Source: Ghiorsea bivora
GTDB lineage: Bacteria; Pseudomonadota; Zetaproteobacteria; Mariprofundales; Mariprofundaceae
Direction: 5' to 3'
Length of the DNA stretch: 64,000 bases
Assembly (NCBI RefSeq): GCF_000744415.1
Contig: NZ_JQLW01000010.1
Span: forward strand, 62,001-126,000
The translations under genes and the position numbers were made by a program. The notes under the pieces are model-generated. The model saw only the letters and a list, made by a program, of their open reading frames with translations, was not told the DNA's origin and made no database searches. Within the stretch, counting starts at the first letter, position 1. Every line of letters begins with the position of its first letter. This document shows positions 1-64,000 of the stretch, in pieces.

Positions 1-864
1 TTCAATGGTAACAAACTTGGTCACACCTTCACCATCGCGTACAATCAATTGCGCTAGTTCAATAGCAACTTCGCTTAAAGCTTTCTCAAAAACTGTGATA
101 TCTTGAAGCTCTGTGTCACCTAAACCCAAACCTGATGATAATAAATACACCGTGTCATTGGTTGATGTATCACCGTCTACGCTAATGCTATTAAACGACT
201 CATCAGTAACCCTTGATAATATATCCTGCAACACTTCCGCGCGAATTGGCGCATCGGTCGCCATAAAACCCAGCATAGTTGCCATATTAGGGTGAATCAT
301 GCCACTGCCCTTAGATACACCTGTAATCGTATACGTTTTGCCATTCGTCTCAAACTGACGTGAGGTATACTTAGCAAAAGTATCGGTAGTACGAATGGCT
401 TCAGCAGCTTGCAGCCAATTGTCTTCTGCCAACGAACTTCCTGCCTCGTCAATCGCATCACGAATACGTTCGATAGGGAAAGGTTCACCAATCACACCTG
501 TTGATGCAGACAACACTTGATATGATGAAACTTCTGCAACCTCAGCACCCAAATCAATCAACTGCTGTGACCACACCCGCTCCATCTCACCCACACCCGC
601 ATTGGCATTACCCGCATTGGCAACAATGGCACGGATATTGGTGGCATGTTCACGCACTGTTTGCTCACCCAAGTCTACACATGCCGCACGAAATGCATTC
701 TGCGTAAATACTGCGGCTGCTTGCGCAGGCACATCAGCCACAATCAAAGTAACATCTTGGCGTTTACCTTTTAAGTCAGCTGATTTTACACCGCACGAAG
801 CCGAACCAACCTTAAATCCAGGAACTGGAAGCGGCTTTTGCAAAGTATAAGGCAATACTGGCAT
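1..864 (-). CDS. argJ: Bifunctional ornithine acetyltransferase / N-acetylglutamate synthase ArgJ (partial, C-terminus outside window)
   Basis: I translated this minus-strand frame myself. It opens with ATG at 864 and stays open to base 1, giving the first 288 residues of a protein that is normally about 400 long. The autoprocessing site GSGMIHPNMATMLGF (about residues 186-200) is intact, with the Thr at about 196 that becomes the N-terminal nucleophile after self-cleavage. The oxyanion-hole STGVIG lies at about 121-126. ArgJ moves the acetyl group from N-acetylornithine to glutamate in the cyclic arginine pathway. It sits 2 bp downstream of secA on the same strand, so co-transcription is possible. 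The rest of the beta chain runs off the window. Confidence 0.93.
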   Translation of the reverse strand, partial: MPVLPYTLQKPLPVPGFKVGSASCGVKSADLKGKRQDVTLIVADVPAQAAAVFTQNAFRAACVDLGEQTVREHATNIRAIVANAGNANAGVGEMERVWSQQLIDLGAEVAEVSSYQVLSASTGVIGEPFPIERIRDAIDEAGSSLAEDNWLQAAEAIRTTDTFAKYTSRQFETNGKTYTITGVSKGSGMIHPNMATMLGFMATDAPIRAEVLQDILSRVTDESFNSISVDGDTSTNDTVYLLSSGLGLGDTELQDITVFEKALSEVAIELAQLIVRDGEGVTKFVTIE

Positions 865-866
865 GA

Positions 867-3500
867 TTAACGCTTCTTACCGTGACACTGTTTATACTTT
901 TTACCCGAACCACAAGGGCATGGGTCGTTACGTCCAATTTTTTCACCTTGGCGTTGGTATGTTTCAGTAACAGCTTCAGGTTCTTTATTCACAATATTGT
1001 ATTTAATTTTTTCTGGTTCGGGTTGCGGCTCGGGTTCTTTGACTTCAACACGGAACAATGAAATCACAGTTTCTGTGCGAATTTTACCCAACATACTGCT
1101 AAACAACTCATATGATTCATGTTTGTATTCTTGAATTGGATTTTTTTGTGCATAACCACGCAAACCAACACTTTGACGCAGGTGATCCATCGCCAACAAG
1201 TGCTCTTTCCAATGATGATCAAGGATTTGCAATAGCAGCCATTTCTCAAAACCACGCATTTGCTCAGCACCCGTAGCTTCTTCTTTTTCAGCCAGATGCG
1301 CTTTTAGGGCTTCAACCAACTTGTTACGCATACCCTCTGCTGATTCAACATCATCGCTCTCAGCCCAAGCTTGCACATCAGCTTCAATGGTAAGTTTCTC
1401 AAGCAATGTTGTTTTTAAACCTTCAACATCCCAGTTATCTGGAATATCCGATAAAAACTCAGCAACAAGTTCATCCACATAGTCCAACATCATGTCTTCA
1501 ATGACTTCTTGTACATCATCCAATTCAAGCAGTTCACGGCGTTGCGAGTAAATCACTTCACGTTGCTGGTTCATCACATCATCATACTCAAGCAGTTGTT
1601 TACGCATATCAAAGTTGCGTCCTTCCACTTTTTTCTGCGAGTTGGCAATGGCTTTACTTACCCAAGGATGCTCAATCACTTCCCCTTTATCAAAACCCAT
1701 CTTGGTGAGCATGCCTTGCATTTTTTCACCACCAAAAATACGCATCAAGTCATCTTCAAGCGATAAGTAAAAACGGGTTGAACCTGGGTCACCTTGCCTA
1801 CCCGCACGACCTCGAAGCTGGTTATCAATACGACGCGATTCATGACGCTCTGTACCAATAATATGCAAACCACCCAAAGCAATCACTTCATCATGCTCTT
1901 TTTGACAAGCCGCCTTGATTTCAGCTACTTTCTTCGCACGTTCTTCATCACTTAACTTATCCGACAACTGTGCAATCAGCATATTGGGATTACCACCCAA
2001 CATAATATCTGTACCACGGCCTGCCATATTGGTGGCAATCGTGATAGCACCTTTACGACCTGCTTGCGATACAATTTCAGCTTCACGCTCATGGTGTTTG
2101 GCATTTAATACTTCATGTTTAATGCCTTTTTTCTTCAATACTTCCGAAAGCATTTCCGATTTTTCAATCGAAGTTGTACCCACCAATACAGGCGCTCCCG
2201 TATTGGATGTACCCACGATATCTTCTACAATGGCATTAAACTTATCTTCTTGATCACGGTAAATTAGGTCACTTAGATCCTTACGAATCATATCTCTATT
2301 GGTGGGCACAATCACCACTTCCAAATCATAGATTTTTTTGAATTCTTCAGCTTCTGTATCTGCCGTACCTGTCATGCCTGACAACGTATCATACATGCGG
2401 AAGAAGTTTTGGAATGTAATGGATGAAAGTGTTTGGTTCTCAGGCTGAATGGTGACCCCTTCTTTGGCTTCCAAGGCTTGATGTTGACCATCTGAATAAC
2501 GACGACCCGCCATCATACGCCCAGTAAACTCATCAATAATCACCACTTCATTATCGCGCACAATATAATCTTTTTCACGGGTAAATAAGGTATGCGCTCT
2601 TAGACACTGGGTAGCAGCATGCAATAAATTAATGTTTTCAGGGTCGTATAAACTTCCCTCTTTAAGCGCACCAGCTTCACGATAAAGCTCTTCAATATGC
2701 TCCATTCCTTTTTCTGTATAAGAAACAGCTTTATCTTTTTCATCCAAATCATAATCATCAGCATCAAGTTGACGAATCAAACCATCTGTTAATGTGTAAA
2801 GTTCACCTGCTTGCTCAGTGGGCCCTGAAATAATTAATGGTGTACGCGCCTCATCAATCAGGATGGAATCCACCTCATCCACAATGGCAAAGTTGTATCC
2901 ACGTTGCACCAAATCATCAACTGAAAACGCCATATTATCGCGTAAATAATCAAAACCGAATTCATTGTTGGTACCATAAGTGATATCTGCGGCATAAGCA
3001 GCTTGACGGTCTTCATGGGTCATATTGCTCACAATCACACCTGTGGTGAGACCCAATGCCGAATAAAGTTTACCCATTTCTTCAGCATCACGCGAAGCAA
3101 GGTAGTCGTTTACCGTTACCACATGTGCACCCTTACCTGACAATGCATTTAAATATACAGGTAGTGTAGCGGTTAAAGTTTTACCCTCACCCGTTTTCAT
3201 CTCAGCAATTTTACCTTGGTGTAAAATAATACCACCCATCACTTGCGAATCGAAATGACGCATACCCATCACTCTATCCGATGCTTCACGAACAACTGCA
3301 AAAGCTTCAGGCAATAAATCGTCTAAACTTTCACCTTTTTCAATTCTAGCACGAAACTCATCCGTTTTTGCCATCAATGCTTCGTCCGATAACTTACCCG
3401 TCTCATCTGCGAGACTATTCACTTTACTTACAAGTGGATACAAGCCTTTAAGTATACGTTCATTGCGATTACCAAACATTTTGGTCAAAAAGTTTAACAT
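867..3500 (-). CDS. secA: Protein translocase ATPase SecA
   Basis: SecA is the motor that drives unfolded preproteins through SecYEG in the inner membrane. The 877-residue product shows Walker A KTGEGKT near residue 105, the DEVDSILIDEARTPL block, the IGTERHESRRIDNQLRGRAG helicase motif, and a C-terminal zinc-binding SEC-C tail CPCGSGKKYKQCHG that contacts SecB and ribosomes. The frame is open to a start at 3554, but ATG 3500 follows an AGGGGA ribosome-binding site at good spacing and gives the family N-terminus MLNFLTKMFG, so I chose it. Length is normal and all key motifs are present. It is followed by argJ after 2 bp. Confidence 0.97.
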   Translation of the reverse strand: MLNFLTKMFGNRNERILKGLYPLVSKVNSLADETGKLSDEALMAKTDEFRARIEKGESLDDLLPEAFAVVREASDRVMGMRHFDSQVMGGIILHQGKIAEMKTGEGKTLTATLPVYLNALSGKGAHVVTVNDYLASRDAEEMGKLYSALGLTTGVIVSNMTHEDRQAAYAADITYGTNNEFGFDYLRDNMAFSVDDLVQRGYNFAIVDEVDSILIDEARTPLIISGPTEQAGELYTLTDGLIRQLDADDYDLDEKDKAVSYTEKGMEHIEELYREAGALKEGSLYDPENINLLHAATQCLRAHTLFTREKDYIVRDNEVVIIDEFTGRMMAGRRYSDGQHQALEAKEGVTIQPENQTLSSITFQNFFRMYDTLSGMTGTADTEAEEFKKIYDLEVVIVPTNRDMIRKDLSDLIYRDQEDKFNAIVEDIVGTSNTGAPVLVGTTSIEKSEMLSEVLKKKGIKHEVLNAKHHEREAEIVSQAGRKGAITIATNMAGRGTDIMLGGNPNMLIAQLSDKLSDEERAKKVAEIKAACQKEHDEVIALGGLHIIGTERHESRRIDNQLRGRAGRQGDPGSTRFYLSLEDDLMRIFGGEKMQGMLTKMGFDKGEVIEHPWVSKAIANSQKKVEGRNFDMRKQLLEYDDVMNQQREVIYSQRRELLELDDVQEVIEDMMLDYVDELVAEFLSDIPDNWDVEGLKTTLLEKLTIEADVQAWAESDDVESAEGMRNKLVEALKAHLAEKEEATGAEQMRGFEKWLLLQILDHHWKEHLLAMDHLRQSVGLRGYAQKNPIQEYKHESYELFSSMLGKIRTETVISLFRVEVKEPEPQPEPEKIKYNIVNKEPEAVTETYQRQGEKIGRNDPCPCGSGKKYKQCHGKKR

Positions 3501-3630
3501 GGGTTCCCCTAACGGTTTGAATACATCTTTATAATTTGGGACGCAAGATAACAAGCCTTACACATAAAATCATGTGATTTTTGCGGTTATTCACTTTTCA
3601 GTATCATTACTTCAATAAGAAAGGTGTAAG

Positions 3631-5913
3631 TTACTGATATATGAATACTTTTATCTTCTCTCTCAACACATGCTCAGAATAAGGTTTTTGAATAAACCCA
3701 GCCAGCCCTCTGCCAACAAATTGGCTGGTTGCCTCTTGCTCATTATAGCCCGATGAAAGTATGACCTGCACATCAGGTTTAATTGCCCTCAATAAACGAA
3801 AACACTCTTTACCATCCATTTCAGGCATTGTCATATCCAATAAAACAAATTGAATGTCATCTTGATATTCAGTAAACACCGCAATACCTTGTTTACCACC
3901 ATTGGCTGTAACCACAGTATAACCCATATCTTCAAGCATTGCGCAAGCCGTCTCACATATAAATGTTTCATCATCAATCACCAACACCAACCCAGAAACT
4001 TTGTTCAACTGCGTTTTAGATCGCTTCATTTTCTTTTCCTCTGTTGCCGAAGATACAGGGAATATTAATTTAAAAGTTGTGCCTTTACCTTCCTCTGAGT
4101 ACACACGAAGCGCACCTTGGTGACCATTTACAATGCCGAGCATTGCACTCATGCCCAAACCTCGGCCTGAAAACTTCGTTGTAAAAAAAGGATCAAACAT
4201 CTGTTTTTGAACTTCATTACTCATACCACAACCGGTATCAGAAACTTCTAAGAAAACATAATCACCTTCATGTTTTTCAGCGTCCCCATAAGTACCCAAC
4301 AAATAATCCGCATCTGCATACATCTCACCTGTTGCCAAGGTTATTCTTCCAGCCTTACCCTCCATAGCTTCTGCTGCATTCGTTAACAAGTTTAATACTA
4401 CCTGTTGAATTTGTGCTGCATCAGCATCAATTAACGGAAGGTTATCTGGCATGTCATAATGTAACGCAATTTTCTTAGGTATAGAGACCTCAATCAACTT
4501 CATCATATTACGTACCAAATTTGATAAATTAACGGGTTCTACTACAAATTTACCCTTACCAGAATAAGCTAACATCTGCCTACATAAATCAGCAGCACTG
4601 TGACTTGCTTCAACAATGCAATCGATATGTTTATAAACAGGGTCATTAACACGAACTTTTTTTATTGCCAGCGAAGCATTCCCCAGAATTGCAGTCATAA
4701 TATTATTAAAATCATGCGCAATTCCACCAGCAAGAACCCCCAGTGAATTCACTCTGTCTGCATGATGCAACTTTTTCTCCATCTTCTGTTGCAATGTTAC
4801 ATCCCTTTGTATAATAGCAAAACCATTAATACAGTCATTTTTATCATATAACGGGAAAGCATTTTGTGAAACCTGATACAAGGCATTACTTTTGGATTTA
4901 TTAAACAAAAGGTTCAACACAGGTTTACCCGACTGGAGGTTTTTCCATATTTCATGATATTTTAGTTGCCCTACTTCATCACTCCAAACCAGCTCAAGTG
5001 TTTCACCAAGCGCTTCTTCTGCCGAAAAACCGCTCACCCTCGCAAAAGCAGGATTAACATAAATAATCACACCTTCTACATCAGTAACAATGACCAACTC
5101 ATCTGCTTGCTCAATCACGGATGCCAAACGTTTAGATTGCTCCTCTGCAAGAAGTTTGGCTTTAACACTGGAAATCGTTTCATCCATAAGCGAAACAACC
5201 AACACTCCAGCTTCAATAAGAAAGAGTACAATTAAAACATATATCGCTAGAGACCCTTGCTGCAAACCTGTATGTATAACACTCATACCCTGAATAGGTA
5301 CAAAACTAACCCCTGTCATAGCTGTATAATGCATAGAAGAAACAGCAGCCCCCATGAGTACAGCCACAGGGATTTTATACCTTAATTGCCCAAAGGTATA
5401 AGAAAGTTTCACTTCTTCTAATAAATACAGCCCAACACCTGAAACAACAATCGCAATGGCAACAGAAGCAAACATTATCCAATGGTTATGATGCATTGTT
5501 GCATTCACAACCATGGCTGCCATACCTACATAATGCATAGATGCAATAGACAAACCTAAAATCGTCGCCAATATGGCAAGCCTTAAACCTCGAATCTTTT
5601 TTGTATTTGTTATAAATATACCAGTAAAACCCGAAACGACGACTACAAGTAAAAGTGACAATGTCGTCAAATCCAAATCATAACTAACTTTTAATGGTAG
5701 CTGAAAAGCAAGCATGCCCACAAAGTGCATACCCCAAACACCTACACCAAAACTAACACCAAACAATGCTGACCAAGTGTACCTTGCTTTAGCATTTGTT
5801 GCTTTCGCTATTCTTGAAACTGTACTAAAAGCGACAAAAGAAGATACAACAGCAACAAAAATCGATACACCCACTAAAAGCATATCATGAACGCCAACAA
5901 CCTCTAACTGCAT
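3631..5913 (-). CDS. MHYT-domain PAS hybrid sensor histidine kinase with C-terminal receiver
   Basis: This 760-residue inner-membrane sensor starts with a multi-helix MHYT region carrying three MHxxxM repeats (MHFVGM 62-67, MHYVGM 126-131, MHYTAM 194-199). These His/Met motifs are proposed to bind a metal that senses O2, CO or NO. A PAS domain follows (about 262-372), then a dimerisation/phosphoacceptor segment with AHDFNN (His about 400), an HATPase domain (NLLTNAAEAM, DTGCGMS, GRGLGM) and a receiver domain with LLDMTMPEMDG (Asp about 693). The last domain makes it a self-contained hybrid kinase. The start at 5913 follows a GAGGGGGG site; the frame is open to 5952. No cognate output regulator is adjacent; a lone receiver protein at 29864 resembles its receiver. 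The ligand is not known from sequence. Confidence 0.88.
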   Translation of the reverse strand: MQLEVVGVHDMLLVGVSIFVAVVSSFVAFSTVSRIAKATNAKARYTWSALFGVSFGVGVWGMHFVGMLAFQLPLKVSYDLDLTTLSLLLVVVVSGFTGIFITNTKKIRGLRLAILATILGLSIASMHYVGMAAMVVNATMHHNHWIMFASVAIAIVVSGVGLYLLEEVKLSYTFGQLRYKIPVAVLMGAAVSSMHYTAMTGVSFVPIQGMSVIHTGLQQGSLAIYVLIVLFLIEAGVLVVSLMDETISSVKAKLLAEEQSKRLASVIEQADELVIVTDVEGVIIYVNPAFARVSGFSAEEALGETLELVWSDEVGQLKYHEIWKNLQSGKPVLNLLFNKSKSNALYQVSQNAFPLYDKNDCINGFAIIQRDVTLQQKMEKKLHHADRVNSLGVLAGGIAHDFNNIMTAILGNASLAIKKVRVNDPVYKHIDCIVEASHSAADLCRQMLAYSGKGKFVVEPVNLSNLVRNMMKLIEVSIPKKIALHYDMPDNLPLIDADAAQIQQVVLNLLTNAAEAMEGKAGRITLATGEMYADADYLLGTYGDAEKHEGDYVFLEVSDTGCGMSNEVQKQMFDPFFTTKFSGRGLGMSAMLGIVNGHQGALRVYSEEGKGTTFKLIFPVSSATEEKKMKRSKTQLNKVSGLVLVIDDETFICETACAMLEDMGYTVVTANGGKQGIAVFTEYQDDIQFVLLDMTMPEMDGKECFRLLRAIKPDVQVILSSGYNEQEATSQFVGRGLAGFIQKPYSEHVLREKIKVFIYQ

Positions 5914-6158
5914 ATAGCCCCCCTCAACTGTATCATATACTGATACGCACAAAGCAAAACGAAAACAAACATAAAGACAAGCGTTTATCTACCTGAAAAC
6001 TTTTATTTCCCAAAAAGTCAAATTGGATCTTTTACAATTCACCGCCCACTCTAAATAAGTATGATTTTTCTACTTATCCAACAACTTTTTCTGTTCTTAA
6101 TTAATAAACTTCCATTTCCATCAAATGGTTTTCCTTTTTCATGCTGGGAAACATCAAG

Positions 6159-6352
6159 CTAGCTTCTATCTTCCAATGCACCCGCAAGTACATATAAAAA
6201 GTTCATATTTGCCTTTAAACCAGCTTGCTTTAAACACATAAAGACTGCACATCCCCCTCTTCCTCTATATCTGCAACAGATACAATGCCAATTATGGCTA
6301 AGCTTTGCTCAGACTTTGCACCCAAATCTCTTAAATCACGAATTGGCTTCAT
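6159..6352 (-). pseudogene. Frameshifted TfoX/Sxy C-terminal-domain gene, coupled to ygfZ
   Basis: An ATG at 6352 overlaps the ygfZ stop as ATGA. Its frame reads MKPIRDLRDLGAKSEQSLAI and onward for 40 codons to a TAA at 6230. The reading that follows in another frame (KQAGLKANMNFLYVLAGALE) continues the same fold and ends at a TAG at 6159. Adding one base in the G run at 6253-6257 joins the halves into about 64 residues resembling the TfoX C-terminal domain (a 'Lp.iG..s...L..~GI' start and an 'LnlLYaLegAl' end). That domain is found in competence regulators and in small stand-alone proteins. Too short for most automatic ORF cut-offs. A sequencing error in the G run is the main alternative to real decay. 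Confidence 0.62.
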
Positions 6353-7263
6353 TCGCCACAAACACCAAGCACTTGCACTTTATCCCCAGCTTCGGTTTGC
6401 AATGGCTGATTTGCCTCAACCGTTTCAATCGGAAGCAAGGCGATACCTTGATAGGCATCACCATCTTGCGCCAAACTGGTCACTTCACCCACCTTGACCG
6501 TGGTCAACACGGCGCACGGCAGACGCACATCTTTCTCAAGCTTTACGCGATACAGTTTCTTTTTGATGCCACCGCGCCAATGCATACGACTGGTCACTTC
6601 CTGCCCTACATAACACCCTTTATCAAAACTTACCCCATCTCTATCCATCAAATTGGCATTCAATGGATGCAACTTGATATCCCAATCTACACCCAAAAGT
6701 GGTGTTCCTTGCAAAATACGCCCGCGTTCAATTTCATTTTCATCAGCATTACACGACAAAGGTAAATCAGACCCCATCACCCACACCCCATTCTTACTGG
6801 GCTCAGACATACGCAAAATTGAAACCGTGTCGGTATGTGCTGATGCCAGTTTCTCATGCGTAGGCATAGGTAAAGCATTGGCTTGCAAAAAATCATCAAC
6901 ATCACCGCCTTGCACAGAAAACACCTGCCAAGATGAAACTTTACCAATCCTTAGCTCATAACCCAGAGCAAACATACGTAAGCGCTCTACTAAGTTTAAA
7001 GCAAATGCACTGGGACATAAAAACATCACCTCGGCCCAAGTCTCTTTCTTCTTGGTCAGCAAAAGATAAAAGTCTGAAACAGGTTTACCCTGTGGTGTTA
7101 AAATCACACTATAAATAGCCTGTGTTTCAGATAGTTTGGATACATCTTGAGCAACCTGACCTTGCAAATATTTCAAGAGGCTTTCGCCCGAAGCCTTAAT
7201 GACTGCATAAGCATCTCTTTTCGCCACTTTTACTGAATCTATAGGGGTATCTTTTTGCATCAT
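6349..7263 (-). CDS. ygfZ: Folate-binding protein YgfZ (Fe-S cluster maintenance)
   Basis: YgfZ is a tetrahydrofolate-binding relative of aminomethyltransferase GcvT that helps repair or maintain certain iron-sulfur enzymes such as MiaB. The family signature K-G-C-Y-x-G-Q-E is present as KGCYVGQE at residues 215-222, with the conserved Cys217, and is followed by TSRMHWRGGIKKKLYRV. At 304 residues it is close to the usual size. The start at 7263 has a weak GAGAG site; a second ATG follows directly at 7260. Its TGA stop overlaps the ATG of the decayed tfoX-like reading frame, suggesting that the two were once translated together. A DnaA-box-bearing spacer lies upstream. Confidence 0.93.
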   Translation of the reverse strand: MMQKDTPIDSVKVAKRDAYAVIKASGESLLKYLQGQVAQDVSKLSETQAIYSVILTPQGKPVSDFYLLLTKKKETWAEVMFLCPSAFALNLVERLRMFALGYELRIGKVSSWQVFSVQGGDVDDFLQANALPMPTHEKLASAHTDTVSILRMSEPSKNGVWVMGSDLPLSCNADENEIERGRILQGTPLLGVDWDIKLHPLNANLMDRDGVSFDKGCYVGQEVTSRMHWRGGIKKKLYRVKLEKDVRLPCAVLTTVKVGEVTSLAQDGDAYQGIALLPIETVEANQPLQTEAGDKVQVLGVCGE

Positions 7264-7335
7264 TTTACACTCTCTTTAACCTGAAAGCCCACCGAAACCC
7301 TTATCGATTAAGCTTTTTTAATGTCTCTTAAAAAG

Positions 7336-7370
7336 TTGTCCACGTAACCTGTGGATAACTTTGTGGATAA
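7336..7370. promoter_or_regulatory. DnaA-box cluster in AT-rich spacer
   Basis: Two perfect DnaA boxes in the reverse orientation, TGTGGATAA at 7350-7358 and 7362-7370, start 12 bp apart. A degenerate forward copy, TTGTCCACG, lies at 7336-7344. They sit in the 296-bp non-coding stretch between hpnE and ygfZ, whose 7381-7560 part is AT-rich. The arrangement could be part of a replication origin, a DnaA-titration site, or a DnaA-controlled promoter for ygfZ. Only two of three boxes are perfect, and flanking genes on both sides run the same way, which weakens the origin reading. Confidence 0.45.
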
Positions 7371-7559
7371 CACTGCATGCAACCAGCATAATATTAAACA
7401 CTTAAGCTACATGCCCCTGCTGTCTATTTTTTAGGCAATGATATTATTCCCTTTATTTACAATAGTTTATCTATGCATTGTTACAAGGTTAAACAAACAA
7501 GCCTATCTAATTGTGATAAAGATATGACACAGCCTCAAAAAAGTGAATAAGTTACTGTG

Positions 7560-8825
7560 TCAAGCATTAATTTTGTGATTTTTGTCCCAACCAAGCAGCT
7601 CATGGGCTGCTTTTTCACCCGATATTACCGCAAGTTCAATGGTTGCAGGCAGTTCACCGGGAGCAGGTGATTCACATGCAAGAAAAACATGTTCAGGCAA
7701 ATCAAAGCTCTTCTGATTTCTGACCAAAACGGTTGCTCTTTTCTCACGAATAAAACGTACTTTTTTCGGTTCAGGAAGCGCTCTACCCAACATCATTTCC
7801 GCTTCATGCAAAACCCTGTCTATCAATTCCTTTTGTGATATTTGTGATAAGTCTGTTTCATCAGCACTGATAATCATACATACATGATGAAGCCCTGTTG
7901 TTTGATGCAACATCTTGGATACATCAAACAACCACTGCCCATAAGTGCCCAACATACCTTGCATCATATTGGGTAAGTTTAGGTTTTCTTCAAACCACAA
8001 ATGAATATTGGTGATGGCCTGGGTTGGCACTTCTTCCTTGATGCCCAGCAAACGGTTCCTAGCAAAGGCAGGCAATGCCAACACCACAGCATCATGGTTA
8101 AGTTCATCAAGGCTACGCACAGTATGCCGCAATTCCATATTTACACCCAAATCACGCAATTTATCGGCAACAGGCGCAACCAAGGCTTGTGACAATGGTT
8201 GGTTAAACCAACCCATTTTTGCATTTTTATGTGATGAAAAGGATGTGGCAAGCACTCTAGCAAAGGTTTTGGCATTGGCAGTGTGCATGGGTTCATTCAT
8301 CACCCCCAAACACAAGACTTCCAGCATATCCTCAACCAACCGCTTGGGTGCTTTGATCTCATCCATCCATTGTTGCACGGTTTGCTCTTCAGTGCGGTTC
8401 ATCATGGTTATCGCCAAGCGTAACATGCCTTTTACACTGGAAAAATCATGCCTAGGCAAACGATAAACCGCCCAAATCAATGCCAAGTTCACAGGCAACC
8501 AAGACACCGCTTTTAAATCAAACAAACCGCGTTGTTTATCCCAAAGCGATAAAGTGAGTGATGATTGCCAGCTCACATGCTGCAACGCATTCACATCAGC
8601 GAGCAATTTCAATGTGGCATGATATGCCCCCACCATCGCATGCGGACCATTATCTACCCATTCATCCACTTCTTCATCGTAAAAAGATTTGGTGCGCCCA
8701 CCCAATGCTGGAGCAGCCTCAAACAGGTCCACCTGATAACCTGATTCTGCCAAACGCAATGCAGCCGTTAAACCTGCAATGCCTCCGCCGACAACAGCAA
8801 TACGTTTGCTATCAGATTGCGCCAT
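7560..8825 (-). CDS. hpnE: Hydroxysqualene dehydroxylase HpnE
   Basis: This is a FAD-dependent amine-oxidase-fold enzyme that reduces hydroxysqualene to squalene in the HpnCDE route. A Rossmann FAD site VVGGGIAGLTAALRLAESG is at about residues 10-28, followed by a GGRTKSF segment typical of phytoene-desaturase-like proteins. The length (421) fits. It is the last gene of hpnC-hpnD-hpnE: its ATG overlaps the hpnD stop by one base (TAATG). The neighbouring HpnC and HpnD enzymes decide the assignment over a generic phytoene desaturase or protoporphyrinogen oxidase. Confidence 0.88.
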   Translation of the reverse strand: MAQSDSKRIAVVGGGIAGLTAALRLAESGYQVDLFEAAPALGGRTKSFYDEEVDEWVDNGPHAMVGAYHATLKLLADVNALQHVSWQSSLTLSLWDKQRGLFDLKAVSWLPVNLALIWAVYRLPRHDFSSVKGMLRLAITMMNRTEEQTVQQWMDEIKAPKRLVEDMLEVLCLGVMNEPMHTANAKTFARVLATSFSSHKNAKMGWFNQPLSQALVAPVADKLRDLGVNMELRHTVRSLDELNHDAVVLALPAFARNRLLGIKEEVPTQAITNIHLWFEENLNLPNMMQGMLGTYGQWLFDVSKMLHQTTGLHHVCMIISADETDLSQISQKELIDRVLHEAEMMLGRALPEPKKVRFIREKRATVLVRNQKSFDLPEHVFLACESPAPGELPATIELAVISGEKAAHELLGWDKNHKINA

Positions 8826-9715
8826 TAAAAGTCTAACCGCAACGGCAAACCTTTCTTCACAGCCTTTTTCTCATAACGATAAGCTTTCCATGCCACCCAG
8901 ATTTTCTTCAATGGTGTAAGCCGTGCAGGGTGTTGCCATACATCAAAATTCACTTTCTTAAGTTTTGCCAAATGTGCATAATAAATTGCACCCATCATCA
9001 AGGATGGGGTCAAACTTTTCCTATCTTCTGCGGGTAATGCTTTTAAGGCATCAGCATAGGCCTGCTCTGCTTTATCATAATAATGCTGCATCAAAGCTTT
9101 GAGGTTGGCATTGGCTTCTTCATGATCAGTAAAACCTTGGCGAATATCATGGTCGGTTACCTTGAACTTGGCACGGATTTGTTGTGGCAAATAAATACGC
9201 TCAATTTTGGTGTCTTCATGCACATCTCTCAGAATATTGGTGAGCTGCAAAGCATCACCCATACGAAGTGCAAAGGTTTTGGATGCTTCTTGTGTAAACC
9301 CAAATACAGCAATGGACATCAAACCCACCACGCCCGCCACTCGGTAACAATACAAGTTTAAATCTTCATCAGTCACTATCGGTTTACCCGATACATCCAT
9401 TAGCATACCTTCAATCATTTCGGTAAACATACTTTTTTCGATAGGATAATGGGCAAGTGTCCACATCAATTCTTTGCCTACAGGGTGACGCGCTACCCCT
9501 TCAAACACCCTGTCGATTTCTTCTTGCCAAAAAACAAGCTTACGAACAGCAACCTCTTTTTCTTTGATTTCATCAGCAATATCATCCACTTCCCGACAAA
9601 ATGCATACAATGCCATCATGGCACGGCGTTTTTCAGGCGATAAAAATAAAAAGGCATAAAAAAAGGATGAACCCGAACCTCTGGTTTTATCTTCACAATA
9701 CTTTTCAGGGCTCAT
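8825..9715 (-). CDS. hpnD: Presqualene diphosphate synthase HpnD
   Basis: HpnD is a squalene/phytoene-synthase-fold enzyme that condenses two farnesyl diphosphates to presqualene diphosphate. The first Asp-rich, magnesium-binding motif is DDIADE at residues 44-49, and the second is in NILRDVHEDTKIERIYLPQQ. At 296 residues it has the usual size. It is framed by 4-bp (ATGA, with hpnC) and 1-bp (TAATG, with hpnE) overlaps, so the three are almost certainly one translationally coupled operon. Confidence 0.9.
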   Translation of the reverse strand: MSPEKYCEDKTRGSGSSFFYAFLFLSPEKRRAMMALYAFCREVDDIADEIKEKEVAVRKLVFWQEEIDRVFEGVARHPVGKELMWTLAHYPIEKSMFTEMIEGMLMDVSGKPIVTDEDLNLYCYRVAGVVGLMSIAVFGFTQEASKTFALRMGDALQLTNILRDVHEDTKIERIYLPQQIRAKFKVTDHDIRQGFTDHEEANANLKALMQHYYDKAEQAYADALKALPAEDRKSLTPSLMMGAIYYAHLAKLKKVNFDVWQHPARLTPLKKIWVAWKAYRYEKKAVKKGLPLRLDF

Positions 9716-10605
9716 GCATATCCTCGTTGACTATAATAATTCGGGCGTAGTGTCATGCTGACAATGCTAAGGCTCACTTTCAGCCAATCAAGCTTGTTTA
9801 ATGTGGGGCGTTGTTGCAAAGGGTTCTCCAACGCTTGAGTAACATGCAAAATAGAAGTGCCACCTGCCAATGTTGCGGCAATTTGTATACGCAAACGAAG
9901 AGGCAAATAGGGTAAAAGTGCATAACCTTGATTGAATAACTTTTGTGTTTCAGAAATCGCTTCATCAATCGCTGGTCGCAACGTTTCAATGCCTACACTC
10001 CCCTGCAACACATCATCCCGCGATATATTAACCTTGCTCAACCATTCATCGGCGAGATAACAGCGCCCTTTGGGTATATCCACTTTAAAATCTTGCCAAA
10101 AATTGGTCAATTGCAGAGCTGTGCAAATCGCATCGGATGCTTGCAATGCTTTGGTATCATTAATACCATGCAAGGCAAGCATCAAACGCCCCACAGGGTC
10201 GGCAGAATGTTTAGCATAAAATATCAGCTCATCCAAAGTTTTAAAACCTTTGAAACTCACATCCATACGAAATGCCTTAAGTAAATCACGAAACAGTTGT
10301 ACATCCAAATCAAACGTATGCATCACATCAGCCAAGGCAATAAACACAAGGTTTTCTGACTTACCCTCTAAGCTTAAATCCAACTGATGTTCCCAGTCAT
10401 CCAGCATGGCTAAACGCTGGGCAACAGTAAAATCACCTTCATCGGCAAAATCATCCGCCGTACGTGCAAAAGTGTAAATCACTGCCACAGCAGGTCGCAG
10501 CTGCTTTTTTAACAGTAAAGAAGCAGTTGGAAAATTTTCATAATGTTCATTGGCAATGTTATGACAGTGAACATAAGCTTGTTGAACGCGTGAAGTATTC
10601 GGCAT
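9712..10605 (-). CDS. hpnC: Hydroxysqualene synthase HpnC
   Basis: HpnC turns presqualene diphosphate into hydroxysqualene. The 297-residue protein has the family Asp-rich motif DDFADE (51-56) and a second one in LTNFWQDFKVDIPKGRCYL. It resembles HpnD but is the more divergent paralogue that opens this operon. It is divergent from ffh, with 109 bp between them. The product of HpnCDE is squalene, the usual precursor of hopanoids. No squalene-hopene cyclase gene is in the window, so the end product cannot be read from here. Confidence 0.88.
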   Translation of the reverse strand: MPNTSRVQQAYVHCHNIANEHYENFPTASLLLKKQLRPAVAVIYTFARTADDFADEGDFTVAQRLAMLDDWEHQLDLSLEGKSENLVFIALADVMHTFDLDVQLFRDLLKAFRMDVSFKGFKTLDELIFYAKHSADPVGRLMLALHGINDTKALQASDAICTALQLTNFWQDFKVDIPKGRCYLADEWLSKVNISRDDVLQGSVGIETLRPAIDEAISETQKLFNQGYALLPYLPLRLRIQIAATLAGGTSILHVTQALENPLQQRPTLNKLDWLKVSLSIVSMTLRPNYYSQRGYA

Positions 10606-10714
10606 GGCAACATCTTAGAATGGAAGTTTGACAAGGCAACCGCTATGCTTGCCCTTCACTTTTTAACAACCATTTTGAAAACTGTTTTGAAAACCAAGAT
10701 AAGAGAGTACATAC

Positions 10715-12076
10715 ATGTTTGATTCATTAACCACTAAACTCGGTAATATTGCTAATAAACTACGTGGTTCAGCCCGCGTTACCGAGGCAGACTTAGATGC
10801 AACCCTTAGAGAAATGCGCATGGCATTACTCGAAGCTGATGTTGCACTTGCTGTGGTTAAACACTTATTGGCTGCCGTTCGAGAACGCGCATTAGGCGCA
10901 GATGTCGCAAAAAGTCTGCAACCTGGTCAGGTTATTATTAAAATACTGCATGATGAATTGGCTGTGGTACTGGGTGGACAACGTCGCGATTTAAATACAT
11001 CTAAAATTCCATCCGTCATCATGCTTTGCGGTTTGCAAGGTGCGGGTAAAACCACGACTGCAGGTAAACTTGCCAAACTACTCACAGCACAAGGTAAAAA
11101 AGTTGCGCTCACATCCGTGGATGCGACCCGACCAGCTGCGCGTGAACAGCTACAAATCCTAGCTGAACAAGTCAATGTTCCTTACTTACATGGTGAAGGC
11201 AATAGCCCTGAGAAAATGGCAGCCACAGCGCTTAAACTGGCGCGAACAGGCGGGCATCATGTTTTAATTTTAGATACTGCAGGTCGCCAAGTGGTTGATG
11301 CTGCGCTTATGGCAGAAATTCAGGCTGTAGAAAAGGCAGTAGGCACTACAGAGCGTCTGTTGGTGCTTGATGCGATGACTGGTCAAACAGCACTAGAAAT
11401 TGCCGAAACATTCCACAAGTCGGTGCCATTAACGGGCTGCATCATGTCCAAAACCGATGCTGATATGCGTGGTGGTGCAGCATTATCGGTTGCTTTTAGC
11501 ACAGGTGTTCCTGTGCGTTATGTGGGTACTGGTGAAAAACTGGATGCTTTCGAATTGTTTGACCCTGAACGTATGGCTGGTCGCATTCTTGGGCAAGGCG
11601 ACATTGTTGGCTTGGTTGAAAAAATCCAAGCCAATGTTGACCATGAACAAGCTGAAAAAGCAGCACAAAAAATGCGTAAGGGCAAGTTCGATTTGATGGA
11701 TTTCGCCGAACAAATGGGACAAATGCAAAATATGGGCGGTATCAGTGGCATTATGAAAATGATGCCTGGCATGAATGTGCCGCAAGAAGCCTTAGGACAA
11801 TTCGATGATAAACCCATCAAACGCATGCAAGCCATGGTATATTCTATGACTGCCAAAGAACGCACCTACCCCAAACTCATCAACGGCAGCCGTAAAAAAC
11901 GTATTGCTGCAGGCTCGGGAACATCGGTTCAAGAAGTCAATAAAATGTTAAAACAATTTGCGCAAATGCAGAAAATGATGAAAAAAATGAAAGGCGGCAA
12001 AGGCAAACGTATGATGCAAGCCATGGCTGGTAAAATGGGCCTAGGTGGTGGCATACCAGGTATGCCCAAGTTTTAA
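10715..12076 (+). CDS. ffh: Signal recognition particle GTPase Ffh
   Basis: Ffh binds 4.5S RNA and signal sequences of nascent inner-membrane proteins and docks with FtsY. The product (453 aa) has an N-terminal helical bundle, G1 GLQGAGKTTT at about 106-115, DTAGR at 188-192, and a methionine-rich M domain (MGQMQNMGGISGIMKMMPGM) with the RNA-binding RKKRIAAGSG stretch. The G4 element reads SKTDADMRGG where most Ffh have TKLDGDARGG; the essential Lys and Asp are kept. A hairpin terminator follows at 12091. No 4.5S RNA gene was recognised nearby. Confidence 0.96.
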   Translation: MFDSLTTKLGNIANKLRGSARVTEADLDATLREMRMALLEADVALAVVKHLLAAVRERALGADVAKSLQPGQVIIKILHDELAVVLGGQRRDLNTSKIPSVIMLCGLQGAGKTTTAGKLAKLLTAQGKKVALTSVDATRPAAREQLQILAEQVNVPYLHGEGNSPEKMAATALKLARTGGHHVLILDTAGRQVVDAALMAEIQAVEKAVGTTERLLVLDAMTGQTALEIAETFHKSVPLTGCIMSKTDADMRGGAALSVAFSTGVPVRYVGTGEKLDAFELFDPERMAGRILGQGDIVGLVEKIQANVDHEQAEKAAQKMRKGKFDLMDFAEQMGQMQNMGGISGIMKMMPGMNVPQEALGQFDDKPIKRMQAMVYSMTAKERTYPKLINGSRKKRIAAGSGTSVQEVNKMLKQFAQMQKMMKKMKGGKGKRMMQAMAGKMGLGGGIPGMPKF

Positions 12077-12090
12077 AACCAACTGATATA

Positions 12091-12112
12091 GGCTGGATTC
12101 ACAGATCCAGCC
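12091..12112. terminator. Bidirectional terminator between ffh and chemoreceptor
   Basis: A perfect 8-bp stem GGCTGGAT / ATCCAGCC with a 6-base loop sits between the convergent stops of ffh (12076) and the chemoreceptor gene (12128). It is followed by an A/T-rich tail in both directions. Confidence 0.7.
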
Positions 12113-12127
12113 TAAATTTATCTGTAT

Positions 12128-13816
12128 TTAAGCTCTTAATTTAGCCACAAAATTTTGCACTTGATGTTGTACAACTGTCATTTGTTCAATCATTTCTTTC
12201 ACTCGCTTGAGGTTGTCTTCAGCAGAATCATCTACTTTGCTAGCTCCAATAGACACCTCACCTACAGATACCTTTACTTCTTGCATGCTTGCATTGGCAT
12301 ATTGTGCACCCTCAGACATTTCATGCGTAGCCTCACTTTGTTGCTCCATAGCTGAAGCCACATGACTACTATGCTCACTAACTTGTTCAATAATTTCTTG
12401 AATACAATGGATAGATGAGCCTGCCTTTTGGCTCTGTTTTTGAATTTGTTCAACCTGCTTACTTATTTTACCAGTGGCTTGAGATGTTTGATTTGCAAGC
12501 TCCTTCACCTCACCAGCAACCACTGCGAAACCTCGACCCGCATCACCAGCCCTTGCAGCCTCAATGCTCGCATTTAGTGCTAATAAATTAGTTTGTTCCG
12601 CAATATCACTGATGGTATCCACAACAGAGCCAATTTCCTCAGAAGCAACAACCAGTTCTTTCATAATGTGTGCGCTACTATTGGCTTCTTTCACCGCTTG
12701 TTGTGATATATTTAATGTCTTGTTGATTTGTTCAACCACACTTGCCACAGAAATAGACATTTCCTCAATGGCTGCAGCCGTAGAACCCACATAGTCTGAA
12801 CTTTGTGACACATTGTTTTGTGCACCATTCGATTGATCATTCAAATGGTCTGCAATTTGTGAAAGACTCTCCATTGATTTATAAATTTGAGAAGCATTTT
12901 GATGAAGCTCAGTTACCAAGGTTCCTACATCTGATTCAAATGTATTGGCTAACATAATATTTTCTTGTTGCTCTTCTTCTCTACGCTGAATATCCAATGC
13001 TTTTTGTCGCTCAGCTGCCTTTCTCGATTCAAATATTTCAAATTGTAACTTAGACTGAATAACCTTAATTAAGTCCTTCATTTCACCGATTTCATTCTCT
13101 GATCTTTTGTGAAGTTCGCTATCAAAGTTATTACTGACAATAGCTTGAAGTACACCAATCACTTCTTGAACTGGTTTGATGGTTTCTCGCATATTGTTCC
13201 ACTGCACCAGCAAGGCAAAACTCATGCTGACAGCACTTAACATTAATAAAAACTGCATACCATCACCAAGCACATCCCCTTGAGATAAAACCCATGCAAC
13301 CATAAGCAGTGGCAACATCATCAGCAACAATGATAACCCCATCATATGTTTGATACTAATGCTGCGAAACCAAGGGAAATCAAGTGTGCTTGGCAACGTA
13401 GCTTGCCCTTTATTAATGGATGCATACAAAGCTGTAGCATCTTTAATTTCTCTATCCGTAGGATAAGTTCGCACAGAGATATACCCTTGCAACTGCCCTC
13501 GTTCATCATATTCAGGAGCAACATTGGCTTTCACCCAATAATAACCACCATCTGCTGAACGGTTTTTTACCAAACCAGTCCATGGTTTTCCCGCTTGAAT
13601 CGTCGCCCACAAATCTGCAAATGCAGCTGATGGCATATCGGGGTGTCGCACCACATTATGCGGCTGACCAATCAGCTCCGCTTCAGTCATGCCTGCAATA
13701 CTACAAAATGCTTCATTTGCATAGGTTATTTTACCCTTTAAATTAGTTTTTGACACCAAAATATCACCATCCTTCATACGGTGTTCAATGCTATTCACGG
13801 GTTGGTTATTACGCAT
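12128..13816 (-). CDS. Aer-like PAS-domain methyl-accepting chemotaxis protein
   Basis: The start at 13816 gives MRNNQPV, the hallmark N-terminus of Aer energy-taxis receptors, with an AGGAG site upstream; the frame itself is open to 13894. The 562-residue protein has an Aer-type PAS domain (about 20-120, with ITYANEAFC and GYYWVKANV), two hydrophobic helices (about 157-177 and 186-206), a HAMP-like stretch, and a cytoplasmic signalling domain whose hairpin tip [18 protein letters not shown] contacts CheA/CheW. Aer PAS domains usually bind FAD and report redox state or oxygen. Flavin binding here is by analogy. No che genes are nearby. Confidence 0.9.
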
Positions 13817-13971
13817 AGTTCTATTCTCCTGACAATATCCACACTTCATGAAAGCAAAATGCATACCACTTTCCAAGAAAACCAAGGAAAACACTTATTA
13901 AATATATGGGTTACGCCATGTCATATTTTTATGATATACTTCCCCTCTGAGTTTAAGTTAAGGAGTTAGAC

Positions 13972-14619
13972 ATGAGCGTATTAGTTGGAAAAGATGCACC
14001 ACAATTTACTGCAGTAGCAGTGATGCCAGATGGTAGCATTAACGAAGAATTTTCATTATCAGATTATGCAGGTAAAGAAGTTGTACTTTTCTTTTACCCA
14101 CTGGATTTCACATTTGTTTGCCCAAGTGAACTTATTGCATTCGACCACCGCATCAAAGAATTTGAAGCACGTGGCGTGCAAGTGATTGGCTGCTCAGTGG
14201 ATTCACAATTCTCACATGTTGCATGGCGCAATACACCCATCAACGAAGGCGGTATTGGACCTGTTGCATACCCATTGGTTGCAGACTTGAGCAAATCAAT
14301 TGCTGCTGATTATGATGTATTGATGGGCAATACCACTGTTGAAGATGAAGATGGTGAACAATACCACTTATTGGGTGGCGATGTTGCACTTCGTGGTTCT
14401 TTCTTGATTGATAAAGCAGGTAAAGTACGCCACCAAGTGATTAACGACCTTCCATTGGGCCGTAATGTTGACGAAATGTTGCGCATGGTTGATGCACTTC
14501 AATTCGCCGAAGAACATGGTGAAGTTTGCCCTGCAGGCTGGAACAAAGGTGACAAAGCTATGAAACCAGACGCAGAAGGCGTGGCTTCATATTTGGCTGA
14601 AGAAGCTGACAAGCTTTAA
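13972..14619 (+). CDS. Typical 2-Cys peroxiredoxin (AhpC/Prx1 family)
   Basis: This enzyme reduces hydrogen peroxide and organic hydroperoxides in the cytoplasm. The peroxidatic Cys50 lies in DFTFVCPSE and the resolving Cys186 in GEVCPAGW. The 215-residue length and the long C-terminal arm fit the Prx1/TSA group rather than the E. coli AhpC subgroup, so the electron donor is more likely thioredoxin than AhpF (inference). A good AAGGAG site precedes the ATG, and TATACT at about 13936-13941 is a candidate -10 element. A strong terminator follows, so the gene is probably monocistronic. Confidence 0.94.
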   Translation: MSVLVGKDAPQFTAVAVMPDGSINEEFSLSDYAGKEVVLFFYPLDFTFVCPSELIAFDHRIKEFEARGVQVIGCSVDSQFSHVAWRNTPINEGGIGPVAYPLVADLSKSIAADYDVLMGNTTVEDEDGEQYHLLGGDVALRGSFLIDKAGKVRHQVINDLPLGRNVDEMLRMVDALQFAEEHGEVCPAGWNKGDKAMKPDAEGVASYLAEEADKL

Positions 14620-14640
14620 TTCCAACTGTTTCAAACATAT

Positions 14641-14672
14641 AAAACGACCTCTTTTTAGGGGTCGTTTTTTTA
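14641..14672 (+). terminator. Rho-independent terminator of the peroxiredoxin gene
   Basis: Stem AAAACGACC / GGTCGTTTT with a loop of about 10 bases, followed by a run of T residues, 21 bp after the peroxiredoxin stop. Confidence 0.85.
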
Positions 14673-14751
14673 TAAATATTGCAAAGGCTTTGTCGCCTTG
14701 TCGCTTTGTGGTTTAATTGCCACTGAAAAAGCTAAACCATCAAGGAAAAAC

Positions 14752-15411
14752 GTGAAACAGAGTAAAAGCAAAAAAGATAGAAAAACTTCCGCATGGTTTC
14801 AACGTCATGCCAATGACCCGCATGTGAAACGCGCACAACGTGAAGGCAAACGCTCGCGTGCTGTTTTTAAACTTACAGAAATTCTCGATTCGAACAGTAT
14901 TCATATCAAAAAAGATGCCGTCATTGTTGATTTGGGTTGTGCCCCAGGCTCTTGGAGCGAAGAATTACGCAACTACATCGATAGCTCAGGCAAAATTATC
15001 GGTATTGATTTACTCCCCCTAGACCCCATTCGTGGCGTGACCATCATTCAAGGTGACTTTGATTCGCTAAAAGGTCAAGAAGCCTTAAAACAAGCATTAG
15101 ATGGACGTAAAGTTGATTTGGTGGTCTCTGATATGGCACCAGAAATGAGCGGACACAAACTTGTCGACCAAATGCGTATGATTGGTTTAAACGAAATGAC
15201 CTTACACTTTGCCAAACAATATTTGCGACCTGATGGTGATGTGCTGATGAAAACATTTATGGGTGAAGGTTATGATAATTTCCGCCGTGATATGGGAAAA
15301 TCGTTTAAACGCATTAAAAACATCAAACCTAAAGCCAGTCGTAAAACATCGCCTGAATTTTTTCTGTTAGGTTTAGGTATGAAAGTATGGAGCGACACCG
15401 ATGAGCAATAA
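14752..15411 (+). CDS. rlmE: 23S rRNA (uridine-2552-2'-O) methyltransferase RlmE
   Basis: RlmE (FtsJ/RrmJ) methylates the 2'-hydroxyl of U2552 in the A loop late in 50S assembly. The SAM motif [14 protein letters not shown] is at about 59-72, and the catalytic K-D-K-E residues are seen as Lys40 (AVFKL), Asp126 ([10 protein letters not shown]), Lys166 (VLMKTF) and Glu171 (GEGYD). I chose the GTG at 14752 because AAGGA sits 5 bases ahead and the family N-terminus begins there; the frame is open to a TTG at 14698. The 3' end overlaps orn by 11 bp. Confidence 0.93.
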
Positions 15412-15949
15412 AACCAATGATTATTTGGTATGGATGGATTTGGAGATGACTGGTTTGGACCCTGAAACAGATACCATCATTGAAATGGCAACCATTATCA
15501 CCGATGGTCAGCTTAATATTATCGCCGAAGGCCCTAACCTTGTGATTCATCAATCCGATGAAGTGATGTCTCGCATGAATGATTGGTGCGTTAAATACCA
15601 TGGTGATTCAGGTTTAACGCAACGTGTTAAAGACTCAAAACTTTCTTTAAAGCAGGCAGAGCAGCAAACCCTAGACTTTATCCGTAGACATGTAACCGAA
15701 GGCGATTCTCCACTTTGTGGCAACTCTATTCATCAAGACCGTCGCTTTTTGGTAAAGTATATGCCGCGTTTAGAAAGTTGGTTACATTATCGTAATATCG
15801 ATGTGAGTACCGTGAAAGAGTTGGCAAAACGTTGGTATCCAGAGTTGCCATCTTGGAAAAAACGTGGTGCACATTTGGCATTGGCTGATATTGAAGAGTC
15901 TATTGCGGAACTAAAACATTACCGCGAAAGTTTATTTCGCCAAACGTAA
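15401..15949 (+). CDS. orn: Oligoribonuclease
   Basis: Orn is the DEDDh 3'-5' exonuclease that finishes RNA decay by cleaving di- and short oligoribonucleotides, including pGpG from cyclic-di-GMP breakdown. The first acidic pair is in [10 protein letters not shown] (Asp13, Glu15), and the later His/Asp motif is in [13 protein letters not shown]. The 182-residue length is standard. It overlaps rlmE by 11 bp, so the two are probably co-translated. It converges with the AI-2E transporter gene, with no clear terminator in the 25-bp gap. Confidence 0.95.
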
Positions 15950-15974
15950 TCAAACCGGGAAAAACTTGTAAGTA

Positions 15975-17042
15975 TTAACTATTAGACGCTGAATGTTTGG
16001 TACGTTCAGCAATAATAACCAATACAGACTGCACCAAAGCAGCCAATGGAATAGCAAAAAACACACCAATAACACCCCAAAAACTACCAAACACAAGCAC
16101 AGCAACAATAATGGCAATCGGATGAAGATTCACCACTTCGGAAAATAACCAAGGAATCACAATATTGGCATCAATAAGCTGAATAATCGCATAAGCCAAA
16201 AGGCTATACATCGCCATATCCGTCCAGCCCCATTGAAAATAGGATAATAACACAACAGGAATTGTTACAACCGCAGCACCAACAAATGGAATCCAAACAG
16301 AAATACCCGTCAGCACTGCCAATAATAAGGCATATTCATGCCCCATAAAAAAGTACACCACCCACATGACCAAACCAACCAGTGATGATTCCCAAAAGCG
16401 ACCACGGATATAGTTCCCCATTTGTACATCTAACTCACCCCAAACACGGGTTAAAAGTGTGCGTTGTTTGGGTAAAAACTGTTGCGCCCATAATTGGATA
16501 CGTTGCTTATCTTTAAGCAAGAAAAACACCAATACAGGCACAAGAAATACATAAACACCCAAGGCAATGACATTGGGAATGGATGCCAAAGATTTGGACA
16601 AAATCAAACCACCCCACTCTTGAACTTTTTCTGCACCCGATGCAATAGATTGTTGCAAATAATCAGCATTTAAACCCGTGGGGTAACGCTGTTGTAAATC
16701 ATGCACAGTATCCTTTAAAAGCTGCACATATTGTGGCACTTTTGAAACCAGCAATCCAATCTGATCGGATAACACAGGGACAATCGCAAGCATGGCAAAC
16801 AACACCGCCAATAACGCGCCAATTCCAACAAGAATAACGGCTAAAAGCCTTGGCATTTTACATGATACCAAAAGTGATACAATGCCATCCAACACATAAG
16901 CCAATGCAATCGCAACCAGTGCGGGCGCTAAAGTGGAACCAAACAAGCCTAAGAGTACAAAAACCAGCAGCAAAAATGCCAGCAGCATCATCAACTCAGT
17001 GTCTTCCAGCTGTTTATCAAACCATGCCAACACCGAGCGCAT
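15975..17042 (-). CDS. AI-2E family transporter (PerM/TqsA-like)
   Basis: A 355-residue polytopic inner-membrane protein of the AI-2E exporter (UPF0118) family. Two hydrophobic helices at the N-terminus, a long middle soluble segment (about 80-150) and a cluster of C-terminal helices with PLAALVQSVL are typical. Members are linked to autoinducer-2 release, ion antiport or permease roles; the substrate cannot be told from sequence. It is the last gene of carB-greA-DUF4149-AI-2E and starts 2 bp after the DUF4149 stop. Confidence 0.85.
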   Translation of the reverse strand: MRSVLAWFDKQLEDTELMMLLAFLLLVFVLLGLFGSTLAPALVAIALAYVLDGIVSLLVSCKMPRLLAVILVGIGALLAVLFAMLAIVPVLSDQIGLLVSKVPQYVQLLKDTVHDLQQRYPTGLNADYLQQSIASGAEKVQEWGGLILSKSLASIPNVIALGVYVFLVPVLVFFLLKDKQRIQLWAQQFLPKQRTLLTRVWGELDVQMGNYIRGRFWESSLVGLVMWVVYFFMGHEYALLLAVLTGISVWIPFVGAAVVTIPVVLLSYFQWGWTDMAMYSLLAYAIIQLIDANIVIPWLFSEVVNLHPIAIIVAVLVFGSFWGVIGVFFAIPLAALVQSVLVIIAERTKHSASNS

Positions 17043-17044
17043 CT

Positions 17045-17539
17045 TTAAACCTGTGTCTCTTGGGTATGCGAACTATCATTGCGCATCACCAAAACCACCA
17101 CCAAAAGGCTACTGATTAACTGCAATATACTTCCCATACCATGCCAGAAAGCAAAAGCCCAACGCAATGGATCATCATCCGCTAGGGCTGAAATATCACC
17201 AGCTTCAGCTTTAATCATGCTCATCATATTGGTCACGCCAAACACATTGATGGCAACCATAAAGCCAACCAAACCCAACAAGTACCATGTCGATTTTTTC
17301 ACTTGAATGCGGTAAGCAAACACCGCTGCCGAAACAAGCAAAATGAGAATGGCTAGGTTTGACATATAAAAAATCTTGCCTGCAATCAACCCTGCTTGCA
17401 CTGACTCTAGCTCAGTAAACAAAACAGGCGCAACCACATAAGCGGGAACCAACAATAACCCTAACACCAGTGCTAAACTTAACTTTAGCCCTGAAAAGTG
17501 AGCACCTTTTGCTTTATTCATCACTGTTTCAGGCATCAT
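17045..17539 (-). CDS. DUF4149 (TMEM205-like) membrane protein
   Basis: A 164-residue protein with four predicted membrane helices. APVLFTELESVQAGLIAGKI after the first helix and FAFWHGMGSILQLI in the last match the DUF4149/TMEM205-like pattern, in which a small polar motif follows helix 1 and a conserved His lies in the last helix. Function is unknown. Its ATG overlaps the greA stop as TAATG, so it is translated with greA. Assignment rests on remembered family pattern only. Confidence 0.7.
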   Translation of the reverse strand: MMPETVMNKAKGAHFSGLKLSLALVLGLLLVPAYVVAPVLFTELESVQAGLIAGKIFYMSNLAILILLVSAAVFAYRIQVKKSTWYLLGLVGFMVAINVFGVTNMMSMIKAEAGDISALADDDPLRWAFAFWHGMGSILQLISSLLVVVLVMRNDSSHTQETQV

Positions 17540-18012
17540 TATTGGTATATAATCTCAACAATTTCAAGTTCCCTATCACCACCCGGTGCACGAACCGTTG
17601 CCATATCACCCTCTTCCTTGCCAATTAAAGCTCTGGCAATCGGCGATGTGATGGAAATCGTACCATTTTCAATTTTGGCTTCATCCTCACCAACAATCTT
17701 GTATGTGATTTCTTTATCTGTGTCCAAATCCAACAATTTCACAGTTGCACCAAACACAATCTTATCCGATTCAATGGTTTTAGGGTCAATAATTTGCGCC
17801 CGTGCAAGTTTATCTTCCATCAACTTGATACGCGCTTCATTCATGCCCTGCTCTTCTTTCGCCGCATGATATTCCGCGTTTTCGGATAAATCGCCATGCG
17901 CTAATGCTTCTTCAATTGCCGCAATGATATGATGACGTTTCTCACCTTTCATGATTGCCAATTCTTTACGCATAGCATCGGCACCTTCTTGGGTCATTGG
18001 AATACGTTCCAT
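17539..18012 (-). CDS. greA: Transcription elongation factor GreA
   Basis: GreA enters the secondary channel of RNA polymerase and stimulates cleavage of backtracked transcripts. The 157-residue protein has the N-terminal coiled coil with the acidic tip [15 protein letters not shown] (about 42-56) and a C-terminal FKBP-like domain. It shares TAATG overlaps with carB upstream and DUF4149 downstream; carB-greA adjacency is common in proteobacteria. Confidence 0.96.
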
Positions 18013-21000
18013 TATGCCACCTCGTCTTTATGGTAATCTTGAATACTTTTTACTTCTGTTACATCCGAACCATCAACCATGGATTCTGCTGCCGCCAAAC
18101 CACCTGCAACCGTGGTGAAATATACAATACCACGATCCAATGCAGCTTGACGAATCGATTTTGAATCAGCAATAGCACGTTCACCTTCCGTAGTATTGAC
18201 AATAAAGTTAATTTCATCAGACAATAATTTATCAACAATATGTGGTCGCACACCATCGGTCACCTTTGCAACACGTGTATTGGGTACATTCGCTGCATCC
18301 AACACTGCACCTGTACCTTCCGTAGTCAAAAGCTCAAAACCAGCTTTAACCAAGTTTGCCGACAATTCTACCACGCGATGTTTATCTGCCTCACGCACGG
18401 AGACAAAAGCAGTACCTTGTTTGGGTAAACGGGAACCACCACCCAACTGTGCTTTGGCAAAAGCTGCTGGGAAATGTTTAGCAAGCCCCATCACTTCGCC
18501 TGTAGATTTCATTTCAGGGCTTAAAAGTGGATCAACACCTCGGAACTTCACAAAAGGGAACACAGCTTCTTTGACTGATTTGAATGTTTTGGGTTGCTTA
18601 ATTTCATCAATACCCAAATCATCCAAAGTCTGACCCGACATAATACGCGCTGCCATCTTCGCCAGCGGCACACCCGTAGCCTTAGATACAAATGGAACCG
18701 TACGCGAAGCTCTAGGGTTTACTTCCAAGACATAAAGTGTCTCACCTTGTAACGCAAACTGAATATTCATCAATCCACGCACATTTAATGCCATACCCAA
18801 AGCTTTGGTTTGGCGTGTCACTTCATCAATAATGGCTTGTGAGATTGAGTGTGGCGGCAAACAACATGATGAATCGCCCGAGTGAACACCAGCTTCTTCA
18901 ATATGCTCCATGATGCCACCAATCACCACACGGTTGCCGTCACATAAAGCATCCACATCCAATTCAATAGCTTGATTTAAAAACCTATCCAACAACACAG
19001 GATGATCAGGTGAAGCTTGCACAGCTTCATTCATATAACGCAATAAACCTTTCTCATCACGCACAATTTGCATCGCACGACCACCCAACACATACGATGG
19101 GCGAACGACAACAGGATAACCCACTTCTTTAGCCACTTGCACGGCTTCTTCTGTGGAACGTGCAGTACCATTTTCAGGTTGCAACAACTTCAAATCATGC
19201 AACAAGGCTTGAAAACGCTCTCTATCTTCTGCCAAATCAATCATGTCAGGGCTTGTACCAATAATCGGTACACCTGCTGCTTGTAATGATTCTGCAAGTT
19301 TTAACGGCGTTTGCCCACCAAACTGCACAATCACACCATAGGGTTTTTCAACATCAACAATCGCCATCACATCTTCAAAGGTCAGCGGCTCAAAATACAA
19401 CCTGTCAGATGTATCATAATCAGTAGAAACCGTTTCTGGGTTACAGTTGACCATAATGGTTTCAAAACCATCTTCTGAACAAGCAAATGCTGCATGTACA
19501 CAGCAGTAATCGAACTCAATGCCTTGCCCAATACGGTTAGGGCCACCACCAAGCACCATGATTTTTTTCTTATCTGTGGGTTCAGATTCGCATTCTTCTT
19601 CATAAGTTGAATACATATACGGCGTTTTAGCAACAAACTCTGCTGCACAAGTATCGACGCGTTTAAATACAGGTTTCACACCCAAAGCAGAGCGTGTTTC
19701 ACGGACAATATTTTCATCAACAGCCAACAACATTGCCAAACGTTGGTCAGACAAACCTTCTCGCTTGGCTTGTCTCCATTCTGCTTTACTCAAGCTTGCC
19801 ACATCTCGCCCTGCCAAGGTTTGTTCCAAAGCGATGACAACTGAAAGCTCACGAATAAACCAAGGGTCAATTTTTGTGACATCAAAAACTTTATCTTCAC
19901 TCCAACCTATACGAAGCGCTTCTCCCATCCACCATAATCTATCTGCACCAGGTACAGCCAGCTTCTCTTGCAAGAATACTTTAACATCCACATCTTCAGG
20001 TATGGTTTTATCAAAACCACAAGAGTCGACTTCTAAACCACGCATAGCTTTGCCCAAAGACTCTGTGAATGTGCGGCCAATCGCCATCACTTCACCCACA
20101 GACTTCATTTGTGTGGTTAAACGCGTATCTGCACCTTCAAATTTTTCAAAAGCGAAACGTGGCAATTTGGTAACCACATAGTCAATGCTTGGCTCAAAAG
20201 CAGCAAACGTTTCACCGGTAATATCATTAGGAATTTCGTCAAGCGTATAACCCACAGCTAACTTCGCCGCAATTTTAGCAATCGGGAACCCTGTCGCTTT
20301 AGAGGCAAGCGCTGAAGACCGGGATACGCGTGGGTTCATTTCAATCACAATCAAACGCCCATCTACAGGGTTGACTGCAAACTGAACGTTTGAACCACCT
20401 GTTTCCACGCCAATTTCACGCAAAATAGCAATCGATGCATCACGCATTTTTTGGTATTCTTTATCTGTTAACGTTTGTGCAGGTGCAACCGTGATGGAGT
20501 CACCAGTATGCACACCCATAGCATCAAAGTTTTCAATGGAACAAATAATCACGCAGTTATCGGCATGGTCACGCATAACTTCCATTTCATATTCTTTCCA
20601 ACCAATAATCGATTCTTCAACCAGAATCTCATCGGTTGGTGAAGCATCCAACCCCGAACCTGCAATTTGTTCAAACTCTTCGGGGTTGTATGCGATACCA
20701 CCACCTGAACCGCCCAAGGTAAACGAAGGGCGAATTATAATCGGGTATCCAATGTCATCAGCCAAATCACGTGCTTCCTGCATAGAGTGCGCAAAACCAC
20801 CACGCGCCATTTCCAAACCAATGCTATCCATCGCACGTTTAAAGCGCTCTCTATCTTCAGCTTTATCAATGGCATCAGGTTGTGCACCAATTAGTTGCAC
20901 ATTGTATTTTTCTAACACACCGTGTTTATTCAATGACAAGGCACAGTTCAGTGCAGTCTGCCCACCCATAGTTGGTAAAATTGCATCAGGACGTTCTTTT

Positions 21001-21236
21001 TCAATAATCTTTTCGACAACTTCCCAAGTCACAGGTTCGATATAGGTTGCATCAGCAAACTCTGGGTCTGTCATAATGGTTGCAGGATTTGAGTTGACCA
21101 GCACAACCCTAAAACCTTCTTCTTTCAGTGCTTTACACGCCTGAACCCCAGAATAATCAAACTCGCAAGCTTGACCAATAACAATCGGCCCAGCTCCTAG
21201 AATCATAATGGTTTGAATATCATTGCGACGTGGCAT
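18012..21236 (-). CDS. carB: Carbamoyl-phosphate synthase large subunit
   Basis: CarB uses ammonia from CarA, bicarbonate and two ATP to make carbamoyl phosphate for arginine and pyrimidine synthesis. The 1074-residue protein contains the two homologous ATP-grasp halves ([17 protein letters not shown] near the start; [16 protein letters not shown] near 560) and a C-terminal MGS-like allosteric domain. The start at 21236 was chosen over an open frame to 21326 because [18 protein letters not shown] is the family N-terminus and GAGGT lies upstream. carA lies about 22 kb away on the other strand. A hairpin sits in the leader (21283-21319). Confidence 0.97.
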
Positions 21237-21282
21237 ATGGTCTAACCTCGTAAGTCTTAATCTTGTTAACCTAAATCCAAGC

Positions 21283-21319
21283 AAACAAGTGGGCAGATAC
21301 AATGTCTGCCCACTTGTTT
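21283..21319. terminator. 15-bp perfect hairpin ahead of carB
   Basis: A perfect inverted repeat with 15-bp arms (AAACAAGTGGGCAGA and its complement) and a 7-base loop, in the gap between the small secreted-protein gene (stop 21401) and carB (start 21236). Read on the minus strand it ends in a short T-rich tail. It could be the terminator of the upstream gene or an attenuator in the carB leader. Confidence 0.6.
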
Positions 21320-21400
21320 TACTCACTTATAAATTATACGCGAACCCTAACAAAAAAATCCTACTAATGAAGCACCTTAATATAGTGCGAAAGAGTAAAC

Positions 21401-21682
21401 CTATAATGCTGTAATTAAATCGACAGCATCCTTGGTCATTTGTTTTATTTTGGACTTCATTGCTCTGCGCAATTTATCCACATCTGCTTTATCCATACCA
21501 GCAGCTTCAAGCTCGTCAAAATCTTTCATACTTGCCATGGAACCACGAAGCTTTTTCAAAATCAAACGTACTTGAGCCATATTATCCGCGGCTTGCACTT
21601 GAGTTATACCAACAGAAGCATGATCCACAGATAACATACTCATGGACAATACCAAACCAATCATCAGTACAAACTTAAACAT
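21401..21682 (-). CDS. Small secreted protein of unknown function
   Basis: A 93-residue product with a clear Sec signal peptide (hydrophobic FVLMIGLVLSMSMLSV, probable cleavage after VQAADN-type sequence near 32-34). The mature part is about 60 residues, helical and charged (LRGSMASMKDFDELEAAGMD, then a Lys-rich stretch), with no Cys. A GGAG site precedes the ATG. I do not recognise a family. Mature region and composition suggest a small periplasmic or extracellular helical protein. The strong hairpin downstream would end its transcript. Confidence 0.6.
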   Translation of the reverse strand: MFKFVLMIGLVLSMSMLSVDHASVGITQVQAADNMAQVRLILKKLRGSMASMKDFDELEAAGMDKADVDKLRRAMKSKIKQMTKDAVDLITAL

Positions 21683-21985
21683 AAAATCTCCAATGCCTTC
21701 AAACTCACATCCCTGTGTGGCAAGGCATTAACTATGCGAACAAGTCATACAATATGCAACAAAAAAAAGGTAACTTAAGGCACAAAATAACACAAAAACA
21801 TTAGAGAAACGTAGTGTTTACAACACTCTCAACAGCTTAACCATAAATATTTAAAGTGATTATATAAAACACTGCATTCTTCTTTTATATCACTGTGCAC
21901 CAACGCTAACAAGCACAATACTTGTCGCTTTAAGCTCACTATGGCACGTTTCGCGATTAATTTTATCATCATAGTGAGAGACAAT
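21683..21985. other. Intergenic region between divergent small secreted-protein gene and purC
   Basis: About 300 AT-rich bases with no reading frame that I can support. It must hold the two divergent promoters. Small inverted repeats are visible, AGTGTT-TAC-AACACT near 21811-21825 and a GTGATtatATAAA/TTTATATCAC pair near 21858-21893. I see no riboswitch or RNA gene. Confidence 0.4.
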
Positions 21986-22876
21986 ATGAGCAGCCCCAAA
22001 ACATTATTGCATGCCGACATTCAAAGTTTGAAACTTTTACACAGCGGTAAAGTTCGTGATATGTATGCGATTGATGATCAACATCTATTGATTGTTACTA
22101 CAGACCGCCTATCTGCATTTGATGTTATATTGCCATCACCTGTGCCCCAAAAAGGTGAAATATTAAACCAGGTTTCGGACTTTTGGTTTCATAAACTTGG
22201 GCATATCATTCCCAACCAAATGTCTGACTTAAACTTAGATGATGCGATTCCCAATGCAGGTGAACGTGAACGTGTACGTAGCCGCGCTTTGGTAGTCAAA
22301 CGCCTAAAACCTTTACCCATTGAAGCCATTGTTCGTGGTTATTTGATTGGTTCAGGTTGGAAAGAATATCAAAAACAAGATTCTGTCTGTGGTATCAGTC
22401 TGCCTCAAGGTTTAAAGCTTGCCGACAAACTACCTGAACCTATTTTTACCCCGTCCACCAAGGCAGATGTGGGAGAACATGACGAAAATATTAATTTTGA
22501 AACCATGTGTGACATCATTGGTACAGAGCTTGCCACACAAATCCGTGATGTCAGTCTTCAACTCTATCAAGAAGCTGCAACCTATGCTTTGGAAAAAGGT
22601 ATTATCATTGCTGATACCAAGTTTGAGTTTGGCTTGGATGAAAATGGTACGCTCACCTTAATTGATGAAGTTTTAACCCCTGATTCTTCTCGTTTTTGGG
22701 ATGTTGCCACCTACCAACCAGGTATCAGCCCTCCAAGCTTTGATAAACAAATCATTCGCGACTGGCTAGAAGCGCAAGATTGGGATAAAACACCACCAGC
22801 ACCTGAAGTTGATGTCGATATTATGCAAAAAACAGCGGATAAGTATCGCGAAGCACTCACCCGCCTCACCCAATAA
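21986..22876 (+). CDS. purC: Phosphoribosylaminoimidazole-succinocarboxamide synthase
   Basis: PurC (SAICAR synthase) joins aspartate to CAIR with ATP in purine synthesis. The 296-residue product is the longer, yeast-type form. Signature segments are [13 protein letters not shown] near the start, [37 protein letters not shown] and [14 protein letters not shown]. The start at 21986 follows GAGAG; the frame is open to 21941. The stop at 22876 is in the same frame as the following dinG-like sequence, which has no canonical start of its own. Confidence 0.95.
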
Positions 22877-22891
22877 AGACCCTCTGAGTTT

Positions 22892-24763
22892 ATTATCGAA
22901 ACTTCTTTTATTGCACAAGTTCACGCAGACTTTGATGCCAAATCTTCGTTAGCCCAAGGGCTTCAAGGCTATAGCTATCGCCAAGAGCAGGTAGACTTGG
23001 CAGCAAAAATCAGCGCCACAATGGCGCAGCAAAACATACTGATTGCCGAAGCTGAAACAGGCACAGGGAAAACACTGGCTTACCTTATTCCTGCCTTGCG
23101 CTCATCGGATAAGGTGTTGATTTCCACGCATACCAAAGCTTTGCAAGACCAACTGATGTTTCGTGATTTACCAGCAGTACAAAATGCATTGGGGGTACGC
23201 CGAAAAGTCGCTTTACTCAAAGGTCGAAGCAACTATTTCTGCCCCCAGCGCCTCAATATACATCTCACAAGCAACCAACAAGAAATTTGGGCAAAAAAAT
23301 CATTGCTTAAAGTCGCCAAGTGGTCAGAAACAACAACCGATGGTGACTTATCCACCTTAAACTTTGATGTATTTGAAAAAGGCATTGGTCCACTAGTCAC
23401 TGCAACAGCAGATCAATGCACGGGCAGCAAATGTGAACATTACAAGCAATGCCCACTCATGAAAGCACGGCAAAAAGCCCAACAAGCTGACATTGTCATT
23501 GCCAACCACAGTTTATTGCTAGCGGATGCTTCGCTTAAATCGGGCGACTTTGGTGAGGTCTTACCCATATTCGACACCTATGTGCTTGATGAGGCTCATA
23601 GTTTACCTGATTTAGCAAGCCGCCAATTTGGCATTCAGCTCTCTCGTAGCAAATTGATCTATTGGGTCAATGATATACAAGCTGTGCTTGATACCCTTGG
23701 TGATGAAACTGATTTAAAAGAACAAGTTCGTAAACTGGGTGCCGAAGTCATTACCCAATGGGCAGATAAAGACCTCAAAACCATCAAAAATGATTGGGAA
23801 GTTTTACTCGATATCGCGATTTCAAGAGAGGAGCGCCATGATGATATGCTTAAAATGGTAGAACGCGCCACCATGATTCTTGAAGAAATGCAGCAAATCC
23901 TCACCCCTCAAGAGGGTTATGTGGTATGGGAAGAAGGCAAAGATGACAGAAAACAGTATATCTCTGCCCCCATACAAACAGGGCCTGTACTGACCCAACA
24001 TTTGTGGGAGCGTGAGGCATCATTTGTACTTTTATCAGCCACACTGCGTGTATCCAATAAGTTTGACTACAATCGCGCCCGCTTAGGATTAAACCAAGAG
24101 TTGGCAGAAGAAAGTTACCACCCCTCACCGTTTAATTATCAACAGCAAGCCATGCTCTATTTGCCTAAACACATCCCCGACCCCAGAGCTCAGGACTACC
24201 AACAAGTGATGCAAGGCGAAATTGAAGCGCTGTTGCGAACCTCACGTGGGCGAGCATTTGTTTTGTTTACCTCCCACTATGCTTTAAGAACCTATGCCAC
24301 CCATTTGCAACAAGCACTACCATGGCAAGTCTTGGTGCAAGGTGAAAGTGGTAGTCGCGATATGATTCTCGAAGCATTTCGTAAGGATAAACACTCGATT
24401 TTGTGTGGCACCCGTAGCTTTTGGGAGGGTGTAGATGTACCTGGTGAAACATTGTCACTGGTCATTATTGATAAAATCCCCTTTGCACCACCTACCGATG
24501 CATTGCTTAAAGAGCGCACTAAAGACTGTGAAGCACAAGGTGGCAATGGTTTTATGGACATCCAATTACCTGAAGCAATTGCGGTGCTTAGGCAGGGTGC
24601 AGGTCGCTTGATTCGTTCCACCAGCGACCGAGGAGCCATTGCTATTTTGGATTCGCGATTGCATACCAAACGTTATGGTCAAGAAGTGATTCGCAATTTA
24701 CCCCAAGCACCCATTGCTCATGATTTAAGCGATATGCAGTGGTTTTTTGAGGATATGGAATAA
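22892..24763 (+). CDS. DinG/YoaA-family ATP-dependent DNA helicase
   Basis: An XPD-like superfamily 2 helicase, probably with an Fe-S cluster. Walker A is EAETGTGKT, four cluster Cys are in YFCPQR and CTGSKCEHYKQCP, the DEAH box is LDEAHSLPD, and motif VI is QGAGRLIRSTSDRG. Homologues unwind 5'-tailed DNA, forks or R-loops during repair. The first canonical start codon in frame is TTG 22997, giving 588 residues, but the Q-motif-like segment GYSYRQEQVDLAAKI lies upstream of it. The conserved frame is open back to the purC stop. I place the start tentatively at ATT 22892. No convincing ribosome-binding site is visible, so the 5' end is uncertain. Confidence 0.8.
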   Translation: MIETSFIAQVHADFDAKSSLAQGLQGYSYRQEQVDLAAKISATMAQQNILIAEAETGTGKTLAYLIPALRSSDKVLISTHTKALQDQLMFRDLPAVQNALGVRRKVALLKGRSNYFCPQRLNIHLTSNQQEIWAKKSLLKVAKWSETTTDGDLSTLNFDVFEKGIGPLVTATADQCTGSKCEHYKQCPLMKARQKAQQADIVIANHSLLLADASLKSGDFGEVLPIFDTYVLDEAHSLPDLASRQFGIQLSRSKLIYWVNDIQAVLDTLGDETDLKEQVRKLGAEVITQWADKDLKTIKNDWEVLLDIAISREERHDDMLKMVERATMILEEMQQILTPQEGYVVWEEGKDDRKQYISAPIQTGPVLTQHLWEREASFVLLSATLRVSNKFDYNRARLGLNQELAEESYHPSPFNYQQQAMLYLPKHIPDPRAQDYQQVMQGEIEALLRTSRGRAFVLFTSHYALRTYATHLQQALPWQVLVQGESGSRDMILEAFRKDKHSILCGTRSFWEGVDVPGETLSLVIIDKIPFAPPTDALLKERTKDCEAQGGNGFMDIQLPEAIAVLRQGAGRLIRSTSDRGAIAILDSRLHTKRYGQEVIRNLPQAPIAHDLSDMQWFFEDME

Positions 24764-24765
24764 TT

Positions 24766-24930
24766 TAGGAGTCTGTCGGACTTATGGTAATTGTAGCGAG
24801 AAATATCGAGATTCTTTGATTTTTTGCATGAATATAAGGCGAATAGCAGGCTATTCAACGAAAACACAGGTGAAAAAGCATGAATATTCGATTTTTCACA
24901 GTAGATTATCATAAGTCCGACAGACTCCTA
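24766..24930. repeat. 165-bp palindromic MITE-like element A
   Basis: The element has perfect 21-bp terminal inverted repeats, starting TAGGAGTCTGTCGGACTTA and ending with its complement. The homology between arms continues imperfectly inwards. The middle carries a small hairpin (GAATAGC-AG-GCTATTC at about 24841-24856) and two direct copies of GCATGAATAT. It fills the gap between the convergent dinG-like and patatin genes, and its last three bases form the TAG stop of the patatin gene. No transposase is encoded. It may act as a two-way terminator. Confidence 0.7.
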
Positions 24931-25857
24931 GTGCAACAACGCCAACAACTGCGGTTTTAACCGTTCCACACTTGCCCTACCTTCTGCTATCGCATCTTCA
25001 GCTTTGTCATAATCCATTAAGCCAATATGCCCAAGCCTAGGCTCTAAAATCACATCAGCAGGGTCACCTGCTAGACGACTACGCGTAATTCTATCTTGCA
25101 TAATATTAAGTGAGCCATACATCACCTCAAACATACCTGGCGCACCCGTGCGTTTACTCAACCATTGTTTTAACAACATATTCTTACGTTCACTTAGTTC
25201 ACTTTTCCATGTATCAGATACACGTTCCCACAGTGAATCATTCGCCCGCAAGCTTTTATTTGTTTCTTTTACTACATCTTGTCGTTTTTCATGTTTGACC
25301 AATAAATCACCATTCAAGTTCACTGCAATCACCACCTCTGCACCCAAAGCTCGACATAGTGATACAGGCACAGGGTCTACCAAACCGCCGTCTACCAACC
25401 AGCGACCTTCTCTCTGCACTGGTGTAAACAATCCAGGTAAACTAATCGATGCACGCACAGCTTCTAATAGCGAACCTTCACGCAACCAAACTTCTCGTCC
25501 GCTCTCCAAATCTGTAGCGACTGCGGCAAAAGGAATATCCAAAGCTTCGATAGGCTTTTCTTGCATATACTGTCTGGCAAAACTTAGCAACTTCTCACCC
25601 CGAATCACCCCCCCTCGCATAACTGACATATCCAAAAAACCAACAATTTCTTTCCAAGTCAGTGCTGAAACCCACTTTTCTAAATCCATAAAATGACCAC
25701 TGGCATAAGCGCCACCCACAAGTGCGCCAATCGAGCAACCTGAAATCACATGCGGTTCAATGCCTATATCTCTCAAAGCTGAAATCACACCAATATGCGC
25801 CCAACCACGCGCTGAACCACTGCCTAAAGCAAGCCCTATTCTCAGCTTCTGGTTCAT
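24928..25857 (-). CDS. Patatin-like phospholipase (RssA/YchK type)
   Basis: A 309-residue serine lipase-fold protein. The oxyanion loop is GSGSARGWAHIG near residues 10-21, the nucleophile elbow is GCSIG, and the catalytic Asp is in VDGGLVDPVPV. No signal peptide is seen, so it is probably cytoplasmic; bacterial RssA-like proteins hydrolyse acyl esters but natural substrates are unclear. I chose ATG 25857 over the TTG at 25908 because the family N-terminus starts there and the longer frame would run into the upstream gene. Its stop codon is supplied by the end of element A. Confidence 0.88.
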   Translation of the reverse strand: MNQKLRIGLALGSGSARGWAHIGVISALRDIGIEPHVISGCSIGALVGGAYASGHFMDLEKWVSALTWKEIVGFLDMSVMRGGVIRGEKLLSFARQYMQEKPIEALDIPFAAVATDLESGREVWLREGSLLEAVRASISLPGLFTPVQREGRWLVDGGLVDPVPVSLCRALGAEVVIAVNLNGDLLVKHEKRQDVVKETNKSLRANDSLWERVSDTWKSELSERKNMLLKQWLSKRTGAPGMFEVMYGSLNIMQDRITRSRLAGDPADVILEPRLGHIGLMDYDKAEDAIAEGRASVERLKPQLLALLH

Positions 25858-25873
25858 TCTAAATGATAACCTA

Positions 25874-27160
25874 TCACTGTAAATATGGGCCAATAAAACT
25901 TTTTTCAATCACTCTTTTTCTACCTTGTGTTAACGTTATATCCCCTAAATCAACCGTTTGAACAACATGACCATTCGGACCTAACAATTCCAATCTTGCA
26001 AAATATGTACCTGCAGGAAGCGGTAAACGAGCAAGAAGAATATTCTTAGGTAACGTTAACCAACTTCGGGTATCTGCTGTTTCTGTAACCATACCTGCAA
26101 CATCAACCAAAAAACCAGCCAAAGCCCCGCCTTTATCTTCTGCTTGGTGTGCAGCTTGTTTCTTAATTAAGGCTCTAGCAATCAAACGTGCTGTCATTGC
26201 AGCTCTATGCGTCTTCAAAGATAAACGTGCCAACTTATCAAAACTATCCACCATGACAGTTTGTACTGCCCGATTACCCACCAGCAAACGAGCTTGATGA
26301 ATATAACTGGGACGTGATTGATAAACGGGCAAAGAAATACGCAAAGGTACACCTGTTGAACTATACACTAATGTCTCATGCGCCCGTTTAATCGGAGCAA
26401 GGCTATGGTGAATCAACAATATAATCTCACCTTGTTTTTGTAATTGTGCAACCTCATATTTTTCTTTGATACCAAACTTTGTTATGTATGTTTGGTACTC
26501 TTGTCTAAGGTCTAAATACTTGCTCAGTCGCAACAAGTCCCGTTGCAAAAACAACGGCGTAGGCTGCTGATACTTTTGATAGGTCTGGTATGCATCGCGG
26601 TAAGCAATCATAGCATCACTATACTCACCCTCTTGCTCAAAAATAAAACCCATTAAATAGCTAGCAAATGGATCTTCAACTGCTTTGCCATCACGCTTTT
26701 CTTTGACACGTTTGATGCGTTCATCAATTTGCAAGGCTTCTACCCGCGCTTCATCCCACAAGCCCAATTCTATGTAGTTCAGCGCAGCATAGATATGCAC
26801 TGCGGTTTGTTCGTAATCTTCACCTTCATAACTCATGGCGCTGTCGTTAATTGTCAGTGCACCAAGTTGTTCAGTCACACTGGTCGCTTCAAGCTTATCC
26901 ATCAAAGCTTTGGCTTGCTCAAATGTAGTATTACTGGCTTCATATAAACCGCTCATACGTTGCAACATCGCTTTATCCAACAAATATAAAAGTTTATCTG
27001 TCCCAGTGCTAGGGTTCTTTTCTAGCTCCTGCAAAGCTAACTCAGGTTTTTGTTGGCTTAAAAGCAATTCAACTTTTTGAAAGCCTTGGCTGTAACTTGC
27101 ACACCCTGAAAGTACAGCAAAAAACACAGCCAAAGGCAACCATACAACGCGCTTGTTCAT
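25874..27160 (-). CDS. COG3014-family lipoprotein
   Basis: A 428-residue outer-membrane or periplasmic lipoprotein with the lipobox LSGC (Cys20) after a short signal sequence. The first half is rich in TPR-like helices (for example ELALQELEKNPST and TYQTYQKYQQPTP); the second half is a beta-rich domain ending in VVQTVDLGDITLTQG. COG3014 proteins commonly sit next to lpoB and may act in cell-wall assembly with it; this is inferred from context. ATG 27160 is preferred to the TTG three bases earlier. No strong ribosome-binding site is visible. It follows lpoB by 13 bp. Confidence 0.8.
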   Translation of the reverse strand: MNKRVVWLPLAVFFAVLSGCASYSQGFQKVELLLSQQKPELALQELEKNPSTGTDKLLYLLDKAMLQRMSGLYEASNTTFEQAKALMDKLEATSVTEQLGALTINDSAMSYEGEDYEQTAVHIYAALNYIELGLWDEARVEALQIDERIKRVKEKRDGKAVEDPFASYLMGFIFEQEGEYSDAMIAYRDAYQTYQKYQQPTPLFLQRDLLRLSKYLDLRQEYQTYITKFGIKEKYEVAQLQKQGEIILLIHHSLAPIKRAHETLVYSSTGVPLRISLPVYQSRPSYIHQARLLVGNRAVQTVMVDSFDKLARLSLKTHRAAMTARLIARALIKKQAAHQAEDKGGALAGFLVDVAGMVTETADTRSWLTLPKNILLARLPLPAGTYFARLELLGPNGHVVQTVDLGDITLTQGRKRVIEKSFIGPYLQ

Positions 27161-27173
27161 CAAAGGTTAAAGA

Positions 27174-27776
27174 TTAGCGAAAACTCGATTTTTCAAGTAC
27201 TTTTTTGATTTTCTTCTGACCCAACCACACTTTGCGATTATCTTTAAGGCTAATCAGTGTTAAATCAATTTGATAATATTTCACTTGTGTATCACCAGCA
27301 GCATCAAAAATAGTATTGATTTGCCCTTTAAGCATAAAATCTGCGCCAGTTTCTTCACCGGAAACATTTCGCGTATCCATACTTGCATTGTCTGCTTGGT
27401 CAGCACGCTCACCACGAATTTCACTACGCTCCACTTTTGAAGCCACAAACTCAACTTCGCCCGAATTGATAAGTTCACGCTCCATATCTGCAATAAAAGT
27501 ACGAATGTTGATATGTTCATGGCTAAGGTTACGCACCTGACCCACAATCACCACAGGATTCTTACCATATTTAACTTGGTATTTGGTCAACCATTTTCGT
27601 GATAACATATCATTTACCAACCGCGATGAAACCAGTCTAGAATCGGTATCATTCCAGTTACCACTTAAGTCTTGTACAGTATCTGTATCCACTCTTGTCA
27701 CCGTGGTTTTACCTGCACAGCTTGCAAGCCCAAGCAATAAACAGCCTACCAATGATAGTTTCATTACCTTATGCAT
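27174..27776 (-). CDS. lpoB: Penicillin-binding protein activator LpoB
   Basis: LpoB is an outer-membrane lipoprotein that reaches through the periplasm to stimulate PBP1B. The 200-residue product has a signal peptide with lipobox LASC, a short linker, and the LpoB fold with DLSGNWNDTDSRLVS, VVIVGQVRNLSHEHINI and NRKVWLGQKKIKK. Start ATG 27776 has AAGGAG five bases upstream; a GTG lies two codons earlier. Its linker is shorter than in E. coli LpoB, as is common outside the enterics. It forms an operon with the COG3014 lipoprotein gene. Confidence 0.87.
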   Translation of the reverse strand: MHKVMKLSLVGCLLLGLASCAGKTTVTRVDTDTVQDLSGNWNDTDSRLVSSRLVNDMLSRKWLTKYQVKYGKNPVVIVGQVRNLSHEHINIRTFIADMERELINSGEVEFVASKVERSEIRGERADQADNASMDTRNVSGEETGADFMLKGQINTIFDAAGDTQVKYYQIDLTLISLKDNRKVWLGQKKIKKVLEKSSFR

Positions 27777-27803
27777 ATCCACTCCTTTATTTATCCAGTA
27801 AAA

Positions 27804-28520
27804 TTATAATACAGCTTGAATCGCTGCCAGCAATGCTGGCGCTGCTGTTTCTGTACGCATTACTCTAGCACCAAAACACAGTGGCTGAAACCCTTGGGAT
27901 TGAAAATAATCCAACTCTTGGTTGGTCCATCCTCCTTCGGGCCCCACGGCTAAAGTAATATCTTTTTGTTGCAACAAGTCACTGCGTATATCTTGCCACA
28001 TGCTTGCATCCCTTGGGTGAAGCACAAAACATTGCCCATGATGACTTGTTTGACTCACCTTATCATGCCAAACCACTTCAGGCATAGCTGTGCGTTCCGA
28101 CTGCTCTGCTGCTTCAACAATAATTTTCTGCCAACGCTGCAACCGTTTGTCACGTTTGTTGCTCGGTAAGTTTAATGTTGCCCGCTCACTGTTTACAATT
28201 TGAAAGCTGGACGCACCCATTTCTGTCGCTTTTTGCAACACCGTCTCAATTTTTTCACTGCGGTTCGCGGCTTGAATAATATGCACACGACATGGTAGCT
28301 CACGATGAACATCAATAAATTCAACGAGCTGGCATTGCCCACCATCTTTGCTCAGGCGCATCAGCTCAGCCAAGTATTCACCCCCGCGCCCATTAAAAAC
28401 AACAATCGTGTCACCTGCTTGCAAACGCATCACTTGCCGTAAATATCTGGTCTGCTCAAAACCAATATCCACCAAGCTTTCAGGCGCAAAATTGACATCC
28501 AAATAAATTCTACACTGCAT
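27804..28520 (-). CDS. rsmE: 16S rRNA (uracil-1498-N3)-methyltransferase RsmE
   Basis: RsmE is a SPOUT-fold enzyme that methylates N3 of U1498 in the 30S decoding centre. The knot motifs LAVGPEGGWTNQELDYF and FGARVMRTETAAPALLAAI are intact, with an N-terminal PUA-like region. The 238-residue length is normal. It begins 2 bp after the stop of the quinone oxidoreductase gene and leads into lpoB, so one transcript may cover all four genes. Confidence 0.95.
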   Translation of the reverse strand: MQCRIYLDVNFAPESLVDIGFEQTRYLRQVMRLQAGDTIVVFNGRGGEYLAELMRLSKDGGQCQLVEFIDVHRELPCRVHIIQAANRSEKIETVLQKATEMGASSFQIVNSERATLNLPSNKRDKRLQRWQKIIVEAAEQSERTAMPEVVWHDKVSQTSHHGQCFVLHPRDASMWQDIRSDLLQQKDITLAVGPEGGWTNQELDYFQSQGFQPLCFGARVMRTETAAPALLAAIQAVL

Positions 28521-28522
28521 GG

Positions 28523-29557
28523 TTACGCTTGCATCTCATCCATATGCATTTGCAATACAATTTTACCTGTTTGATGCCCTTCTTCAATGCTTACATGTGC
28601 TTGTTTAACATTTTGCAGAGGTAAGGTCTTATCCACATATATTGATAACTTACCCTCATCAAAAAACTGTCCGCATTGCTCTAGAATGGCAGCATGATGC
28701 TCACCAAGTAAGTTCGATTGCAATAACATCGGCGTAAGCATCAAAGCCTGACTGACACGCACATTTTTTACACGCAAGTTTTTCCAATCCAAATCTTCAG
28801 GAATTTGCAACAAACTCACCAGGTCTCCATACAAACGCATCGCAGGGACAAGTTGTTTCAAGGCATCGCCGCCTACAGTATCCAAAGCAACATCCACACC
28901 TTGTCCATCTGTCCAGGCTAACAATGCTTGTGTAACATCTTCTTTGGTATAGTTAATCACCATATCTACACCAAGTTCGCGCACAAAAGCTTCTTTTTCC
29001 GCAGAGCTTACGCTTGTCGCCACCTCTGCCCCAGCCAGTTTTGCTAGTTGTATGGCAACATGACCAACCCCACCAGCACCTGCATGCACAAACACTTTTT
29101 GCCCAGATTGTAACCTAGCTCTATCAAACAACGCTTCCCACGCAGTTATACAAACCAAAGGTGCTGCTGCTGCCGAATCAAAATCAAGGCTATCGGGTTT
29201 GTTGGCAACAAATGCAGCTTTAAGCACAGCATACTCAGCATAATTACCCACACTATCACCGTTAATCGATTTTTGCCCCAAACCACCATAACAATAATAG
29301 ACTAGGTCACCCACTTGCAAATGATTGACATCTGAACCAACAAACTCAATAAAACCGGCCCCATCACAACCCAAAATTGCAGGGTAGGCAGCATCAAACA
29401 TCATCCCATTCTGTCGCAACTTTGTGTCAATAGGATTCACCCCTGCCGCCATCACTTTGACAATCACTTCATCTGTTGCACATGTTTCAGGTTTGGCTAT
29501 ATCACCAAGTTGTAATACTTCCACACCGCCTGCTTCTTTCACCATAACTACTTGCAT
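28523..29557 (-). CDS. Zinc-type alcohol dehydrogenase / quinone oxidoreductase family protein
   Basis: A 344-residue medium-chain dehydrogenase/reductase. The Rossmann NADPH motif is GAGGVGHVAIQLAKLAGAEV near residues 160-179. The catalytic and structural zinc Cys ligands of true alcohol dehydrogenases are absent, which places it with the zeta-crystallin/quinone-reductase branch. Likely reaction is NADPH-dependent reduction of quinones or enones; the substrate is not known. Confidence 0.82.
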   Translation of the reverse strand: MQVVMVKEAGGVEVLQLGDIAKPETCATDEVIVKVMAAGVNPIDTKLRQNGMMFDAAYPAILGCDGAGFIEFVGSDVNHLQVGDLVYYCYGGLGQKSINGDSVGNYAEYAVLKAAFVANKPDSLDFDSAAAAPLVCITAWEALFDRARLQSGQKVFVHAGAGGVGHVAIQLAKLAGAEVATSVSSAEKEAFVRELGVDMVINYTKEDVTQALLAWTDGQGVDVALDTVGGDALKQLVPAMRLYGDLVSLLQIPEDLDWKNLRVKNVRVSQALMLTPMLLQSNLLGEHHAAILEQCGQFFDEGKLSIYVDKTLPLQNVKQAHVSIEEGHQTGKIVLQMHMDEMQA

Positions 29558-29863
29558 AACAAACCCCTTAAAACTTCAAGACTTCACAATATATAGTGTC
29601 GCAGCGTATGAATAAGATTGCGAGAAAGCAAACGACACATCAACATAAACGTTTCTTTACCTTTGTTGAAATTCCCTCATCTTAAAGTCAGCATTACTTC
29701 ATCTTTAATCTATAATATAGCCACACTTTTCTCCAAACCAAACACATAAATCACTTCAAGCTGCCTATAAAATTACATATAATACTTGGCATCTTTTGTG
29801 CTTCTAGCCATGTAAGGCATGAATAGGGGGCAGGAATAATTTATAGACATGAGGCACCATACT
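29558..29863. other. Intergenic region with candidate promoter for the receiver gene
   Basis: About 300 AT-rich bases between divergent genes. TTCAAG (29755-29760) and TATAAT (29778-29783) are 17 bp apart and form a plausible sigma-70 promoter for the receiver gene on the plus strand, giving a leader of about 70 bases. A GAGG site lies 9 bases ahead of ATG 29864. I see no RNA gene or other reading frame. Confidence 0.45.
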
Positions 29864-30256
29864 ATGCGCAAAACCATCTTACTTATCGATGATGAAAACT
29901 CTATTTTACAAATCACAACATTGGTATTGGAAGATGCAGGTTATCAAGTGGCTGCTTTTATATCCCCCACAGAAGCCATCACCTATTACAAGCAACATCA
30001 ACATGAAATTCATGCCACTATTCTCGATATGACCATGCCAGAAATGGATGGCATCACATGTGCCAAAGCCCTATGGAACATCAATGCTCAAGCAATCATC
30101 ATTTTATCATCGGGTTATACGGTTGAAGACATTACCCAACAGCATCAAGACGTGAAGTTTCATGCTTTTTTACAAAAGCCTTACCTGCCCCATACTTTGG
30201 TGGAACAACTGGAAGCTATATTGTGCGCTAACAATTCAGAGCCCGTACAAAATTAA
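29864..30256 (+). CDS. Stand-alone response-regulator receiver protein
   Basis: A 130-residue single-domain receiver. The acidic pocket is LLIDDE, the phosphoacceptor Asp is in ATILDMTMPEMDG, a Ser replaces the usual Thr in ILSSGY, and the conserved Lys is in LQKPY. It has no output domain, like CheY or Spo0F. The DMTMPEMDG and FxQKPY segments are strikingly like the receiver at the end of the MHYT kinase (3631-5913), so a phosphorelay between them is possible. The start at 29864 was preferred over 29849 because of the upstream GAGG. The stop overlaps a solo repeat terminus. Confidence 0.9.
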   Translation: MRKTILLIDDENSILQITTLVLEDAGYQVAAFISPTEAITYYKQHQHEIHATILDMTMPEMDGITCAKALWNINAQAIIILSSGYTVEDITQQHQDVKFHAFLQKPYLPHTLVEQLEAILCANNSEPVQN

Positions 30257-30273
30257 GGAAGCTCTGAATAAGT
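30255..30273 (+). repeat. Solo terminus related to element B
   Basis: AAGGAAGCTCTGAATAAGT matches the right-hand terminus of element B (31602-31620, read inwards) at 16 of 19 positions. It occupies the short space between the stop of the receiver gene and the stop of lptG. Together with element B it brackets lptG in inverted orientation. Confidence 0.55.
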
Positions 30274-31335
30274 TTAATAACCTTCCCTCAGTAACAATAA
30301 ATAACCTGCAATACCTAAAAACATCACGTCCGGCCACCAGGCTGCATAAATAGCCGGCAAGTATCCGCCATTGCTCATCACGTTCATCGATGTGTTAAAA
30401 ATGTAAAACAACAAGCCCAATGTTAACGCAGCCAGCAAACCTTTAGAGTTTGCCGAAATACGGCTACCCATATTACCACACAAACTATATGCCAACATCA
30501 CCATAATCAAACATGCCAGAGGTCCTGCAATCCTTTTATGCAGTTGATATTGGTATTGTTTTGCATCCAAACCTGCATCCGACAATGCCTGTGTAAACCG
30601 ATAAAGCGTAAGCCACTGCATATCCCTTGCCCTTGGTGCAGCAACAGTTTTAGGACCAATATTGGATTGCAATGTAAGCTGCGGTAGGCGCTGCACATGA
30701 ATGCCTTGTTTTTCATTAGGGTGACTGACGTACACCTTTTCTAAAAACCAAACGCCTTGTTCATAATATGCTTTACTTGCATCTGTTCGCCCTTTCCACT
30801 GACCTTGCTCATCTGTTTCTAACATCATCAATTTGAAGTATTTACCTTGCAGTGGTTGTATACGAAAGAACCTACCTTTATCACGAAACCATTGTTCCCC
30901 ATCCATTCGCACAGGTTTTCTACCCTGCACCAGCGTCTTTTCCATCGTATCTAATCGTACATTGGTGACAGGTTCAACCCACTCACCCAATGCAAACGTA
31001 AAAAAACCAACACAGCTCGCAAGCACCAACAGTGGTGTTAAAATAAAACGCAGTGACACCCCCGCCGCTCTAAGTGCAACCAACTCATGATGATGTGATA
31101 TTTCTGTCATATAAATTGCCGCACCCAGCAGCACAATTACTGGTAAAAAGTCTGCAACCATAAAAGGAACTTTGAGCATTAAATACTCAAACAAAAGACT
31201 CACTGTCATCGTTTTGCCTATCAATGCTGCTTTACTGAAAGACTCTGCAACCATAAACAAAAGAATCACACCCAAAGCAATCGCAACAATACGCATAAAA
31301 CTGGACACAAATATCCACCGAAATAAAACCGTCAT
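30274..31335 (-). CDS. lptG: LPS export ABC transporter permease LptG
   Basis: LptG forms, with LptF and the LptB ATPase, the inner-membrane extractor that feeds lipopolysaccharide to LptC-LptA-LptD. The 353-residue protein has the expected pattern of three N-terminal helices, a periplasmic jellyroll (WFRDKGRFFRIQPLQG) and three C-terminal helices. LVALRAAGVSLRFIL is the coupling-helix region. Normally lptF lies directly upstream; here only element B and a divergent symporter gene are found, so lptF must be elsewhere. LptF was considered, but the W-F-R-D motif and overall spacing fit LptG better. Confidence 0.88.
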   Translation of the reverse strand: MTVLFRWIFVSSFMRIVAIALGVILLFMVAESFSKAALIGKTMTVSLLFEYLMLKVPFMVADFLPVIVLLGAAIYMTEISHHHELVALRAAGVSLRFILTPLLVLASCVGFFTFALGEWVEPVTNVRLDTMEKTLVQGRKPVRMDGEQWFRDKGRFFRIQPLQGKYFKLMMLETDEQGQWKGRTDASKAYYEQGVWFLEKVYVSHPNEKQGIHVQRLPQLTLQSNIGPKTVAAPRARDMQWLTLYRFTQALSDAGLDAKQYQYQLHKRIAGPLACLIMVMLAYSLCGNMGSRISANSKGLLAALTLGLLFYIFNTSMNVMSNGGYLPAIYAAWWPDVMFLGIAGYLLLLREGY

Positions 31336-31434
31336 GCACGTATCGTAAGAGACTAAGCTTGAGATGCAACGTCAAAGCTATACATGTCAAAAACTTGCAG
31401 CGAATCATCATCAGGGCAGACTAGCGGCGCACGA

Positions 31435-31620
31435 AGGGAATTATGAATAAGTTTGGGTGGAGAAGATGGTGATTCAAAGTATGCAAGGTCACCAAAAGTA
31501 GACGCTCGTAAACAAAGTGTGAGCTGCATGGAATAGCCAAGCTATTGCTCAAAATCACAATGTAGAATTTGGGTACTCTGGGCGCAAGATACAAATTCAT
31601 GACTTATTCAAAACTTCCCT
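31435..31620. repeat. 186-bp palindromic MITE-like element B
   Basis: Terminal inverted repeats are imperfect: AGGGAATTATGAATAAGT on the left and AGGGAAGTTTTGAATAAGT read inwards from the right. The middle holds a small hairpin AATAGC-CAA-GCTATT (about 31532-31546), similar in layout to element A. No reading frame is present. It fills the spacer between lptG and the AGCS symporter. Bases 31336-31434 and 31621-31665 hold nothing else that I can name. Confidence 0.65.
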
Positions 31621-31665
31621 AACATAAACAAGGGCACGTACATCATGGCGAGGGGCGACGCATTT

Positions 31666-33156
31666 ATGAAGTTTTTAGTATCAATTTACCTATTTTTATT
31701 GAGCTCAACACCTGTCTTTGCTGCTGAAAGCAATGGTGTGGATAGCTTTTTTGGCACCATGAATGGCTATCTCGCCACCGTGCTTTTTTATGATGTTTTT
31801 CCTGGTGAAGCAGAGTTTCCATTTATTGTTGCATGGTTAAGCATGGGCGCAATTTACATGACCTTTCGTTTTGGTTTTATCAACTTACGCATGATTGCAC
31901 ATGCTTATAGTATTTTACGTGGCAAATACCAAAGCGCTGAAGACAAAGGTGAAGTGACGCCCTTCCAAGCGTTAACCACAGCCCTTTCAGCTACTGTTGG
32001 TTTGGGCAATATCGCAGGGGTTGCCATTGCCATCATCATTGGTGGGCCAGGCGCTATTATTTGGATGATGATTGCAGGTTTCTTTGGCATGTCCGCCAAG
32101 TTTACCGAGGTTACACTGGGGCAGCTTTACCGCCACACTCGCCCTGATGGGCGGCTGATGGGTGGTGCAATGTACTACTTATCCGAAGGTTTAGCAGAAA
32201 AAGGTTTTAAAGGTGTAGGTAAAACCCTTGCTATCATGTTTACTCTTTTTTGTATCGCAGCCTCATTGGGTGGTGGCAATGCTTTTCAAGTCTCACAGGC
32301 CATGGGGGCGGTGCAACATGAAATAACATTTTTTAAAGACTACCCTTGGATGTTTGGCATGATTATGGCAACATTGGTTGGTTTTGTGATTATTGGGGGC
32401 ATCAAACGCATTGCTCACGCTGCTGAAGCGATTGTGCCAACCATGGTGCTTATTTATGTGGTGACATGTTTATGGATTATTATTGCCAACATAGACGCAA
32501 TCCCAGATGCCCTTGCTACGATTTGGCAGGGTGCATTCTCCATGGAGGCAGGGTTTGGTGCTTTGGTTGGCGTAATTGTACAGGGCTTTAAACGCGCTGC
32601 ATTTTCCAGTGAAGCGGGCATTGGTTCAGCCGTGATTGCCCACTCTACAGCATCGGTAAAATACCCAGTGCGCCAAGGTATTGTAGCTTTATACGAACCT
32701 TTTATTGATACCATTATTATTTGCACCATGACTGCTTTGGTCATAGTGGTCACTGGTGTGTACAATGCACCTGAACATGTCGCACTGATTGATGCCAAAC
32801 AGGGTGCTGCCTTGACCTCTGTAGCTTTTGGTTCTGTTATACCTTGGTTTTCCAGTATTTTATCCCTTTCCGTGGTTCTATTCGCTTTTAGCACCATGAT
32901 TTCATGGTCATATTATGGCGAGCGCTGCTGGACATATATGTTTGGCGAACGCTTTTCCATGGTTTATAAAATCACCTTCTTAATTTTTATCGTGCTGGCA
33001 ACATTGGGCAGCCCTAGCAATATCCTTGACTTCAGCGACTTATTATTACTCGCCATGGCATTGCCCAACTTTATCGGCTTGTATATTTTACAAGGGAAAG
33101 TTGCCATAGCACTGGCTGAATACAAAGAAAAGCTGAGGAGTGGATTTAAGCACTAG
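31666..33156 (+). CDS. Sodium:alanine (AGCS) family symporter
   Basis: A 496-residue inner-membrane transporter of the alanine or glycine:cation symporter family. The family signature is seen around FQALTTALSATVGLGNIAGV and in GFKRAAFSSEAGIGSAVIAH, with about eleven hydrophobic helices. It probably takes up alanine or glycine with Na+. The residue choice is not readable from sequence. The start at 31666 gives a clean signal-like N-terminus and has AGGGG 10 bases ahead; ATG 31645 is an equally spaced alternative. Confidence 0.88.
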   Translation: MKFLVSIYLFLLSSTPVFAAESNGVDSFFGTMNGYLATVLFYDVFPGEAEFPFIVAWLSMGAIYMTFRFGFINLRMIAHAYSILRGKYQSAEDKGEVTPFQALTTALSATVGLGNIAGVAIAIIIGGPGAIIWMMIAGFFGMSAKFTEVTLGQLYRHTRPDGRLMGGAMYYLSEGLAEKGFKGVGKTLAIMFTLFCIAASLGGGNAFQVSQAMGAVQHEITFFKDYPWMFGMIMATLVGFVIIGGIKRIAHAAEAIVPTMVLIYVVTCLWIIIANIDAIPDALATIWQGAFSMEAGFGALVGVIVQGFKRAAFSSEAGIGSAVIAHSTASVKYPVRQGIVALYEPFIDTIIICTMTALVIVVTGVYNAPEHVALIDAKQGAALTSVAFGSVIPWFSSILSLSVVLFAFSTMISWSYYGERCWTYMFGERFSMVYKITFLIFIVLATLGSPSNILDFSDLLLLAMALPNFIGLYILQGKVAIALAEYKEKLRSGFKH

Positions 33157-33211
33157 AGAAATATCGTAATGCCGATTAGACTGCGCCAGACTTTAGAATC
33201 AGGTGGTCTTT

Positions 33212-33490
33212 ATGGACATTGACGTAAAAAAAATTGCAAACCTTTCCCGCATTCGTTTAACCGACGATGAGGCCAAAGCACTTGCCCCACAATTATCCAG
33301 TATTATGGGATATATTGATAAACTCAGTGAGGTGAACACCGAAGGTGTATCGCCAACCGCACATCCACATGATGTCGCCATGCCACAACGCGCTGATATT
33401 GTTACCAATACCGATCGTCGTGATGCTTTGCAAAAACCAGCCCCGCGTACGGAGTCTGGTTTGTACGTTGTACCCAAAGTGATTGAGTAA
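33212..33490 (+). CDS. gatC: Asp-tRNA(Asn)/Glu-tRNA(Gln) amidotransferase subunit C
   Basis: GatC is the small belt subunit that stabilises GatA-GatB. The 92-residue product shows the usual VKKIANLSRIRLTDDEAKAL start and the conserved RADIV and GLYVVPKVIE end. Start 33212 is preceded by AGGTGG; the frame is open to 33203. It heads gatC-gatA-gatB, which implies that Gln-tRNA and/or Asn-tRNA is made by transamidation. Confidence 0.95.
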   Translation: MDIDVKKIANLSRIRLTDDEAKALAPQLSSIMGYIDKLSEVNTEGVSPTAHPHDVAMPQRADIVTNTDRRDALQKPAPRTESGLYVVPKVIE

Positions 33491-33538
33491 CCATCTCACT
33501 TCCCCCTAAAAACCAAATTCATTTTTTGAGGACATATT

Positions 33539-35008
33539 ATGCCATTCCGTTCACTCAGTGACATTCAAGCTCAGCTCAATGCAGGCGAAAGAACTGCTGT
33601 TGAAGTTGCCCAACTTTATTTGGATCGCATCAAACAATACAACGATGATTTGAATGCTTTTGTACACATCGATGCCGAGCATGTATTAGCCCAAGCCCAA
33701 GCATCCGATGCTTATCGCGCAGATCACGAGCCACGTCCACTCGAAGGTTTACCGATTGCCGTCAAAGATATTTTCTGCACGCAAAATGGTCCAACGCGTT
33801 GTTGTTCAAATATCTTGGAAGGTTTTGAAGCGCCTTATGACGCGCATGTGATTACCCGCTTAAAAGAAGCCGGCGCTGTACTGGTTGGAAAAACCAATAT
33901 GGATGAGTTTGCCATGGGTTCATCCAATGAAACATCTGCATTTGGTGGCTGTAAAAACCCTTGGAACACCGATTGTATCCCGGGTGGTTCATCGGGTGGT
34001 TCGGCAGTTGCCGTGGCTGCTGGTTTAACCCCTGCAGCATTGGGCACTGATACAGGTGGCTCGATTCGTCAGCCTGCGGCATTGACTGGTTTGGTGGGTT
34101 TAAAACCGACTTACGGTCGTATTTCGCGCCGTGGTATCATCGCATTTGCTTCATCATTAGACCAAGCTGGTCCAATGACACGTACCGTTAAAGATGCAGC
34201 ATTGCTCACATCTATTATGTCTGGACATGATGCAGGTGATGCAACTTCTGTTGCTGATGCGCCAAACTTTGATTGGTTAACCGCTTGTGAAGCCAAAGAT
34301 ATGAAGGGTTTAAAAATTGGTAAACCCAAAGAGTATTTTATTGATGGTATGGATGAGGAAGTACGCGCCCAAGTGGAAGCTGCATTGAAAAAATGTGAAG
34401 ATATGGGTGCTGAAATTGTTGATATTTCACTACCACACACCGAATATGCAGTGGCAGCTTATTATGTGATTGCGCCATCGGAAGCATCGACCAACTTATC
34501 GCGTTATGATGCGGTTCGATTTGGCCATCGTTGTGACAACCCTGAAGATTTAGAAGATATGTATGCCCGTTCACGCGATGAAGGTTTTGGTGATGAAGTC
34601 AAACGTCGTATTTTGACAGGTACATTCGCTCTTTCATCGGGTTATTACGATGCATATTATTTAAAAGCACAAAAAGTACGCACACTTATCAGCCAAGATT
34701 TCAAAGAGGCCTTTGAAAAAGTGGATGTGATTGCCACACCAACTAGCCCCATTCCAGCATTTAAATCGGGTGAAAAAACTGAAGACCCATTAACCATGTA
34801 TTTATCTGATATTTTCACCATTGCTGTGAACTTGGCAGGTTTACCTGGCTTGTCACAACCTTGTGGTTTCGCCCAAGGTTTACCTGTGGGTTTACAATGG
34901 ATTGCCCCTGCTTGGCAGGAAGATAAAATTTTGGCAGCTGCATCTGCTTACGAAAATGCTACGGACTGGCACAATCAGCATCCAAAAGAATTCGGAGGTG
35001 AAACATGA
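33539..35008 (+). CDS. gatA: Asp-tRNA(Asn)/Glu-tRNA(Gln) amidotransferase subunit A
   Basis: GatA is the amidase that releases ammonia from glutamine for GatB. The Ser-cisSer-Lys triad is visible as Lys76 (IAVKDIF), Ser151 (PGGSSGGSA) and nucleophile Ser175 (DTGGSIRQPA). The 489-residue length is standard. GAGGACA lies ahead of the ATG. The last four bases overlap gatB as ATGA. Confidence 0.97.
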   Translation: MPFRSLSDIQAQLNAGERTAVEVAQLYLDRIKQYNDDLNAFVHIDAEHVLAQAQASDAYRADHEPRPLEGLPIAVKDIFCTQNGPTRCCSNILEGFEAPYDAHVITRLKEAGAVLVGKTNMDEFAMGSSNETSAFGGCKNPWNTDCIPGGSSGGSAVAVAAGLTPAALGTDTGGSIRQPAALTGLVGLKPTYGRISRRGIIAFASSLDQAGPMTRTVKDAALLTSIMSGHDAGDATSVADAPNFDWLTACEAKDMKGLKIGKPKEYFIDGMDEEVRAQVEAALKKCEDMGAEIVDISLPHTEYAVAAYYVIAPSEASTNLSRYDAVRFGHRCDNPEDLEDMYARSRDEGFGDEVKRRILTGTFALSSGYYDAYYLKAQKVRTLISQDFKEAFEKVDVIATPTSPIPAFKSGEKTEDPLTMYLSDIFTIAVNLAGLPGLSQPCGFAQGLPVGLQWIAPAWQEDKILAAASAYENATDWHNQHPKEFGGET

Positions 35009-36432
35009 GCTGGGAAGTTGTAATCGGATTAGAAGTTCATTGCCAAATCAATACCAAAACCAAAGCCTTCTGTGGCTGCTCAACTGAATTTGGTGCAGAG
35101 CCAAACTCACAAACTTGTCCTGTATGTTTGGGGATGCCTGGTCAATTGCCCGTGCTTAATGATGAAGCAGCGCGTAAAACCATTTTGACGGGGCTTGCCA
35201 TCAACGCAAACATCAACCTTGAATCCAAATTTGACCGTAAAAACTATTTCTACCCAGATCTTCCAAAAGGTTATCAAATCTCTCAATTTGCAGTACCTAT
35301 CGTTGAAGGTGGTTATATCGATATCCCTACCAAAGATGGTGAAAAACGTCTTGGTGTGACCCGTATTCATATGGAAGAAGATGCAGGTAAATCCATGCAT
35401 GAAGGTTTGGATGCTGTGTCGCACATCGACTTGAACCGCTCAGGTATTCCATTGATGGAAATTGTATCTGAGCCAGACATGCGCTCTGCCGATGAAGCCA
35501 TTGCTTATTTGAAACAACTGCATCAAATCATCAAGTTTCTAGGCGTTTCTGGTGCAGATATGGAAAAAGGTCAGTTCCGTTGTGATGCCAATGTTTCTGT
35601 ACGCCGCAAAGGTGAACCCTTGGGCACACGCACTGAAATGAAGAATATGAACTCATTCCGCTTTATCAAACAAGCCATTGAGTTTGAAGTCTTGCGTCAA
35701 ATTGAAATCATTGAAGACGGTGGTGAAGTCAAACAAGAATCTCGCCTTTGGGATTCGGTGAAAAATGAATCACGTTCGATGCGTAGCAAAGAAGAAGCCC
35801 ATGATTACCGGTATTTCCCAGAGCCTGATTTGCCACCATTGCGTGTCACCCAAGAAGAAGTTGATAACATCAAAGCGGGTATGCCTGAGTTACCCAACCA
35901 ATTGCGTAAACGCTTTGAAACGGAATTTGGTTTATCTGCTTATGATGCGGATGTACTCACCCAAACCCAAGCTTTAGCCCAATGGTATGAAGCACTGGTC
36001 GCTGCCCACCCCGCGAATCCTAAGCAATGTGCCAACTGGCTTGCCAATGAGCTGCTTGGTCGCCTTAAAGAGTTGGGTAAAGATATTTCTGAATCACCCA
36101 TATCTGCACAAGCATTGGCATCATTGCTAGATAGAATTGCTGATAACACCATTTCAGGAAAAATCGCCAAAGATGTACTCGATGCCATGATGGAATCAGG
36201 TAAAGATGTGGATACCATTATTGATGAAAAAGGACTAAAACAAGTCTCTGACACGGGTGCCATTGATAGCATGATTCAAGAAGTCTTGGATGCCAATCCA
36301 GGACAAGTTGAAGCATACAAAGGCGGACAAGATAGATTGTTCGGTTTCTTTGTCGGGCAAGTGATGAAAGCCTCCAAGGGCAAAGCCAACCCTGCAATGG
36401 TCAACCAACGCCTCAAAGAACTTTTGGGCTAA
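35005..36432 (+). CDS. gatB: Asp-tRNA(Asn)/Glu-tRNA(Gln) amidotransferase subunit B
   Basis: GatB phosphorylates the mischarged aminoacyl-tRNA and amidates it with ammonia tunnelled from GatA. WEVVIGLEVHCQINTKTKAF at the start, four zinc-type Cys in CGCSTEFGAEPNSQTCPVCLG and the C-terminal helical YqeY-like tail (NPGQVEAYKGGQ, VMKASKGKANP) are intact. Length 475 is normal. The AsmA-like gene follows after 6 bp. Confidence 0.97.
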   Translation: MSWEVVIGLEVHCQINTKTKAFCGCSTEFGAEPNSQTCPVCLGMPGQLPVLNDEAARKTILTGLAINANINLESKFDRKNYFYPDLPKGYQISQFAVPIVEGGYIDIPTKDGEKRLGVTRIHMEEDAGKSMHEGLDAVSHIDLNRSGIPLMEIVSEPDMRSADEAIAYLKQLHQIIKFLGVSGADMEKGQFRCDANVSVRRKGEPLGTRTEMKNMNSFRFIKQAIEFEVLRQIEIIEDGGEVKQESRLWDSVKNESRSMRSKEEAHDYRYFPEPDLPPLRVTQEEVDNIKAGMPELPNQLRKRFETEFGLSAYDADVLTQTQALAQWYEALVAAHPANPKQCANWLANELLGRLKELGKDISESPISAQALASLLDRIADNTISGKIAKDVLDAMMESGKDVDTIIDEKGLKQVSDTGAIDSMIQEVLDANPGQVEAYKGGQDRLFGFFVGQVMKASKGKANPAMVNQRLKELLG

Positions 36433-36438
36433 AAGGAT

Positions 36439-38928
36439 ATGAAAGAGTCATCACGTCGGTGGATTTTTGCCAGCGTGGTGGCCGCCCTTGCCTTAACCTT
36501 TACCCTTAGCAATATCAATGAAACAAAGCTTTACCATGCAATCAAAACACAATTGGCGCAAACAGGCGTCATACTGGATGCAAAAGGTTTAAATCTTAGC
36601 CCCATGTATATGGGTTCGATTCGTTTAAACGATGTAAACATCCAAACCCAAGCTTTTACTTTGCAAGCTGAACAAATTTCAATTGATTTAAACTTGGCAG
36701 CACTACTTACAGGCAAAGCTTTGCCACAGGCTCTTTATATTCGTTTTGCGGACATCAATGTTTTGCAAACTGAAAAAGAATCTTGGTTGAACTTTATAGA
36801 AAGCGAGCGGTTTAAACTAAAACGCATTGATATTTCTCAAAGTGAGATTCATTTTGAACAACAACACATTACCCTAGAACAAACCGACCTCGACATCCGT
36901 GATATTGGAAAAAACAAAAATCCTCGCGCTGAACTACGCGCACATATTGGTGATGGTCGTATTGATGCGCACGGCTATCTACATCTCAGACATGGAAAAC
37001 TCACCCGTGGTTTCTCCCGCATCAAGCTGATTGATATCCCCCTTTCTTTTATAGCACACGATACAACGCTGGAAACATTAACGGGTTCTATTACAGCCCA
37101 TATGTACCAAGACAAACCATGGCAAACATTTGGACACCTTGCCCTGCAAAAAAACAAACGGAACTATATGGAGCTACGTGGTAAGCTGAAAGAAAATAAA
37201 TCGAAACTTTTTGTGATTAGTGACATGGTGCTTAAAATAAAAGATGCTGGTAATGTGCAAATTTCAGGTTCTTGTAACACTTGGAACACATGCCAAATCA
37301 ACAGCCAAAGCACATCGTTAAACTTAGAACCTATTGCCAACCTTTTCAACAATACAAAATATAAACATTTTGCACAAAATAACAGTCTAAAAAATATTCT
37401 TATCCAAACGGACTGGAATGCAGATAACTTTAGTAGCCAAGGTCAATTCTCTTGGAACAAAATAAATTACAGCTTATCAACACCATTACCACAACAAAAA
37501 GAAGTCAATATTGGTGCGGGCAAGTTTACATTTGAAGGTCTCTCATTCTCCAATAAATCACATTGGCATTTACAATCAGCGACTCTATCCACAGCAGACA
37601 ACAAAAATGCAAGCATCAATATCACTTCAGCAACGCTGCAGCCTGATAGTTGGAAGGTCCCCTTACAATTGCAACATAGCTCTTTATGGCTGCCTTTGAG
37701 TCAAATCATGTTTGACCAGCAAGCACATAACAAAAATATTAGCGGTGATGGTACATTAACGGGGCACCTTGTTATCAAACATACAGCAGAGAAAAGTCAC
37801 ACCATAAACTTTGACATTGATGCCAGTCAAAGTTCATTTTCTTGGTTAGGTTACAAAAAACCTAAAAATATTCCCCTCACCTTACAAGGCAATATCATAT
37901 GGGAAAATGATGAGGTACAGCCGAGTTCTTTACGATCATCAATTCAATTGGCAGATAGTTATGCCAACATCACCTTCAAACCAGCAAAATTAACACTACA
38001 AAACATGGCAATAGATTTTAATCAGTTGAGTAACCAGGGAATTATATTGGCTCAGCCTTTGCAGCAGTGGCATGGCAATATCGCAGGCAATATAAATATA
38101 GACTTAGAACAACAACAATTGCTTCATGCACAGCTTCAGCTTCATAAGTTTGGTGTAAAAAAACATCGACTCACAGGTCAGATCAACTATGTAGGCAAAC
38201 AATGGCATATACCCCAGTTATCATGGCAGTTTGAAAAAAACCGTGTCCAGTTTACCACCAACCAACATGCCCAAGTGAACATCAATGCTGAATACTTAGA
38301 CAGCGCTGGTTTAACCAGCTTACTGCAAATACCACTCACCGCGACAGGAAGTTTTACTGCACAAAAACTTATCATGCCATTGGGCACATTGAGTCAAACC
38401 TCAGCAACCTATAATCTCAATGAACATGCGTTAAAGTTTAAGAAATTGAAGTCCCACTTCTACCAAGGCAAACTACGCGCCAAAAAACTAACTATCGCTG
38501 CCGAAAACAATCAACTACACATCACAAGCCTTATCCAAGCTGGTGGTATTCGCCTCAATAGCTGGTTATGGCTGCATAAACAGTTTGATGGCTACCTTGA
38601 AGGCAGTGTTTACGCAACCTTAAACCTTGATGCTCATTTCAACCCACAGGGTAAGTTAAACAGCTGGCAAGGTGATGGTGACATCATGGTCTATAATGCC
38701 AAGTGGCTATTAAATAACAAACGCATCCAAGCAGATAAATTGGCACTATCGATACGTAAACGAGAGCAATTTACCGCAGCGCTAAACATCACCAAACACC
38801 AGCAACAAAGCAGTGGTCGTATCACGATTGATGCTGATGCAAATATAGCAGGTCATTTCAATTGGCAGAATAAGTCATTTAAACTTTATAAAACTTGGCC
38901 ACATTTAAATTACCAACAGCAGCCCTAA
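36439..38928 (+). CDS. Large AsmA/YdbH-like membrane-anchored protein
   Basis: An 829-residue protein with one N-terminal membrane helix (WIFASVVAALALTFTL) and a long, beta-rich periplasmic part with repeated hydrophobic-polar strands. This is the layout of AsmA-like proteins, which form lipid-conducting bridges between the inner and outer membranes. LSPMYMGSIRLNDVNIQTQ near residue 54 matches the start of the AsmA/YdbH region. A specific subfamily cannot be named. It follows gatB after 6 bp and is closed by a terminator at 38966, so it is probably co-transcribed with gatCAB. Confidence 0.68.
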   Translation: MKESSRRWIFASVVAALALTFTLSNINETKLYHAIKTQLAQTGVILDAKGLNLSPMYMGSIRLNDVNIQTQAFTLQAEQISIDLNLAALLTGKALPQALYIRFADINVLQTEKESWLNFIESERFKLKRIDISQSEIHFEQQHITLEQTDLDIRDIGKNKNPRAELRAHIGDGRIDAHGYLHLRHGKLTRGFSRIKLIDIPLSFIAHDTTLETLTGSITAHMYQDKPWQTFGHLALQKNKRNYMELRGKLKENKSKLFVISDMVLKIKDAGNVQISGSCNTWNTCQINSQSTSLNLEPIANLFNNTKYKHFAQNNSLKNILIQTDWNADNFSSQGQFSWNKINYSLSTPLPQQKEVNIGAGKFTFEGLSFSNKSHWHLQSATLSTADNKNASINITSATLQPDSWKVPLQLQHSSLWLPLSQIMFDQQAHNKNISGDGTLTGHLVIKHTAEKSHTINFDIDASQSSFSWLGYKKPKNIPLTLQGNIIWENDEVQPSSLRSSIQLADSYANITFKPAKLTLQNMAIDFNQLSNQGIILAQPLQQWHGNIAGNINIDLEQQQLLHAQLQLHKFGVKKHRLTGQINYVGKQWHIPQLSWQFEKNRVQFTTNQHAQVNINAEYLDSAGLTSLLQIPLTATGSFTAQKLIMPLGTLSQTSATYNLNEHALKFKKLKSHFYQGKLRAKKLTIAAENNQLHITSLIQAGGIRLNSWLWLHKQFDGYLEGSVYATLNLDAHFNPQGKLNSWQGDGDIMVYNAKWLLNNKRIQADKLALSIRKREQFTAALNITKHQQQSSGRITIDADANIAGHFNWQNKSFKLYKTWPHLNYQQQP

Positions 38929-38965
38929 AATAATAACTTCCACGTAGCAGCGCACCTATCTCAAC

Positions 38966-38993
38966 AAAAAAGCTGCATCTCTGCAGCTTTTTT
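38966..38993. terminator. Bidirectional terminator between AsmA-like gene and amtB
   Basis: Perfect 12-bp stem AAAAAAGCTGCA / TGCAGCTTTTTT with a TCTC loop, giving a T run on each strand. It lies between convergent stops at 38928 and 39019. Confidence 0.9.
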
Positions 38994-39018
38994 CACCTAG
39001 CATTACAACATAGAAAAT

Positions 39019-40215
39019 TTAGCGCGACATATCCTCTTCAGGGTTGGCACTAATTTGATGAATGGCTAAGTCTGCACCTATATGTTCATCCTCTGCAGAT
39101 AAACGGATGCCAAGCGTTGCTTTGATACCAGTATATACAACAAAACCACCCGTAACCGCAATGGCTAGCCCTGTAAGTGTGCCAACCAACTGCGCCATAA
39201 AGGTAACACCTCCAGCACCACCCAAAGCAGTTGAACCAAAAATGCCTGCTGCAATTCCACCCCATGCACCACAAACACCATGCAAAGGAATCACACCCAA
39301 TACATCATCAATTTTCAATTTGTTCTGCAAAAGTTCAAAGCCATACACAAACACGGCACCAGCAACCACACCTACAAACAATGCGCCGAAAGGATGCATA
39401 ATATCTGAGCCCGCACATACAGCGACCAAACCAGCCAAAGCACCATTATGTACAAAACCAGGGTCATTTTTACCCACAACCAATGCTGCCAATAATCCAC
39501 CAACCATAGCCAGTAAAGAGTTCATTGCGACCAAACCCGATGCCCCATCAGCAGTGCCTGCACTCATCACATTAAAACCAAACCAACCCACGCATAATAC
39601 CCAAGAACCCAATGCTAAAAAGGGTATATTCGATGGCAATATGGCATTCACACGACCTTCTTCTGTATAGCGGCCAAGCCTTGCGCCCAACGTCATCACA
39701 GCACCCAAAGCCAAGAACCCACCCATGGCATGTACCACGACTGAACCCGCAAAATCATGAAATGGCGCACCAAAAGTTGCTTCTAGCCAAGTTTGATAAC
39801 CATAGTTCCCATTCCAAATCATACCTTCATAAAAAGGATAAATAAGACCAACCAAAAGCACCGTTGCCAACACATTGGGCCAAAAGCGAACCCTTTCTGT
39901 AATACCACCTGAGATAATCGCAGGGATTGCTGCAGCAAAGGTTAATAAAAAGAAAAAGTGAACCATTTTATAACCATTGGTGCCACCTTCCATCACTTCA
40001 AGCTGACCAACTGGTGCATAAAAAGTAATACCATAAGCCACATAAAAACCCATAAACAAATAGGCAATCGTAGAAAAACCAAAATCCGTAATCACCCGAA
40101 CCAAAGCATTCACCTGATTCTTTTTGCGTACTGTACCTACTTCTAAAAAGGCAAACCCAGCATGCATAGCCAGCACCATGGCTGCCCCCACCGTTAAGAA
40201 AAACACATCCATCAT
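39019..40215 (-). CDS. amtB: Ammonium transporter AmtB (copy 1)
   Basis: A 398-residue trimeric ammonia/ammonium channel protein with about eleven helices. FHDFAGSVVVHAMGG holds the conserved Asp and first pore His; the second pore His is in VIPLHGVCGAWGGIAAG. It lacks an N-terminal signal segment. It starts 8 bp after glnK copy 1; two ATGs are adjacent (40215, 40212), and the second has better spacing from GGGAG. GlnK would plug it when nitrogen is plentiful. Confidence 0.94.
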   Translation of the reverse strand: MMDVFFLTVGAAMVLAMHAGFAFLEVGTVRKKNQVNALVRVITDFGFSTIAYLFMGFYVAYGITFYAPVGQLEVMEGGTNGYKMVHFFFLLTFAAAIPAIISGGITERVRFWPNVLATVLLVGLIYPFYEGMIWNGNYGYQTWLEATFGAPFHDFAGSVVVHAMGGFLALGAVMTLGARLGRYTEEGRVNAILPSNIPFLALGSWVLCVGWFGFNVMSAGTADGASGLVAMNSLLAMVGGLLAALVVGKNDPGFVHNGALAGLVAVCAGSDIMHPFGALFVGVVAGAVFVYGFELLQNKLKIDDVLGVIPLHGVCGAWGGIAAGIFGSTALGGAGGVTFMAQLVGTLTGLAIAVTGGFVVYTGIKATLGIRLSAEDEHIGADLAIHQISANPEEDMSR

Positions 40216-40223
40216 CGTCTCCC

Positions 40224-40598
<375 letters not shown>

Positions 40599-40639
40599 CT
40601 ATTTACATAGGGCAAAACATAACCGTGAATTTTTTTTAA

Positions 40640-40655
40640 TGCAAAAAAATAGCCA
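40640..40655 (-). promoter_or_regulatory. Candidate sigma-54 promoter of glnK-amtB copy 1
   Basis: Read on the minus strand: TGGCTATTTTTTTGCA. The GG-N10-GC spacing is exact and TTGCA matches the -12 element; the -24 element is TGGC-TA instead of TGGCAC. It lies 75 bp ahead of the glnK start, directly after the terminator of the upstream amtB copy 2. Confidence 0.65.
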
Positions 40656-40662
40656 AATTCAC

Positions 40663-40692
40663 AAAAAAGGACAGGTGATTTCTCACCTGCCC
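40663..40692 (-). terminator. Rho-independent terminator after amtB copy 2
   Basis: On the minus strand, a CAGGTGA / TCACCTG stem extended by GG/CC with one mismatch, then a run of six T residues. It lies 110 bp after the amtB copy 2 stop and separates the two glnK-amtB pairs. Confidence 0.88.
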
Positions 40693-40802
40693 TCTGTGTT
40701 ACCCAAAGCCTTACCGATTCATGCAAATAGAATGGTAACAAAACAAATTTGTTATTTTAAAAATAAAACCTCAGGTAACACAAACTTTTCATATCTACGA
40801 TA

Positions 40803-42080
40803 TTACTTGCTGCTACCAAATTCTGGATATGCTTCCAATCCACATTCACCAACATCAAGACCTTCAAACTCTTCTTCTTCGGAAACACGAATGCCCATAA
40901 TGGCTTTAATCGCAATCCAAATCACAAAGCTTGAAACAAATACGAATACAAAAATGGTACCAATACCCATCAATTGTGCGCCAAGTGTTGCATCATTATT
41001 GGTCATGGGCACAGCCAACAAACCCCAAATACCGACAACACCATGTACAGAAATTGCACCCACTGGGTCATCAATTTTAAACATTCTGTCCATAAATACG
41101 ATAGAAGGAACCACAATCAAACCACCAATCGCACCAATCAATGTTGCCATTTCTGGTGATGGCGTAAGCGGCTCTGCTGTAATCGCAACAAGACCTGCCA
41201 ATGCACCATTCAGCGCCATGGTTAAGTCAGCTTTGCCAAACCACATGCGAGCTAGCATCAATGCTGCAACCACACCACCTGCTGCTGCCATGTTGGTATT
41301 CACAAACACCATCGCTGTCGCATTGGCTTCAGCAACATCTGATACTTTAAGCTCAGAACCACCATTAAAACCAAACCAACCCAACCAAAGGATGAATGTA
41401 CCCAAAGTTGCAATCGGAAGGTTTGCACCCGGAATAGCATTCACAGAACCATCTTTATTGTATTTTCCTTTACGAGCACCAAGCAAAAGAACCGCTGCTA
41501 ATGCCGCAGAAGCACCTGCCATGTGAACCACACCAGAACCCGCAAAATCACTAAATCCTGCTGCATCTAGGAAACCACCGCCCCATTTCCACATGCCTTG
41601 AAGTGGGTAAATAAATCCAGTGAAGATGATTGCAAACACAAAGAAAGCCCAAAGCTTCATACGCTCAGCAACGGCTCCCGATACAATAGACATTGCCGTT
41701 GCAACAAACACCACTTGGAAGAAAAAGTCAGATAACATTGAATAATATGGTGCATCATCGCCACCTGCCAATACAGCTGCTGCTGCACCTGCATCATCAG
41801 CGACTGCGCCACCAAGACCAAATGTTAATGCTGATGGAAAAATATCACCTGCATTTGTATACATGATATTGTAACCCACAACCATGTACATAATACAAGC
41901 GATTGAATAAAGCACGATATTTTTAGTCAAAATCTCCGCTGTATTCTTTGAACGAACAAGACCTGCTTCAAGCATTGAGAAACCCGCTGCCATCCACATC
42001 ACAAATGCGCCCATCACCAAAAAGTAGAAGGTGTCGAGTGCGTATTTAGTTTGGAGAATATCCCCTGATAACTGTTCCAT
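40803..42080 (-). CDS. amtB: Ammonium transporter AmtB (copy 2)
   Basis: A 425-residue Amt protein with DFAGSGVVHMAGASAAL carrying the conserved Asp and first pore His, and HGVVGIWGLLAVPM with the second. It is clearly divergent from copy 1: a longer extracellular loop (AVADDAGAAAAVLAGGDD) and a longer C-terminal tail are visible. It follows glnK copy 2 by 14 bp and ends in a strong terminator. Confidence 0.95.
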   Translation of the reverse strand: MEQLSGDILQTKYALDTFYFLVMGAFVMWMAAGFSMLEAGLVRSKNTAEILTKNIVLYSIACIMYMVVGYNIMYTNAGDIFPSALTFGLGGAVADDAGAAAAVLAGGDDAPYYSMLSDFFFQVVFVATAMSIVSGAVAERMKLWAFFVFAIIFTGFIYPLQGMWKWGGGFLDAAGFSDFAGSGVVHMAGASAALAAVLLLGARKGKYNKDGSVNAIPGANLPIATLGTFILWLGWFGFNGGSELKVSDVAEANATAMVFVNTNMAAAGGVVAALMLARMWFGKADLTMALNGALAGLVAITAEPLTPSPEMATLIGAIGGLIVVPSIVFMDRMFKIDDPVGAISVHGVVGIWGLLAVPMTNNDATLGAQLMGIGTIFVFVFVSSFVIWIAIKAIMGIRVSEEEEFEGLDVGECGLEAYPEFGSSK

Positions 42081-42094
42081 TGTTTAAATCTCCC

Positions 42095-42448
<354 letters not shown>

Positions 42449-42463
42449 TTATACGTTCAAAAA

Positions 42464-42491
42464 TAAAGCGGTGCAGTATGAATACCGCACC
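42464..42491 (-). terminator. Imperfect hairpin after the TorF-type porin gene
   Basis: Minus strand: GGTGCGGTAT / ATACTGCACC with one mismatch, then GCTTTATTTTT. It lies 10 bp after the porin stop and before glnK copy 2, and may act as a leaky terminator. Confidence 0.55.
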
Positions 42492-42500
42492 TTAAATCAC

Positions 42501-43205
42501 TTAGTATGCGAAGTTTACGCCAGCAACCATTTTGTCACCGCCAGAAGTCACATAACCTGCAGCATTTGTTACAGCGGCATTGGGACCAGAAGCAATGTTA
42601 TAAGCAAATGATGGGCTTACTGTTACATCACCCATTTCAAAGTCTTTACCTGCAGTTAAAGTAATGACTGATACTTCACTGGTACCAACATTAGGAATAA
42701 CATAACCAATTGTTGCTGAAGTTAAGAAACCAGCCAATTCCATTTCAGCACTTACTTCCAAATACATGTCTTTTTTGTACAAATCGGTATCGTAATACAA
42801 TGTTGCGCTTAACATATCCATAGATACACCCGCATAAACTTCCAACGAGTTATCAGGACTTGCATTTAAGAAACGGTAAGCAATTGCACCAACAGAATAA
42901 CCAATATCACCTACTTCACCCGAATAATCCAAGGTATAATCAAACTCAGTCGATGGGCCGTTTACACCACCAATCACATTTGAAAACCAAACGTTTGCAG
43001 ATAGGTTATCATTAAAGCTTGTTGCGAAATCACCTTGTACAGCTGGAGCACCTGCACTGTACGCAGTACCACGCCATACATACTCACTATATACACCAAT
43101 ATCTGCACCAATTTCTAAGTCGGCTGCTTGAGCAGGCGCACTTACACCCATCATACCTGTACCAACCATCAATGCCATTGCATAATTTTTTAATTTCATT
43201 GTCAT
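42501..43205 (-). CDS. TorF-family putative porin
   Basis: A 234-residue secreted beta-barrel protein. The signal peptide ends in SAPAQAA, and the mature part starts with the family signature IGADIGVYSEYVWRGTAYS, followed by alternating strands and a C-terminal aromatic (VNFAY) suited to outer-membrane insertion. TorF/Gcw_chp-type proteins often sit by ammonium or transport genes. Its place ahead of glnK-amtB suggests a role in ammonium or small-solute entry (inference). A GGAG site lies 8 bases before ATG 43205. A sigma-54-like site lies at 43265. Confidence 0.85.
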   Translation of the reverse strand: MTMKLKNYAMALMVGTGMMGVSAPAQAADLEIGADIGVYSEYVWRGTAYSAGAPAVQGDFATSFNDNLSANVWFSNVIGGVNGPSTEFDYTLDYSGEVGDIGYSVGAIAYRFLNASPDNSLEVYAGVSMDMLSATLYYDTDLYKKDMYLEVSAEMELAGFLTSATIGYVIPNVGTSEVSVITLTAGKDFEMGDVTVSPSFAYNIASGPNAAVTNAAGYVTSGGDKMVAGVNFAY

Positions 43206-43264
43206 TTGTCGTTCTCCATTTTTTCGTCAGCCTTTTGGCTTTACGCTATTTGCTACGAACATAT

Positions 43265-43280
43265 AGCAACCCCAATGCCA
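43265..43280 (-). promoter_or_regulatory. Candidate sigma-54 promoter of the TorF-type porin (and glnK-amtB copy 2)
   Basis: Read on the minus strand: TGGCATTGGGGTTGCT. This fits the TGGCAY-N5-TTGCW consensus, with GG and GC exactly 10 bases apart. It lies about 60 bp ahead of the porin start codon. Confidence 0.75.
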
Positions 43281-43406
43281 TCTGCAAAAACGAAGTAAAA
43301 CACACAAATTAAAGCATAAACACCTCTTTGTGTGCCTAAATTATAATCACTATAAGCCTATATTTTAATCTACACGAAACATTTACGGCAAAGTAAAAAA
43401 CAATAA

Positions 43407-43435
43407 TCGACAGTCTAGAATCAAAACCATAGAGT
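43407..43435 (+). promoter_or_regulatory. Candidate sigma-70 promoter of carA
   Basis: TCGACA and TAGAGT are 17 bp apart, placing the transcription start near 43442 and a leader of about 33 bases before the carA ATG. The match is moderate. Confidence 0.35.
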
Positions 43436-43474
43436 TGCGCCGTTCTTTACCACTCCCATTTTAAGAGGTGCCTC

Positions 43475-44608
43475 ATGAGTCATACTGCAACCACGCCAAC
43501 TCCTGCATTTTTAGCGCTGGCAGATGGTCGTATTTTTCATGGTATAGCCTTTGGCTCTACAGGAAACACAGTCGGAGAAGTATGTTTTAATACGTCGATG
43601 ACTGGCTACCAAGAAATATTAACTGACCCATCTTATACCGAACAAATCATCACATTCACCTACCCACACATCGGCAATGTCGGTGTGAATGAAGTGGATG
43701 AGGAATCCGATAAAATTTCAGTGCGTGGTTTGATTGTTCGCGCACCAGCTCGCATAACATCAAACTACCGCGCAGAACAAAGCTTAGAAGCTTATTTGCA
43801 AGCAGCTAACATTGTAGGCATTGCAGATATTGATACCCGCGCCTTAACGCGCCATCTCCGCGACAACGGTGCGCAAACAGGTGTGATTGCTTCCGATGGT
43901 ATGAGCGAAGAAGAAGCTGTAAAACAAGCCAAAGCTTGGGAAGGACTTGAAGGCAAAGACTTGGTTGGTCAAGTCAGCCGTAAATCAAGCGATACATGGC
44001 GTCAAGGTACTTATAACCTTGATAATGCAGTGTTCACAAGCCCTACTTCTAGCAAACATGTGGTGGCTTATGATTTTGGCTGCAAAAATAATATTTTCAG
44101 AAAATTAACTGACCGCGGCATTAAAGTAACCGTAGTCCCTGCCAACACATCTGCACAAGAAGTATTGGACATGAACCCTGATGGTATCTTTTTATCCAAT
44201 GGGCCTGGTGACCCAGCAGCTGTGGGTTATGCTGTAGAAACTATCAAAACACTGATTGAACATGACACCCCTATTTTTGGTATCTGCATGGGTCATCAAT
44301 TATTATCTCAAGCCTTAGGACTTAAAACTTTCAAACTTAAATTTGGACATCGTGGTGGCAATCACCCTGTGAAAGATTTAACCACAGGCAAAGTTGAAAT
44401 CACAAGTCAAAACCATGGTTTTGCCGTTGCAGATGATGATGTACCTGCTCATGTTGAAATCACCCATCGCTCATTGTTTGATAACACTGTGGAAGGTCTC
44501 AAAGTTAAAAACAAAGCTATCTTCTCAGTGCAATATCACCCTGAAGCTAGCCCTGGTCCACAAGATGCAGATTATTTGTTTGACCGTTTTAACGAACTTC
44601 TCAAGTAG
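43475..44608 (+). CDS. carA: Carbamoyl-phosphate synthase small subunit
   Basis: CarA is the glutaminase partner of CarB. The 377-residue protein has an N-terminal CarA domain and a class I glutamine amidotransferase domain with nucleophile Cys271 (FGICMGHQLL) and His355/Glu357 (QYHPEASPG). GAGGTG precedes the ATG. In this window carA is not next to carB, which lies near 18-21 kb on the other strand and has its own leader hairpin. Confidence 0.97.
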   Translation: MSHTATTPTPAFLALADGRIFHGIAFGSTGNTVGEVCFNTSMTGYQEILTDPSYTEQIITFTYPHIGNVGVNEVDEESDKISVRGLIVRAPARITSNYRAEQSLEAYLQAANIVGIADIDTRALTRHLRDNGAQTGVIASDGMSEEEAVKQAKAWEGLEGKDLVGQVSRKSSDTWRQGTYNLDNAVFTSPTSSKHVVAYDFGCKNNIFRKLTDRGIKVTVVPANTSAQEVLDMNPDGIFLSNGPGDPAAVGYAVETIKTLIEHDTPIFGICMGHQLLSQALGLKTFKLKFGHRGGNHPVKDLTTGKVEITSQNHGFAVADDDVPAHVEITHRSLFDNTVEGLKVKNKAIFSVQYHPEASPGPQDADYLFDRFNELLK

Positions 44609-44633
44609 GTATTTTGATTAAGCAGCAACAACC

Positions 44634-45221
44634 ATGTTAAACAATGATATTTTACGCCGCTTGCGTTATACCCTTAATTTAAGCGACAATGAAATGATTG
44701 CCATATTTGCCTCGGCAAATCGTGCTGTATCTCGCCAACAAATTAGTGCTTGGTTAAAAAAAGAAGATGCTGCAGGTTATGAAGAATGTATGGATAGAAC
44801 CATGGCAACATTCTTAAATGGTTTGATTAATGAAAAGCGAGGCAAACGCGAAGGCATTCAGCCCAACCCCGAAAACAAGCTTAACAACAATCTTATTTTC
44901 AAAAAGTTACGTATCGCTTTTAACCTTAAAGATGATGACATCCTTGCCTTGCTTGAGGATGCGGGTTTACGTATCAGTAAACATGAATTAAGTGCATTCT
45001 TCCGCGCCCCTGAGCATAGACAATCGCGCCAATGCAAAGACCAAGTTTTACGTAATTTCCTACAAGGTCTGCAAAACAAGTACCGCGTTGAATCAGAAGC
45101 CAAAGAAAAGACCAAACCCAAACCTCAAGTTAAAAAGTGTATTAAAACCCAGCCTAAACAAGATGAGCCGCGTAAAAATTTAAGCTTGGGAAAACCCAAA
45201 TTTGTTTGGAAAGAAAAATAA
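44634..45221 (+). CDS. DUF1456 (YehS-like) protein
   Basis: A 195-residue protein with two repeats of an approximately 65-residue domain: NNDILRRLRYTLNLSDNEMI with AVSRQQISAWLKKED, and NNLIFKKLRIAFNLKDDDIL with RISKHELSAFFRAPE. This tandem layout is typical of DUF1456. The C-terminal tail is Lys-rich and probably disordered (TKPKPQVKKCIKTQPKQ). Function is unknown; a nucleic-acid role is sometimes suggested. It lies 25 bp after carA and 21 bp before dbpA. Confidence 0.85.
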   Translation: MLNNDILRRLRYTLNLSDNEMIAIFASANRAVSRQQISAWLKKEDAAGYEECMDRTMATFLNGLINEKRGKREGIQPNPENKLNNNLIFKKLRIAFNLKDDDILALLEDAGLRISKHELSAFFRAPEHRQSRQCKDQVLRNFLQGLQNKYRVESEAKEKTKPKPQVKKCIKTQPKQDEPRKNLSLGKPKFVWKEK

Positions 45222-45242
45222 ACCTTCAACACAGGACATCCA

Positions 45243-46649
45243 TTGAAATCAGCTTCATTCGCATCATTAAACCTAAAACCTGAACTCCTAAGCAGCATCG
45301 AATCCTTGGGGTACACGGAAATGACTGCTATCCAAGAAAAAAGCCTGCCGATTATGTTGGGTAAACAAGATGTGATTGCACAGGCGGAAACAGGTTCGGG
45401 TAAAACTGTCGCATTTGCGTTAGCTGCCCTACAACACTTGGATGAGCATAAACTTGCAGGCAAAGTTTTAACCACACAAACCTTAGTCCTTTGCCCAACC
45501 CGTGAACTGGCAGACCAAGTCGCCAAAGAAATTCGTGTCTTGGCGCGTGCATTAGGTAATATCAAAGTGTTAACCTTGTGTGGCGGTGTGCCTGTTCGAG
45601 GCCAAGTATCTTCTTTAGTATTTGGCGCACATATCATCGTGGGCACACCAGGGCGCATTCAAGACCACCTCAAGCGCGAAACACTACAACTGGGTAACGT
45701 GAACACATTGGTTCTCGATGAAGCAGATAGAATGTTAGATATGGGTTTCCAACAAGCCATTGCCGATATCAATCAACAAACGCCTTCTCAAAAGCAAACC
45801 TTATTATTCAGCGCAACCTATTCAGGCAAGGTAAAAACCATTGCCAAGAAAATGATGCGCGAGCCTAAAGTGATTAAAGTGGAATCCATCCACGATAGCA
45901 GCACCATAAGCCAACACTTTTTTGAATTACAAAATGATGGGCAACGCTTGGATGCACTCAAACGCATACTCTTAACCTATGCTCCCGAATCTGCGGTTGT
46001 TTTTTGCAACACCAAACGTGACGCACAGGATGTCACCGACACACTGGTAGCAGATGGCTTTAGCGCCTTGGATTTAACGGGTGATTTGGAACAACGCGAC
46101 CGCGACCAAACATTGATTCAGTTTGCCAATAAAAGTATCAGTGTATTGGTGGCAACCGATGTCGCTGCGCGTGGTTTAGACATTGATAACCTTGATTTGG
46201 TGGTCAACTACCATTTGGCGCATGACCCTGAGTCACACATCCACCGTATCGGGCGCACAGGGCGCGCTGGCAGCAAGGGAACAGCTTGCAGCCTGTTCAC
46301 ACCTAACGAAGGGCATCAAATCGCCTTATTTGCAGATGTATTAAAGCAAGATATCAAAGCAGAGCCTTTACCACCTGAATCGGTATTGGCGCAAAAACCA
46401 AAACCTGCAACTTATCAGACCCTACAAATCGGCGGCGGCAAAAAACAAAAGCTACGCGCAGGCGATATTTTAGGTGCACTCACCAGCGAAGGTGGCATTG
46501 CTGGCAAACAAGTGGGTAAAATTAATATTGGTGACAACTGGTCTTATGTCGCTGTGGAAAGCAGCGTTGTGAATATTGCCCAACAAAAAATGGGCGCGGG
46601 CAAACTTAAAGGTAAAACCTTCCGTGTTCGTTTGCTAAAAGGTTTATAA
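45243..46649 (+). CDS. dbpA: ATP-dependent RNA helicase DbpA
   Basis: DbpA is a DEAD-box helicase that recognises hairpin 92 of 23S rRNA in 50S assembly. The 468-residue product has the Q motif, AETGSGKT (48-55), DEAD (159-162), SATYSG, HRIGRTGRAG and a C-terminal RNA-binding domain (GGGKKQKLRAGDILGALTS, then KGKTFRVRLLKG) that defines the subfamily. The start is TTG 45243 with AGGA six bases upstream. The last 6 bp overlap hemH on the other strand. Confidence 0.94.
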   Translation: MKSASFASLNLKPELLSSIESLGYTEMTAIQEKSLPIMLGKQDVIAQAETGSGKTVAFALAALQHLDEHKLAGKVLTTQTLVLCPTRELADQVAKEIRVLARALGNIKVLTLCGGVPVRGQVSSLVFGAHIIVGTPGRIQDHLKRETLQLGNVNTLVLDEADRMLDMGFQQAIADINQQTPSQKQTLLFSATYSGKVKTIAKKMMREPKVIKVESIHDSSTISQHFFELQNDGQRLDALKRILLTYAPESAVVFCNTKRDAQDVTDTLVADGFSALDLTGDLEQRDRDQTLIQFANKSISVLVATDVAARGLDIDNLDLVVNYHLAHDPESHIHRIGRTGRAGSKGTACSLFTPNEGHQIALFADVLKQDIKAEPLPPESVLAQKPKPATYQTLQIGGGKKQKLRAGDILGALTSEGGIAGKQVGKINIGDNWSYVAVESSVVNIAQQKMGAGKLKGKTFRVRLLKGL

Positions 46650-47663
46650 CCAACCAACACATTCGCGTTTTATTAGACCTTCAAGTGCAGTAATATGGTC
46701 ATCCCTATCATTCAGCGCAGCGATATAACGCAAGTCCTTGCCGCCTGCTTCAATAAAGTAGCCTTTATTTTCCACCGTGATTTCTTCTAAGGTTTCCAAA
46801 CAATCCGCTGCAAAACCCGGACAAATCACATCCACATCTTTGATGCCTACTGCACCCCATGTTTTAAGTTGGCTTGCAGTGTAAGGCTGAAGCCATTCTT
46901 CACGCCCGAAGATAGACTGGAAAGTAAGCATCCATTCATCATCTTTTAAAGCCAATGCATCAGCCAAAAGTTTTGAGGTTTTTTCGCAGTGCAACTGATA
47001 TGGGTCGCCATTATTCACGTAACGTTTTGGAATGCCATGAAAAGACATCATCAATTTTTCGGCTTTACCATGTTTACCCCAATGCTCACGCACTGAATGA
47101 GCTAGGGCATCAATATAAGCAGGCTCATCGTGGTATGCCGACAACACACGCACATCGGGCACTCTGCGCCATGACCCAAGCACATCAAACACTTGGTCGG
47201 TCACTGCAGCCGTGGTGCTGCCTGAATATTGGGGATAAAGCGGTAGAATCAATAAACGATTACATCCTTGCTCACGCAAGTTATTCAAGCCTTGCGCAAT
47301 GGCTGGATTACCATAAGTCATCGCAAGCTCAATCACCACTTCATCACCTGTAAACTTGGCTTGCAAAGCTTTTTGTTGCTGCTCGCTAATCACCATCAAG
47401 GGTGAGCCTTCATCTGTCCACACCGTTTGATAAGCATGGGCTGATTTCTTGGGGCGAATATTAAGAATGATAACATTGAGTGCAAACCACCAAATCAAAC
47501 GATTGGCTTCGACAACCCTAGGGTCACCAAGAAACTGTTTTAAATAACTACGCAGTGCCGCTGGCGTTGGTGCATCAGGTGTACCAAGATTCACCAACAA
47601 TACACCGACCTTTTTTTCTGCTTCGGCTTTAAAACCTTTTGCTGCTGAATACTGCATAACCAC
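46644..47663 (-). CDS. hemH: Ferrochelatase
   Basis: HemH inserts Fe2+ into protoporphyrin IX at the end of heme synthesis. VLLVNLGTPDAPTPAALRSY at the start, MSFHGIPKRYV with the catalytic His, and VDVICPGFAADCLETLEEI with the conserved Glu are intact in 339 residues. The start is GTG 47663, directly after the TGA of the rpfE-like gene, with AAAGGG upstream; an ATG two codons later is a poorer alternative. Confidence 0.96.
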   Translation of the reverse strand: MVMQYSAAKGFKAEAEKKVGVLLVNLGTPDAPTPAALRSYLKQFLGDPRVVEANRLIWWFALNVIILNIRPKKSAHAYQTVWTDEGSPLMVISEQQQKALQAKFTGDEVVIELAMTYGNPAIAQGLNNLREQGCNRLLILPLYPQYSGSTTAAVTDQVFDVLGSWRRVPDVRVLSAYHDEPAYIDALAHSVREHWGKHGKAEKLMMSFHGIPKRYVNNGDPYQLHCEKTSKLLADALALKDDEWMLTFQSIFGREEWLQPYTASQLKTWGAVGIKDVDVICPGFAADCLETLEEITVENKGYFIEAGGKDLRYIAALNDRDDHITALEGLIKRECVGWL

Positions 47664-48527
47664 TCACATCCCTTTCCAAGTTGGTTTTTTTACTTTTGCC
47701 AATGCTGCCGTCAAGCCATGACTACGCAAGGTTACTGCCTGCCCTGCCCCAAGCAACAACCAATCATTGGGTAATTGTGTAGGCAACAAGTATGGTAAAA
47801 ACTCAGCCTCACTCACGATTACTGAAGCATGTTGCTGTTTATCCAATGCTTTTAGCACTGTGTTCAAATATATATTCCGTGTTGCAACATGCGGCAATGT
47901 TAAATCATGCATATCAGCAACTGTCTCTGACTGCCCCCAAAACCACAAGCCATGAATTTGCATGCCTTCTTTGCTAAACACTTGATGTTGATGCAAGCTC
48001 ATTTGTATTTCAGTGATGATACGCAACCAACGCCCTACATCTTTACTGCCCTGATGTTGATTGGGCAAACTTTGCCCCGAAACCTGCGCAAAGTCTGGCA
48101 TATCCACTTGCCAAACATCTTGCGCTGCCAACATAAGCACATCACCCACCATAAAAAGCTCAAGCCCATCTTCTGCCAATAATGGGTTCACAGCAGCACA
48201 TACTTGCTGTCCTTCTTGCGCTGACCAATCCAACATGGCTTCAGGCATCACCCGCAATGAGGTTCGTGTTAGCCGCGCATGAAATGGCGAAGCGACCCAA
48301 TATTGCTTAGCACCTGCAGGTAGACCTTGCGCAATAGCAGCTAACAAAGCCGCCACTGGTTGTTTGCCTTGTTGGGCATACCAAGATAATGGGGTGACCA
48401 CCATGTTTTTTGCCCATGACTGCTTCATCTTCAACAAATGATGCTCATAAGCTTGAAGGGCTGGGTTAAGTAACAACTTACCATCGTGTTCATACCAAGC
48501 ATCGGTCACTACAACTTGTTTAATCAT
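47664..48527 (-). CDS. RpfE-like (COG4255) conserved protein
   Basis: A 287-residue cytoplasmic protein. The segment ITEIQMSLHQHQVFSKE followed by IHGLWFWGQSE matches a family annotated as RpfE-type regulator or cofactor-independent phosphoglycerate-mutase-like protein in beta- and gammaproteobacteria. Neither activity can be confirmed from this sequence. It overlaps pabB by 8 bp and abuts hemH, so all three share an operon. Confidence 0.65.
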   Translation of the reverse strand: MIKQVVVTDAWYEHDGKLLLNPALQAYEHHLLKMKQSWAKNMVVTPLSWYAQQGKQPVAALLAAIAQGLPAGAKQYWVASPFHARLTRTSLRVMPEAMLDWSAQEGQQVCAAVNPLLAEDGLELFMVGDVLMLAAQDVWQVDMPDFAQVSGQSLPNQHQGSKDVGRWLRIITEIQMSLHQHQVFSKEGMQIHGLWFWGQSETVADMHDLTLPHVATRNIYLNTVLKALDKQQHASVIVSEAEFLPYLLPTQLPNDWLLLGAGQAVTLRSHGLTAALAKVKKPTWKGM

Positions 48528-49719
48528 TAAAAGCTCGCAATAAACCCGCCACTTTGTGTTCGGTTTCTACTTGTTCGTGTTCGGGTACAGAATCAGCAAC
48601 AATACCTGCGCCAGCCGCCCAATGTAGCGTTTCATCTTGATGCCAAAAAGTACGAATGAGAATATTCATATCTACACTGCCATCCCATGCCATATAACCC
48701 ACACCGCCTGTATAAGGACCGCGTGGCTGTGGCTCTAATTCATGGATGATTTCCATACAACGTACTTTGGGGCATCCCGTAATGGTGCCACCAGGAAACT
48801 TGGCAGCAAGCACATCCAACAAATCAAAACCTTGCGCCAATTTCCCGCGTACATTCGATACAATATGTTGCACCGTGGCATATTTTTCAATCACCATACA
48901 TTCATCCACATGAATACTGCCCGCTTCACACACGCGACCCAAATCATTACGTTCTAAGTCAACCAGCATAATATGTTCAGCGCGTTCTTTCTCCGATAAA
49001 AGCAACTCATGTTGCAAAGCATCATCTGCCTCACCTTCACTGCGTTTGCGTGTGCCTGCAATGGGCCTTGCCGACACTTCTCCATCTGCACTGATAGAAA
49101 AAAGCCGCTCTGGTGATGCTGAAATAAGTGAGACCTCATCTGTTTCAACAAAACAGGCAAAAGGCGCGGGATTCACTTCACGAAGTTTACTGTACAGAGC
49201 GAATAAATTATTTTTAGACAATGGCGAAGACCAAAAGCGCGCAATATTGGCTTGGAAAATATCACCCGCCTGAATATATATTTTTACAGCATTCACAGCT
49301 TGTTGATAATCAAACCTTGTTTCATCAACCGCCCCCATCTTCATCGGATAGGTTGCGTTCTGCATGGTGTCTTGCAATAAATCTTCCAACATATCCAACA
49401 CATCTTCAGACACCGTGGATGACATATAGATATGTTTGGTTTCATCATCAAAACACAACGACCATTCAGGTTGGTGCCACCAAATCAGTGTGCTGTCATT
49501 TTCATGTTTGGGCTGTGGTAAGTCTTCAAACAACAAACCTGCTTCATAAGCCAAGTAAAAAATAAATTGTAAACTTGGAAAGTTGATACGTGAGCTTGTA
49601 ATTTCTTTACGCCATGTATTAAAAAATATATCGCGTTGTTGTTTGTTTTTAAGGGTATTTGTTTGCCCAGCTTGGGAAACAATAAACTGCTTCCCAGAAC
49701 CTTTAGGGTCTTCTAACAA
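48520..49719 (-). CDS. Chorismate-binding enzyme, PabB/TrpE family
   Basis: A 399-residue (from TTG 49719) chorismate-utilising enzyme. Motifs IQAGDIFQANIARF, ASPERLF, HIMLVDLERNDLGRV, FPGGTITGCPKVRCMEII and GAGIVADSVPEHEQ are all intact. Next to fab genes it would be read as aminodeoxychorismate synthase PabB for folate. Its PIAGTRKR has Ala where E. coli PabB has the catalytic Lys (PIKGT), as in anthranilate synthase TrpE. The N-terminal PabB-like segment (SAFAFYAAHQHL) lies upstream of the TTG, and the frame is open into fabF with no ATG or GTG, so the 5' end is uncertain. Confidence 0.82.
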   Translation of the reverse strand: MLEDPKGSGKQFIVSQAGQTNTLKNKQQRDIFFNTWRKEITSSRINFPSLQFIFYLAYEAGLLFEDLPQPKHENDSTLIWWHQPEWSLCFDDETKHIYMSSTVSEDVLDMLEDLLQDTMQNATYPMKMGAVDETRFDYQQAVNAVKIYIQAGDIFQANIARFWSSPLSKNNLFALYSKLREVNPAPFACFVETDEVSLISASPERLFSISADGEVSARPIAGTRKRSEGEADDALQHELLLSEKERAEHIMLVDLERNDLGRVCEAGSIHVDECMVIEKYATVQHIVSNVRGKLAQGFDLLDVLAAKFPGGTITGCPKVRCMEIIHELEPQPRGPYTGGVGYMAWDGSVDMNILIRTFWHQDETLHWAAGAGIVADSVPEHEQVETEHKVAGLLRAFND

Positions 49720-49811
49720 TGCTTTGCAAAGATGTTGATGCGCAGCATAAAAAGCAAAAGCACTGCATGCTCTTGCTGTAATTGTTCGTGTATAAAGTTG
49801 TTGTTTTGCTA

Positions 49812-51056
49812 TTATTTGAATTTTCGGACAATAACCGATGCGTTGGTGCCACCAAACCCAAATGAGTTTGAAATAGCCACATCAATATTCACTTCACGTG
49901 CTGTATTGGGTACATAGTCCAAGTCACAACCTTCACTTGGATTTTCCAAGTTAATCGTTGGTGGCACAATACCATGATGAACAGCCAACACGGAGAACGC
50001 TGCTTCAATACCACCTGCTGCACCCAGTAAATGCCCTGTCATTGATTTTGAAGATGAAATCATCAATTTATTCGCATGCTCACCAAATGTATTTTTAATA
50101 CCTTGGGTTTCACACAAATCCCCCATTGGGGTTGATGTACCATGTGCATTGATATAATCCACTTCTTCAGGATTGATTTTTGCCCCATCCAAAGCAGCTT
50201 GCATACAACGACCACCACCTTCGCCTTCTGGTGCAGGCGATGTCATATGATAAGCATCTCCTGACATACCATAACCCACCACTTCAGCCAAGATTTCAGC
50301 GCCACGTTTTTGTGCAGATTCCAAAGATTCAAGCACCAAAACACCAGCACCTTCACCCATCACAAAACCATCACGGTCTTTATCCCAAGGACGAGATGCT
50401 GTTTGGGGATCATCGTTACGTGTGGACAATGCTCTTGCTGCTGAAAAACCACCCACGGCAAGCTCACAAACACAAGCTTCCGCACCACCTGCAATCATGG
50501 CATCTGCATCACCTCTAGCGATGATTTCAAATGCATCACCAATAGCATGTGTACCCGTGGCACATGCTGTAACTGTTGCAGTATTCGGTCCTTTTGCACC
50601 CGTTAGCATGGATACCCAACCTGAAACCATATTAATAATGGTCATGGGAATAAAAAATGGTGAAATCTTCCTGGCTCCACCTTTTTCATAAGCACGCATG
50701 GTTTTTTCAATCGCAGGCATACCACCAATACCAGAACCAATCACCACACCAACGCGTTTTGCGTTTTCGTCTGTGATTTCTAGCCCTGATTGTTTGAGTG
50801 CTATATCTGCTGCTGCTACACCAAAATGAATAAACCTATCCATTTTACGTGCATCTTTTTTGTTGATAAACGCGTTGACATCAAAGTCATTCACTTCACC
50901 TGCTATGGAAAAAGCCATACCCGCCGCTTCCGCATCAAAATGCGTAATACGACCAATACCCGACTTACCCGCAATAAGGTTATTCCATGATTGATCAGTT
51001 CCAGTACCAAGTGGGGTTACAAGACCTACACCCGTGACAACAACGCGTTTACTCAC
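49812..51056 (-). CDS. fabF: 3-oxoacyl-ACP synthase II FabF
   Basis: FabF elongates acyl-ACP with malonyl-ACP. The 414-residue protein has Cys165 (TVTACATGTHA) and the two His in INAHGTSTPMGD and SMTGHLLGAAG. It starts 2 bp after the acpP stop. Length and motifs are standard. Confidence 0.97.
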   Translation of the reverse strand: MSKRVVVTGVGLVTPLGTGTDQSWNNLIAGKSGIGRITHFDAEAAGMAFSIAGEVNDFDVNAFINKKDARKMDRFIHFGVAAADIALKQSGLEITDENAKRVGVVIGSGIGGMPAIEKTMRAYEKGGARKISPFFIPMTIINMVSGWVSMLTGAKGPNTATVTACATGTHAIGDAFEIIARGDADAMIAGGAEACVCELAVGGFSAARALSTRNDDPQTASRPWDKDRDGFVMGEGAGVLVLESLESAQKRGAEILAEVVGYGMSGDAYHMTSPAPEGEGGGRCMQAALDGAKINPEEVDYINAHGTSTPMGDLCETQGIKNTFGEHANKLMISSSKSMTGHLLGAAGGIEAAFSVLAVHHGIVPPTINLENPSEGCDLDYVPNTAREVNIDVAISNSFGFGGTNASVIVRKFK

Positions 51057-51058
51057 AA

Positions 51059-51298
51059 TTAGTCAGCCTTTGCAGCGATATAATCAATAGCGTTTTGTAC
51101 GCTTTGAATACCTTCAGCATCATCATCAGGAATTTCTACGCCAAATTCTTCTTCGAATGCCATAACTAGCTCTACTGTATCCAAAGAATCAGCGCCCAAG
51201 TCATCAACAAAAGATGAATCAGAGTTGATTTCACTTTCATCAACATTCAGTTGATCAGCTACAATTTTAATAATCTTTGCTTCAATTTCTGCAGACAT
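51059..51298 (-). CDS. acpP: Acyl carrier protein
   Basis: A 79-residue acidic four-helix carrier. The phosphopantetheine attachment Ser38 is in [26 protein letters not shown] precedes the ATG. The 227-bp upstream spacer contains a perfect inverted repeat (51403-51424). In most proteobacteria fabG lies directly upstream; here a metal-efflux cassette intervenes. Confidence 0.97.
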
Positions 51299-51402
51299 GT
51301 TTGTCCTCCCAGTTGAAATTAGAACCGCCTTCTAACGTGAGCTTTCACTTTTGGCAAGTTCCTAAATCATACTTTTTATTTCTCACTTTTTGTGAACCAG
51401 CT

Positions 51403-51424
51403 TCAAAGCTATAAATAGCTTTGA
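51403..51424. repeat. 9-bp perfect inverted repeat upstream of acpP
   Basis: TCAAAGCTA / TAGCTTTGA with a 4-base loop, 105 bp ahead of acpP. It could be the terminator of the CDF gene or a regulator site for the acpP promoter; no regulator is identifiable. Confidence 0.5.
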
Positions 51425-51525
51425 CTTAACAAAAAATCCACCTTACCGATAGTGCCCATAAGGACAAGAAAAATATTACTCTATCTATAGACCGCTTCCA
51501 AACCAATATAAGCTATAAACGAACA

Positions 51526-52422
51526 TTATCGACAATTTCCTTCTATGCTTTCAGAGCAACAGACCAACTCAGCTTGCAGCGTAACATGTTCAACATGGTA
51601 GGCTGCCAACACCCCCTGCAAAAGCAAAAGTGTTTGTGGCCAGTCTTCCATCACTTCCACCTGTATATGTGCTGAGGCCGCAAGTTTGGCATTGGGTAGC
51701 TTCCAAACATGCATATGATGCACACCAACCACCCCTTTCACTTGCAACAATTTCTGTTGAACAAGGTTGATATCCACCCCTTTTGGCAAGGCTTCCATCA
51801 GCTCCAAGGTCGTCTCACGAACCAAACGCCAACCTCCCCAAACAAGCACCGCAGCCACAAAAAAGGATAATATTGGATCAATAGGCATCCAACCTGTTAA
51901 CAAAATCACAGCCCCTGAAACCATAGCAGCCACTGAACCCAAAGCATCACCAAGCACATGCCAGTATGCAGCACGTGTATTTAAATCATGACTACCATGC
52001 AACCAACGCATAATAATAAGGTTGATAAACAAACCTACAGTAGCAATCACCAACACCATAGTTCCCTGCACCTCAGGAGGATTGGCCAAGCGCCCTATAG
52101 CTTCCCAAACAATCCAACCACTCAAAAACCATAATGTTAAACCATTGACTTGTGCTGCAAGCACCTTAACGCGCCCATAACCATAGGTCATGCCTGCATG
52201 CGCAGGTCGCGCAGCAATACGCTGCGCAACCATTGCCAAGCCAAGTGCCATCACATCGGATGCCATATGTCCTGCATCCGCCATCAAAGCCAATGAGTTT
52301 GAAATATACCCACCCACCAGTTCGACCAACATAAATGCTGCTGTTAACCACAGCGCAGCACCCAAACCATGGTGGTGTCCTTCATGGCTATCGTTTACAT
52401 GATTATGTCCTTCGTGCGTCAC
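51526..52422 (-). CDS. Cation diffusion facilitator (CzcD-like) metal exporter
   Basis: A 298-residue six-helix inner-membrane exporter with the metal site motif DAGHMASD in helix 2 and a second His/Asp pair later. The N-terminus is His-rich (GHNHVNDSHEGHHHG) and the C-terminal cytoplasmic domain VKGVVGVHHMHVWKL fits zinc/cadmium/cobalt exporters such as CzcD or ZitB. GTG 52422 has AAGGA upstream and overlaps czcA by 20 bp, so it is the last gene of the czc cassette. Confidence 0.9.
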   Translation of the reverse strand: MTHEGHNHVNDSHEGHHHGLGAALWLTAAFMLVELVGGYISNSLALMADAGHMASDVMALGLAMVAQRIAARPAHAGMTYGYGRVKVLAAQVNGLTLWFLSGWIVWEAIGRLANPPEVQGTMVLVIATVGLFINLIIMRWLHGSHDLNTRAAYWHVLGDALGSVAAMVSGAVILLTGWMPIDPILSFFVAAVLVWGGWRLVRETTLELMEALPKGVDINLVQQKLLQVKGVVGVHHMHVWKLPNAKLAASAHIQVEVMEDWPQTLLLLQGVLAAYHVEHVTLQAELVCCSESIEGNCR

Positions 52423-55400
52423 TTACCGTTCCTTTACTAAAATATGCATACAAACAAGGTAACACAAATAAGGTTAAAAATGTAGAGGAAACCAAACCAC
52501 CAACCACAACAGTTGCCAGTGGTTTTTGGATTTCAGAGCCAATGCCAGTTGCCAGCAATAATGGCACAAGCCCAAGCCCTGCAATCAAGGCAGTCATCAA
52601 TACAGGCCGCAGTCTGCTTTCAGAACCATGACGAATCGCCTCATCCACATCAACACTATCACCCAAATGTCGGTTAATCGCATCCACCAATACCACGCCA
52701 TTGAGCACAGCCACACCAAAGAGTGCAATAAAACCAATACTGGACGGCACGGATAAATATTGACCCGATACCAGTAATGCTAAAATCCCACCAATCAATG
52801 CCATCGGCACATTCAACATAATCAATGTGGCTTGGCCCGCTGAATGGAACATGAAATATAGCAGCAAGAAAATCATCAACAATGAAAGTGGCACTACCAC
52901 CATCAACTTGGCTTGCGCCCGTTTTTGATTTTCAAATTGCCCACCAAACACCACCGAATAACCTGTAGGCAATTCAATTTCAGCTTGAATACGCTGATCA
53001 AGCTCAGCCACAATACTGCCCATATCTCGACCTTCCACATTGCTTTGAATCACAATACGGCGTTGCACGTCATCACGTTTAATCATCGGCGGGCCTTGTT
53101 CCACACCAATGCTTGCCACGTCCTCAAGGCGCACCCATGCACCCGATGCAGTTTGCAAAATCAATGCACCAATCACTTCTGCATTATTGCGATAGTTTTT
53201 AGCCAAACGCACATAAATATCATAACGTTCATTGCCAGAAATCACCTGACCCGCAGAAGAACCGCCAATGGCATCGGCAACCAGCGTCATCACATCATCC
53301 ACAGGAATACCATAACTATCCAATTTACTGCGATCAGGGCGAATCACCAATTGCGCTTCACCCGCAATTTGTTCCATTTCCACATCACGCGTGCCTTGCA
53401 CACTTTTGGTTAGTTTTTCGATTTCTTTCCCTTTTTCAGCCAACACTTTAAGGTCAGGTCCGAAAAGTTTGATGGCAAGTGCAGCTTTTACACCCGATAG
53501 CAACTCATCCACACGCATCGCAATCGGTTGCGTAAACGAAATCAAAAGACCAGGTACCACCTCCATTTTTTCACGCATCAAGTTTTGTAATGCTTTACGA
53601 TTGGATGCACTTGTCCACTCTGACACAGGTTTTAAGCCGACAAACAATTCCACATTCGACACGGGTTCAGGGTCGCCACCAATTTCTGCTCGCCCCGTCC
53701 GCGCTGAAACATAAGTCACCTCGGGAAAGTTCTCAATCAACACTTTCTCTAGTTTTTCACCTGTAGCCTTGGCAAAGAGCAACGATGAAGAAGGCGCAAG
53801 TGTCACACGAATGGCAAGCGTGCCTTCTTCAAGCTCTGGAACAAATTCTGTACCAAGAAATGGTAGTGTTGAAAGCGTCAGTACAAATGCAACTGCTGCA
53901 CCACCCACCACAACTTTTCGTTTTGCCAGAGCCCGCGCTAAAACTTTGTGATAAACACGCGCAATCGGTGCAAGTACAGGGCTTTCTTTGTGCACAACAC
54001 CTTTGGTAAACATATAAGTTGCCAATACTGGCATGACAAATAACGCCACCAGCAATGAGGCAAACATGGCAAAACAAATCGACAATGCCATGGGTGTAAA
54101 CATCTTACCTTCCACGCCTTCAAGTGAAAACAAGGGGGTAAACACCAGCATAATAATCAACACCGCAAATAACACAGGGCGAGCAACTTCTTTGGAAGCT
54201 TCTGCAATACGCAAGGCAATACCATGGTCACCATCTTTCACCTTTTCCAAGTGTTTAAAGATGTTTTCCACCATCACCACCGAGCCATCCACCATCATAC
54301 CAATGGCAATGGCTAATCCACCCAAACTCATCAAGTTTGCCGAAATACCATAATGCTCCATCACTGCCAAAGCCGATAAAATCGAAATTGGCACGGACAA
54401 CAACACCAAAAAGGCAGCTCTTATATTCATCAAAAACAAGAGTAGGATGATAATAATCAAAACAAATGCTTCCAACAGTGCTTTCTCTACCGTCCAAACC
54501 GCTTTATCAATCAAGTCTGACTGGTCATAAAATGGCTGAATCGTTACACCCTCAGGCATAGACTTTTGTACAATTTCAAGGCGTGATTTTACATCATCAA
54601 TGGTGTTTTTGGTGTTGGCACCAAAACGTTTCATCACAATGCCCACCACCACTTCGCCAAGCTGTTTGATGCTTCCATCATCAAGCCGCTCTGTCATGGT
54701 GACCACACCTTGACGAATTTGACCACCAAACGCCACTTTTGCCACGTCAGCCACACGAATGGAAACACCATCCACCGTTTTAATCGGCATCATGGCAATG
54801 GCTTTTAAACCATCTTCACCACCGGGCACCCAGCCCACACCACGAATCACAAGTTGTTCATCACCTTGGGGTAAATACCAACCACCTGCATTGCGGTTAT
54901 TGGCTTCAATCGCTGTCACCACATCCTTCATATGCAAACCATAAGAAAGCAATTTATCAGGATTAACCTGCACCTGATATTGGCGCACTTCACCACCATA
55001 AGATAAAATCTCAGTCACACCTTCCACAGGCATTAACATCAATTTCACCACCCAATCATTCAATGCCCTTAATGTTAAAGCATCATAATTGGTATCAGGA
55101 GATGATTTGATAATGTATTGAAATACCTGACCAAGCCCTGATGTATTGGGACCAATTTTGGGTGTACCTGCCCAAGATGGCACAGTTTGACTGGCATCTT
55201 GTAACTTTTGGAAGACCAATTGGCGGGCAAAATAAATATCCGTGCCTTCTTTAAAAGAAACAGTAATCACCGACAAACCTGTTTTGGAAATGGAACGTAC
55301 TTCTTCCACATCAGGCAAGGCATACATCACCGCCTCAATAGGATACGTAATCAACTGCTCCACTTCTTCAGAGGCCAAACCTTGTGCTTCTGTATTGATT

Positions 55401-55543
55401 TGTACCTGCACATTGGTCACATCAGGAAATGCATCAAGGTTAAGCTTGGGCACCACAAAGATAGCGTACGCCATAGAACCAATGAGCAATAAAAGGATTA
55501 AAAAACGATTATGCGTTGCCGCATCTATAATTTTAGGAAACAT
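52403..55543 (-). CDS. czcA: Heavy-metal efflux RND pump (CzcA/CusA family)
   Basis: A 1046-residue trimeric proton-driven pump. Twelve membrane helices and two large periplasmic loops are seen, with LNLDAFPDVTNVQVQIN near the start and FLGTEFVPELEEGTLAIR in the middle, typical of HME-RND proteins. The helix-4 motif reads AIGMMVDGSVVMVEN, with Ala-Ile-Gly rather than the Asp-Phe-Gly of classic CzcA. That blurs the choice between divalent (Zn/Co/Cd) and monovalent (Cu/Ag) pumps. The CDF gene next door favours divalent metals. Confidence 0.9.
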   Translation of the reverse strand: MFPKIIDAATHNRFLILLLLIGSMAYAIFVVPKLNLDAFPDVTNVQVQINTEAQGLASEEVEQLITYPIEAVMYALPDVEEVRSISKTGLSVITVSFKEGTDIYFARQLVFQKLQDASQTVPSWAGTPKIGPNTSGLGQVFQYIIKSSPDTNYDALTLRALNDWVVKLMLMPVEGVTEILSYGGEVRQYQVQVNPDKLLSYGLHMKDVVTAIEANNRNAGGWYLPQGDEQLVIRGVGWVPGGEDGLKAIAMMPIKTVDGVSIRVADVAKVAFGGQIRQGVVTMTERLDDGSIKQLGEVVVGIVMKRFGANTKNTIDDVKSRLEIVQKSMPEGVTIQPFYDQSDLIDKAVWTVEKALLEAFVLIIIILLLFLMNIRAAFLVLLSVPISILSALAVMEHYGISANLMSLGGLAIAIGMMVDGSVVMVENIFKHLEKVKDGDHGIALRIAEASKEVARPVLFAVLIIMLVFTPLFSLEGVEGKMFTPMALSICFAMFASLLVALFVMPVLATYMFTKGVVHKESPVLAPIARVYHKVLARALAKRKVVVGGAAVAFVLTLSTLPFLGTEFVPELEEGTLAIRVTLAPSSSLLFAKATGEKLEKVLIENFPEVTYVSARTGRAEIGGDPEPVSNVELFVGLKPVSEWTSASNRKALQNLMREKMEVVPGLLISFTQPIAMRVDELLSGVKAALAIKLFGPDLKVLAEKGKEIEKLTKSVQGTRDVEMEQIAGEAQLVIRPDRSKLDSYGIPVDDVMTLVADAIGGSSAGQVISGNERYDIYVRLAKNYRNNAEVIGALILQTASGAWVRLEDVASIGVEQGPPMIKRDDVQRRIVIQSNVEGRDMGSIVAELDQRIQAEIELPTGYSVVFGGQFENQKRAQAKLMVVVPLSLLMIFLLLYFMFHSAGQATLIMLNVPMALIGGILALLVSGQYLSVPSSIGFIALFGVAVLNGVVLVDAINRHLGDSVDVDEAIRHGSESRLRPVLMTALIAGLGLVPLLLATGIGSEIQKPLATVVVGGLVSSTFLTLFVLPCLYAYFSKGTVSDARRT

Positions 55544-55552
55544 AGGTTAACC

Positions 55553-56752
55553 TCAATGGTTGTGTACTGCAAAGCCAGATTTCGCTAGCTCTGAAGCAAG
55601 TACAAATGCACCTTTAATCACTACATTCTCACCCTCGGCAATACCTTTGGTGATGGGTATAAAACCCATACTGGTTTTGCCCACTTCCACTTCTCGGCGT
55701 TCAAAATGACCAGGTTCTTCTTCAACAAAGACAATCAACTCACTACCTTGGCGTTGTACTGCCTGCTCTGGTAATAACAATACCTCAGCATCACCACGCC
55801 CCGATTGAATTTCAGCCGTCACAAACATACCGGGGTGCAACTTATCTTCTGGATTTTGTACCTCTAATCGAACACCAACCGTTCGTGTCGTCGTATCCAG
55901 TTGATGATATACATTAATCACTTTAGCTGGGTAACTTGTTTTGTTGTTTTTAGTCGTTACCAAAGCATCTTCACCAGCTTGAATACCTGCAATTTGTGAT
56001 TGGGGCAATTTTACTTCAACCCAAACTGAAGACTCATCCACTATCTGCATCAAACGTGTACCTGCTGCGATATGTTGCCCCAAATGAAATGTATCCGCAG
56101 TGACAGTACCAGCACTGGGTGCACGCAATACAAGTTTGCCATACCGCTTGGTTGTCATCAATGCATCAATATCTCTATTGCGCATACCATAAGAAGACAA
56201 TGATGCTTTGGCTGCTGCCAAGTTGGCACGCGCAGCTTGATAACTGCTTTGTGCTTGTTGGAAACGTGCTTGAGAGACAATTTTTTCTTTAACCAGCCCT
56301 TCTAAACGTTGCAAATCCAGTTTACTGGTGCGAAAAGATGCTTCTGCTCTTAAAAAATCAGCTTGGCTTTGTGCCAAAGCAGAGCTGGTAAGCGTCACAA
56401 GTTTTTTTCCTTTTTTCACTTTATCACCCAAACGTACATGGCGTGCATCTACCACAGCATCCACCAATGCAGTTACTTCTGCCAAATGATAACCATTCTG
56501 TGATACGCTTCCCGGTGCTGTGACCACCCGTTTTTCAGTTTGATGTTGAACAATCAATGTTTGAATGCCTGCTTGTTTGATTTGTTCAGGGCTAAGTTTA
56601 ATGGGTTCACCTTCTTCTTCATGCCCGCCACCATGTCCTGCTTCAGCATGTTGACCTGCTTTTTCTTCATGTGCATGCCCAGCTTCTTCAGCAAGCACAG
56701 GTATATTCATGAGCAATACCATTGTACTGATGATAATTATAATTTTCTTCAT
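55553..56752 (-). CDS. czcB: RND efflux periplasmic adaptor (CzcB-like)
   Basis: A 399-residue membrane-fusion protein. After a signal sequence comes a His/Glu-rich stretch (EEAGHAHEEKAGQHAEAGHG) likely to hold metal. A biotinyl-lipoyl-like hairpin with a coiled coil (SQARFQQAQSSYQAARANLA), then a beta-barrel domain (VVIKGAFVLASELAKSG at the end). It links the pump to the outer-membrane channel. It overlaps czcC by 4 bp (ATGA) and ends 9 bp before czcA. Confidence 0.9.
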   Translation of the reverse strand: MKKIIIIISTMVLLMNIPVLAEEAGHAHEEKAGQHAEAGHGGGHEEEGEPIKLSPEQIKQAGIQTLIVQHQTEKRVVTAPGSVSQNGYHLAEVTALVDAVVDARHVRLGDKVKKGKKLVTLTSSALAQSQADFLRAEASFRTSKLDLQRLEGLVKEKIVSQARFQQAQSSYQAARANLAAAKASLSSYGMRNRDIDALMTTKRYGKLVLRAPSAGTVTADTFHLGQHIAAGTRLMQIVDESSVWVEVKLPQSQIAGIQAGEDALVTTKNNKTSYPAKVINVYHQLDTTTRTVGVRLEVQNPEDKLHPGMFVTAEIQSGRGDAEVLLLPEQAVQRQGSELIVFVEEEPGHFERREVEVGKTSMGFIPITKGIAEGENVVIKGAFVLASELAKSGFAVHNH

Positions 56753-57987
56753 TTTTGAATTCCTTGGAGAATATATTCTGGTCGCCCAAGCACTTCTGCT
56801 AGACGAATACGGGCAAACCAGCCCTGTTTTACGATATTTAATGTGGTTAAACGCGCCTCTAATGCCTGATTGATATGAATCACTAGGTCTTCAAGGCTTA
56901 ATTCGCCTGCATCAAATGCAGCTTTGGCAAGTTTTATACTGTTACTACCACCCATTTCTTGATCCATTAGGTGGCTTTGTTTTAAAGCTTGCATGGCATA
57001 ACCGTGATTCATCACTGCCGCATCAACCTCAAGCACGAGTTTCCGCTCAAACCAATCCAATTCGCCTTGATTGCGCATAGCTTTTGCTAGCGAAGCTTGA
57101 TATGTTCCTTTGCGCGTATTGGTAAAAGGCAAAGCAAAACTCACACCCAACTTCACCAAGTCCTCACCCGCTTCCCTACCTTTCATCAAACTAATTGTAG
57201 GGTCCGAAAAGCGATTGGCATCTGCAAGCTCTGATTCAGCTTGTGATTGTTTCACTTTAGCCTTAAGCGCTGCCAATTCAGCTCGAAATGACTTGGCAAC
57301 AAACAAAGGATTTTCGGGCATTTTCCAGTCTGCCTGCAATTGGGGCAAGGTAAACGCAATATTTTCAGCCAAGTTCTGACCTACCGAATTCTGATAACGT
57401 GCTTGAACAAGCGCATACCTTTGACGTGCCGCTGTGACTGCACTTAATGCCGTCACATAAGCAGACTGCGCCAAATTGGCATCCAAAACATTGGCATCCC
57501 CTACATCCAGCTGTCGCTTTACACCTGCGCTTAATGCTTTAAGTGATGCAGCCTGTTGTACACGAATATCCAGTGTTTGTTTTGCAAAATAAAGTGTCAC
57601 AAAAGCACGCGCTGCATTAATACTTAACTGCTGCCGTAAAATATCGGTCTGATAAGTACTTTGTTGCAAAGCAAACTGGGCAGCATCTTCACGGTAACCA
57701 CGTTTCCCACCCAATTCAATACCTTGTGAAAGCCCTATATAATAATCAGCGCTATTTCCACCACCATTAAGTTTTCTATCTTGGTATTCCAATGATATTT
57801 CAGGATTATAAGCATACGAACTTTGTGAACTTAATTGCGCGCGCGCTGCATCATTATCCAATACCGACATCTGAAGTTCAGGATGTTTACTTTTTGCCAT
57901 AGCCATGGCTTCTTCTAGCGTGGTTGCATGTGCAGCCCACGGTAATATGCTCATAAGCATACCTATCGTTATATAACGAATTTTCAC
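56749..57987 (-). CDS. czcC: TolC-family outer-membrane efflux protein (CzcC-like)
   Basis: A 412-residue outer-membrane factor with a signal peptide (ILPWAAHA) and two internal coiled-coil repeats. TLEEAMAMAKSKHPELQMS and GIELGGKRGYREDAAQFALQ are typical of CzcC. The start is GTG 57987 behind GGGGG. It heads czcC-czcB-czcA-CDF and follows the small czcI-like gene after a weak hairpin. Confidence 0.9.
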   Translation of the reverse strand: MKIRYITIGMLMSILPWAAHATTLEEAMAMAKSKHPELQMSVLDNDAARAQLSSQSSYAYNPEISLEYQDRKLNGGGNSADYYIGLSQGIELGGKRGYREDAAQFALQQSTYQTDILRQQLSINAARAFVTLYFAKQTLDIRVQQAASLKALSAGVKRQLDVGDANVLDANLAQSAYVTALSAVTAARQRYALVQARYQNSVGQNLAENIAFTLPQLQADWKMPENPLFVAKSFRAELAALKAKVKQSQAESELADANRFSDPTISLMKGREAGEDLVKLGVSFALPFTNTRKGTYQASLAKAMRNQGELDWFERKLVLEVDAAVMNHGYAMQALKQSHLMDQEMGGSNSIKLAKAAFDAGELSLEDLVIHINQALEARLTTLNIVKQGWFARIRLAEVLGRPEYILQGIQK

Positions 57988-58044
57988 AGTTTCCCCCTGT
58001 GTAATTAATTTATTTTAGATTTGGGGAAAAGTTATTAAAACTTA

Positions 58045-58059
58045 ACAGCCGTGGGCTGC
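58045..58059 (-). terminator. Short hairpin between czcI-like gene and czcC
   Basis: Minus strand: CAGCC-CAC-GGCTG followed by TTAAGTTTT, just after the czcI-like stop. It could be a weak terminator or an attenuator tuning read-through into czcC. Confidence 0.45.
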
Positions 58060-58071
58060 AAGTGATAACAA

Positions 58072-58392
58072 CTATACTGTAGTTTTAGGAGGGTAATCGA
58101 TAGAGAACTGAAGTTTTTTCAGGTTGGGCTCTGCCCAAAGATGTTCAACCACAAAAGCAAACAGTGGCACTTCATGGGTTGTCACTGAAGCAAAATCTAA
58201 CAATGTATGCGAGGTGTGAATATGGCATGCATGGTCAACATCATTGTTCTGGTGTTGTGTTGCATCCCCGCCTTGGGATTGGGCAACCTGAGCAATATCA
58301 TCGCCCACCATCGTATGCACATGAATATCAAATCCACATGTAAACACAGATAGTTGCAAAGCAAAAAAGGCTGTCAGAACAAAAACACGCAT
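58072..58392 (-). CDS. Small His-rich secreted protein, CzcI-like
   Basis: A 106-residue protein with a signal sequence (VFVLTAFFALQLSVF) and a His/Asp/Cys-rich middle (DVDHACHIHTSHTLL), plus a C-terminal SIDYPPKT segment. Its place right ahead of czcCBA and its make-up match CzcI-type periplasmic proteins reported to tune czc expression. The match is by layout more than by sequence. The ATG has no ribosome-binding site and lies six bases after a plausible -10 box. Confidence 0.55.
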   Translation of the reverse strand: MRVFVLTAFFALQLSVFTCGFDIHVHTMVGDDIAQVAQSQGGDATQHQNNDVDHACHIHTSHTLLDFASVTTHEVPLFAFVVEHLWAEPNLKKLQFSIDYPPKTTV

Positions 58393-58398
58393 AACGCT

Positions 58399-58427
58399 AG
58401 TTTAAAGTTCTCACAGCCTTTTGACAA
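58399..58427 (-). promoter_or_regulatory. Candidate promoter of the czc cassette
   Basis: Minus strand: TTGTCA and TAAACT 17 bp apart. The -10 box ends six bases before the czcI-like ATG, so the transcript may be nearly leaderless. Confidence 0.5.
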
Positions 58428-58437
58428 GCAATCAATA

Positions 58438-58453
58438 GTTAAAAATTTTTAAC
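58438..58453. repeat. 16-bp perfect palindrome after fabG
   Basis: GTTAAAAATTTTTAAC, just past the fabG stop and upstream of the czc promoter. It may be an operator for a metal regulator or a weak terminator of fabG. Confidence 0.5.
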
Positions 58454-58461
58454 CCAATCCA

Positions 58462-59202
58462 TTACATATACATGCCGCCATTCACATGTAATACCTGACC
58501 TGTGATATAAGCCGCACCGTCACCCGCCAAAAACAACGCCATAGCAGCAATATCTTCGGGCGAACCCAAACGACCCAGCGGAATACGTGTTTCCAATGAT
58601 TTCTTCGCATCATCACCCAATTCATCGGTCATGGCTGTGGCAATAAAACCGGGTGCAATCGCATTCACTGTAATACCACGCGAGCCCACTTCATACGCCA
58701 GTGAACGGGTCATGGCATCAATGCCACCTTTAGAAGCACAATAATTTAATTGACCAGGGTTACCCATAGATGCTACCACGGATGATATATTGATAATACG
58801 TCCACTGCGCGCTTTCATCATGGGTTTAAGCACGGCTTGTGAAGCATGGAACACCGAAGTTAAATTGGTATCAATCACAGCCTGCCAATCTTCTGCTTTC
58901 ATGCGCATGGCAAGACCATCTTTGGTGATACCTGCATTGTTTACCAACACATCCAAACGCCCAAAATGTTTAACGGTATCTTGAACAAAAGTTTTGACGG
59001 CAGTGCCGTCGGTTACATCCACCACCACGGGCAAAACTTCTACACCCAAAGCTTTTAATTTATCCGCAGATGCATTCACTGTAGCTTCGCGGGTCGCACA
59101 AATGGCCAAATTATATCCTGCTTTAGCAAAACCTTCAGCAATGGCAAAACCAATACCGCGGCTTGCGCCTGTTACGATTGCAACTTTCTTATGACTCATC
59201 AT
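58462..59202 (-). CDS. fabG: 3-oxoacyl-ACP reductase FabG
   Basis: A 246-residue short-chain dehydrogenase that reduces 3-oxoacyl-ACP with NADPH. TGASRGIGFAIAE binds the cofactor; the catalytic Tyr/Lys are in LNYCASKGGIDAM, preceded by the Ser in INISSVVASMG. The ATG at 59202 overlaps the fabD stop as TAATG; the ATG at 59199 has better spacing from GGGAG. Confidence 0.96.
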   Translation of the reverse strand: MMSHKKVAIVTGASRGIGFAIAEGFAKAGYNLAICATREATVNASADKLKALGVEVLPVVVDVTDGTAVKTFVQDTVKHFGRLDVLVNNAGITKDGLAMRMKAEDWQAVIDTNLTSVFHASQAVLKPMMKARSGRIINISSVVASMGNPGQLNYCASKGGIDAMTRSLAYEVGSRGITVNAIAPGFIATAMTDELGDDAKKSLETRIPLGRLGSPEDIAAMALFLAGDGAAYITGQVLHVNGGMYM

Positions 59203-60137
59203 TACGCTCCCAACACCTTATTCATTAAATCGCTTGTTTGTACCGAAGCTACACTAATATTTTTATCAATACGGCGCACCAAACCAGCCAACACTTTACC
59301 CGGACCCATTTCAATGGCTTGGTTTACACCTTGGCCACTCAATTGTTGAACTATTTCCGTCCAACGTACTGGTGAAACCAACTGTTCAACCAATGCATCA
59401 CGAATATCTGCGGCTGAAGTTAAGGTTGTGGCTCGCGCATTGCTCCAAACTGGGCATGTTGGTGTATCAATCGTAATACCTGATAATTTTTCAGCCATGG
59501 CATCGGCTGCATCTTGCATAAGTGGTGTATGTGAAGGTGCTGAAACAGCCAATGGAAGTGCACGTTTCGCACCTGCCTCTTTGGCAGCATCCATCAAACG
59601 CTCTGTTGCTGCGGCATGTCCTGCCACCACCAATTGCCCAGGACAATTAAAGTTAGCAGCCCAAACTTTAGAATCATCTTCTGAAACTTGTTCACAAAGC
59701 GCAACCACTTTATCATCATCAAGCCCGATAATCGCAGCCATTTTGCCCACGCCAGCAGGCACTGCTTTGCTCATTGCCTGACCACGAAATGCAACCAATT
59801 GTACAGCATCCGAAAAGTCTAATGCACCTGCTGCAACCAATGCCGAATACTCACCCAAGCTATGTCCTGCCACTTGTGCAGGGTTTGCGCCACCGCGTGC
59901 GGTCCATAAACGATGAAGCGCTGTTGAAGCGGTTAATAATGCAGGTTGGGTATATTCGGTTTGATCAAGTTTGCCATCAGCATCCTCGGTCACCAATGCG
60001 ACCATATCATAAGCCAAAACATCAGATGCTTGTGCAAATGTATCTGCAACCACGGCTTCAACAGCAATCAAATCTGCCAGCATACCTTTAGATTGGGAAC
60101 CTTGCCCCGGAAAGAAAAATACTACGTTAGAACTCAA
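59202..60137 (-). CDS. fabD: Malonyl-CoA:ACP transacylase FabD
   Basis: FabD loads malonate from CoA onto ACP. The 311-residue protein has FPGQGSQSKGM near the start and the nucleophile Ser93 in GHSLGEYSAL; the catalytic His is in VSAPSHTPLM. It is separated from fabH by 155 bp holding element C, so the fab cluster may have a second promoter here. Confidence 0.96.
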   Translation of the reverse strand: MSSNVVFFFPGQGSQSKGMLADLIAVEAVVADTFAQASDVLAYDMVALVTEDADGKLDQTEYTQPALLTASTALHRLWTARGGANPAQVAGHSLGEYSALVAAGALDFSDAVQLVAFRGQAMSKAVPAGVGKMAAIIGLDDDKVVALCEQVSEDDSKVWAANFNCPGQLVVAGHAAATERLMDAAKEAGAKRALPLAVSAPSHTPLMQDAADAMAEKLSGITIDTPTCPVWSNARATTLTSAADIRDALVEQLVSPVRWTEIVQQLSGQGVNQAIEMGPGKVLAGLVRRIDKNISVASVQTSDLMNKVLGA

Positions 60138-60201
60138 AACAAACTCCTAAACTATTTAATTTCAAACTGTTACATATTAAATAAGATTCAGATTACAGTG
60201 T

Positions 60202-60275
60202 TTTGTTCGCTAGCAAGGAAAAGAAGCGCAGCTTACTATTGTAAGTGAGCATATTTGACGCTGCTCGCGGACAAA
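60202..60275. repeat. 74-bp palindromic element C
   Basis: Imperfect terminal inverted repeats (TTTGTTCGCTAGCA and, read inwards from the right, TTTGTCCGCGAGCA) enclose a central hairpin CTTAC-TATT-GTAAG. It lies between fabH and fabD. It shares the outer-repeat-plus-central-hairpin layout of elements A and B but not their sequence. Confidence 0.5.
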
Positions 60276-60292
60276 TAAGCTGTGATATGAAC

Positions 60293-61294
60293 TTATTTAG
60301 ACCAGCGGACGAGGTTGGCACCCCATGCAAAACCACCAGCAAATGCTTCAAGCAGTAACAACTGTCCTTTTTTCACTTTGCCAGCGCGGTAAATATCATT
60401 CAATGCCAAAGGCACAGAGGCTGCCGATGTATTGGCATGTTTAGCCACTGTCAGCGCTACTTGATCTGTACTCATGTTTAATTTTTTAGCCGTGGCATTT
60501 AAAATACGAATATTGGCTTGATGCGGCACCAACCAATCCAGCTCATTCTGCTGAATATCATATTTCTCAAGCACTTCTTTCACCACTTCACCAAGCTTGG
60601 TGACGGCAAAACGAAACACTTCATTGCCTTTCATTTCTACAGCGGCAACGCCTGCTGCATCCGTATTTAAATCTAGACGGTTATTATGCGGGCTGGCACC
60701 TGGATGTGCATGTTTCGCAAGCAACAAGTCTCGATAGGAGCCATCACAATGCAAGACGGAGCCTACAATACCACCGTCTTCATCTCTGGCTTCTAAAACA
60801 ACAGCACCCGCACCATCACCAAACAACACACAGGTGTTTCTATCCTGCCAGTCTAAAATTCGGCTCATCGATTCTGCACCAATCAGCAATACACGTTTAA
60901 ACATACCACCACGCATCATAGCGTCTACTTGTGCCAAGCCATATACAAAACCAGAACATACCGCCTGAATATCCCAAGCAGGAAAACCTTTGCCACCAAG
61001 TTTATGTTGCACCATGCTAGCCGTTGATGGGAAAATCATATCGGGCGTTGTTGTTGCCACCACAATCGCATCAATATCATCTATACTGATACCAGCATCT
61101 TCCAAAGCTTGCGCCCCTGCACGTGTTGCCAAATCCGATGTATATTCATCTTTGGCAATAATATGGCGCTGAGTAATACCTGTGCGCTCACGAATCCATG
61201 CATCGGATGTATCTACAACTTTTGCCAAGTCATCATTACTCATGACATTTTCAGGTAAATAACCACCCACACCAATGATATGTGTATGTTTCAT
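60293..61294 (-). CDS. fabH: 3-oxoacyl-ACP synthase III FabH
   Basis: FabH starts fatty-acid synthesis from acetyl-CoA and malonyl-ACP. Cys113 (AVCSGFVYGL), His (VPHQANIRIL) and Asn (HANTSAASVP) form the catalytic triad in 333 residues. Its ATG overlaps the plsX stop by 4 bp. Confidence 0.97.
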   Translation of the reverse strand: MKHTHIIGVGGYLPENVMSNDDLAKVVDTSDAWIRERTGITQRHIIAKDEYTSDLATRAGAQALEDAGISIDDIDAIVVATTTPDMIFPSTASMVQHKLGGKGFPAWDIQAVCSGFVYGLAQVDAMMRGGMFKRVLLIGAESMSRILDWQDRNTCVLFGDGAGAVVLEARDEDGGIVGSVLHCDGSYRDLLLAKHAHPGASPHNNRLDLNTDAAGVAAVEMKGNEVFRFAVTKLGEVVKEVLEKYDIQQNELDWLVPHQANIRILNATAKKLNMSTDQVALTVAKHANTSAASVPLALNDIYRAGKVKKGQLLLLEAFAGGFAWGANLVRWSK

Positions 61295-62370
61295 GTAGAA
61301 GCCTCAGCCATCACGTTCATCGTATCTATCGTACGTTCAATCAAATTGGCATCCACTTCACGAATCGCAACTTCAATGGCGCAAACATAACCACGCACGT
61401 CCGTACCACCATGACTTTTCACCACAATACCATTCAAACCAAGTAAAGGGGCACCATTATGTTCACTGGGATGCAAGGCATTTTTGACGCGTTTTAAAGC
61501 TTTTCGCGATAATAAAGCACCAACTTTTGACAATAGACTAGATGTTAGTTCCTTTTTAATGGTGTTGAGCATTAAATTCGCAACACCTTCCATGGTTTTT
61601 AAGGCAACATTACCCACAAAACCATCACAAACCACCACGTCCACACGGTCTGAAAACAAATCCGTGCCTTCAACATTACCAATAAAGTTCAAACTTGAAG
61701 TTTTTAAGCGGCCACCTGCAACTTTTACTACATCCGTACCTTTGCCATCTTCTGTGCCTACATTAAGCAGCCCAACCCTTGGGTTTTCAACACCTTCAGC
61801 AGCTTGTAAATAACAACTGCCCATCACCGCAAGTTGCACCAAATGTTCTGACGAACAATCGATGTTTGCACCAATATCAAGAAAGAATGTACCGCCATCA
61901 CTGGCAGGAATCATCGATGCCAAGGCTGGTCTATCAATGCCTGGCAGTGTTTTTAAGATTAATTTAGAAATCGCCATCAAAGCACCAGTATTACCCGCAC
62001 TGACCATGGCATCCCAATCACCATCACGCACAGCTCTTGCTGCCACATGAATCGAAGATTGTTTTTTACGCCGCACGGCAACTGCAGGTGAATCTTCCAT
62101 GGTAATCACTTCTGTGGCAGGGATAATATCCACCAACCCATCAAGACCACGCGCCTTCAAAGCAGGCTCCATCACTTCTGGCAAGCCACATACGCCAAAC
62201 TTCGCCTTCAATGAAGACGAAGTTATCGTATCTTTCAACGCATCAAGAACAACATCAGGGGCACCATCACCACCATGTCCATCCAAAAGAATGCGTGCTA
62301 TTTTTTGTTCCACAGGCACCAATGCTTGCTTAGAAGCAGCCTGTGTTGAAGTTTTCTTTGCTGTAGGCAT
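61291..62370 (-). CDS. plsX: Phosphate acyltransferase PlsX
   Basis: PlsX makes acyl-phosphate from acyl-ACP for phospholipid synthesis. Motifs ILLDGHGGDGAPDVVLDAL, VSAGNTGALM and VCDGFVGNVALKTMEG are intact. The 359-residue protein has a short charged N-terminal extension (about 25 residues) beyond the usual start, with no later Met available before the first motif. It overlaps rpmF by 1 bp and fabH by 4 bp. Confidence 0.95.
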   Translation of the reverse strand: MPTAKKTSTQAASKQALVPVEQKIARILLDGHGGDGAPDVVLDALKDTITSSSLKAKFGVCGLPEVMEPALKARGLDGLVDIIPATEVITMEDSPAVAVRRKKQSSIHVAARAVRDGDWDAMVSAGNTGALMAISKLILKTLPGIDRPALASMIPASDGGTFFLDIGANIDCSSEHLVQLAVMGSCYLQAAEGVENPRVGLLNVGTEDGKGTDVVKVAGGRLKTSSLNFIGNVEGTDLFSDRVDVVVCDGFVGNVALKTMEGVANLMLNTIKKELTSSLLSKVGALLSRKALKRVKNALHPSEHNGAPLLGLNGIVVKSHGGTDVRGYVCAIEVAIREVDANLIERTIDTMNVMAEAST

Positions 62371-62552
62371 TAAGCTTCAGCTGTTGCCACAACCTCACGG
62401 CCTTTATAATGACCACAACTTTGACAAGCATAATGCTGACGGTGCATTTCACCGCACTCTGTACATTCGCTCATGCCTGAAAGTTTAATGGTATCGTGCG
62501 CACGACGCATATTACGTTTTGAAGCACTTGTTTTTCTCTTTGGTACAGCCAT
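62370..62552 (-). CDS. rpmF: 50S ribosomal protein L32
   Basis: The 60-residue protein begins MAVPKRKTSASKRNMRR and has a zinc ribbon with four Cys (CTEC...CQSC). It sits between DUF177 and plsX as in most bacteria. Confidence 0.97.
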   Translation of the reverse strand: MAVPKRKTSASKRNMRRAHDTIKLSGMSECTECGEMHRQHYACQSCGHYKGREVVATAEA

Positions 62553-62639
62553 TTTATACTCCTTCGTATCACTACGAAATTCATCACGCTTTCGCGCATT
62601 TTTTTAGCTTATTTGCGCACCCTAACAGGGAAAACGCAA

Positions 62640-63203
62640 TCAAGCATCAAACTTAAAATCTTTCAGTGCTGCAAACGGGTTTTCTTTCACCTGACCATGA
62701 CAGTCACACGTGTCACGGTTCAAATCAACACCACATTGCAAACACAAACCCTTACAATCCTGCGAACAAACAACCATAGGTCGCCATGCCAACCAAAATT
62801 GTTCACGCAATACATCCAGCATGTTCAACTCACCTGGCGAAGGTAACAACTCTTGTTCGCAATCTTCCGGGCTTAACTCTTCTTCAGCAGCCAAGTCTTT
62901 ATGCTTTTGTCCAAGCTCATATACCACATGTACATCAGCCTTCATCAGTGATGCAAACTCAACATTACAACGCCCGCAACGCCTTGGCACATGCATCTGC
63001 CAACAACCAGTCAAAACAAACTGACCAGCAACTGGCTCCAAGCTACCTTTCCACTGCATATCGCTGAACAGCGGCGATTCAACATTCAAATCACCAAAAC
63101 TCACATCTGCCAACAATGCCAGTGGCACAACCTCATCCCATTGCCGACCAGATTTTGCAAGACCTTGAAGTGTAAGGCTAAATTTATCTTTTTGCGATTG
63201 CAT
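62640..63203 (-). CDS. DUF177 (YceD) protein
   Basis: A 187-residue protein of the YceD/DUF177 family, linked to 23S rRNA processing or accumulation. It shows RRCGRCNVEFASLMKADV, a CSQDCKGLCLQCGVDLN Cys cluster typical of the family, and NPFAALKDFKF at the end. Start ATG 63203 follows GGAGG; a TTG lies one codon earlier. It heads the rpmF-plsX-fab operon. Confidence 0.9.
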   Translation of the reverse strand: MQSQKDKFSLTLQGLAKSGRQWDEVVPLALLADVSFGDLNVESPLFSDMQWKGSLEPVAGQFVLTGCWQMHVPRRCGRCNVEFASLMKADVHVVYELGQKHKDLAAEEELSPEDCEQELLPSPGELNMLDVLREQFWLAWRPMVVCSQDCKGLCLQCGVDLNRDTCDCHGQVKENPFAALKDFKFDA

Positions 63204-63411
63204 CAAGCCTCCACAGCTCTACTTATCACAATAAAGCAGGGCAAGAAATGAGCGCGCATTATGTATTTACAACTCTTTTGGTCAAGTATTCAGACAAACA
63301 TCCAAAACCGATTACACTTACAACTGACAAAACCACGAATAATGGCATCGTATTTGCTTGTATCTTTTCATGGGTTCTGACTACAAATTTAAAACCCGTT
63401 AGGAGCAAAAA

Positions 63412-63615
63412 ATGCACAAATTAAGCCCTTCTGCAGCCAAACTTAACACCATGATTAAAGCTGCTATTGCTGATGAAAAAATAACACCTGAAGAACGCGA
63501 GCAAATTATGATGCTTGCTGATGAAGATGGTATTATTGATGCCCACGAAAAAGCTCTCTTGGGTCAGCTTCAAGAGCTAATCGAAAACGGCAGCATTAAG
63601 TTGGTTAAAGCCTAA
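63412..63615 (+). CDS. Small helical acidic protein of unknown function
   Basis: A 67-residue product with a strong AGGAG site before its ATG. DEKITPEEREQIMMLADEDG and DAHEKALLGQLQELIENG suggest two or three helices, reminiscent of TerB-like or EF-hand-like turns, but I cannot name a family. No signal peptide. It is divergent from the DUF177 gene and converges with the ubiH-like gene. Confidence 0.6.
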   Translation: MHKLSPSAAKLNTMIKAAIADEKITPEEREQIMMLADEDGIIDAHEKALLGQLQELIENGSIKLVKA

Positions 63616-63621
63616 AATACG

Positions 63622-64000
63622 TTATTCTATAGTATGCGGTACGGGCATGTTTATACCTGTCGAATTTTTCATTAAAAGCTGCTTAACGACACCTGCATTA
63701 CCCAAAACCTTCATGCCTAAACCGCGCAACTTTATCCAAGCAGGCATTTGCACTTGAAATGTTCGATGTAAAGCTTCCATGCTTGCCATGGTCATCAATA
63801 CATCAGGCATACGCTGCTTCATGTAGCGCGAGAGCACATCCATATCACCCCAGTCTTCCGCAAATTTGCGTGCATCAACAATTTCTTGCGCCAATACCAT
63901 AGCATCGCGCAAGCCAAGGTTAACACCCAAACCTGCCAGTGGATGAATACTATGGGCCGCATCACCAATCAAAGCCAACCGTGGGCGAACCATATGTCGT
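63622..64000 (-). CDS. UbiH/UbiF/VisC-type FAD monooxygenase (partial, N-terminus outside window)
   Basis: The last 126 residues of an aromatic-ring hydroxylase. RLALIGDAAHSIHPLAGLGVN is the conserved FAD-ribityl-binding motif (GD...P) of ubiquinone-biosynthesis hydroxylases, followed by a helical end. The ring position it attacks cannot be told from this part. The frame runs off the window at 64000. Confidence 0.88.
   Translation of the reverse strand, partial: RHMVRPRLALIGDAAHSIHPLAGLGVNLGLRDAMVLAQEIVDARKFAEDWGDMDVLSRYMKQRMPDVLMTMASMEALHRTFQVQMPAWIKLRGLGMKVLGNAGVVKQLLMKNSTGINMPVPHTIE

Follow-up and report, generated by a model that had tools for sequence, protein, structure and literature searches.

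A probable remnant of a stand-alone TfoX_C gene overlaps the end of ygfZ in Ghiorsea bivora

The spacer behind ygfZ in the 64,000-nucleotide stretch of Ghiorsea bivora DNA analyzed here (hereafter, the window) is very probably the remnant of a stand-alone gene for the TfoX C-terminal domain (TfoX_C, PF04994), which in its intact form would have about 100 codons and a start overlapping the end of ygfZ, and which lesions of at least three kinds have inactivated. These are a frameshift of one base, a conserved tryptophan codon replaced by a stop and indels in the tail, and the remnant would yield at most a 40-residue fragment. The gene was presumably lost under relaxed selection, and its patchy presence suggests that tfoX_C may be dispensable in the genus. 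The locus combines disabling lesions with intact orthologues at the same place in relatives, the combination by which a pseudogene is recognized. Its parts in the window are as follows.

867 to 3554, minus strand: a gene that we take to be secA, recognized by the look of the sequence rather than via a family search; far flank of the variable interval, conserved at 82-97% identity in relatives sharing the gene order
3631 to 5952, minus strand: MHYT-PAS-HisKA-HATPase-REC hybrid histidine kinase (Pfam), between the remnant and secA
6075 to 6352, minus strand: TfoX_C-domain gene remnant of the stand-alone type (very probable pseudogene); lower end approximate
6075 to 6143, minus strand: tail carrying several more indels relative to genome G008 (pairwise alignments; bounds approximate)
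6159 to 6161, minus strand: in-frame TAG on a conserved Trp position (alignment with Ghiorsea and other TfoX_C rows)
6229 to 6262, minus strand: interval containing the one-base frameshift, best placed at 6244-6242 (breakpoint scan against four domain-intact copies)
6253 to 6257, minus strand: five-G run (a C run on the forward strand), probably not the break site
6349 to 6352, minus strand: ATGA overlap of the ygfZ stop (TGA, 6351-6349) and the remnant start (ATG, 6352-6350)
6349 to 7263, minus strand: ygfZ (CAF17-like 4Fe-4S cluster assembly/insertion protein), an intact 304-codon open frame (TIGR03317, 78.7 bits; cut-off 49)

A sequence-only reading of this DNA had described two TfoX_C-like halves in different frames behind ygfZ and a start codon overlapping the ygfZ stop as ATGA, and both observations hold. 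Frame A begins at this start, is closed after 40 codons by the TAA 6232-6230 and matches positions 4-38 of TfoX_C with 22.7 bits, just below the gathering cut-off of 23.1 bits, while frame B matches positions 35-74 with 25.9 bits, above that cut-off, when its TAG is read as X. The profile search proposed at the time as a check thus returned similarity for both frames rather than a lack of it. A genome-wide DNA search also recovered the two parts, with 24.4 bits at 6135-6257 (one TAG inside) and 20.3 bits at 6239-6346, and tblastn with an intact relative aligned both halves collinearly to the spacer (44.7 and 52.8 bits). By comparison, the top score in 2000 dinucleotide shuffles of the spacer was 21.9 bits, and scores elsewhere in the window did not exceed 18.1 bits. 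No single unbroken open frame spans the domain in the remnant, given the frameshift, the TAG and the tail indels, and the whole-genome search found no second TfoX_C place in this genome. A weak similarity to HHH_5 (14.8 bits) lies below the cut-off of that family. Viral contigs screened for an alignment to TfoX_C gave 26 pattern stretches, none of which was confirmed.

Within the genus, TfoX_C was matched in five of 16 genomes, namely this one, G003, G006, G008 and G010. The domain is unbroken in the latter four, where it scores 80-85 bits and the start codon again overlaps the ygfZ stop as ATGA; indeed, the overlap is present in all six copies with the start covered (the window, G012, G003, G008, G010 and G006). 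Comparison of the region downstream of ygfZ, also suggested earlier, therefore yielded a domain-intact copy in four relatives and a different pseudogene in G012. Beyond the domain, the copies vary: the G008 gene is full-length with 100 codons, that of G003 has a frameshift directly after the domain, and the tails in G010 and G006 are interrupted by an inverted-end repeat element about 165 bases long. This MITE-like repeat has 22 matches in the genome of the window and 28 in G012 (some of them partial or counted on both strands). It is located at L003:1752-1935, and the window has a partial match at 31525-31618 (G000:C10:93525-93618). In the sister species G012, the copy gained one base at about codons 17-19, lost one further on and contains a nonsense codon, after which comes an IS-like insert. 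At the contig end (L024:1-120), this insert shows the short beginning of a frame that we take to be a transposase from the look of the sequence rather than from a search. The end of this insert resembles the ends of the 165-base repeat element. No lesions common to the G012 copy and the window remnant were found in the alignment. A tree of ygfZ joins the window first to G010 and G006 and then to G012, with support of 100/99 for the four and 93/92 at the three-row fork. Five other genomes (G004, G005, G011, G001 and G015) lack tfoX_C between ygfZ and its next neighbor.

The frames had been proposed to split at a run of five G. The run itself is present, but the break is better placed downstream of it. 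In a codon-by-codon scan using the four domain-intact copies, the frame change scored highest at codon 36 (6244-6242; protein score 739, 485 matching bases), against protein scores of 714, 682 and 706 and 472, 469 and 473 matching bases for codons 31-33 at the run, although the four relatives are not independent and the scan hence expresses a preference rather than proof. The gap in a MAFFT alignment likewise falls downstream, and the run was rejected as the best-supported break site. Past the break, frame B continues the same protein until the TAG at 6161-6159, in a column occupied by Trp in all five Ghiorsea rows and in 21 of the 23 TfoX_C rows that reach it (26 were aligned, three of which end earlier). 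Homology extends beyond the TAG to about 6075, with several indels relative to G008, G003 and the second G006 copy. The idea that one added base restores about 64 residues consequently fails: its proposed end is this TAG, on a near-invariant Trp within the domain, and since both the TAG and the tail indels would persist, a single base would not return a working domain.

These lesions bear directly on the choice, previously left three ways, between recent decay, a phase-variable G run and a sequencing error, which we now resolve toward decay given several separate lesions here and domain-intact copies at the same place in four relatives. The number of separate lesions likewise leaves the other two options unsupported. 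That sequencing or assembly error broke an intact gene is very improbable; one single-base indel by itself could be an error, but several separate errors would be needed within 280 bases, with ygfZ, the kinase and secA unbroken beside them. Moreover, long unbroken frames contain 21 of the window's 26 runs of at least five G or C, which indicates that misreading of such runs is not general. We give as little credence to a programmed frameshift with readthrough, or to a shortened but working product, for instance the 40-residue peptide of frame A. Frame A does stay open over 40 codons and preserve the ATGA overlap, yet the sister species G012 has its frame broken as early as about codons 17-19, which speaks against conservation of the short frame, and the domain-intact relatives use a single frame. 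Slippage switching a phase-variable gene has a negligible probability, for although a five-G run lies close to the frame change, five bases are generally regarded as short for a switch, the break fits better downstream, most runs of this kind in the window sit in unbroken frames, and a change in repeat length alone would leave the TAG and the tail indels in the other phase without repairing the frame. The case illustrates that a nearby homopolymer should be taken as the cause of a break only with caution.

Codon-position counts do not cleanly show relaxed selection on the decaying gene and are not used here as support for it. Private changes at codon positions 1 and 2 amount to 15.6% in the remnant versus 4.3% in ygfZ, with position 3 raised too, and the ratio of positions 1 and 2 to position 3 is like that of ygfZ (17:15 vs 17:17, P = 0.81), but these values are confounded because the G010/G006 copy used for comparison was probably imported.

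An identity scan in 150-base windows, starting 600 bases before ygfZ (loci L032 and L033 vs L035), points to this import. Up to the scan window starting at base 1202, the identity of G010 with the window genome is 0.75-0.93, and up to base 1072 its identity with G008 is 0.52-0.72. From the 3' part of ygfZ through tfoX_C, the relationship reverses sharply, with identity between G010 and the window genome dropping to 0.59-0.67 (bases 1277-1656) and that between G010 and G008 at 0.77-0.89 (bases 1147-1597). The same holds for whole genes: G010 tfoX_C is 0.88 identical to that of G008 and 0.62 to the window remnant, whereas its ygfZ is 0.69 identical to that of G008 and 0.81 to that of the window. 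The simplest reading of these identities is a recombination event in which the ancestor of the sister pair G010/G006 probably received its ygfZ 3' end and tfoX_C from a G008-like donor.

The interval between ygfZ and secA varies across the genus. Among the readable genomes (G002, G007 and G014 were left out, and the G013 contig has no visible secA), tfoX_C together with a GFA gene occupies the interval in G003, G008 and G006. For G006, the orders ygfZ-tfoX_C-GFA and tfoX_C-GFA-secA are on two contigs, perhaps from two strains (contamination is given as 6%). G010 carries tfoX_C alone, G004 GFA alone and G005 the MHYT kinase alone, and the interval is empty in G011, G001 and G015. The remnant and the MHYT kinase are found together in the window and in G012, in the latter across two contigs; the G012 kinase adjoins secA on the other contig and is 83% identical to that of the window, so its layout seems to be the same. 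None of the genes described for this interval was found in the stretch taken for G009, and the genome of the window has no GFA-family match. A 60% relative of the MHYT kinase with a TAG inside is located elsewhere in the G011 genome. No genome showed both a domain-intact tfoX_C and the MHYT kinase at the site (four have the former and three the latter, too few for statistics). It is possible, though we advance it tentatively, that ygfZ-secA is an exchange site at which a tfoX_C(-GFA) cassette and the MHYT kinase are swapped through homologous recombination in the ygfZ 3' end. A decayed tfoX_C plus kinase state in G010/G006, as in this genome and G012, would then have been overwritten by an intact G008-like cassette, restoring a dying gene.

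Beyond the genus, TfoX_C was found in 57 and YgfZ in 234 of the 249 genomes in a phylum survey. The listed TfoX_C and ygfZ places are widely separated or fall on separate contigs in four genomes of the same family outside the genus (G039, G054, G070 and G074), and in G031 they are on different contigs, near possible ends; G035, G105, G172 and G058 were left out of this adjacency comparison, the G058 TfoX_C match being below the cut-off. A scan of 50 ygfZ loci (L072-L121; the 30 loci L122-L151 from other classes were left out) with a Ghiorsea TfoX_C query gave matches behind ygfZ in five, L072, L073, L074, L075 and L079, all from this genus. The other 45 gave no match, a count to be read knowing that the query could miss distant TfoX_C and that some contigs end near ygfZ. 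A ygfZ-TfoX_C link outside the genus was therefore rejected, and with all five matching loci within Ghiorsea and no adjacency in the four family genomes, the coupling looks like a local feature of the genus.

As for function, the intact gene would be translated from the start overlapping the ygfZ stop into a small TfoX_C-fold protein, whose likeliest role, judging from what is known of the fold, is that of a putative HhH-like accessory factor, small in size and produced together with YgfZ. A solved relative is of similar length (3bqt/3mab, 93 residues; phmmer E = 6e-7). We found no paper joining TfoX and YgfZ, or TfoX and a standalone C-terminal domain, in the part of the literature seen in our search. 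Taken together, the Ghiorsea genomes show that a small, putatively accessory gene, perhaps translated jointly with ygfZ, was lost in parallel and probably re-imported within a single genus.

Compared with known systems, both halves of the remnant match stand-alone members of the TfoX_C family, from which it differs in being disrupted. The Sxy/TfoX competence co-regulator contains a C-terminal TfoX domain. The intact Ghiorsea gene has this domain in common with it and differs in being without the N-terminal one. A full Sxy/TfoX regulator would be expected to come with TfoX_N (PF04993), for which this genome gave no match at E 0.001 (controls were detected in two of 14); hence, the gene is not a full Sxy/TfoX regulator. 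With ordinary bacterial pseudogenes the remnant shares its multiple lesions, the intact orthologues at the corresponding site in relatives and a patchy presence, with nothing notable differing. Known biology is not overturned, and the remnant is best seen as a commonplace case of gene decay at a locus of patchy content.
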